Source: a candidate division WOR-3 bacterium (lineage in GTDB: Bacteria > SDB-A). From it: a DNA stretch of 33,117 nt. The notes under the pieces were generated by a model. That model did no database searches. It had not been told where the DNA came from and saw only the letters and a list, made by a program, of their open reading frames with translations. The first letter of the stretch is position 1. Each line of letters starts with the position of its first letter. Where the stretch lies: positions 1 through 33,117 of the forward strand of contig JAFGSQ010000003.1 of NCBI GenBank assembly GCA_016934535.1, written 5' to 3'. The position numbers and the translations under genes are program-made. Positions 1 through 33,117 of the stretch are shown here, in pieces.

Positions 1-38
1 AAAAAAGGCTTTTTTCGCAGGTGGAAAAGGAGGTCTGA
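1..38 (+). CDS. 3' end of an upstream gene (partial)
   Basis: The frame beginning at base 3 is open from the window edge and stops at TGA 36-38, giving a tail of KRLFSQVEKEV. The stop overlaps the next ATG (38-40) as TGATG, the same arrangement seen at several other junctions here, for example 4820-4824, 5698-5702 and 10420-10424. This suggests a co-transcribed gene upstream. Nothing can be said about its product. The frame of the next gene is also open to the window edge, so the 36 bases could instead be an N-terminal extension of that gene, but the ribosome site at 29-33 argues against that. Confidence 0.4.
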   Translation, partial: KRLFSQVEKEV

Positions 39-1864
39 TGAAGCCGAAGGAACAGATAAAGACAATTCTCGCGACTGACTGCGGATCCACCACTACAAAG
101 GCGATTCTCATTCAGAAAGACGACAAAGTAGGAAGGTACAGGCTCATCGTCAGAGGTGAAGCGCCGACGACCGTGGAATCACCGTTCGAAGACGTCACGA
201 TAGGCGTTCTCAATTCGGTAAAGGAAGTCGAAGAACTGGTCGACAGGAAAATCCTCGAAAATGATAAAATTATAAAGGACAGGTCCGAAAGCGAAGGCGT
301 AGACATATACATTTCTACTTCTTCGGCCGGAGGCGGTCTTCAGATGATGGTCGCCGGAGTTGTCAAGAACATGACGGCCGAATCCGCGGCGAGAGCAGCC
401 CTCGGAGCCGGCTCCATTGTCATGGACGTAATTGCAACGAACGACAAGCGCCTTCCGCACCAGAGGATAGAGAGAATAAGGAACCTCAGGCCGGACATGA
501 TACTTCTTTCCGGAGGCATTGACGGCGGGACGACAAAGCACGTCGCGGAACTCGCCGAGCTCATAGCCGCTGCAGATCCGAAACCCCGCTTCGGTTCGAC
601 TTTCAAACTTCCCGTCATATTCGCCGGAAACAAAGACGCCCGGGGGATGGTCGAGGAAAGACTTAAAGAAAAAACCGAACTTTTCATTGTCGACAACTTG
701 CGCCCTATTCTCGAAAGAGAAAATTTAAAACCGGCGAGGGACAAAATACACGACCTTTTTATGGAGCACGTAATGGCACAGGCGCCGGGATACAGAAAAC
801 TGATGTCCTGGACCGACGTCAGCATAATGCCTACGCCGGGAGCCGTCGGTCTGCTTATTGAGACAGTGGCCAAACAGGAGAACATACAGGTCATAGGCGT
901 CGACATAGGCGGCGCGACGACTGACGTATTCAGTGTTTTTGTAGACAAAACTGAAAAAAAACCCGTTTTCAACAGGACGGTATCGGCCAACCTCGGTATG
1001 TCGTATTCAATTTCCAACGTAATGGCTGAAGCCGGAATTCCAAACATAATGAGGTGGGTGCCGTTCAAGATGGACGAAAAAGACCTGAGGAACAGGATCC
1101 GCAACAAAATGATAAGACCGACGACGATACCCCAGACACTCGAAGAGTTGAAGGTCGAACAGGCCATTGCAAGAGAAGCGCTGAGGCTCGCATTCATCCA
1201 GCACAAATTCATGGCCGTCGGGTTAAAAGGAGTTCAGCAGGAGAGGACGATTTCCGACGCTTTCGATCAGGCGGCGACAGGAGTCTCTCTCGTCGACATG
1301 ATGAATCTGAACATGCTCATAGGCTCCGGAGGGGTCCTGTCACACGCACCGAGAAGAGCCCAGTCGGCTCTGATGATGATAGACGCTTTCCTGCCTGAAG
1401 GAGTGACGTTGCTCGCGGTCGACTCGATATTCATGATGCCGCACCTTGGAGTCCTTTCGACGGTCCATCCGGAAGCGGCGACGGAGGTATTCGACAACGA
1501 CTGTCTGATAAGATTAGGACACTGCATCGCACCGGTGGAGAAAAAGAAGAAAAAGCCGGGAGATTCATGTTTGCACATAAAATTCGAAAGCGGGAGGGAA
1601 GAATCCGTTGAATTCGGCACTCTCAAACTTTTTGAATTCCCGGAGGGCAAGAAGGAAAAAGCCGTGCTGTATCCCGACAGAAATTTTGACTTAGGCGCCG
1701 GCTTCGGGAAGGAAATAGAAACCGTCCTCGAAGGCGGAGTCGTCGGTCTGATAGTCGACACACGCGGAAGAAGACCTTTCGAGATAGCCAAGACTGACGA
1801 AGAACGCATAAATAAACTCAGCGCATGGAACAAAGCGCTCAACATATACCCGGACGAGAGGTGA
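38..1864 (+). CDS. MutL/GlmL-family actin-fold ATPase
   Basis: The 608-residue protein has the signatures of the MutL/GlmL family, the ASKHA-fold proteins named for the repair factor next to glutamate mutase (not the DNA mismatch protein). Visible are a phosphate-1 loop DCGSTTTK (14-21), the family segment ISTSSAGGGLQMMVAG (92-107), a glycine-rich LSGGIDGG (157-164) and a phosphate-2 loop DIGGATTD (289-296). It has no signal peptide or membrane segment, so it should be cytoplasmic and bind ATP. No glutamate-mutase or other B12-mutase subunit lies within the window. The gene instead leads an operon of membrane proteins, so a mutase-reactivation role is doubtful. ATG 38 has GGAGG at 29-33. Family assignment is firm; the role is open. 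Confidence 0.85.
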   Translation: MKPKEQIKTILATDCGSTTTKAILIQKDDKVGRYRLIVRGEAPTTVESPFEDVTIGVLNSVKEVEELVDRKILENDKIIKDRSESEGVDIYISTSSAGGGLQMMVAGVVKNMTAESAARAALGAGSIVMDVIATNDKRLPHQRIERIRNLRPDMILLSGGIDGGTTKHVAELAELIAAADPKPRFGSTFKLPVIFAGNKDARGMVEERLKEKTELFIVDNLRPILERENLKPARDKIHDLFMEHVMAQAPGYRKLMSWTDVSIMPTPGAVGLLIETVAKQENIQVIGVDIGGATTDVFSVFVDKTEKKPVFNRTVSANLGMSYSISNVMAEAGIPNIMRWVPFKMDEKDLRNRIRNKMIRPTTIPQTLEELKVEQAIAREALRLAFIQHKFMAVGLKGVQQERTISDAFDQAATGVSLVDMMNLNMLIGSGGVLSHAPRRAQSALMMIDAFLPEGVTLLAVDSIFMMPHLGVLSTVHPEAATEVFDNDCLIRLGHCIAPVEKKKKKPGDSCLHIKFESGREESVEFGTLKLFEFPEGKKEKAVLYPDRNFDLGAGFGKEIETVLEGGVVGLIVDTRGRRPFEIAKTDEERINKLSAWNKALNIYPDER

Positions 1865-1867
1865 TTT

Positions 1868-2995
1868 ATGGCACACGCGTACACACCCGGACTGATGGTG
1901 ACGGAAAGAACCGTCCTGAGGAAAGAGAGAAGACTGCCTCTCAAAGGCAAAGTCGCGCTTGATAAAATTGGCACGGAGGTCAAGGCTCTGGACGTAGTCG
2001 CGAGAACTGAACTGCCGGGAAATGTCCTGCCCTTCAATCTTGCCGGAAAGCTCGGAACAGCGACGAGCGACGTAAAAAACGCGCTGAAAGTGGAAATTGG
2101 CGGAACTATAACAAAGGGCCAGATGATAGCCGAAACGAAAGGATTTATGGGGCTTTTCAAGGCTTCCGCGAGATCTCCGATAGACGGCACGCTCGAAAGT
2201 CTATCCGACGTCACGGGGCAGGCAATACTCAGGGAACCTCCACAGCCTGTCGAAAAAGACGCTTACATAGACGGAAAAATAGTCGAAATATTTCCGGAAG
2301 AAGGAGTCGTCGTCGAGACCGTATGTTCTTTCGTACAGGGTATTTTCGGAATAGGCGGAGAGACGAGAGGCGAGATATTTCCAATAGTCGGCGATCCGTC
2401 GGAGGAATTGACCGTCAATCACATTACTCCTGAATGCAAAGGCAAAATAGTCATTGGCGGATCGTTCTGCACTTCGGAAGTCATGAAAAAAGCCGCCGAG
2501 ACAGGAGTTAAGGCGATAGTCGTCGGAGGAGTGGATGATGAAGACCTTAAAAAATTCATCGGCTACGACATAGGCGTTGCCATTACGGGGCACGAAGACG
2601 TCGGACTGACTCTCGTGGTGACGGAAGGTTTCGGAAAAATAGCAATGGCAAAAAAGACTTTCAGGCTCCTATGCTCCAAAAAGGGATCCATGGCTTCAGT
2701 CAACGGCGCCACTCAGATAAGAGCCGGCGTCATGAGGCCGGAGGTCATCATCCCCATAAAACTTTCCGATGACGACAAAAAAATAGAATTCAAGGAATCG
2801 GGTATGATGGAAATTGGAACACTCGTCAGGATAATAAGGGAGCCCAATTTCGGCATGATAGGCGAAGTTTCGGAACTTCCACCCGAGCCGAGACAGATAG
2901 AGACGGAAGCCAAAGTCAGAGTTGTAAAGGTAAAGCTTCAGGACGGAAAGCAGGTACTTCTTCCGAGAGCCAACGTAGAACTCATTGAGGAGTAA
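1868..2995 (+). CDS. MutL-associated protein with barrel-sandwich-like and KOW-like segments
   Basis: This 375-residue soluble protein has no signal peptide. Residues 74-121 resemble a barrel-sandwich hybrid fold of the lipoyl/biotinyl/RnfC type: IGGTITKGQMIAE, then SPIDGTLESL and G at 117. No lysine sits in the classic modified hairpin, so lipoylation is not predicted. Residues 186-255 form an alpha/beta segment containing GVKAIVVGGVDDED (213-226). Residues 317-345 (GTLVRIIREPNFGMIGEV) look like a KOW beta-motif, found in ribosomal and transcription factors. The gene sits 3 bases after the MutL-like gene with GAGAGGTG as ribosome site. The constant pairing with MutL-like genes in candidate-phylum genomes is from memory. 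The biochemical function is unknown; a cytoplasmic partner of the ATPase is the likeliest reading. Confidence 0.6.
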   Translation: MAHAYTPGLMVTERTVLRKERRLPLKGKVALDKIGTEVKALDVVARTELPGNVLPFNLAGKLGTATSDVKNALKVEIGGTITKGQMIAETKGFMGLFKASARSPIDGTLESLSDVTGQAILREPPQPVEKDAYIDGKIVEIFPEEGVVVETVCSFVQGIFGIGGETRGEIFPIVGDPSEELTVNHITPECKGKIVIGGSFCTSEVMKKAAETGVKAIVVGGVDDEDLKKFIGYDIGVAITGHEDVGLTLVVTEGFGKIAMAKKTFRLLCSKKGSMASVNGATQIRAGVMRPEVIIPIKLSDDDKKIEFKESGMMEIGTLVRIIREPNFGMIGEVSELPPEPRQIETEAKVRVVKVKLQDGKQVLLPRANVELIEE

Positions 2996-2997
2996 AC

Positions 2998-4161
2998 ATG
3001 ATTTTTAAAAAATTTATTCCGGCCGTTATCCTGGTCTTTTTGGGTTCGCTGACCTTGACCGGGTCTTCCGTGTGTGTTGAGGACGTGCCCGACGACGACG
3101 GCACGGCTCTTATAATCAGTTGGGAGCCGCCAGGAGACATTCCGGGATTTTTCATGTACAAAATATACAGAAAAGACTCTCCGGACGGAGAATTTATCCA
3201 GGTCGGGAAATCGAGTAAAATTGAAAATTGTGTTTTTGTTGACAGGGATCCGCGATATCCTCTTAATGCCGGCATGAATGTTGTATACAGAATAGTCGCT
3301 AATGACGAAGAAGGAAACGAAATTAAGGAAATAGGAGTTTCGGAAGTATTTTCCTCCTCACATTCATTTTTCAACGGGTCAAAAATCAACACTTTCATAG
3401 CTGTGACGTTTGTTTTTACCACATTGATTTCTTTTCTCACATTGGCTAAAAAAGATAAAAAACTTTTTATAAGAAAAATAGCGGGACTTGACGCTCTCGA
3501 TGAAGCAGTCGGAAGAGCGACTGAGATGGGCAGGCCTGTCCTTTACGTCCCCGGTCTTTCGACTATGGACGACATAGCGACCGTAGCCTCTATAAACATC
3601 TTGGGGCCTGTTGCAAAAAAAGTGGCCGAATATGAGACAAAGATTCTTGTTCCGAACAGGAATCCTATCGTCTACACAATAACACATGAGGTCGTCAAAG
3701 AGGCTTATCTTGAAGCGGGAAGACCCGATGCTTTTCAGGAGGACCAGGTCTTCTTTGTTTCTGAGAGTCAATTTGCATACGTAGCGGCTGTAAACGGTAT
3801 AATGATGAGGGAAAAACCCGCGACCAACCTGTTTTTAGGCATGTTCTGGGCAGAATCTCTTCTATTGGCTGAAACAGGAAACGCGACCGGAGCTGTCCAG
3901 ATTGCCGGAACAGACTCTGTGACACAATTGCCCTTCTTCGTAACTTCATGCGACTACACTCTGATAGGGGAGGAACTCTACGCAGCGAGCGCTTACCTCT
4001 CTCGTGATCCGGTCCTCGTCGGAACAATAAAGGCGCAGGATATTGAAAAAGCCATAATTCTTATCCTTCTCGTCCTACTTTCCATTTTAGCGATAATGAA
4101 TTTTAATTTAATTCGTTCAGATAATTTTTCAAGATTAATTATGTCTTTTTTTGGAACATAA
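2998..4161 (+). CDS. Membrane protein with FN3-like and DUF6754-like domains (cassette A, gene 1)
   Basis: The 387-residue protein has an N-terminal signal or anchor segment (about 7-24) and an FN3-like domain (about 28-120; CVEDVPDDDG, SWEPP, YKIYRKDSP, VVYRIVAND). A membrane helix follows (130-149), then a cytoplasmic domain (156-351) that I recall as Pfam DUF6754, and a second helix (about 352-370). FN3 should lie outside the cytoplasmic membrane and the DUF domain inside. The DUF domain opens with IAGLDALDEAVGRATEMGRPVLYV and contains AGTDSVTQLPFFV, suggesting an alpha/beta fold; no catalytic motif is recognised. The start is 2 bases after the preceding stop, with GAGGAG at 2986-2991. A close copy lies at 6356-7507 and a remote one at 7948-9066. 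Confidence 0.7.
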   Translation: MIFKKFIPAVILVFLGSLTLTGSSVCVEDVPDDDGTALIISWEPPGDIPGFFMYKIYRKDSPDGEFIQVGKSSKIENCVFVDRDPRYPLNAGMNVVYRIVANDEEGNEIKEIGVSEVFSSSHSFFNGSKINTFIAVTFVFTTLISFLTLAKKDKKLFIRKIAGLDALDEAVGRATEMGRPVLYVPGLSTMDDIATVASINILGPVAKKVAEYETKILVPNRNPIVYTITHEVVKEAYLEAGRPDAFQEDQVFFVSESQFAYVAAVNGIMMREKPATNLFLGMFWAESLLLAETGNATGAVQIAGTDSVTQLPFFVTSCDYTLIGEELYAASAYLSRDPVLVGTIKAQDIEKAIILILLVLLSILAIMNFNLIRSDNFSRLIMSFFGT

Positions 4162-4201
4162 ATATGGAGCGTTTTACACATATATCTAAAGGAGCAGGGA
4201 A

Positions 4202-4822
4202 ATGTTTTTAAAGAGGACTCTTCCCCTTCTCATAGTCTTTCTGCTCGGTCTGGCTATGATGATTCAGTTTTTCATACCACATCCTATCTCTCAGCAATTT
4301 TATGACAGCATGGCAGATTGGGTGAGGATTTCCGGAGCTTTCGCCTTGATACTCGGACTCGCCAGTTTTTTCTATGTTCATTCAAGAAAACTCGCCAGAA
4401 AAAACAAGGACAGTTTTTTCTCGGGAGTTGCCATGTTCTGTCTCATCGGGATGGCTGTTATAGGTATTTTCGGCAGAGGGGGAATAAACGGCTGGCTTTT
4501 CTCGAATCTGTATAGAAGTGTAAATGTATCTCTCGATGCGACCATGTTCTCTCTTCTTTCTTTTTACATAGCTTCAGCCGCGTTCAAAGCTTTTAAGGCG
4601 AGGAATGCCATGGCATTTGCCCTATTAGTGACGGCGGTCATAGTTATGTTGGGAAGAGTCTCTTTCGGAAGTTTTCTGGACGGAATCGTTGAGTGGATAA
4701 TGGTCTATCCGAACACTGCCGCTCAGAGAGGTATTATTCTCGGTATTGGTCTTGGAATGATAGCTACCTCACTGAAAATAATGCTTGGCATCGAGAGGTC
4801 CTATCTCGGAGGAGGAGACTGA
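4202..4822 (+). CDS. Polytopic membrane protein (cassette A, gene 2)
   Basis: The 206-residue protein has about six hydrophobic helices (near 8-25, 44-60, 73-90, 107-128, 137-153 and 174-193). It carries basic loops after the second helix (HSRKLARKNKD) and near the C-terminus. No enzyme or transporter motif is recognised. It is homologous by eye to the protein at 9063-9698: RISGAFALILGLASFF parallels RVLSGFILIAGILRVI, and RGIILGIGLGMIATSLKIML parallels RGFLLAFFCLVFADRIRVLL. Its stop overlaps the next start (TGATG 4820-4824), so translation is coupled. AAAGGAGCAGGGAA precedes the ATG. It is probably a structural subunit of the same membrane complex as its neighbours. Confidence 0.6.
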   Translation: MFLKRTLPLLIVFLLGLAMMIQFFIPHPISQQFYDSMADWVRISGAFALILGLASFFYVHSRKLARKNKDSFFSGVAMFCLIGMAVIGIFGRGGINGWLFSNLYRSVNVSLDATMFSLLSFYIASAAFKAFKARNAMAFALLVTAVIVMLGRVSFGSFLDGIVEWIMVYPNTAAQRGIILGIGLGMIATSLKIMLGIERSYLGGGD

Positions 4823-5700
4823 TGAAATTCTGGCTTTTCATGGACAAATTGGACAGGAGATGGCTGTTTTTACTGATCGGCCTTTCAGTTATTATCCCTT
4901 CCATAACTAATCTGAGGTTTCCCGTGACGACGACGCCCCCGACTCTAAACCTCTGGAATTTTGTGGACAGTTTGAAATACACAAAAAAGCCTTTGATTAT
5001 TATATGCGATTATTCTCCTTCAACGTCACCTGAACTCCAGCCGATGGCTCACGCACTTTTCAGACACGCTCTCGAAGCGGATATTCCTGTCATCCTTTAT
5101 GGAGGACTTTACACAGAGGGATTTGGACTCGCAAGAATAGCCGAAGAGACCGTCCTCGAGGAGATGAATTTTCACAAAGCAAACGGTGATTCCATAGTCT
5201 ATGGCAAAGACTATGTATTTTTACCATTTGTTCCAGGTGGTCTTGCAGTAATTGCAGGAATGGGAGAAGATTTCATAGGAACTTTCAGAGTTGATGCGCG
5301 GGGAGACAGTTTGAAATTAATGCCCATGATGGATAATGTCAGGAGACTCGAAGACATAGGTTTGATAGTTGATATTGCCGGGTCTGCTGTATCGAGGACC
5401 TGGATGGTCTATGCCGGAACGAGATACGGAACGCCTGTAGGAGTCGGAACTACTGCTGTAAGCGCCGCCGAATATTACACTTTCCTTCAGACCCGTCAAT
5501 TCGTCGGTATGCTGGGAGGAATGAAGGGCGCTGCTGAATACGAGGAACTCAATGCTAAGAGACTGAACATTGAGGTCAGAAAACAGGCAGGTATAGCCAT
5601 GGCTTCCCAGAATTTCGTCCACCTTTTGATAATCTTCATGGTAATACTCGGCAACATTTCCTTCTTCGTCCTCAAAAGAAACAGGGATAGGAGGTCCTGA
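4822..5700 (+). CDS. Bitopic membrane protein with large extracytoplasmic domain (cassette A, gene 3)
   Basis: The 292-residue protein starts at ATG 4822, which overlaps the previous stop and follows GGAGGAG. The frame is open further upstream, but that part is an antisense-like stretch inside the previous gene. One helix near residues 13-32 and one near 262-284 bracket a domain of about 225 residues that includes LIIICDYSPSTSPELQPMAHAL and EADIPVILYGG. This gives an alpha/beta pattern with an acidic residue at the end of strand 1, reminiscent of Rossmann-like folds, but no known family is identified. The counterpart at 9682-10422 matches in VVAILDFSPETWDEMAP and EIVVLSTD. The stop overlaps the following ATG (TGATG 5698-5702). 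Confidence 0.6.
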   Translation: MKFWLFMDKLDRRWLFLLIGLSVIIPSITNLRFPVTTTPPTLNLWNFVDSLKYTKKPLIIICDYSPSTSPELQPMAHALFRHALEADIPVILYGGLYTEGFGLARIAEETVLEEMNFHKANGDSIVYGKDYVFLPFVPGGLAVIAGMGEDFIGTFRVDARGDSLKLMPMMDNVRRLEDIGLIVDIAGSAVSRTWMVYAGTRYGTPVGVGTTAVSAAEYYTFLQTRQFVGMLGGMKGAAEYEELNAKRLNIEVRKQAGIAMASQNFVHLLIIFMVILGNISFFVLKRNRDRRS

Positions 5701-6347
5701 TGCATCTTTCAACTAGCATTTGGGTTTGGATAGCGGCTTTCCTGACCCTTACAATTTATTCCTTTCTTTACAAGGACAATCCTCTCTACAGATTTGCCGA
5801 ACATGTTTTCGTAGGAGCTTCCGTCGGATGGTCAATTGCAATTGTCTGGCACATGACAGCTATTCCGTATATAGGCATTCCTTTGAGAGATGCCGTCATT
5901 CAGAGAAACTGGCCCGGATTTATCTACGTAGCAATACCGACATTACTTGGATCTCTCTATTTTTTCAGATTCTTTCCTAAACAGAGCTGGTTGGCAAGAT
6001 GGCCTATCGCCGTGATGATGGGATATTACTGCGGAATATCAATATCCCCGAGCATTGAAGCTAATATTTTTGCACAAGTTCAGGGGACTATTCTCACTGG
6101 TTTCAACCCTACCAGTTTGAATTCCTGGTGGGCTCTGCTTCTTCTCATTGGCGTCGTATCAACTCTCTTCTATTTTTTCTTTTCTCTCAAGCACGAAGGA
6201 TTTGTAGGAAAGACTTCGAAACTCGGAATATGGTTTGTCATGATAGCCTTCGGCGCCTCATTCGGTTACACAGTCATGGCGCGTGTCTCTCTTTTAATCG
6301 GCAGAATCCAGTTTCTTCTCCACGACTGGCTCGGAATTCTGAGATGA
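5700..6347 (+). CDS. Polytopic membrane protein (cassette A, gene 4)
   Basis: The 215-residue protein has about six hydrophobic helices and ends in a short amphipathic tail. AGGAGG at 5690-5695 and the TGATG overlap fix the start. It aligns by eye with the protein at 10422-11015: SFLYKDNPLYRFAEHVF parallels SFFWRESFLFRGAELLA, and PIAVMMGYYCGISISPSIEANIFAQV parallels the stretch around PMSIFVGVGTALLLEGIVEG. This makes it the fourth matching pair between the two cassettes. No catalytic motif is visible. It is likely an integral subunit of the same complex. Confidence 0.6.
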   Translation: MHLSTSIWVWIAAFLTLTIYSFLYKDNPLYRFAEHVFVGASVGWSIAIVWHMTAIPYIGIPLRDAVIQRNWPGFIYVAIPTLLGSLYFFRFFPKQSWLARWPIAVMMGYYCGISISPSIEANIFAQVQGTILTGFNPTSLNSWWALLLLIGVVSTLFYFFFSLKHEGFVGKTSKLGIWFVMIAFGASFGYTVMARVSLLIGRIQFLLHDWLGILR

Positions 6348-6355
6348 AGTGAAAC

Positions 6356-7507
6356 ATGAAAACTATACTAGGCTCAATAATCTTTTTGATGAGCTTTTCG
6401 GTTGTCTTCGGCGGTGTCACCGTCGAAGACGTTCCGAACGACGACGGATCGGCTCTATATGTAATCTGGAATCAGACAGATAATCCTGATGCCTCGGGTT
6501 ATATGGTCTACAGAAAAGATTCTCCCGAAACGGGATTTTTCATTTTATCAAGAATTGGATCGGTTGCCGAGACAGTATATGTTGATTATGATCCGCGGTA
6601 TCCTCTCGAAGCCGGAATGGATGTCTCCTACAAAATCGTTGCGATGTCTCAAGAAGAGGAAGAACTGGAAGTCATGGGCGAAAGTTCTGTCTTCAGCTCG
6701 TCCGCTTCCTTTTTTAACAAAACCAAGATTAACACATTCATTGCAACTGTTTTTGCCTTTATTCTCATAGTGTATTTTATAAATTCAGTAAAAAAAGGAA
6801 AAACACTTTTTATAAGAAAAATTGCTGGACTTGACGCTCTCGATGAAGCCGTCGGAAGAGCGACTGAAATGGGAAGACCCGTCCTTTACGTTTCAGGTCT
6901 TGGATACATGGAAGATATTGCTACTGTAGCTTCTATAAACATCCTGGGACCAGTCGCAAAAAAAGTAGCCGAATACGAGACAAAGATTATTGTTCCCAAT
7001 TTTGATCCTATTGTTTACACAGTCACATCCGAAGTCGTAAAAGAGGCTTATCTTGAAGCGGGAAAGCCCGACGCTTTCAATCCCGATCAGGTGTTCTTTA
7101 TCTCAGAACACCAGTTTGCTTATGTCGCCGCTGTAAACGGAATAATGCTCAGAGAAAAACCGGCGACTAATCTTTTTTTAGGCATGTTCTACGCCGAATC
7201 TCTTTTATTGGCTGAGACAGGAAACTCTACAGGTGCAATCCAGATAGCCGGAACAGACGCAGTAACACAACTTCCGTTTTTTATAACTTCCTGTGACTAT
7301 ACATTGATTGGCGAGGAACTCTATGCAGCGAGCGCGTATCTCTCGAAGGATCCTGTCCTCTGCGCGACTATCAAGGCACAGGACATTGAAAAAGGTTTGT
7401 TGATGATATTTCTCGTGTCTCTTTCGATACTTTCCATATTGAACGTATTCGTTTTCAAGTCAGACATAATCTGGAGGTTCATCTCGGCATTCTTCAGGGT
7501 AGAGTAA
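6356..7507 (+). CDS. FN3-like/DUF6754-like membrane protein, close paralogue of the 2998-4161 gene
   Basis: The 383-residue protein has the same layout as the 2998-4161 product: signal or anchor segment (about 3-20), FN3-like domain (21-118), helix (125-143), cytoplasmic DUF6754-like domain (151-345) and final helix (346-364). Hand alignment of the cytoplasmic domain from LFIRK to DIEK gives about 23 differences over 196 positions. The FN3-like halves and the two helices are much more divergent. The start is 8 bases after the previous stop with only a weak purine stretch before it (GATGAAGTGAAAC). Retention of two copies bracketing one set of membrane genes suggests a heteromer or alternative subunits. 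Confidence 0.7.
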   Translation: MKTILGSIIFLMSFSVVFGGVTVEDVPNDDGSALYVIWNQTDNPDASGYMVYRKDSPETGFFILSRIGSVAETVYVDYDPRYPLEAGMDVSYKIVAMSQEEEELEVMGESSVFSSSASFFNKTKINTFIATVFAFILIVYFINSVKKGKTLFIRKIAGLDALDEAVGRATEMGRPVLYVSGLGYMEDIATVASINILGPVAKKVAEYETKIIVPNFDPIVYTVTSEVVKEAYLEAGKPDAFNPDQVFFISEHQFAYVAAVNGIMLREKPATNLFLGMFYAESLLLAETGNSTGAIQIAGTDAVTQLPFFITSCDYTLIGEELYAASAYLSKDPVLCATIKAQDIEKGLLMIFLVSLSILSILNVFVFKSDIIWRFISAFFRVE

Positions 7508-7947
7508 AAACAGTTGGTTAATTCTTGATTTAATGAAAAAAGTCACCTTAAAAGTGCCTGTTTTTGTTTCTGTTTTATGCTCAAAAAAAAGTAAAAAATC
7601 AGATCAGCTTGTTACCGAATATTAACCAAAGGACATATCAGAATTTATTTTTGATACTTTCTTGGTAGCGACAGAAAACTCAACAATGTTGGGCTTGTCT
7701 ACGAAATGGGAAGAGGAAAACTTTTTAGCCGTGGTAGATATCTCTCATTCTTTTTTTTAGCGTTACGATATTTTCATCTATGATGAAAAATCGGATTCGC
7801 GTCAATTCGCGGTTAATATTCTTTTCTTTTATTCGCCGATATCTTTGTTTTTTAAAGTTAATTGCTCATTGATATTTGCCTTTTTAGATGTAGAATTTTA
7901 TAAATGGTGAAAATATTGATAACGAACCTTAAAATGTCCGCAAGAAA
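7508..7947. other. 440-base AT-rich intergenic gap
   Basis: This is the only stretch over 300 bases without a supported gene. It is clearly more AT-rich than its surroundings and has several poly-A and poly-T tracts. It contains a perfect 8-bp hairpin (TTTTCATC 7771-7778, GATGAAAA 7782-7789), a direct repeat ATTCGCG (7795-7801 and about 7806-7812), distant complementary halves AAAAACAG/CTGTTTTT just after the upstream gene, and a possible promoter near its end. The only small reading frame noted (7533-7625, 30 codons) lacks a ribosome site. No tRNA or recognisable riboswitch was seen. Confidence 0.6.
7869..7896 (+). promoter_or_regulatory. Candidate sigma-70-type promoter before cassette B
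   Basis: TTGATA (7869-7874) and TAGAAT (7891-7896) are separated by 16 bases, about 50 bases before the ATG at 7948. TATAAA at 7899-7904 is an alternative -10. The setting after a long AT-rich gap fits, but chance matches are common in AT-rich DNA. Confidence 0.35.
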
Positions 7948-9066
7948 ATGCAGGCGTTAGCGGTTTTAATACTCATTGCGGGACTCGATCCCGAACCTCC
8001 GCCGTCTGTCAAGGCCGCGGACATACCCGACGACCGCGGCGGGGTGATAGAAATTTCCTGGACAAGAAGCTTGTCTGACACGACGGGAAATATAAACAAT
8101 GTTTGGGGATACAGGATTTTCAGGATACAGGCTCATACCTTCGACACGCAGTTTCTCGGATTCCGAGACAGATGGTCTGATCTCGTTTTCACGGATTCAA
8201 CGGCAGTTGACGGAACGGTTTACGTTTACTGTGTCCAAACAAAGTCTTCCACCGGCGTATCGGACCTCACGTATTCAAAACCTGTGAAATCGAGAAGCTC
8301 GTTTTTCAGAGCCAGGAGACTTGCGGTCGCCTTGGCAGTCCTTGCCGGTGTATTGGTTTTTATCTTTTCCAAAGAAAAAACTTCGGATTTTTTCAAAAAA
8401 AAGGCAATCGGCGACAGTATTTGCTGGGCCATGGAAAAAGGGAAAATCGTCATGGTCATTTTAAGCTACGAAAATCCCTCTTCAAGAAAAGGCGTTTCGA
8501 GAACTCTAACAGATCTCAAATGGATTGCTGAAAAAGTCATTTCGGCGAAAGGGGAGATAAGGGTTCTGACTCCCGGTTATCTTCAGGGCGCCGCCACAGG
8601 TATTTTCAGGGAGATATTCATGAAAGAGGGGCGTCTTCAGGATTTCAATCCACTGTGGATAAGAAGGACATGGTCGGGAGGAGTATCTTATTCGGATGAA
8701 GCGACAAGACTGATAAGCAAATGGAAGCCTGGTATTGTTATGATAACGGGAGAACCGGGAGTTTGGACATTTCAGCCTCTCAATAAAATTTTAAGCCTCG
8801 GCGGTAAGATAGTTGGCATAAAGACCGATCTGCATTTTCTTCCCGCGGTTTTGTCTTCCGGCATTAGGATCGAAAACATTTCGGGGGCCCTTTCGGAGGT
8901 TTTTTCACCGGGACCCGTCAATAAAAAATACTGCTGGGCTATTATTTTTTTTATATCGGTTTCGCTGGGCTATCTGTTGTTGTGCTGGATGCTGATGGGT
9001 ACTGACGGCCTTGATCCAATATTATCTTTGAGAAATTTTCTTCCTTTTCTAAAGGCGGTTCCGTGA
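7948..9066 (+). CDS. Divergent FN3-like/DUF6754-like membrane protein (cassette B, gene 1)
   Basis: The 372-residue protein keeps the layout of the cassette A first gene: hydrophobic N-terminus, FN3-like domain (about 22-115; KAADIPDDRGG, ISWTRS, YRIFRI), helix (about 125-140), cytoplasmic domain and C-terminal helix (330-350). The cytoplasmic domain is strongly diverged but alignable: AEKVISAKGEIRVLTP parallels AKKVAEYETKIIVP, and GRLQDFNP parallels GKPDAFNP. The AGTDSVTQLPFF-type segment is lost. ATG 7948 is the only start after the in-frame stop at 7930. It lacks a good ribosome site and gives a signal peptide without an N-terminal positive charge, so the 5' end deserves care. Confidence 0.6.
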   Translation: MQALAVLILIAGLDPEPPPSVKAADIPDDRGGVIEISWTRSLSDTTGNINNVWGYRIFRIQAHTFDTQFLGFRDRWSDLVFTDSTAVDGTVYVYCVQTKSSTGVSDLTYSKPVKSRSSFFRARRLAVALAVLAGVLVFIFSKEKTSDFFKKKAIGDSICWAMEKGKIVMVILSYENPSSRKGVSRTLTDLKWIAEKVISAKGEIRVLTPGYLQGAATGIFREIFMKEGRLQDFNPLWIRRTWSGGVSYSDEATRLISKWKPGIVMITGEPGVWTFQPLNKILSLGGKIVGIKTDLHFLPAVLSSGIRIENISGALSEVFSPGPVNKKYCWAIIFFISVSLGYLLLCWMLMGTDGLDPILSLRNFLPFLKAVP

Positions 9067-9698
9067 ACCTGATATCATCTGTCGTCGCGATATTGATGCT
9101 CGTTTTGTTTTTCGCCGTTTCAGGTTCTCCGGGAGAAATAATTGAAAGAGAAATGCTTTATGGTTTCAGGGTGCTTTCGGGTTTCATACTGATTGCCGGA
9201 ATTCTGAGGGTAATAGGCGTAAACTACAACAGGCGCAAATCGGGAGGTAAACAGGCGGTTTCAGGAGTTCTGTTTCTTCTGACGGCTTCAGCGTTTTTCA
9301 CTCTGTTTTCCCTCGACGGTTTTACAGGCACGGCTCCATCAAAGTTTGTGTTGCGAGCATTCGCCATACCTCTCTGGACAGGTTTTGCCTCACTTTCGGG
9401 TCTGGCATTGTGCGCCGCGGTACTTAGATCCGCCGGGTTTAAAAAGTGGGAATCCGCCGTCGCGGTTTTCACAGCCTCGTTTTTTTTGCTGGCTCTGACG
9501 CTTCCGGAAAATGTCTTCAGGTTTCAAGCCGTTCCAGGAAAACAGATCTATTTTAACGACGTCGCTTCCGGTTTGTTCGAGATAGTTTTAACAGGCGGAT
9601 TGAGAGGTTTTTTACTCGCTTTCTTCTGTCTCGTTTTCGCCGACAGGATAAGAGTGCTCCTCGGCAAGGAAAAAAGAACCGATGAATATACGCCCTGA
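9063..9698 (+). CDS. Polytopic membrane protein (cassette B, gene 2)
   Basis: The 211-residue protein starts at GTG 9063, which overlaps the previous stop (GTGA), with AAAGGCGG at 9050-9057 as ribosome site. It has about six hydrophobic helices. It matches the 4202-4822 product in position, size and local sequence (RVLSGFILIAGILRVI; RGFLLAFFCLVFADRIRVLL). Its 3' end overlaps the next gene by 17 bases. No enzymatic motif is seen. It is probably the cassette B version of the same membrane subunit. Confidence 0.55.
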   Translation: MNLISSVVAILMLVLFFAVSGSPGEIIEREMLYGFRVLSGFILIAGILRVIGVNYNRRKSGGKQAVSGVLFLLTASAFFTLFSLDGFTGTAPSKFVLRAFAIPLWTGFASLSGLALCAAVLRSAGFKKWESAVAVFTASFFLLALTLPENVFRFQAVPGKQIYFNDVASGLFEIVLTGGLRGFLLAFFCLVFADRIRVLLGKEKRTDEYTP

Positions 9699-10422
9699 CT
9701 CTTCAAACACGCTGATATGGATATTGACAGCCGCTTCGCTGGCCGGTTTTGCCGCCGGAATACCGGCTTTCAGACCTTACACTGAAAAAGACGGTTCATT
9801 TCCAACAAGTTCCGGAACAGGGAGAGTGGTCGCGATCCTCGATTTTTCTCCAGAAACCTGGGACGAAATGGCGCCTGTCTGCGTGTCGGTTATAAAATCG
9901 CTTCTCGAAGAAAGGAACGAGATCGTCGTCCTGTCAACAGACCTGTGCGCCGCTTTCTGGTTCGACGCTTTTTCAGAAAAATTCAGGGTAAAAGACAAAT
10001 CCGGCGAGTCGTGGTCGCAAATAAGATGGGCAGGATACATGCCCGGTTTCCCTTCGAGCGCAATAGAGATATTCAGGGAACCTTATCTGGTCACGGGGGA
10101 TTCCCTTTTCGGCCGGGAAAAAGTAAAGTATGTCATATTTTCTTCGGGGGAAAATTTTCACCACTGGATCTTTTTCGGATGGGCTCGAAACAGACCGGAA
10201 GCCGTTTATTACACCTCTTCGTCATTTTACCCCCAGGCTTATCTATACAAATCTTCAGGTCAGGCTGAATATATAAGCCAGGGCATCGCTTTTTTTGAAG
10301 GAAAGGAATTTTCGAGAAGAAAAGCTTCGGTTTCATGGTTTTGTTTTGTTTTCTCAGTTGTCCTTGTTTCCAAGACAGTGTTTTCTGGGGTAGGAAGATT
10401 TTTGCAAAGAGGGAAAATTTGA
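9682..10422 (+). CDS. Bitopic membrane protein with extracytoplasmic domain (cassette B, gene 3)
   Basis: The 246-residue protein has an N-terminal helix (about 10-28) and a C-terminal helix (about 216-235) around a domain containing VVAILDFSPETWDEMAP and EIVVLSTD. These correspond to LIIICDYSPSTSPELQP and IPVILYGG in the 4822-5700 product. A further match is YYTSSSFYPQAYL against YYTFLQTRQFVGML. It is about 45 residues shorter than its cassette A counterpart. ATG 9682 overlaps the preceding gene by 17 bases, with AAGGA at 9666-9670. Its stop overlaps the next start (TGATG 10420-10424). Function unknown. Confidence 0.55.
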   Translation: MNIRPDSSNTLIWILTAASLAGFAAGIPAFRPYTEKDGSFPTSSGTGRVVAILDFSPETWDEMAPVCVSVIKSLLEERNEIVVLSTDLCAAFWFDAFSEKFRVKDKSGESWSQIRWAGYMPGFPSSAIEIFREPYLVTGDSLFGREKVKYVIFSSGENFHHWIFFGWARNRPEAVYYTSSSFYPQAYLYKSSGQAEYISQGIAFFEGKEFSRRKASVSWFCFVFSVVLVSKTVFSGVGRFLQRGKI

Positions 10423-11015
10423 TGGAATTCATGCTCGCTGTTTTACTGACAGCGGCCGTTTTCAGCTTTTTCTGGAGAGAGAGTTTTTTGTTCAGAGGCG
10501 CCGAATTGTTAGCTTACGCGGTGACTCTGGCGCTGATAAGCAGGGCCGTTGTCAAATATTTTTTTGAACCTCAGCTGGTCATTGCCTCGGAATTCATGCC
10601 GCGATATCTGTGGTACGTTATCGGATCCGGAATCGTGCTCGGCGAGATACCTAAATTAAAAAAAATTGCCCGAGTGCCTATGAGTATTTTTGTCGGTGTG
10701 GGTACGGCACTTTTACTCGAAGGGATAGTCGAGGGTTTTATGATTCCTCAGATTTCCGCTTTTTTGCGCTTTGACCCCGAAACTGTCCCTATGCTGAAAG
10801 CTTTCGCCGTGGCATCAACGGCTTTAGCAGTGATGGTGTTTTTCGTTTTGCCGGTCCAATCTAAAAACAGCGCCTCCGCAGTTTTGAAAGTTTTCGGAAA
10901 AACCGTGTTGTTTTTCATTTTGGGAGTAATGCTGTCCGGTCTTGTTTTCACCGCCGCCACTTATATTTCGGGGAGGATATCGGCGTTTTACAATCTTGGA
11001 AGGAGTTTTTATTGA
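10422..11015 (+). CDS. Polytopic membrane protein (cassette B, gene 4)
   Basis: The 197-residue protein starts at ATG 10422, overlapping the previous stop and preceded by AGAGGG (10408-10413); the longer open frame upstream lies inside the previous gene. It has about five or six hydrophobic helices. The N-terminal region (FSFFWRESFLFRGAELLAYA) matches the cassette A fourth gene product (YSFLYKDNPLYRFAEHVFVG). Its stop overlaps the TTG start of the LipM-like gene, so that gene is in the same operon. Function unknown. Confidence 0.55.
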   Translation: MEFMLAVLLTAAVFSFFWRESFLFRGAELLAYAVTLALISRAVVKYFFEPQLVIASEFMPRYLWYVIGSGIVLGEIPKLKKIARVPMSIFVGVGTALLLEGIVEGFMIPQISAFLRFDPETVPMLKAFAVASTALAVMVFFVLPVQSKNSASAVLKVFGKTVLFFILGVMLSGLVFTAATYISGRISAFYNLGRSFY

Positions 11016-11779
11016 GGTTGGAACGGGTCAGAAATTCCGAGGACATAATAGCCTGTCACATGGCAAACGACGAAGCTTTGCTCGAATGCGCGATAAAGAA
11101 CAAAAAAGCCGGTGCCGTTATAAGATTTTATTCTACGGTTTGCCCGGCGCTGACCGTCGGCAGAAACCAGAAAATCATGCATGAATTTATAAAGTCATGC
11201 GAATACAACAAAGTGCAAATCACAAGAAGACTTACAGGAGGCAGAGCCGTTCCTCATTTCAGGGAGATAACCTATTGCGTCGTCGCTCCTCTCAAAGGAG
11301 TTTTTTCAAAAGGCGTCGTGGAAAGCTTCATGATAATTTCTGAAAGGCTTGTACGGGGAATAAAGAGCGCGGGGGTGACAGCCGACATTTCAAGAGTCGA
11401 AAGAGGCGAAAACGGTACTGTGTCCTGTTTCGATTCTGTGGGAAGGCATGAAATAACCGTCGAGGGACACAAAGTCCTTGGAAGTGCCCAGTTCAGAAAA
11501 TCCGGTTATCTTCTTCAGCAGGGCACACTCGTCTACAGAAAACTTCCCTCCGAACTCGAAACGATACTAAACTTTAAAAGCGTTTCAATAGAAGAGGCGA
11601 CAGACCGCATTCCCTTCTGGGAGGAGACCGCTGATAAAATGTTCGAATCCGTCGCCGGTTTGTTTGACGGAATTCCTGACGTCAGGGAACTTGACGAAGA
11701 GGAAAAAACCTTTTCGGCGAATGTACTCGCTAAATATGCGGGATTGTCAAGCTTTAACCATGGGGAACTTGAAAAATAA
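11012..11779 (+). CDS. LipM-like octanoyltransferase / lipoate-protein ligase family protein
   Basis: The 255-residue protein belongs to the BPL/LplA/LipB superfamily. Residues 72-82 (RRLTGGRAVPH) form the ligand-binding loop, and CFDSVGRHEITVEGHKVLGSAQ (from Cys139) matches the LipM region with the catalytic cysteine and the following lysine. LipM moves octanoyl from acyl carrier protein to the lipoyl domain of GcvH or a dehydrogenase E2. The cysteine favours LipM over an ATP-using ligase, though a lipoate-ligase role cannot be excluded. The start is TTG 11012, with GGAAGGAG at 10998-11005 and overlap with the preceding stop. No lipoate-bearing protein is adjacent, so co-location with cassette B is unexplained. 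Confidence 0.8.
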   Translation: MRLERVRNSEDIIACHMANDEALLECAIKNKKAGAVIRFYSTVCPALTVGRNQKIMHEFIKSCEYNKVQITRRLTGGRAVPHFREITYCVVAPLKGVFSKGVVESFMIISERLVRGIKSAGVTADISRVERGENGTVSCFDSVGRHEITVEGHKVLGSAQFRKSGYLLQQGTLVYRKLPSELETILNFKSVSIEEATDRIPFWEETADKMFESVAGLFDGIPDVRELDEEEKTFSANVLAKYAGLSSFNHGELEK

Positions 11780-11787
11780 AAACCGCA

Positions 11788-11816
11788 TTGATTTAAGAAT
11801 GATTTCATTGTATAAA
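11788..11816 (+). promoter_or_regulatory. Sigma-70-type promoter for the PATAN/roadblock operon
   Basis: TTGATT (11788-11793) and TATAAA (11811-11816) are separated by exactly 17 bases. They lie in the gap after the LipM-like gene, 36 bases before ATG 11852. The predicted transcript start is near 11823, leaving a short leader with AAGGAGG at 11841-11847. Confidence 0.6.
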
Positions 11817-11851
11817 ATATTCTACATCTTCAGGTTCTATAAGGAGGCAAA

Positions 11852-12718
11852 ATGGCTATTCAATGCAATATTACTGACGCGAGCCCCAGTGAATTGCTTT
11901 TTTTCCTTTCGCATTTCAAAAAAACGGGAACTTTAAAACTCCAGAGCAAAAACAGCGAAGGAGAGATTTTTATCAAATCCGGCAGAATAGTTCACGCAGT
12001 GAACAAGGACGTTGTCGGATTGGAAGCGCTTTACAACCTCGCCATGATACAGGATGGCCAAATAAGTTTTTTTCAGGACGAGGTTCCCGCGTCAGAGACT
12101 ATTGCTGAAGAATCCCTGCAGGTTATCAGCGAAGCAGAGAGAAGAAGAGCCGAACTTGCCGATCTTATGAAAAGAGTGCCTCCTCTTGAAACGGTCCTTC
12201 AGAGAGCGATTAAGCTTTCCATCGACGAAGATGTCACTCTGAGAAAGAGCGACTGGAAAGTTTTTGTCATGACGGACGGAAAAGCTCCTCTCAGAAAAAT
12301 AATTGAGACTTCAAATATTGGTATGCTTGAAGTTTACTCGAGCATAACCTGGCTACTTGAAAAAAACTACATCGTGGATCCGGTCGCGGCAATCAGAGAG
12401 CTCAAAACGAGTCTTTTCAAACTTAATGAACTCGTCAAAGAATTCGGGGAAGGCGGCGTTGGAGTGCCGGCCTGGATATCCTTTCTCAAAGAGCAGGTCA
12501 AGAAATACGATCCTGACGATTCAAAACTCGGGCCATTTTTGACCTGGAATTCGGACAGCCTTCAGATCCAGGAACAGAACGTTACGCCTAAAAACGGCGC
12601 TGTGCTTAACGAATTCCTTCAGAAGCTGATAACTATAATTCTCGAAAAAGCCGTTAATGATTACGGCAGAATAATAGCCAAAAGAAAATACGATCAGGTC
12701 GTCAAGAGGATTTCCTGA
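11852..12718 (+). CDS. DUF4388/PATAN-domain protein
   Basis: The 288-residue soluble protein has an N-terminal DUF4388 (PATAN) domain at about 1-85. The family pattern reads SELLFFLSHFKKTGTLKL, then GEIFIKSGRIVHA and GLEALYNLAMIQDGQISFF. Such domains usually occur in bacterial signalling proteins alongside response regulators or small-GTPase partners. Residues 90-288 are mostly helical; around 105-180 (APLRKIIETSNIGMLEVYSSITWLL) resembles the winged-helix-like repeat often found after PATAN. ATG 11852 has AAGGAGG at 11841-11847. The two following genes encode roadblock-like proteins, suggesting a polarity, motility or surface-organisation pathway, but no GTPase is present. Confidence 0.65.
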   Translation: MAIQCNITDASPSELLFFLSHFKKTGTLKLQSKNSEGEIFIKSGRIVHAVNKDVVGLEALYNLAMIQDGQISFFQDEVPASETIAEESLQVISEAERRRAELADLMKRVPPLETVLQRAIKLSIDEDVTLRKSDWKVFVMTDGKAPLRKIIETSNIGMLEVYSSITWLLEKNYIVDPVAAIRELKTSLFKLNELVKEFGEGGVGVPAWISFLKEQVKKYDPDDSKLGPFLTWNSDSLQIQEQNVTPKNGAVLNEFLQKLITIILEKAVNDYGRIIAKRKYDQVVKRIS

Positions 12719-12721
12719 CAA

Positions 12722-13462
12722 ATGGCCGACACGGCAAAACTGACAGAAAACGCCAAATCCCTGGGTGAAAAAATATTTAAAACAGGCGGAATAAAAACCC
12801 TCGAAGTCCTGAACTCACTTGACGGCGACCTTCTTTTCACGGCCGGCGCAACCGACTCAAGCCTCTACGACATAACGGCGTTCATAGGATCGGTCAGCGC
12901 TCCTGTGTCCAAAACCATGAAGATTGAAAATCTGAGATATGCGGTTGTCGAATGCCGCAACGGGACATCTGTACTCATAACCGAGGAAAGCTACATCATT
13001 GGAATAAGATGTGCCGGGGAAACCGATCCTGACGAAGTCGCAAAAAACGCAATTGTCGCATTACAACCTGACAAAACCGCTGTTTCAGAAGCCGTCCGCT
13101 CAACGACCGTCCAGTCGAAAGAGGCCAGGCTGGCATCAGGCAAGATAAAACAAATAAACCTCCTCATAGACGAATTCTCTCTGGACAACGAAGTGAGACC
13201 ATGGCTGGATCTCGTTGAAAGGAAACTCGAGGAATTCAGGGGGCAAAAAGCCCTGGTGGATTATCTTGAGATCAGAGAGGACAGGCTGGCTTTACTGCCG
13301 ACGACAGACGAAATTGACGAGAAAGAAATCAACGAGGTTTCTAAAAATCTGATCGACTCGCTTTGCAGGCTGGCTATTGAGAAACTGGGACCGGACGCGG
13401 CGAAAAACAAGGTTCACAATGTCATCCAGAAGATGGGATTTCTGGCCAGGAAAAAGGATTGA
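12722..13462 (+). CDS. Roadblock/LC7-like protein
   Basis: The 246-residue soluble protein has an N-terminal region (about 15-115) with roadblock/LC7 character: GIKTLEVLNSLDGDLLFTAG, a helix-rich middle, then LRYAVVECRNGTSVLITEESYIIGI. Roadblock proteins such as MglB regulate Ras-like GTPases. The C-terminal 120 residues are helical and charged, ending in basic residues (GFLARKKD). It lies 3 bases after the PATAN gene and overlaps the next gene by TGATG (13460-13464). The ribosome site is weak (GAGG at about 12706), consistent with translational coupling. Assignment is by pattern only. Confidence 0.5.
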   Translation: MADTAKLTENAKSLGEKIFKTGGIKTLEVLNSLDGDLLFTAGATDSSLYDITAFIGSVSAPVSKTMKIENLRYAVVECRNGTSVLITEESYIIGIRCAGETDPDEVAKNAIVALQPDKTAVSEAVRSTTVQSKEARLASGKIKQINLLIDEFSLDNEVRPWLDLVERKLEEFRGQKALVDYLEIREDRLALLPTTDEIDEKEINEVSKNLIDSLCRLAIEKLGPDAAKNKVHNVIQKMGFLARKKD

Positions 13463-14238
13463 TGATGGACCCCCTGGAGATTCTCAGAGAAGCGACCGCA
13501 GCGGCAAAAGTTTTTATCTGCGACAATTCGATCTGCAGAGAAGCGGGAGATCTCGAGGGGATTGAACTCGGCGGAAGCGATCTTTTACGGGCTTGCGGTT
13601 CCGTCAAGGGAGCCGCCGCAAGCATAAACGGAGACGAGGTTTTTAAAATAATCTTTCATGGTTCGAACGTAACCGTCGCTTTCGTGAAACAACCATTGGA
13701 TACTATCTGTCTACTCTGGCAGGAACAGATTGCGACTCTCGTCCAATTGAACAGAGTTGACGTCGCCGTTAAAAATATGCTCGAACCTCCTGTGGCGGCG
13801 GAACCTCCCAAAGAAGAAAAAGCTGAAACACCCGAACCTCCTGTTACGCCGGAAGAGACTGCGACTGCGTATAAGGAACCGGAACCCGAAAAACCGCCTG
13901 AAGAAGAGAAAATCGAACCTCCCCCCCCAGAAATAGTTCCCGAGAAAACCGTACCTGAGCCCTCCGCAAAAAAGATAACATACGACGCTGAGGCAATTGA
14001 CATGATCGAGTCCGTTCTTGAAAAATACCTCGACGATTTCAGTTCCGTAATATTCGACAACGAGATATCTGACCTCGGCTTAAAGCTGAAAGGCGCCGAA
14101 TCTTTTTCAAAGGATCAGATAGATCTGCTCATAAAAAAACTGCACGACGCCGCCTCCCTGATTGTGGGCGGCACCACCGCGCACGAAATGCAGGAAGATA
14201 TCATGAAATCAATTAAAGATGCGGAAAGGGAGGCTTGA
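13462..14238 (+). CDS. Roadblock-like protein with Pro/Glu-rich linker
   Basis: The 258-residue protein is taken from ATG 13462, which overlaps the previous stop; TTG 13459 and ATG 13465 are also possible, and AGGAAAAAGG precedes. Residues 1-105 look like a second divergent roadblock-type domain (ICDNSICREAGDLEG; GDEVFKIIFHGSNVTVAFV). Residues about 108-172 are a linker of Pro, Glu, Lys and Thr. The last 85 residues are a helical domain with KITYDAEAIDMIESVLEKYL. The linker includes a run of eight C at 13921-13928 encoding prolines, a possible slippage site. The two halves may tether partners of the preceding proteins. Function unknown. Confidence 0.5.
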   Translation: MMDPLEILREATAAAKVFICDNSICREAGDLEGIELGGSDLLRACGSVKGAAASINGDEVFKIIFHGSNVTVAFVKQPLDTICLLWQEQIATLVQLNRVDVAVKNMLEPPVAAEPPKEEKAETPEPPVTPEETATAYKEPEPEKPPEEEKIEPPPPEIVPEKTVPEPSAKKITYDAEAIDMIESVLEKYLDDFSSVIFDNEISDLGLKLKGAESFSKDQIDLLIKKLHDAASLIVGGTTAHEMQEDIMKSIKDAEREA

Positions 14239-14241
14239 TAA

Positions 14242-14628
14242 ATGGCTCTTATTTCGTTATTGGTGACGGCTCAGGGGCTTCCTCCGGACGTTCAGAACCT
14301 CTGGACCGTGAAAACGTGGGCCGCCGTTGTTTCGGCCATGTTTTTATGGCTCGCGTTCGTTTTGCTCGGTTTGGCGGCGAGGAATTATCAGAAAGTCCTA
14401 AGGCAGACAACCGAGTGGCAGTTTCTCGTTATTGCTCCGTCGGGCATTCTGATTTATGCCGTAATTCAGGCAGTCTTGCTCGTGACGGCCGGAAAATACA
14501 GGCTGGTAGGGATGACCGGATACATCGGGTACGGTTTGTTTCTCGTATCTGCGGTCATAACTCTCGTCGGCACGCTCAGGTTTTACGGAGTCATAAAAGG
14601 CAAGAGAAGAAAAAAGCAGGGGAGGTGA
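14242..14628 (+). CDS. Small membrane protein, about three helices
   Basis: The 128-residue protein has hydrophobic segments near 24-45, 61-82 and 92-110 and a strongly basic tail (KGKRRKKQGR), which should be cytoplasmic. GGGAGG precedes ATG 14242 and the gene follows the preceding one by 3 bases, so it is in the same operon. No family is recognised. It could be the membrane anchor of the roadblock-like proteins. Confidence 0.55.
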   Translation: MALISLLVTAQGLPPDVQNLWTVKTWAAVVSAMFLWLAFVLLGLAARNYQKVLRQTTEWQFLVIAPSGILIYAVIQAVLLVTAGKYRLVGMTGYIGYGLFLVSAVITLVGTLRFYGVIKGKRRKKQGR

Positions 14629-14634
14629 AGAGCC

Positions 14635-14970
14635 GTGGTTAAAACTATGCTGGCTGAACAGCTTTTCATGATAGGCGAGATTGCTCTCGTTTTGGCTCTT
14701 ATAATTTACGGTCTAATACTGAAAAGGCTTCTCAAACTACTGAAAAAGTCGCCGATTTTCTGGATCATGCTTATAGTTTCCGGCCTGTTCGTGCTTATGT
14801 CCCTCGTTTTTCATGCAATTGGGGTTTATGAAAAAGGCTCGGTTGAAGATCCGGTCGAATTGATGAGAACTCTCGGTATGATGGGGCTTCTGGAAGTTGC
14901 CGCGATTTTCGTTGGAAGCGTTATGGCTATATTTTCTGGAGTGCTTTACAACAGATGGTCTCATAGGTGA
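14635..14970 (+). CDS. Small membrane protein, about three helices
   Basis: The 111-residue protein starts at GTG 14635; GGAGG at 14621-14625 fits this, and ATG 14647 is the alternative. Helices lie near 10-30, 40-63 and 83-105. A basic loop KRLLKLLKKS (30-39) follows the first helix, and a short acidic stretch (EKGSVEDPVE) lies between helices 2 and 3. It forms a pair with the preceding small membrane protein and ends the operon. No family is recognised. Confidence 0.5.
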   Translation: MVKTMLAEQLFMIGEIALVLALIIYGLILKRLLKLLKKSPIFWIMLIVSGLFVLMSLVFHAIGVYEKGSVEDPVELMRTLGMMGLLEVAAIFVGSVMAIFSGVLYNRWSHR

Positions 14971-15044
14971 TCAAGTGGTCGCCGCGCCGGATTCAACCGG
15001 AAAAAATCGGGAATAATGAATTTTACAATATGAACAGTTAATTG

Positions 15045-15073
15045 TTGACTAATATAATGTTAATTTCTATAAT
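15045..15073 (+). promoter_or_regulatory. Near-consensus sigma-70 promoter for the TonB receptor operon
   Basis: TTGACT (15045-15050) and TATAAT (15068-15073) are exactly 17 bases apart in an AT-rich 162-base gap. The predicted start near 15080 leaves a leader of about 50 bases before ATG 15133, with GAGGAGG at 15121-15127. This is the best promoter match in the window. No clear Fur-type or other operator palindrome overlaps it. Confidence 0.7.
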
Positions 15074-15132
15074 TCTAGGTAATGTTTTGATTAGTAATTT
15101 AAAACATACGGCAGGCAATCGAGGAGGTAGGT

Positions 15133-17838
15133 ATGTTCAGGTGGGCTGAAAAAGCAGTATTAATTGTATGTTTGTTCCTCGTCGCGTCTTTGCTCGTTGC
15201 AGGCTCGACAGGAAAGATCCGCGGAAGGGTGGTAGACGAAAGAGGCAACCCCGTCCCTTACGCTCAAGTAATGGTCCTCAACACGAGTTTCGGAGGACTG
15301 ACAAACGCTCAGGGCGAGTTCGACATAATAGGTATCCCTCCGGGAACCTACACTGTCCAGGCGGCGATGATAGGTTTCACTCCGGCTCAAAAAACGTCCG
15401 TTTCCGTCAACGTTGACAGGACGACCGACGTCGGCGCCATGGTGCTTCGTTCGGAAGCCCTGGAGATCGGGATAGAAGTGACGACCTACGGCACGAGAAT
15501 GATAGCCGCTGACGTCACCGCGACGGAAATCAGCGTCAACCAGGAAGACATGCAGGCACTGGGCCTCGAAAACTTCGCCGAAGCCCTTACCCGTTCGACC
15601 GCGGCGACAGAACAGGGCGGTCAGATACACATGCGCGGAGGCAGAGGCGGAGAGATCCTCTACATGGTAGACGGAATGTCGGTCAAAGACCCCATCGTCG
15701 GCGGGAGCTACGCCATTGACGTTGCTACAAACGCCGTCCAGCAGATGAACATAATGGCCGGCGGTTTCAATGCCGAATACGGCCAGGCTCAATCCGGAGT
15801 TGTCAACGTCGTCACGAGAGAGGGAAGCAGAACTCAGTATTCAGGAAGACTCTCGTATTCAACGGACAAATTCGCAGGTTCCAACAGGGATTACAGTTTC
15901 AACACGGACAGATACGATTTTTCTTTAGGCGGGCCGGAACCCATAACAAGGGCTCTCCTCGGCAGAGGAAGAGAAGGATCCGAAGCGGGATATCTCACTT
16001 TCTTCGTCTCTACGTCCGGTTACTTTTCAAATACGGGAACTCCTTTCCCGGAACTTCAGACGGATTACGATTTCTTGAAAAACAGATTCGACCCGGACAC
16101 CACAAACTACAGGGGATGGGTCAGCCCGGGAGATTTCCTGCTTCAATCGGACCTGAGCAATTCGACTCAGCTTTTTTCTTTGAGGCAGAGCAACAAATTC
16201 ACGTCCAACGCCAAGCTCGCCTATCTGCTTACGAGCACTAAAAAACTTGTACTCTCTTTCAACAAGACCTGGCGTTGGAGACTCCCTTACCAGCACGCCT
16301 TCAAATACAACGCTCATCATTCACTGGTCGTTCAGGACATAGCGTATCAGTGGACCGTCGGATGGAATCACACGATTTCAGCAAAAGCCTTTTACAACAT
16401 AAAAGTGGGTTTTTTCCACAACCAGGACGCTGTCGATCACGGACACAACCCCGATTACTTCTTTCCCGGAACTTTTCCAGAAGAGTATTTTCCGTACCAG
16501 GCCAACTACCTCGGCATAAGGTTCCTAAATCACAATGAATGGGACCAGTGGGCGAGGTGGGAAAGAAGGGACCTAAAGAGATGGACCGTACTCGGAGATT
16601 TCTCGTGGCAGTTGAACAGGGAAAACCTTCTGAAGATCGGCGGAAGCGTGGAATATTACAAAATACAGCAGGGCGACATACAGTACACGTGGCAGTTTTA
16701 CGAAGGCGCGATACAGGCACAGCCTTGGGAACCGTATCCCGACCAGGGCGTTTTCAGAGACTGCTGGAAGGCTCAACCTATGGGCGCCGCTTTCTATATT
16801 CAGGATAAACTCGAAACCGAAGGAATGATAATAAACCTCGGATTGAGAGCCGACTTGTGGGTGCCGGGTCAAGATTTCGAAAAATATCCCGATCCTCTTT
16901 CGGGAGACACTCTGGAATCGACGAACAAGTTCGACATCAGCCCGAGAATTGGTATAGCTTTCCCGATAACGGATAAAGACAAACTCTATTTCTCTTACGG
17001 AAGATTCATCCAGCTTCCCGAGCTCCAATATCTCTACGGAGCAAATCAGCAGGGATCTTCGGCCATCAAGAATTACACAAATCCGAACCTCGACGCTGAA
17101 AAAACCGTTCAATACGAAATAGGTCTGGACCATGCTTTCTCGAACGTTGCGAAAATGTCCATTAGGGCGTTTTTCAAGGACATCCGCGGACTCATAGGAC
17201 TCATGACCGGCGGTACGCCTCCTTTCGACGGCCAGATATACACTAACCTCGACTACGGAAACGTGAGGGGATTCGACTTTTCTTTCGACAAAACCGTTAA
17301 AAATTATTGGGGTTTCAGCGTCAACTACACTCTTCAATGGTCGGACGGAAAAGGATCGTCCGCGAGGGACAATTACCTCGTTACCGATCCCCTGGAAATC
17401 CCCCTGAAAACATATCCTCTCGACTGGGACGAAAGACACGCCATAAAAGGCAACGTAATTCTCGCGGCAGACGAGGGTGAAAAAATGTTCGGTTTTGTCC
17501 CGGACAAGTGGTCTTTTTCAATTGAATGTCTCTACGGCAGCGGATTCCCATATTCTCCGAGCACGGACAACCCGGACTACGACTTGCTCAAAGGCGAAAA
17601 TTACATGAGAATGCCTTATCACATTCAGTGGAACATGACTTTCATAAAGAATTTCAAAATTGGTCCGGTCGGATACGGATTCAGGTTCCAGGTCGACAAC
17701 ATTTTCAACAAACAGGATGTTATAGACATAGACGAAGACACCGGAACTTGGAACGGCAACGGAACAGAAGTCCAGTCAGACCCGTTGAATCTGTCAGATC
17801 CGAGACAGATAATGGTCGGATTTTTCGCGGAGTTTTAA
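15133..17838 (+). CDS. TonB-dependent outer-membrane receptor
   Basis: The 901-residue protein has a signal peptide (about 1-24) and a carboxypeptidase-regulatory-like beta-sandwich (27-106; GKIRGRVVDERGNPVPYAQV, GEFDIIGIPPGTYTV). A plug domain follows (about 125-232; IHMRGGRGGEILYMVDGM and GGFNAEYGQAQSGVVNVVTRE), then a beta-barrel ending in aromatic phenylalanine (VGFFAEF), the usual signal for outer-membrane insertion. This is the SusC/CarboxypepD_reg type of receptor typical of Bacteroidota-like bacteria. The ligand is not evident: no SusD-like partner is adjacent. ExbB, two ExbDs and TonB follow directly and should energise it. Confidence 0.9.
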   Translation: MFRWAEKAVLIVCLFLVASLLVAGSTGKIRGRVVDERGNPVPYAQVMVLNTSFGGLTNAQGEFDIIGIPPGTYTVQAAMIGFTPAQKTSVSVNVDRTTDVGAMVLRSEALEIGIEVTTYGTRMIAADVTATEISVNQEDMQALGLENFAEALTRSTAATEQGGQIHMRGGRGGEILYMVDGMSVKDPIVGGSYAIDVATNAVQQMNIMAGGFNAEYGQAQSGVVNVVTREGSRTQYSGRLSYSTDKFAGSNRDYSFNTDRYDFSLGGPEPITRALLGRGREGSEAGYLTFFVSTSGYFSNTGTPFPELQTDYDFLKNRFDPDTTNYRGWVSPGDFLLQSDLSNSTQLFSLRQSNKFTSNAKLAYLLTSTKKLVLSFNKTWRWRLPYQHAFKYNAHHSLVVQDIAYQWTVGWNHTISAKAFYNIKVGFFHNQDAVDHGHNPDYFFPGTFPEEYFPYQANYLGIRFLNHNEWDQWARWERRDLKRWTVLGDFSWQLNRENLLKIGGSVEYYKIQQGDIQYTWQFYEGAIQAQPWEPYPDQGVFRDCWKAQPMGAAFYIQDKLETEGMIINLGLRADLWVPGQDFEKYPDPLSGDTLESTNKFDISPRIGIAFPITDKDKLYFSYGRFIQLPELQYLYGANQQGSSAIKNYTNPNLDAEKTVQYEIGLDHAFSNVAKMSIRAFFKDIRGLIGLMTGGTPPFDGQIYTNLDYGNVRGFDFSFDKTVKNYWGFSVNYTLQWSDGKGSSARDNYLVTDPLEIPLKTYPLDWDERHAIKGNVILAADEGEKMFGFVPDKWSFSIECLYGSGFPYSPSTDNPDYDLLKGENYMRMPYHIQWNMTFIKNFKIGPVGYGFRFQVDNIFNKQDVIDIDEDTGTWNGNGTEVQSDPLNLSDPRQIMVGFFAEF

Positions 17839-17850
17839 CTATTGAACCTT

Positions 17851-17885
17851 CCGGGGGATGGTTATACTCCTCCCCCGGTTTGTTT
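17851..17885 (+). terminator. Intercistronic terminator/attenuator hairpin
   Basis: CCGGGGGA (17851-17858) and TCCCCCGG (17871-17878) form a perfect 8-bp GC-rich stem with a 12-base loop, followed by TTTGTTT. It lies between the receptor gene and exbB. It may end most receptor transcripts, or protect the receptor mRNA, and so set receptor and motor levels apart. Confidence 0.65.
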
Positions 17886-17915
17886 AGATTGTATTAATAA
17901 TAAGGAGTGAGCCAG

Positions 17916-18551
17916 ATGGGAGTGATTCAGTTTTACAGAGAAGGCGGCTGGGCGATGCACCTTTTACTCGTGTGTGCACTGGTAGGTCTTTTTTTCATGA
18001 TAGAAAGAATAATATATCTTTTTTTCAAGACGCGACCGGATCCGATTGATTACGTCGAAAAACTCTCCAGGGACATAAAATCGAAAAAGGGAAAAGAGGG
18101 AATAGAATCTGCCCTGAGAAAATCCAAATCCGACTCGTTCCCCATTGCGAGAATATCTACATCAATGCTCGAAAAAGCTCCTTACGGAAAAGACGAAATG
18201 GAAGAGGCGAGAGACACCGAAGCGCTGAAATCTCTGTCCTTTCTCGACAGGGGCATGCTGGTCCTCGCCGCTGTCGCAAACATAGCTCCTCTTATTGGTT
18301 TCCTCGGAACGGTCGTCGGTATGATGATGGCGTTCGAATCAATAGCAAAAGCAGGAACAGTTGAACCGACGATAGTCGCAGACGGTATCAGGGTGGCTCT
18401 TATTACGACCGCCGCGGGACTGATGATAGCTTTCCCTGTCAGCGCTTTTCACGTCTGGTTCAGCTCCAGGATAAATACCGTCACGAGAAAATACGAGGAA
18501 GCTACGTCGATATTGATCGAATCGGTGTTAGAGCAGGAAATAGAGGGATGA
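17916..18551 (+). CDS. exbB: ExbB/TolQ-family proton channel subunit
   Basis: The 211-residue protein has three membrane helices (about 12-35, 110-137 and 154-178) and the MotA/TolQ/ExbB signature: IAPLIGFLGTVVGMMMAF in helix 2 and ALITTAAGLMIAFPVSAFH in helix 3. With ExbD it forms the proton-driven motor for TonB in the cytoplasmic membrane. ATG 17916 is preferred because TAAGGAG (17901-17907) then has normal spacing; the upstream GTG at 17907 overlaps it. It leads a run exbB-exbD-exbD-tonB with gaps of 1-8 bases. Confidence 0.9.
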   Translation: MGVIQFYREGGWAMHLLLVCALVGLFFMIERIIYLFFKTRPDPIDYVEKLSRDIKSKKGKEGIESALRKSKSDSFPIARISTSMLEKAPYGKDEMEEARDTEALKSLSFLDRGMLVLAAVANIAPLIGFLGTVVGMMMAFESIAKAGTVEPTIVADGIRVALITTAAGLMIAFPVSAFHVWFSSRINTVTRKYEEATSILIESVLEQEIEG

Positions 18552-18552
18552 G

Positions 18553-19053
18553 ATGGCTTTCAGGCAGAAAGTAACGCGAGCGGCCGAAATACCAACTTCT
18601 TCCATGTCCGACATTGCCTTTCTGCTTTTGGTGTTTTTTCTGGTGACGACACATTTTCAGAGAGACACCGGCATAGTGACGAAACTGCCACCGAGCGGGG
18701 AGACCCAGGAAGCGCAGGAAAACATAGTGCTGAGCATAGTCGTGCCTGAAGACACTTTTGCTGCAGGAGACAGCGTCAAAGTCGGCGGAGTCAAGGTGCC
18801 TTTTTCGGAACTTCAACAGGCTGTTTACGAATCAGTTTCAGTTTCAATAGAGTCGAGAAAAATGAAAGCCCCTCTTATTTTTGTCGAAAAAGGTGTGACT
18901 TATGAGCGGATGCTCGAAGTTTACGAAGAAGTGATGAAAGCCGCAGACAAACTTGACACGGAACACCCTGAACTGCCGGAAGCGGACTGGTTCAACAAAC
19001 AGACGGTTGCGGCCCTGATTAGTGTTCAACTCAGACCTATAACAGGCTGGTAG
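18553..19053 (+). CDS. exbD: ExbD/TolR-family protein, first copy
   Basis: The 166-residue protein has a short cytoplasmic N-terminus, one helix with the functional aspartate (SMSDIAFLLLVFFLVTT, Asp20) and a periplasmic domain. ExbD carries the protonatable residue of the motor. The periplasmic domain is somewhat long (about 130 residues) and contains an insert near the end (DKLDTEHPELPEADWF). The gene starts 1 base after exbB with GAGGGA upstream. Confidence 0.88.
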   Translation: MAFRQKVTRAAEIPTSSMSDIAFLLLVFFLVTTHFQRDTGIVTKLPPSGETQEAQENIVLSIVVPEDTFAAGDSVKVGGVKVPFSELQQAVYESVSVSIESRKMKAPLIFVEKGVTYERMLEVYEEVMKAADKLDTEHPELPEADWFNKQTVAALISVQLRPITGW

Positions 19054-19061
19054 GCGGTTTT

Positions 19062-19547
19062 ATGAGGATAGAAAAAGAGAAAAAAGTAGAAGCGAGAATA
19101 CCGACAGCTTCAATGTCGGACATCGCTTTCCTGCTCATTATATTTTTTATGGTGACGACTGTTTTCAGGCAGGAAAGAGGTCTCGACATAACTCTTCCGG
19201 GCTCCAATCTCGCTCTGAAACTTGAGCAGAGAAGAATCCATCACATTTATCTGGGTTGGTCATCGAGAAACCCTAACGAAAGAGTGCCGATCGTATCAAT
19301 AAACGACCAGATTTTTCCCATGGATCAGGTTGACGGCGTCCTAAGACAGAAACTGGAAGAATACAGAGCGAGTACAACAGGCACCGACGAAGAATGGAAG
19401 CAGTTTGTTTTCAGCCTGCAGATAGAGAGGGACATGCCTTACGTTTTTGTGGACTCTTTGTTGCAGGAAGCGAGACAGGGCGGAAGGAACGTCGTTCAGG
19501 CCATACAGATAAATTACGGAGCGAGAGAAGCTCAAAAAGGGGGATGA
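19062..19547 (+). CDS. exbD: ExbD/TolR-family protein, second copy
   Basis: The 161-residue protein has the same N-terminal plan as its neighbour (RIPTASMSDIAFLLIIFFMVTT, Asp20), but its periplasmic domain is largely different (RRIHHIYLGWSSRNPNERVP; GRNVVQAIQINYG). Two unlike ExbDs in tandem suggest a heteromeric ExbD pair within one motor, as seen in several Bacteroidota-like operons. It sits 8 bases after the first exbD and 1 base before tonB. Confidence 0.87.
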   Translation: MRIEKEKKVEARIPTASMSDIAFLLIIFFMVTTVFRQERGLDITLPGSNLALKLEQRRIHHIYLGWSSRNPNERVPIVSINDQIFPMDQVDGVLRQKLEEYRASTTGTDEEWKQFVFSLQIERDMPYVFVDSLLQEARQGGRNVVQAIQINYGAREAQKGG

Positions 19548-19548
19548 A

Positions 19549-20196
19549 ATGAATCAAAGGCGCATGGACACGTCTGTCCCCATGAGGACAGGTATAATAC
19601 TCGCCCTGGTTTTCCATCTTCTTGCGCTCGTCGCTATTCCGGAGCCTGACATCCCGGAATACAAACCCGCCGAGAGGAAAGAATCCGAAAACATCCAGCA
19701 GGAAGTCAATCTCCAGGTCGATTTCCAGACAATAGAGGAGATACAGCAACAAATACAGCAGCCCCAGGACATTCTGCAGGAAATTCAGCAGAGCGGAGAA
19801 ATAATACTTTCGACGGAGGGAGACACGCTTATAGGCGGAACTGCTTCAGACGTCTTCGAAGTAGACACAACAGAACTGTTGCCGGATGACAATGGAGATG
19901 TATCCTCGGAATACGTAAGCGTATATGAAACTCCCCCGAGACCGATTCACATACAGGAACCGGTTTATCCTTCGGCGGCTCTCAATCAGAACCTTGAAGG
20001 AACGGTTGTTCTCCTTCTGTATGTCGACATAAACGGATCCGTAACGAGAGCCGAAGTCATAAATTCGAACAATCCCCTTTTCAACGACGCTGCCATAGCA
20101 GCGGGTCTTAAATGCACTTTCAAACCGGCCGAAAGCGCCGGCAGACCTATTAGAGTAAAATTGGTTTTTCCCGTTAACTTTAAGTTAAGTAATTAA
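19549..20196 (+). CDS. tonB: TonB-family energy transducer with Gln-rich linker
   Basis: The 215-residue protein has a single membrane helix (13-30) with a histidine (His23, LVFHLLALVA) in the position of the TonB transmembrane histidine. A linker follows, then a C-terminal TonB domain (about 135-213; RPIHIQEPVYPSAALNQNLEG, VLLLYVDINGSV, CTFKPAESAGRPIRVKLVFPV). The linker is short and rich in Ile/Gln (EEIQQQIQQPQDILQEIQQ) instead of the usual Pro/Glu/Lys repeats, so it may form a coiled coil. It should link the ExbBD motor to the 15133-17838 receptor. Confidence 0.88.
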   Translation: MNQRRMDTSVPMRTGIILALVFHLLALVAIPEPDIPEYKPAERKESENIQQEVNLQVDFQTIEEIQQQIQQPQDILQEIQQSGEIILSTEGDTLIGGTASDVFEVDTTELLPDDNGDVSSEYVSVYETPPRPIHIQEPVYPSAALNQNLEGTVVLLLYVDINGSVTRAEVINSNNPLFNDAAIAAGLKCTFKPAESAGRPIRVKLVFPVNFKLSN

Positions 20197-20207
20197 AGGA
20201 GGTGGAT

Positions 20208-22781
20208 GTGAAGAGACCTGTTTTGATATTTTTTTCTCTTCTGCTCGTATTATCGGCATCATCCGGCTACGCAAGGATGAGAGACGAATACACGGCGATG
20301 GCTAATCCCTATACTCAGTTTCGGGCAATGACCCAGAGTAACATCTGGCTTTGCTTTTCCAACTACGGCTTTTTCGGTAACGCCGGCGAATACGGAACAG
20401 TTCCTTATTCCTGTATGTTCCCGGCTTATTCGAACCAGGACTATCTTTTTCAGGGAGGCCTTTGGATAGCAGCGTTGGCCGGCAGAGACACTCTTTGTAC
20501 TGTCGGTTGCGACGGTTGGGCTCACGAACACGAAATGTGGCCAGGCGTTACATCAGCTGATTCGATAATCCAGAGATCTACGATACCGACTTCTCCCGTC
20601 TATGATTCGACGGCCGTATCGGAACTCGATTTCATTGCAATTTACTGGGACACTTTCACTGATCCGACTATTCCTAATTCGGGAGCATATCACAGAGTCA
20701 TGGGGATTCAGGTAATTCAGGAGAGTTTTTCCTGGTCTTACAATTACGCGGAAGATTTCATAATAATAAATTTCTGGATAAAGAACATCGGAAGAAAAAA
20801 TCTCAGAGAGTTCTACATGGGGTTGTACGTGGACGCTGATGTCGGTCCTGCCGGCGCGCAGTACGATGACAAATCGCAGGACGACGTCTGCGGATTCGTT
20901 CCGACGATTCCCATCCAGTACGGAGGAAATCCGCTCAATCCGAAAGACAGCATAAACGTCGCGTGGATAGCAAATGCAGCCATGGCGGGATTTTCTCAAT
21001 CGGGAACAGCTCAGGGAGTTATAACCCCTGATGTCACCGGAACCAGGGTGCTAAGGACACCAAATCCCCACCTGACGACTTCGTTCAACTGGTGGTACAG
21101 CAATCAGAACGACATGATACTCGACTGGGGACCCTGTTTTCCGAACAATCCCTTCGACAGCATCATGAAGCTTGTCAATTCACAGTTGAATCCCGGAGAT
21201 CCTCAGCCCGGGACACCCAGTTACGACGATCCGAGAGCCGACATTTTGAAGTGGCTTCTATGCGGAAACGGATCTTTCGATCCGGATCAGTTGGACATAA
21301 AATACGCCAACAGAGATACGCTTTTCAACGACACGAGATACCTTCTATCATTCGGTCCGATTTTTCCCGCAATAAGGAATGGCGTACCCGTCACTGATTC
21401 CATGTTCCTGCCCGGCGACAGCGTTCCCGTAACTTTTGCATACATAGGCGGAGAGAATTTCCAGACAGTTTGGAACGCTCCGCTCTGGAGTCAGCACCCT
21501 TATTACAACGGTGTTGACACTATGTTCGGCAGAGATCAGTCCTGGTCTCCTCTGAGGTACGATTTCACGGATCTCGGCGTCAACGCGAGATGGGCTCTTG
21601 ATGTGTACGACAATCCGAACGTCATAACCAATAATCCTAACGGAACGGACAGAGTCACAAACAGCAGATGGCCGACCATAGTCCCCGGCGACACGGTCAT
21701 TTGCGACACGCTTGATCCGTTCTTCCACTGGCCTATTCCTCTTATAGTCGCCGGTGACACAATAGACTGGACCGGAGACGGGATTCCCGATTACGCTGGT
21801 CCTCCTCCTCCGGCTTTCACGGAAATGCTCGTTTTACCCGGAGTGCCGAGACCCAACGACGTCACAATACTCTGGGGAAGAAGGAACAAGGTCCCGTATA
21901 ATCCGGACAAGGATTCTCTGTGGAACGTGTTGCCCGACGAACAGGTCGGAACGGATATATTCGCTCCCAACTACGAAGACTTCCAGGGATACAGGGTTTA
22001 CCGCAGTTACCCGAACAACGAAAGGGAAATTGCAGGATGGACTCTTCTCAGACAGTGGGACAGAGGACGAAGATGGATACATGCGATACCGAGCGACACT
22101 CTTTCAGACACCTTGGAGGTACCCACTGATCCGAATTTCGCTTACCGTTGCTGGTTGGACCGCGATCCGATAAGAGCGCCAAACGCAGACCTGACAGACA
22201 CTGTTCTTCAGCTCAAATATCAGCTCGCTCACAACCCTGACTTTTCATCACTCAGGCAGTACGAAAACACTTACAGATATGTTTATGTCGATTCAGGGGT
22301 CACGATCCTCAGCCCCGTCTATTACACGGTCACTTGCTTCGATTTCGGAAATCCTCAAACCGGAGTCACACCGCTGGAAACATCCAAAGGCAGTAACGCA
22401 TTTAGAGTGGTTCCCGGACCGGCACCTCAACCTCTCAATGAAGATATGCCCGTCATGGTAATCCCCAATCCTTACAGGGGAGACATTGACTATTCGTCGG
22501 CCGCCAGTGGGCACCCTTGGGAGGATCCGTCGAGAGCAGGATGGACAGAGCACTCGAGAAGGATATCATTCATTAACCTTCCGTCTGTTTGCACTATTAG
22601 GATATACACTTTGAGCGGCGAACTGGTTAAAACGCTCGAACACGAGGACCAGTTCAGCAGTGTCCACGACTGGGACATGATTTCATCTGATGTCCAGCTC
22701 ATAGCGAGCGGCATCTATCTTTTCTCGGTCGAAGACGAATCCGGAAAAACTCAAGTCGGCAAATTTGTCGTTCTGAAGTAG
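20208..22781 (+). CDS. Large secreted protein with FN3-like region and T9SS-type C-terminal domain
   Basis: The 857-residue protein starts at GTG 20208 with AAAGGAGG ending at 20202 (the in-frame GTG 20202 overlaps that site). It has a signal peptide (about 1-20, SSGYA). The long central part has no recognised enzyme motif and is rich in Trp, Tyr, Asp and Pro. Residues about 545-710 include an FN3-like stretch (NYEDFQGYRVYRSYP). The last 75 residues match the T9SS type A sorting domain pattern: CTIRIYTLSGELVKTLEHE, then ASGIYLFSVE and GKFVVLK. It lies between tonB and the PorV-like gene in one operon, so it may be the module's exported or surface-anchored component. Confidence 0.7.
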   Translation: MKRPVLIFFSLLLVLSASSGYARMRDEYTAMANPYTQFRAMTQSNIWLCFSNYGFFGNAGEYGTVPYSCMFPAYSNQDYLFQGGLWIAALAGRDTLCTVGCDGWAHEHEMWPGVTSADSIIQRSTIPTSPVYDSTAVSELDFIAIYWDTFTDPTIPNSGAYHRVMGIQVIQESFSWSYNYAEDFIIINFWIKNIGRKNLREFYMGLYVDADVGPAGAQYDDKSQDDVCGFVPTIPIQYGGNPLNPKDSINVAWIANAAMAGFSQSGTAQGVITPDVTGTRVLRTPNPHLTTSFNWWYSNQNDMILDWGPCFPNNPFDSIMKLVNSQLNPGDPQPGTPSYDDPRADILKWLLCGNGSFDPDQLDIKYANRDTLFNDTRYLLSFGPIFPAIRNGVPVTDSMFLPGDSVPVTFAYIGGENFQTVWNAPLWSQHPYYNGVDTMFGRDQSWSPLRYDFTDLGVNARWALDVYDNPNVITNNPNGTDRVTNSRWPTIVPGDTVICDTLDPFFHWPIPLIVAGDTIDWTGDGIPDYAGPPPPAFTEMLVLPGVPRPNDVTILWGRRNKVPYNPDKDSLWNVLPDEQVGTDIFAPNYEDFQGYRVYRSYPNNEREIAGWTLLRQWDRGRRWIHAIPSDTLSDTLEVPTDPNFAYRCWLDRDPIRAPNADLTDTVLQLKYQLAHNPDFSSLRQYENTYRYVYVDSGVTILSPVYYTVTCFDFGNPQTGVTPLETSKGSNAFRVVPGPAPQPLNEDMPVMVIPNPYRGDIDYSSAASGHPWEDPSRAGWTEHSRRISFINLPSVCTIRIYTLSGELVKTLEHEDQFSSVHDWDMISSDVQLIASGIYLFSVEDESGKTQVGKFVVLK

Positions 22782-22790
22782 GAGGGCGAA

Positions 22791-23846
22791 ATGAAAAAAA
22801 TAATTCTTTCGATTTTCTTCCTTCTTCCTTTGCTTCTGACCGCTCAATCCAACGTCGGAACGGCGGGATTCATGTTTCTGATGCTTTCACCTACGGCTAA
22901 AACAGCCGCCATGGGGAACGCAACCACCGCAATTGCCGACGACGGCTCGGCTCTTTGGAGCAATCCTGCCGGAATAGCGATGGTCAGAAGCGTCAAGGTA
23001 GAAGAAGGCGATTCCGTTTACTACAGGAGAGTGATATCTCTCGCTCCCATGAAAGTTTCCATAAGTGGAACAAAGTATGTTTCGGGAATATATCACACAT
23101 ATTTCGGCGTGTCCTATCCGATCAGCCAGAGTATAGGTACCGTGGGTCTTCAGGCAATATATTTGGGTACAGACGCAATGGACGAGACAGCACCTCCGGG
23201 ATTCGGTTATCCCGTAGACGAACTCGGCAGGACCGGTAGAACGTTTAAAGCCGGAGAAATGGCTCTGGGTCTTTCTTACGCGAGAATGCTAACCGACAAA
23301 TTTTCTGTTGGATTGTCGATTAAATACATTCAGAGCCAAATTCACGATTTCTCGGCTTCTAACGTAGTTATGGACATCGGTATGATGTACGACACGCACT
23401 TCAAGAGTATAATGATAGGTATAGCAATGTTGAATTTCGGCGGTTCCGCCAAATACATAACTCAGGATTTCAATATGCCTATGGACTTCAGATTCGGGCT
23501 TTCATTCGTCCCCTTCAAATCAGGAGCGAACAAGATTCTCATTGACACCGAAGTCAGCCATCCGAATCATTCTGAGGACAGATTCTTCGTCGGAGCCGAG
23601 TATTCTTTCAACGACATGATGTTTTTGAGACTCGGTTTAAAACCCGGTTTCTACACCAAAGAAGAATACGATGCGGAAGGACAGCCCGAAGTCAAAAGAA
23701 CCTATCTCGGGGAAGAACAGATAAGCACAGGAGCCGGATTCAGGATCCCGATGGGACCCAAAACATCGGTTTCAATTGACTACGCCTTCACCAAGTTCGA
23801 GTTCCTCGGCAATGTCCACAGGTTCTCGCTGGGCGCTCAATTTTAA
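22791..23846 (+). CDS. PorV/PorQ-family outer-membrane protein
   Basis: The 351-residue protein has a signal peptide (about 1-18) and the family start seen in PorV/PorQ and UPF0164 proteins: GTAGFMFLMLSPTAKTAAMGNATTAIADDGSALWSNPAG. It then has FadL-like beta-strand repeats and an aromatic C-terminus (FSLGAQF). In T9SS, PorV shuttles cargo from the translocon to the attachment complex. Here it directly follows a protein with a T9SS-like tail, which supports a shared export role. No other T9SS part (SprA, PorK/L/M/N, PorU) lies in the window. TAGGAGGG precedes ATG 22791. Confidence 0.8.
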   Translation: MKKIILSIFFLLPLLLTAQSNVGTAGFMFLMLSPTAKTAAMGNATTAIADDGSALWSNPAGIAMVRSVKVEEGDSVYYRRVISLAPMKVSISGTKYVSGIYHTYFGVSYPISQSIGTVGLQAIYLGTDAMDETAPPGFGYPVDELGRTGRTFKAGEMALGLSYARMLTDKFSVGLSIKYIQSQIHDFSASNVVMDIGMMYDTHFKSIMIGIAMLNFGGSAKYITQDFNMPMDFRFGLSFVPFKSGANKILIDTEVSHPNHSEDRFFVGAEYSFNDMMFLRLGLKPGFYTKEEYDAEGQPEVKRTYLGEEQISTGAGFRIPMGPKTSVSIDYAFTKFEFLGNVHRFSLGAQF

Positions 23847-23852
23847 AATAGA

Positions 23853-23879
23853 GGGGAGGAATTTCCTCCCCTGCTTTTT
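23853..23879 (+). terminator. Rho-independent terminator after the PorV-like gene
   Basis: GGGGAGGA (23853-23860) pairs with TCCTCCCC (23864-23871), followed by TGCTTTTT. This closes the exbB-to-porV operon and separates it from the second exbB. Confidence 0.85.
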
Positions 23880-23898
23880 AACAAGGAGGTTTTGACAA

Positions 23899-24546
23899 GT
23901 GCTTGTTCTTTTCGCAAAAGGTGGATGGGCTATGTGGCTTTTGCTTTTGGCGAGCGTCGTCGGTGGTGCCGCGATTTTCGAGAGACTGATGGTTCTTTGG
24001 AAGATTTCAAAAAGTAGAAAAAGATTTTTGACTGAATTTGTCGGTTCTTACAGCGTTGAGGACAGAGGAAAAAGAGCCGCAGATGTCTGTAAAAAATACG
24101 ACAGCGCCATATCCCGCGTAGCAGATTCTTTGATAGCGCAAAATCAAAAATATTTTAATTTGAATGAAGAGGAAAAGAGATACGCTTTCGAAGACGCAGT
24201 CGGAATTGCAGCCGTCAGAGAACTTGAAGTCCTTGACAAAGGTCTTGACATTCTCGCTGCAGTGTCGACGATAGCTCCACTGGTCGGTTTTCTCGGAACT
24301 GTCGTAGGTATGATGATGGCGTTTGACTCAATTGCCAAAGCAGCGACGGTCGACCCGGTCCTCGTCGCAAGCGGAATACAGGTCGCCCTCATAACAACAG
24401 CCGCCGGTTTATTAATCGCTTTTCCTGTGAGCGCTTTTCATGTATACTTTACTTCCAGGATCAATTCGATTACGAAAGACATCGAATACGATTCTGTTAA
24501 ATTGATTGATTTTCTTCTTGGGAGAAGTAAGAAAGAAAATTGGTAG
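23899..24546 (+). CDS. Second ExbB/TolQ-family protein (no adjacent ExbD)
   Basis: The 215-residue protein starts at GTG 23899 with AAGGAGGT at 23883-23890. It has three helices and the family signature (STIAPLVGFLGTVVGMMMAF; ALITTAAGLLIAFPVSAFHVYF), nearly identical to the 17916-18551 product in helices 2 and 3 but different in the cytoplasmic loop. No ExbD or TonB follows; the next gene encodes a secreted Asp-box protein 36 bases on. It could pair with the ExbDs at 18553-19547 as an alternative channel subunit, or with an ExbD elsewhere. Confidence 0.82.
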   Translation: MLVLFAKGGWAMWLLLLASVVGGAAIFERLMVLWKISKSRKRFLTEFVGSYSVEDRGKRAADVCKKYDSAISRVADSLIAQNQKYFNLNEEEKRYAFEDAVGIAAVRELEVLDKGLDILAAVSTIAPLVGFLGTVVGMMMAFDSIAKAATVDPVLVASGIQVALITTAAGLLIAFPVSAFHVYFTSRINSITKDIEYDSVKLIDFLLGRSKKENW

Positions 24547-24582
24547 TTTGGTTTTGACAAATGTAACAAGAGGAGGTTAGAA

Positions 24583-26292
24583 ATGAAGAAAAGTGTAATG
24601 TTTGTAGCATTGATGCTGATGGCGTTCGGTCTTTTTGCTGACGTTGCCATCACAGGAGATTGCTGGCAACCTTATAAGGCTTCAGTGATAAACAACGTGG
24701 ATGTTACAACTCCTGTTCAAGTCAATGCTCAGGGATATTGGAGGGGTATTGCGCAGCCGGGAAGAAACCTGACATGTAAAAACGATACCATATCGGTCGT
24801 TTATTCAGTATTGACGACTACTCCAACATATAACCAGAAGATGTATCAGTCATATTCGACGGACAACGGCGCGACATGGTCATTAAATGCAATTGGTCAT
24901 AATGACTGCCTGAGGACTTATCCTCACGCCGACCAGATTTTTGATGTCACAAATATGTCCGATCCCTTTGGTGCATCACCTTATGTTATCTGGGCGGAAA
25001 GGCTTTCATCAGCTGCCAATGACACACTGTTTTTTGCATACGACGATTACCCAACTTTCGGACTTTTCAATCCGGTTCCGGTAAATGTGGGCATAACTCC
25101 TTATTTCCCAGTTGTTTGCGTTTTCGGAACAGGTGATAGCTTGATTGCCATGGCTACAGATAATGCAACAGACGATCTGATTGAATGGGTGTCTTATGAC
25201 GGCGGAGTTACTTGGACACAGGTGACATTCAGACCTATCGGAACCGACCAAGGATCGGTCTCGACTATGATTGATAACGGGAAAGGCGGATATGCTGTGG
25301 CTTTTTACAGCATACAGGAAGCGACCGGAGAGAATTTCCCTCCCCGCTACAAAGAAACAAACGACTACGGTCAGACCTGGTCAGCTGAGCAGCTGCTTTT
25401 CGACGTCGAAGTCGGAGGATATACTTTTTCAATGTCATGGCAGGGATACAGTGTAGTTATGGACCCCATCAACAATTATCCTTACTTCCTCGTTAAACTT
25501 GACACAGGCATTACAACGAATGAATCGTACACGTACGGAGAAATTTGGTTCCAGAAACCGAACGGCGGAACACCAGGAGCATACACTTTTGGCGATGCGG
25601 TTCCTGTTATAGTAGACGACCCGAGCGTTTTCAACCACATAGCTTCCGCACCGACGATAGCTTTTTACAGATCAGCGGTTGATTCAAGTGTTATTCTTCT
25701 CGGCACAGTCAGCGCTTTTGTCGATGAAGTCATCGGTACGGACACTTTCACTCAGCTTCAGCTTATCGTCGTTACATCGCAAGACGAAGGAAACACCTGG
25801 GACGAATACCAGATAACTTCCTATGACGCCGGCGGTTTAGACAAATCTTATCCGAGCGGAGCATCATACATTGACTCAGACGGCGATTATAACATATTCT
25901 TCACTGACTCGACACAGGGCGATAATGTCGTGTCTCCTGTTTATCACATTTCGTGCAACGTAGTCACTGATCTCGGTCTTCCCGCAGTGGGACCCTACGT
26001 CGTCGGTGTCGAAGAAACTCCGATAAACGAAATCCCGAACATGTACAATGTTACGACAACAACACAAAGGGGCCAGTGCAGTTTTACAATAGGTTTACCC
26101 GAAGGCGGAATGACTTCACTAAGAATATTCGATGTCTCCGGAAGAATTGTCACCGACGTTGTAAACAGGTATCTGTCAGCCGGGCAGTACAAATTCGACT
26201 GGAACACCGGAACTGTTCCTTCTGGAAACTATGTTTTCAGGCTAACTTCCAACGGATTTATTACTACCGGTAAAGTCTTAATTACTCAATAA
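24583..26292 (+). CDS. Secreted Asp-box (sialidase-fold-like) protein with T9SS-type tail, copy 1
   Basis: The 569-residue protein has a signal peptide (about 1-19) and at least four Asp-box motifs of the S-x-D-x-G-x-x-W type: STDNGATW (92-99), SYDGGVTW (204-211), TNDYGQTW (259-266) and SQDEGNTW (399-406). They mark a beta-propeller as in sialidases and related lectin-like proteins. An arginine triad typical of active sialidase is not evident, so enzyme activity is unproven. Residues about 487-569 form a T9SS-type sorting domain (LRIFDVSGRIV; YKFDWNT; SGNYVFRLTSNG). GAGGAGG precedes the ATG. A paralogue follows at 26412-28115. Confidence 0.75.
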   Translation: MKKSVMFVALMLMAFGLFADVAITGDCWQPYKASVINNVDVTTPVQVNAQGYWRGIAQPGRNLTCKNDTISVVYSVLTTTPTYNQKMYQSYSTDNGATWSLNAIGHNDCLRTYPHADQIFDVTNMSDPFGASPYVIWAERLSSAANDTLFFAYDDYPTFGLFNPVPVNVGITPYFPVVCVFGTGDSLIAMATDNATDDLIEWVSYDGGVTWTQVTFRPIGTDQGSVSTMIDNGKGGYAVAFYSIQEATGENFPPRYKETNDYGQTWSAEQLLFDVEVGGYTFSMSWQGYSVVMDPINNYPYFLVKLDTGITTNESYTYGEIWFQKPNGGTPGAYTFGDAVPVIVDDPSVFNHIASAPTIAFYRSAVDSSVILLGTVSAFVDEVIGTDTFTQLQLIVVTSQDEGNTWDEYQITSYDAGGLDKSYPSGASYIDSDGDYNIFFTDSTQGDNVVSPVYHISCNVVTDLGLPAVGPYVVGVEETPINEIPNMYNVTTTTQRGQCSFTIGLPEGGMTSLRIFDVSGRIVTDVVNRYLSAGQYKFDWNTGTVPSGNYVFRLTSNGFITTGKVLITQ

Positions 26293-26309
26293 CAGAACTG
26301 ATGATTAAT

Positions 26310-26340
26310 AAGGGGAGGGGAAAACCTTCCCCTTTTTTTA
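26310..26340 (+). terminator. Rho-independent terminator after Asp-box copy 1
   Basis: AAGGGGA-GG pairs with CC-TTCCCCTT across GGAAAA (one bulge), followed by a run of T ending at 26339. It lies 17 bases after the stop codon. Confidence 0.8.
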
Positions 26341-26346
26341 TTTGCG

Positions 26347-26375
26347 TTGCAAAATAAATGGTTGAATTATATAAG
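26347..26375 (+). promoter_or_regulatory. Candidate promoter for Asp-box copy 2
   Basis: TTGCAA (26347-26352) and TATAAG (26370-26375) are separated by 17 bases just after the terminator, 36 bases before ATG 26412. The position between a terminator and a gene supports it; the hexamers are imperfect. Confidence 0.45.
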
Positions 26376-26411
26376 GAGTTTGCGAAAACCATTTAAAATA
26401 GGAGGGCTGTG

Positions 26412-28115
26412 ATGAAAAAATCATTAATGATTGTTTCATTTCTGTTGTTGGCATGGTCCATTTACAGTGATGTCCTCGTAGACGCGACCGATCTGGCAAT
26501 GCCTGTTTCGTCAGCAAAACCACCGAACCTCGGAAAACTGGCAACTCCAGTCCTCATAACCTCCGACATGAACTGGAGGGGTGTCGTTCAACCCGGCAGA
26601 AATGTCATCGCTAAGGGAGACACGATATCTGTCGTTTATTCTGTAACGACAACGGATCCAACGTTTACACAGCAAATGTATCAATCTTATTCGGTTGATG
26701 GAGGGCTAATCTGGACTGCTAATCAGATAGGCCACAACTGGTGTGTCAGAACTTATCCCCATTCCGACCAAATCAACAATATCACAAGTTCTGACCCACT
26801 GGGTGTGTCCCCTTACATAATCTGGCAGGAAAAATTGGCGTCTACCGTCAATGACACTTTATTCTTTGCTTATGATGATTACCCTGTTTTCGCGCTATTT
26901 AATCCTGTTCCCGTTAATGTGGGATTGAGTTCATATTTTTCATATATTTGCGTGTGGGGAGACGGTGACACTCTTTTTGCAACCGCCCTCGATTGGATTA
27001 CTAAAGATATTAGGGGTTGGACTTCAGAAGATTACGGTCAAAACTGGACACAAGTACCATTCCGCACGATTGGTTCTGATGCCGGTGCAGTTCAAGCCTT
27101 GGTGGACAACGGAAGTGACGGGTATGGATTTGCCTATTACGGTTTACAGTATGTATCTGGAAGGCCAATATATCCCAAGTTTAAGGAAACTACCGACTAC
27201 GGACAGACCTGGACCTCTGAACAGGAATTTTTGAACATTGCGGTGACTGACAGTTTGGGTAACGACGATACACTTTCAGTCACATGGCAGGGATTTTCTC
27301 TAATTGTAGATCCAAACACGAACATTCCATATATAGCAGGCAAATTTGATCCTCATAAAGATCCGGACTACAGCTACAACTACGGTGAAATCTGGTTTAC
27401 AAAACCCAGCACGGGTATTCCGGGAGCCTATACATTCGACGCTAACAACCCAATTCCAGTTTTTACTGGAGATCCTAATGTTTTTGAACACTTGGCCGGA
27501 TACGCTACAATTTCATATTACTATTCATATCCAGATTCTGGAATAGTTCTTATGATATTTTTCGACGCTTTGGCGCAGGATTCATTGAGCTGGCAGCTTT
27601 ATTGCGCTTCTTCTATTGACGAGGGCAACACTTGGGATGTCCAGCAGGTGACGCCGAACGACACGGCTATGGAGAATGACATGGTAGATGCCTCATATTA
27701 CGTGAGTCAGAATGGAGACGTTAGTATTGTTTTCTGTAATTCGTCAGGAACGCACAACGAAACAGATCATCTCGAATATTATTACTTACCGGTCAACGTG
27801 GTGATGGACCTCGGTCTTCCCCCGGTAAGCGTTGAAGAGAACACCGTGGTTGTGATTCCCAGTGTGTACAGAGTCAACGCTTCTACGACGCGTGGACAGT
27901 GTAGTTTTGCCGTTGGACTGCCCGAAGGCGGTATGACTTCACTAAAAGTTTACGACGCCACTGGAAGAATGGTCACGGAACTTGTCAACCGTTATCTTTC
28001 AGCGGGCCAGTACAATTTCAGCTGGAACACGAGCGGAATCCCTTCGGGTAATTACATTTACAGACTGAAATCGAACGGTTTTGTGACAACGGGTAAAGTT
28101 ATCGTAGCGGAATAA
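26412..28115 (+). CDS. Secreted Asp-box (sialidase-fold-like) protein with T9SS-type tail, copy 2
   Basis: The 567-residue paralogue of the preceding protein is taken from ATG 26412, which has GGAGGG at 26401-26406 at normal spacing; the in-frame GTG 26409 is less likely. It has a signal peptide, then segments shared with copy 1 (WRGVVQPGRNVI; FFAYDDYPVFALFNPVPVNVG). The Asp-box-like motifs are SVDGGLIW, SEDYGQNW, TTDYGQTW and SIDEGNTW. The C-terminal sorting domain is strongly conserved with copy 1 (RGQCSFAVGLPEGGMTSL; VNRYLSAGQY; SGNYIYRLKSNG). It has its own candidate promoter and terminator, so it can be expressed separately. Confidence 0.75.
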   Translation: MKKSLMIVSFLLLAWSIYSDVLVDATDLAMPVSSAKPPNLGKLATPVLITSDMNWRGVVQPGRNVIAKGDTISVVYSVTTTDPTFTQQMYQSYSVDGGLIWTANQIGHNWCVRTYPHSDQINNITSSDPLGVSPYIIWQEKLASTVNDTLFFAYDDYPVFALFNPVPVNVGLSSYFSYICVWGDGDTLFATALDWITKDIRGWTSEDYGQNWTQVPFRTIGSDAGAVQALVDNGSDGYGFAYYGLQYVSGRPIYPKFKETTDYGQTWTSEQEFLNIAVTDSLGNDDTLSVTWQGFSLIVDPNTNIPYIAGKFDPHKDPDYSYNYGEIWFTKPSTGIPGAYTFDANNPIPVFTGDPNVFEHLAGYATISYYYSYPDSGIVLMIFFDALAQDSLSWQLYCASSIDEGNTWDVQQVTPNDTAMENDMVDASYYVSQNGDVSIVFCNSSGTHNETDHLEYYYLPVNVVMDLGLPPVSVEENTVVVIPSVYRVNASTTRGQCSFAVGLPEGGMTSLKVYDATGRMVTELVNRYLSAGQYNFSWNTSGIPSGNYIYRLKSNGFVTTGKVIVAE

Positions 28116-28131
28116 TATTATTTTAATCTAT

Positions 28132-28158
28132 AAAAGAGAGAGGAAACCTCCCTTTTTT
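28132..28158 (+). terminator. Probable terminator after Asp-box copy 2
   Basis: AAAAGAGAGAGG (about 28132-28143) faces CCTCCCTTTTTT across AAA. The stem has a 4-bp closing core plus further pairs with A-C mismatches, and ends in a T run. It is weaker than the other terminators here but sits correctly, about 17 bases after the stop. Confidence 0.55.
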
Positions 28159-28163
28159 GTCTT

Positions 28164-28190
28164 TTGTTTACTTTATTAATGTTATATAAT
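28164..28190 (+). promoter_or_regulatory. Candidate promoter for the first subtilase gene
   Basis: TATAAT at 28185-28190 is a perfect -10, with TTGTTT (28164-28169) upstream at a short 15-base spacing. It lies between a probable terminator and the ATG at 28219. Confidence 0.4.
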
Positions 28191-28218
28191 TACCGGTGAA
28201 GACCTAAAAGGAGTCCCA

Positions 28219-29766
28219 ATGACAGTAAGGAACGTATTGTTTTTCCTCTTTGTTTTACCTTCATTATTAATCTCGTCGGATTTTGCAAGCGGACAAATGA
28301 TAGTCAAATTCAGGAATGAAATCAGGGGAAGCCTTGCTTTTGAAAAGGAAGGCGATTTGATTGTGTCTGGATTTAAGGATTTAGATGAAGCACTCTCCGA
28401 TTTCGATGTGACTGATTACGAGCAGATAATCGAAAACTACGACAGCAAAAGAAAATTCGATTACGGGCTTGATATGATTTATCTGTTTTATTTTCCTGCT
28501 GAAATAGATGTCTGCGAGTTTGTCAGGACAATTTCAAAAATTCCAATTGTTGAATACAGCGAACCTAATTACATAAGAAACGTTTTTTCTTCAATGGTTT
28601 TCAATCCTTTTCTTGTGCCCAACGACCCTGATTATTCACAGCAATGGTTCCTACCGAACATCGGCGCCGACAGCGCGTGGAATATTGAAACCGGAAACCA
28701 TTCAAAGAGAGTCTGCATAATAGATGTCGGCATGGAGTATTCTCATCCGGACATCTCGGGAAACTGGATAACAGGCTACGATTTCTACGACGACGATCCG
28801 GACCCGGACCCGGGTTTTTGGGGATTTTTGGAAACACACGGAACGCATTGCTGTGGCTGCGCAGCGGCTGTGACAAACAATTCGGTCGGCGTCGCTTCAG
28901 TCGGTTACGCGATAGGACTCATTGGAGTAAGGGCGGGTTTTCTTTTTTCCATAAGCGATGCCGCCGCAACTCAAGGCGTCTATTACGCCTGCACAACGGG
29001 AGCTTCAGTAATATCGATGAGTTTCGGCGGTCCTGATCCGATAACGACTCTGCAGACGGCAATCAACGAAGCGTACAACAATTACGACATAATAGTGTGT
29101 GCAGCCGCAGGCAACAACGGTGACACGGTGCCGCAATACCCTGCGAACGGCGAAAATGTCGTCTCTGTTGCCGCGACAAACTCGGCTAATCAGAGGGCGA
29201 GTTTTTCAACATACGGCGGCTGGGTCGATGTTTCAGCTCCCGGAGAAGACATATATTCGACCTTGCCTTCTTTGGGTGGAAATTACGGTTTGATGAGCGG
29301 GACTTCAATGGCGTGTCCTGTGACTGCCGGATTGCTGACGCTTATGAGGTGCCGTTTTCCGTCTGAGACAAATTCCCAGATAATAACAAGGCTCTACGCG
29401 TCCGCAGATTCGATGCCTGCGGAACCGCTTATTCTTCAGGGACTGATGGGAGCCGGAAAGATAAACGCTTTCAGGGCTCTTCAAGACGCTTTAAGCGTGG
29501 AAGAAACACCTTGCATAAAAGATTTTGACATAAAAATTTACCACTTGAACGATGGAAGAACGTCGCTTATAATTGCTTCTTCCAGGGGCTTGGAATGTAA
29601 AATAGATCTTTTCGATGCCTCCGGAAGACTGACGACCAGGCTTTTTGAGGGACAACTCCTTGGAGAAAAACGATTGGATCTTAGTGGTTTATCTTCGGGA
29701 AGTTATATTTACAGAATTAGTTCAGTGGAAGGCTTTTTTACGGGAAAAATTGAAATTATAAAATAG
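28219..29766 (+). CDS. Secreted subtilisin-family (S8) protease with T9SS-type tail
   Basis: The 515-residue protein has a signal peptide (about 1-20) and an N-terminal prodomain-like region (about 25-120; GQMIVKFRNEIRGSL). The catalytic domain (about 140-425) has the full triad: Asp169 (CIIDVGMEYSHPDI), His207 (HGTHCCGCAAAV) and Ser363 (SGTSMACPVTAG), with oxyanion Asn299 (AAAGNNG). The Asp motif has Val-Gly where most subtilases have Thr/Ser-Gly, and several cysteines surround the His motif. Residues about 430-515 form a compact sorting domain (DLFDASGRLTTRLF; SGSYIYRISS). GGAG at about 28210-28213 precedes ATG 28219. The paralogous protease gene starts 9 bases after the stop. Confidence 0.88.
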   Translation: MTVRNVLFFLFVLPSLLISSDFASGQMIVKFRNEIRGSLAFEKEGDLIVSGFKDLDEALSDFDVTDYEQIIENYDSKRKFDYGLDMIYLFYFPAEIDVCEFVRTISKIPIVEYSEPNYIRNVFSSMVFNPFLVPNDPDYSQQWFLPNIGADSAWNIETGNHSKRVCIIDVGMEYSHPDISGNWITGYDFYDDDPDPDPGFWGFLETHGTHCCGCAAAVTNNSVGVASVGYAIGLIGVRAGFLFSISDAAATQGVYYACTTGASVISMSFGGPDPITTLQTAINEAYNNYDIIVCAAAGNNGDTVPQYPANGENVVSVAATNSANQRASFSTYGGWVDVSAPGEDIYSTLPSLGGNYGLMSGTSMACPVTAGLLTLMRCRFPSETNSQIITRLYASADSMPAEPLILQGLMGAGKINAFRALQDALSVEETPCIKDFDIKIYHLNDGRTSLIIASSRGLECKIDLFDASGRLTTRLFEGQLLGEKRLDLSGLSSGSYIYRISSVEGFFTGKIEIIK

Positions 29767-29775
29767 GAGGAATGA

Positions 29776-32325
29776 ATGAAAAGAAATGTCGTCGCATTTT
29801 TACTTTTATCGGTTGTAGCGCTGCCTCTTTTGGCGGTTCAAACACACAAACCGGGCGAAGTGGTAGTAAAATTCATAAACGATTACAGGGGAAGTATTTC
29901 CTTTGACAATGAAAACGGAACACTTGTCTCAGGTATAGAGTCTCTGGACAAAATTCTAGCAGACAATGAATTTAATGATTACGAAATTCTTGTTGCCGAT
30001 TACGATTTCAACAGGAACAAGGATTACGGACTCGACATGATGTATGTGTTCAGATCGAGTTCGGACAAAAACGCTGTTGCCAGTATAAACGACTTTAATG
30101 AGCTTCCTTTTGTTGAATTTGTTGAACTGAACATCGCTGCAGATTTTTACAAAACGCCGAATTTCACAGGATGGGAGCCTTTCTATTTGCCCAATGATCC
30201 ATATTACACAAACCAGTGGTTTTTAAACACAATTTATGCGTTTCAGGCTTGGGATCTTGTTGTAGGCAATCACAGCTCGATTGTAGGGGTAGTTGACGAT
30301 GCGTGTGAAAGAAATCACCAGGACCTGCAGGCTAACTACATTACAGGTTACGATTATGTCAACAATGACAATGATCCTACTCCTATTGATACATCTGAAA
30401 GTCACGGAACGCATTGCTCTGGTCTTGCGGCGGCCGTGACGAATAATTCATTGGGAATAGCCGGAGCGAGCCATAATGTCGGACTGATAGGTGTGAGGAC
30501 TTATTATCTGACACAATGCGCTCAGGGAATTTATTTCTGCTCGCAGAACGGCGCAAACGTTATTTCAATGAGTTGGGGTCCGGGAAGTTCAGGCATCCTC
30601 GCAGCGATTAACGACGCACACGACAATTACGATGTCATTTGTCTCTCTTCAGCGGGCAACGACAATGTCAGCACTCCTACGTATCCCGCGGCGTATGACA
30701 ATTGTGTTGCAGTGGCATCTTCTGGTTCGGGTGATTTCAAATCGAGTTTTTCAAACTACGGTTATTGGATCGACATCACTTCTCCTGGTGAAAACATGTA
30801 TTCGACGATTCCTTACGGTGCATACGGATACATGGACGGAACATCGATGTCCTGCCCTCTTGCGGCGGGTGTAGCGGCGTTGATCAGGGTGTTTGACCCT
30901 TCCATTAGCGCTGATTCAACTGAATTAATATTGGAAGCCGGATGCGATGCTATGTTCAACGATCCATATTTTAATGCAGGCAATATGGGTGCCGGAAGAA
31001 TTAATGTCTTGAGATCAATAGGTAAAATGGGTTTCACGGATTTCAGATTTGTAGGATCAGAGGTTTCCGGCCCGGGTGGTTCTTTTCATATATTGCCGGG
31101 TCAACAGGGGACGATTGAAATTGAACTGGTATGTGACACGGCTTACAGATCAGCATCGTCAATTCAAATTACGGCCTCTTCTTCATCTCCGATCATAGCG
31201 TTAACTGACAGCGTGTCAGATGTGGGTTCTGCCAATCCAGGCGATACAGTGTCCAATTCATCCGACCCGATAGTTTTCAATGTTTCTTCTTCAGCAACAG
31301 TTCAGTTCGTCGATGTGGATTTCGTAATATCGAGTAATCCAGATCCGATAAATAGTACTTTCACGATCAGATTTCCAGCCGGAGGCATCCCTGAAATATT
31401 AATTGTAAACGCCGATGTACATGGAAATTACAGCAACAAGTATTCGGATCCTTTAGAACGTTTGTCAAGAATGTACGATGTATGGTATAGGTATGAAGAC
31501 GGGCCGGTAAGTTCAATAATCCAGGATTATCAGATGATAATCTGGTATTCCGGAGACGCCACCGTGAGTGACAGTGTGCTTTCAGGACAGGATATAGTCG
31601 ATTTAACAGGTTATATTGACTCGGGGAGGGACTTGTTTATAACCGGACAAAATATTGCTCAATTCTTAAACGGAAATTCGTTTTCAACAGATTATCTTCA
31701 TGTTGCGTGGATTAAAAATGGAACTGTTTCCGGTTTAGATGCAGTATCTGGATCAATATTTGACCCTATAATGGTCGCAACAGCAGGAGGTCAACCTTCG
31801 AATCAAAATTCGAGGGATGTTGTTTCAGCCACTAACGGAGGAAACGAAGCACTTGAATACCTCGGCTCATCGGATGTCGGTGCTGTTACATATTTCCAGG
31901 GTTCCGGCAAAGTCGTGTTTTTCGGTTTCGGTTTTGAAGCCATTTATCAAACTGGACCTTTCGCGTCTCCTGACACTGTGATGAAAAGAGTATTAGACTG
32001 GTTCGAAACAGGCGTGGAAGAACAACCTGTTATAGCTGACCCCGACATAAACACGCTTCTTCTGACTGTTAACGGAGTCTCAGTATTCACTTCTTCGGTG
32101 CATTTTTCAGCTGATATTCCGCAAGACGAAGAAGCCGGAGTTTATGTTTTCGATATAACGGGCAGAAACGTCAGAACAATAGCTTCAGGACTGACTTACG
32201 GTTCGCACAGACTGACGTGGGACGGAAGAGACGAAAAAGGCATACAAGTTTCAGGAGGAAACTACATAGTGAGGATGATAGGAAGGAAATCTTCATCCTC
32301 GACCAGAGTGCTTCTGGTAAGATAA
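29776..32325 (+). CDS. Secreted subtilisin-family (S8) protease with GATase-like region and FlgD/T9SS-type tail
   Basis: The 849-residue paralogue has a signal peptide (about 1-20), a prodomain-like region (25-120; GEVVVKFINDYRGSI) and a catalytic domain (about 140-415). The triad is Asp174 (VGVVDDACERNHQDL), His210 (SHGTHCSGLAAAV) and Ser357 (DGTSMSCPLAAG), with Asn295. A beta-rich linker (about 420-535) follows, then a region of about 200 residues (538-745) resembling the class I glutamine-amidotransferase/ThuA-like fold (PEILIVNADVHG; MIIWYSGD; LFITGQNIAQFL; VVFFGFGFEAI). The C-terminal 75 residues are a FlgD-like sorting domain (VYVFDITGRNVRTI; LTWDGRDEKG). AGGAGG precedes the ATG; it is likely co-transcribed with the upstream protease. 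Confidence 0.88.
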   Translation: MKRNVVAFLLLSVVALPLLAVQTHKPGEVVVKFINDYRGSISFDNENGTLVSGIESLDKILADNEFNDYEILVADYDFNRNKDYGLDMMYVFRSSSDKNAVASINDFNELPFVEFVELNIAADFYKTPNFTGWEPFYLPNDPYYTNQWFLNTIYAFQAWDLVVGNHSSIVGVVDDACERNHQDLQANYITGYDYVNNDNDPTPIDTSESHGTHCSGLAAAVTNNSLGIAGASHNVGLIGVRTYYLTQCAQGIYFCSQNGANVISMSWGPGSSGILAAINDAHDNYDVICLSSAGNDNVSTPTYPAAYDNCVAVASSGSGDFKSSFSNYGYWIDITSPGENMYSTIPYGAYGYMDGTSMSCPLAAGVAALIRVFDPSISADSTELILEAGCDAMFNDPYFNAGNMGAGRINVLRSIGKMGFTDFRFVGSEVSGPGGSFHILPGQQGTIEIELVCDTAYRSASSIQITASSSSPIIALTDSVSDVGSANPGDTVSNSSDPIVFNVSSSATVQFVDVDFVISSNPDPINSTFTIRFPAGGIPEILIVNADVHGNYSNKYSDPLERLSRMYDVWYRYEDGPVSSIIQDYQMIIWYSGDATVSDSVLSGQDIVDLTGYIDSGRDLFITGQNIAQFLNGNSFSTDYLHVAWIKNGTVSGLDAVSGSIFDPIMVATAGGQPSNQNSRDVVSATNGGNEALEYLGSSDVGAVTYFQGSGKVVFFGFGFEAIYQTGPFASPDTVMKRVLDWFETGVEEQPVIADPDINTLLLTVNGVSVFTSSVHFSADIPQDEEAGVYVFDITGRNVRTIASGLTYGSHRLTWDGRDEKGIQVSGGNYIVRMIGRKSSSSTRVLLVR

Positions 32326-32328
32326 GAT

Positions 32329-33036
32329 TCACTTTGGGTTTTTAAAAAGACCCGTAACTATTTTTACAACTTCGAGGGGTGAAGCCGCTGAAAAATCAGC
32401 CGTAACGCCCCTCGTGTCGTTGAATCCCCAACAGGCGAGAATTGAAATGCATCCCGCGTTTTTGGCCGAAGTTATATCCGTCCAGGCGTCGCCGACGAGG
32501 GCTATCCGGCTTGTGTCGGTATTTTTCTTTAAGGCTATTTCTTTTATCATGGCCGGATCGGGTTTGAGTGGAAAACCCATTCCTCCGGTTATTATGACAT
32601 CAAAGTGGTGTGTCATTCCGAGCGAATCCAGCAATTTTTTAGTCATAATATTCTCTTTGTTGGTCGCTATACACAGTGAAATTTGCAAGTCCTTAAGGCA
32701 TTCCAGCGTCGAAATAATCCCTTCGTACGGTAAACTTTTGTCCGTGATATGATTTATATAATGCTCTGAAAAAATTGTTTTTGCGCTTGAAATGGATGTT
32801 TCGTCGCAAAATCTGTTTTCCAAAGAAGTTCTGACCAGGTGGTCAAATCCCTGGCCGACGGCCTTCATTGCCTCTGCCTTGGGAAGAGACTCCAAGCCCA
32901 GGGTATTTCTGAGGTAATTTATTGATCCTACAAGGTCATCTGAAGTGTCTACCAGAGTTCCGTCAAGATCGAAAATAACTGTCAAAGGTCGCGAGTAAGT
33001 CATTTCATTAAATTCAGAAAAATATACTGGAATCAC
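32329..33036 (-). CDS. HAD-superfamily phosphatase, phosphoglycolate-phosphatase-like
   Basis: The 235-residue protein carries all four HAD motifs: DLDGTLVD (23-30, nucleophile Asp23 and Asp25), Thr125 in CIATNK, Lys158 in KPDP, and GDAWTD (182-187) with the metal-binding acids. The layout with a helical cap after motif I fits the Gph/PGMB-like subfamily, which hydrolyses small phosphate esters; the substrate cannot be read. The start is uncertain: GTG at 33036 has AGGA 5 bases upstream, while ATG at 33003 has no ribosome site but gives the more usual N-terminus for the family. It is the only minus-strand gene, convergent with the protease gene and 3 bases from it. Confidence 0.85.
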   Translation of the reverse strand: MIPVYFSEFNEMTYSRPLTVIFDLDGTLVDTSDDLVGSINYLRNTLGLESLPKAEAMKAVGQGFDHLVRTSLENRFCDETSISSAKTIFSEHYINHITDKSLPYEGIISTLECLKDLQISLCIATNKENIMTKKLLDSLGMTHHFDVIITGGMGFPLKPDPAMIKEIALKKNTDTSRIALVGDAWTDITSAKNAGCISILACWGFNDTRGVTADFSAASPLEVVKIVTGLFKNPK

Positions 33037-33068
33037 TAGTGTCCTATAAAAAATAAAAAGAAAAAGAC

Positions 33069-33117
33069 TGGTTCCTAAAAAGAAAATATAATCAAAAAAA
33101 GCTAAAAAAAGGAACCA
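33069..33117. repeat. Inverted repeat at the window edge
   Basis: TGGTTCCT (33069-33076) and AGGAACCA (33110-33117) are perfect 8-base inverted repeats around a 33-base AT-rich centre. They lie upstream of the minus-strand phosphatase gene. The right arm ends exactly at the window edge, so the full extent is unknown. It could be an operator, a long-loop hairpin in a leader, or chance. Confidence 0.35.

Follow-up and report, generated by a model that had tools for sequence, protein, structure and literature searches.

The DNA analysed here, a 33,117-nucleotide stretch of a candidate division WOR-3 genome (the window), carries the same succession of four membrane-protein genes twice, and it raises the question of what the second set is: another machine, another half of the first one, or a remnant. 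A sequence-only reading had placed an FN3-DUF6754 protein followed by a polytopic, a bitopic and a second polytopic protein at 2998–6347 and again at 7948–11015, and this gene order was right once the starts of A3 and B4 had been corrected to 4822 and 10422, where each ATG overlaps the upstream TGA. The first cassette, on the forward strand like U1, U2, A1p and B1–B4, comprises A1 (2998–4161; 387 aa), in which the PF20539 match and hydropathy give the order TM/signal, FN3, TM, DUF6754, TM; A2 (4202–4822; 206 aa), polytopic with ~5 TM by family HMM, conserved gene order and hydropathy; A3 (4822–5700; 292 aa), a putative TM, Rossmann-like outer domain, TM protein by family HMM and a low-confidence AF2 model; and A4 (5700–6347; 215 aa), polytopic by family HMM and hydropathy. 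Two canonical partner genes precede it: U1 (38–1864; 608 aa), a MutL/GlmL-type ASKHA ATPase (Pfam PF13941, E = 7e-130), and U2 (1868–2995; 375 aa), a barrel-sandwich-hybrid protein. The eight cassette genes that had been listed are all present, but a further DUF6754 gene between the cassettes, A1p (6356–7507; 67% identity to A1), had been overlooked. A1p is a full DUF6754 gene without its own A2–A4 and has the same placement at three other loci (L024, L025 and L027). Extra A1 genes were also seen in L086, L115, L118 and L123. The full window order, with the A and B loci adjacent, recurs in L024.

The second cassette consists of B1 (7948–9066; 372 aa), B2 (9063–9698; 211 aa), B3 (9682–10422; 246 aa) and B4 (10422–11015; 197 aa). 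HMMs of the A families, each built from 86–99 canonical sequences with B excluded and run with the database size set to 4019 ORFs, matched the window copies of B1, B2, B3 and B4 at E = 8.5e-11, 1.5e-5, 3.6e-3 and 2.3e-9, respectively, and matched no non-corresponding B family at E < 1. The reverse search with B HMMs at E < 1e-3 recovered 83 A1, 14 A2, 5 A3 and 61 A4 proteins and zero off-diagonal proteins. When 13 profiles (78 pairs) were compared by hhalign, the diagonal pairs took the first four ranks (A1/B1, 99.4%; A4/B4, 97.9%; A2/B2, 94.4%; A3/B3, 90.8%), off-diagonal A/B pairs reached at most 1.1%, and the only other notable value was 50% for A2 against a decoy membrane protein, D4. Diagonal-only matches together with membrane decoys rule out chance or hydrophobic composition as the source of the pairing. 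A homology of the A1 and A3 domains was unsupported (hhalign, 1%). A3/B3 was the weakest of the four pairs, and the A3 HMM gave E = 1.4e-7 with the G003 orthologue of B3 versus the much weaker value with the window copy. Comparison of single sequences within the window was significant for A1/B1 (8e-7) and weak for A4/B4 (9e-4), and was not significant for A3/B3 (0.016) or A2/B2 (0.34). Judged by the profiles, each of B1–B4 is homologous to exactly one of A1–A4, in order. The similarity that had been noted by eye for all four pairs is therefore real; the three quoted peptide pairs lie in or beside aligned columns, and the HMM–HMM comparison that had been proposed as a check returned a match for every pair.

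Both sets thus follow the A1-A2-A3-A4 order with four homologous genes in a single orientation, and they differ strongly in sequence. B1 keeps the FN3-TM-domain-TM order, and its global alignment with A1 runs end to end (326 columns), but it lacks the conserved C-terminal motif and most DUF6754 signature residues. A1 (392 bits) and A1p (381 bits) are clear members of Pfam PF20539 (DUF6754), a family of unknown function, whereas B1 has no Pfam DUF6754 match and its G003 orthologue reaches 23.3 bits against a cut-off of 27. Because B1 scores under the Pfam gathering threshold, B is a diverged relative and not a DUF6754 member. Of the columns with a conservation of 85% or more in canonical cassettes, B1 keeps 8/84, B2 6/39, B3 5/33 and B4 11/46 (30/202 in total), counts that partly depend on gap placement.

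The canonical cassette is widespread. DUF6754 was found in 102 of 386 genomes, about a quarter of a sample drawn from hundreds of bacterial family codes, in 0 of 14 named control genomes and, as relatives of any kind, nowhere on the viral contigs scanned. The order A1-A2-A3-A4 on one strand holds in nearly all of ~64 regions, many of which carry two or three tandem cassettes. Many of the sampled genomes are MAGs and some operons are cut by contig ends (G001 and G002 around B, and B4 of G003); gene identifications marked below as by eye come from sequence inspection rather than a family search. One or three extra A3 genes follow the cassettes in L082 and L083. The window's MAG has a further U1-U2-A1-A2-A3-A4-A1p operon on another contig, of 7.9 kb (L025, G000:C36), and its cassette is 88% identical; it may be contamination, which is estimated at 3.92% for this MAG, or a recent operon duplicate.

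U1 and U2 often lie upstream of the cassette and appear to belong to it. U2 was present in 97 of the 102 genomes with DUF6754, versus one marginal match in the 284 without (Fisher p = 5e-84, with the relatedness of genomes ignored), and U1 usually sits beside U2 (by U2 or the cassette in ~20 loci). Mean column identity was 68% for U1 over 13 relatives, with the phosphate motifs DCGSTTTK and VDIGGATTD intact, and 62% for U2; such strong conservation suggests a basic role. In the relative L074, the U2 domain matched PF00364 (E = 3.5e-5), RnfC_N (5.6e-5) and NQRA_N (2.3e-4). U1-like and U2-like regions are fused in a single protein of 1009 or 1045 aa in two genomes (L193, 293–3319; L194, 3303–6437), which argues that U1 and U2 act together. 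U2-like matches within frames of ~1000 aa were seen in several further genomes. Even genomes with several cassettes normally have a single full-length U2, for example G137 with six DUF6754 genes and one U2, so one U1-U2 pair may serve several membrane complexes.

Hydropathy and the positive-inside charge pattern place the DUF6754 domain in the cytosol and the A3 domain outside; FN3 would also face outward, and A2 and A4 would lie in the membrane. The FN3 region of A1 matches titin FN3 chains and folds at pLDDT 73–88, while the A1 model as a whole, made from a 4-sequence alignment, has pLDDT 46 and is good for FN3 only; sequences for folding came from the window and related loci alone, so the alignments were shallow. 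The A3 model, made by AF2 from a 2-sequence alignment, is of low confidence (pTM 0.55) and alternates strands with helices, so that the outer domain looks Rossmann-like in the model; no PDB fold matched A3 below E = 1e-3. FN3 is not essential to the cassette, since the A1 proteins of L105 (266 and 276 aa) are without it. Read most simply, an ATPase and its adaptor would act as a pair on a membrane complex of four subunits. The alpha cassette A1–A4, the type found in the window, would form a widespread inner-membrane complex with an A2/A4 membrane core and with FN3 and the A3 Rossmann-like domain facing outward; its putative cytosolic partners, the ASKHA ATPase U1 and the barrel-sandwich adaptor U2, would dock on A1 at its cytosolic DUF6754 domain and, by spending ATP, drive the membrane complex or reset it.

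The neighbouring genes provide a possible metabolic hint, in the form of glycine-cleavage and lipoate-ligase-like genes. Glycine-cleavage genes lie just upstream of small genes and U1 in L024 (GcvP2 by Pfam), L070 and L124 (by eye), and lipoate-ligase-like genes lie downstream in L022, L071, L089 and the window, where the gene follows B1–B4. The order of a lipoate-ligase-like gene, a DUF4388 gene and several small genes behind the cassette in the window (11012–14970) looks like that at positions 14133–18455 of L089, from another family, going by gene size and sequence starts. Two small conserved genes (~128 and ~147 aa) precede U1 in a subset of loci (L074, L091, L105 and others); neither matched a Pfam family at cut-off, and the ~147 aa product has a predicted membrane segment (by eye).

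In a tree of 119 canonical cassettes, the midpoint split one type, alpha, which includes the window's A cassette, from another, beta, which includes a cassette on contig C42 of the same MAG; the window itself holds the alpha member only. A mixture-model tree of 64 family representatives reproduced the alpha/beta split (SH-aLRT 96) at the cost of one label change. In the separate gene trees, 2, 1, 4 and 5 label changes were needed versus ~39 for shuffled labels, so the histories of the four genes nearly agree; the labels came from the concatenated tree, which makes the comparison a check of concordance rather than an independent test. Tandem neighbours do not cluster with each other but with the corresponding copies of other families (e.g. 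L071, L088 and L123), so the tandem copies predate those families. Both types occur together in 28 of 35 multi-cassette genomes; counted by family, the pairing was found in 18 of the 23 that have several cassettes, where 14.4 would be expected, and its enrichment was not significant (p = 0.08, label shuffling). On the evidence of these trees, the ancient whole-cassette duplication in this family is alpha/beta, and it is seen in all four genes.

B has a very different distribution. Each of the four genomes in the window's family has it, and 0 of the 382 others do at a comparable score, the best B3 match outside the family being 19 bits versus 416–439 within it; among named genomes, a scan picked up B in a candidate division WOR-3 MAG and 'Desulfuromonas sp. 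SDB' and in no other. B also evolves quickly. In one genome pair, dN was 0.26–0.34 for B versus 0.04–0.07 for A (~4–8-fold) with similar dS, and tree distances across the same genomes put B at ~3–7 times the rate of A. The claim that a whole cassette had been duplicated and both copies kept stands: all four B frames are intact in genus members, those of the second genus are intact as far as sequenced (B4 is cut by the end of its contig), the overlaps between starts and stops are retained, and dN/dS is ~0.1–0.15, with dS near saturation. That B is instead a decaying, functionless relic, as the loss of most signature columns and the fast evolution might suggest, is hardly credible given these intact frames, overlaps and dN/dS.

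The age of B is a separate matter. The sequence-only reading took its far divergence as a sign of great age. On a rival account of that kind, A and B separated before the phyla radiated and B was then lost everywhere except in the window's family. Midpoint rooting does set B, as the most distant branch, outside all canonical cassettes, and its stems are long in all four genes (2.0–2.8 changes per site). However, family restriction, the ~3–7-fold faster evolution and an ambiguous tree position undercut the equation of divergence with age, and long-branch attraction is expected for such a sequence. The proposed phylogeny of each pair gave B no common position: the four gene trees disagree on where it belongs, FastTree and mixture models gave it no stable place, and AU tests rejected none of three placements (with its own alpha, p = 0.29; with its own beta, p = 0.27; with all alpha, p = 0.56). 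The B stem measures 2.55; corrected for a rate 3–7 times higher, it shrinks to ~0.4–0.8, close to the 0.47 of alpha and the 0.59 of beta in the same family. By this rough argument an origin of B on the family's own stem is plausible, and we regard a split before the phyla, which would require the absence from 382 genomes to reflect loss, as unlikely.

A second restricted gene pair bears on what B does. All four genomes of the window's family contain, on a separate contig (L202–L205), an adjacent and diverged pair, U1'-U2', in every case next to an arginyl-tRNA-synthetase-like and a purC-like gene (by eye). Full-length U2' was found in these four genomes and in no other of the 386, with canonical U2 reaching at most 70 bits over ~180 residues versus 442–849 bits. 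Identity within the genus was 56–62% for U1' and 43–51% for U2', falling to 29–34% across genera, whereas canonical U1 and U2 are 81% and 72% identical across those same genera; this pace matches that of B. With B1–B4 and U1'-U2' taken together, all six genes of the operon have counterparts that evolve fast and are confined to the family. The phosphate-2 motif of U1' looks degraded in some members, which makes ATPase activity of U1' doubtful. U1'-U2' could derive from U1-U2-like fusion proteins rather than from canonical U1-U2, and its co-restriction with B in four related genomes could be a coincidence of lineage.

We infer that the second set probably builds a related, specialised membrane complex with its own ATPase pair rather than contributing subunits to a ring shared with A. 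The six-gene set is present twice over in the window's family, with B1–B4 placed beside alpha and the adjacent U1'-U2' on another contig; the second set has kept fold order, topology and operon coupling while evolving fast and losing signature residues, and distribution and rate suggest that B and U1'-U2' work together. The earlier reading had allowed for either two related complexes or a single one with a pseudo-symmetric core, and the first of these is favoured. In the single hetero-complex, each B subunit would sit opposite its A homologue, as might be expected from the one-to-one pairing of all four genes, from the position of B next to the alpha operon at adjacent loci (the window and L024), and from the alpha and beta cassettes that elsewhere are often tandem in one genome. 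The members of a single complex usually evolve under shared constraint, but B evolves several times faster than A and has lost near-invariant residues; a distinct U1'-U2' pair, matching B in distribution and pace, also suggests a separate machine. We therefore prefer a second complex and consider the pseudo-symmetric one quite improbable.

In its broadest form, for which our confidence is evenly balanced, the proposal is that U1, U2 and the four-subunit cassette constitute a widespread, undescribed machine that exists in two ancient, co-retained forms, alpha and beta, and that the lineage of the window carries a complete, retooled third set with its own ATPase and adaptor. The cassette and U1-U2 occur nearly always together in about a quarter of the sampled bacterial genomes. 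That a whole membrane complex of several subunits has been duplicated more than once, with its old paralogues kept next to each other, offers a tractable case of complex duplication and specialisation, and the B/U1'-U2' set shows which residues are needed by the canonical machine and dispensable in a diverged one.

The view that such a system had not been described before agrees with our literature searches: those for DUF6754 and PF20539 found no paper naming either, and GlmL and context searches returned nothing relevant. At the thresholds used, A2, A3 and A4 were without relatives in Pfam, NCBIfam or the PDB. U2 contains, as seen in the relative L074, a barrel-sandwich hybrid related to the N-terminal domains of RnfC and NqrA (PF13375 and PF05896); its matches are near or below cut-off, the remainder of the protein matched nothing, and its neighbourhood showed no Rnf or Nqr subunits. 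In U1, the MutL domain is complete and is accompanied by the phosphate motifs of the GlmL/MutL family (PF13941; TIGR01319 glmL_fam), which comprises glutamate mutase accessory ASKHA proteins. No mutase gene was recognised among the window ORFs or the neighbours examined, and U1 falls under the NCBIfam equivalog cut-off for GlmL (237.8 versus 475 bits, NF040745). It differs from GlmL by a C-terminal extension and by sitting with U2 and DUF6754.
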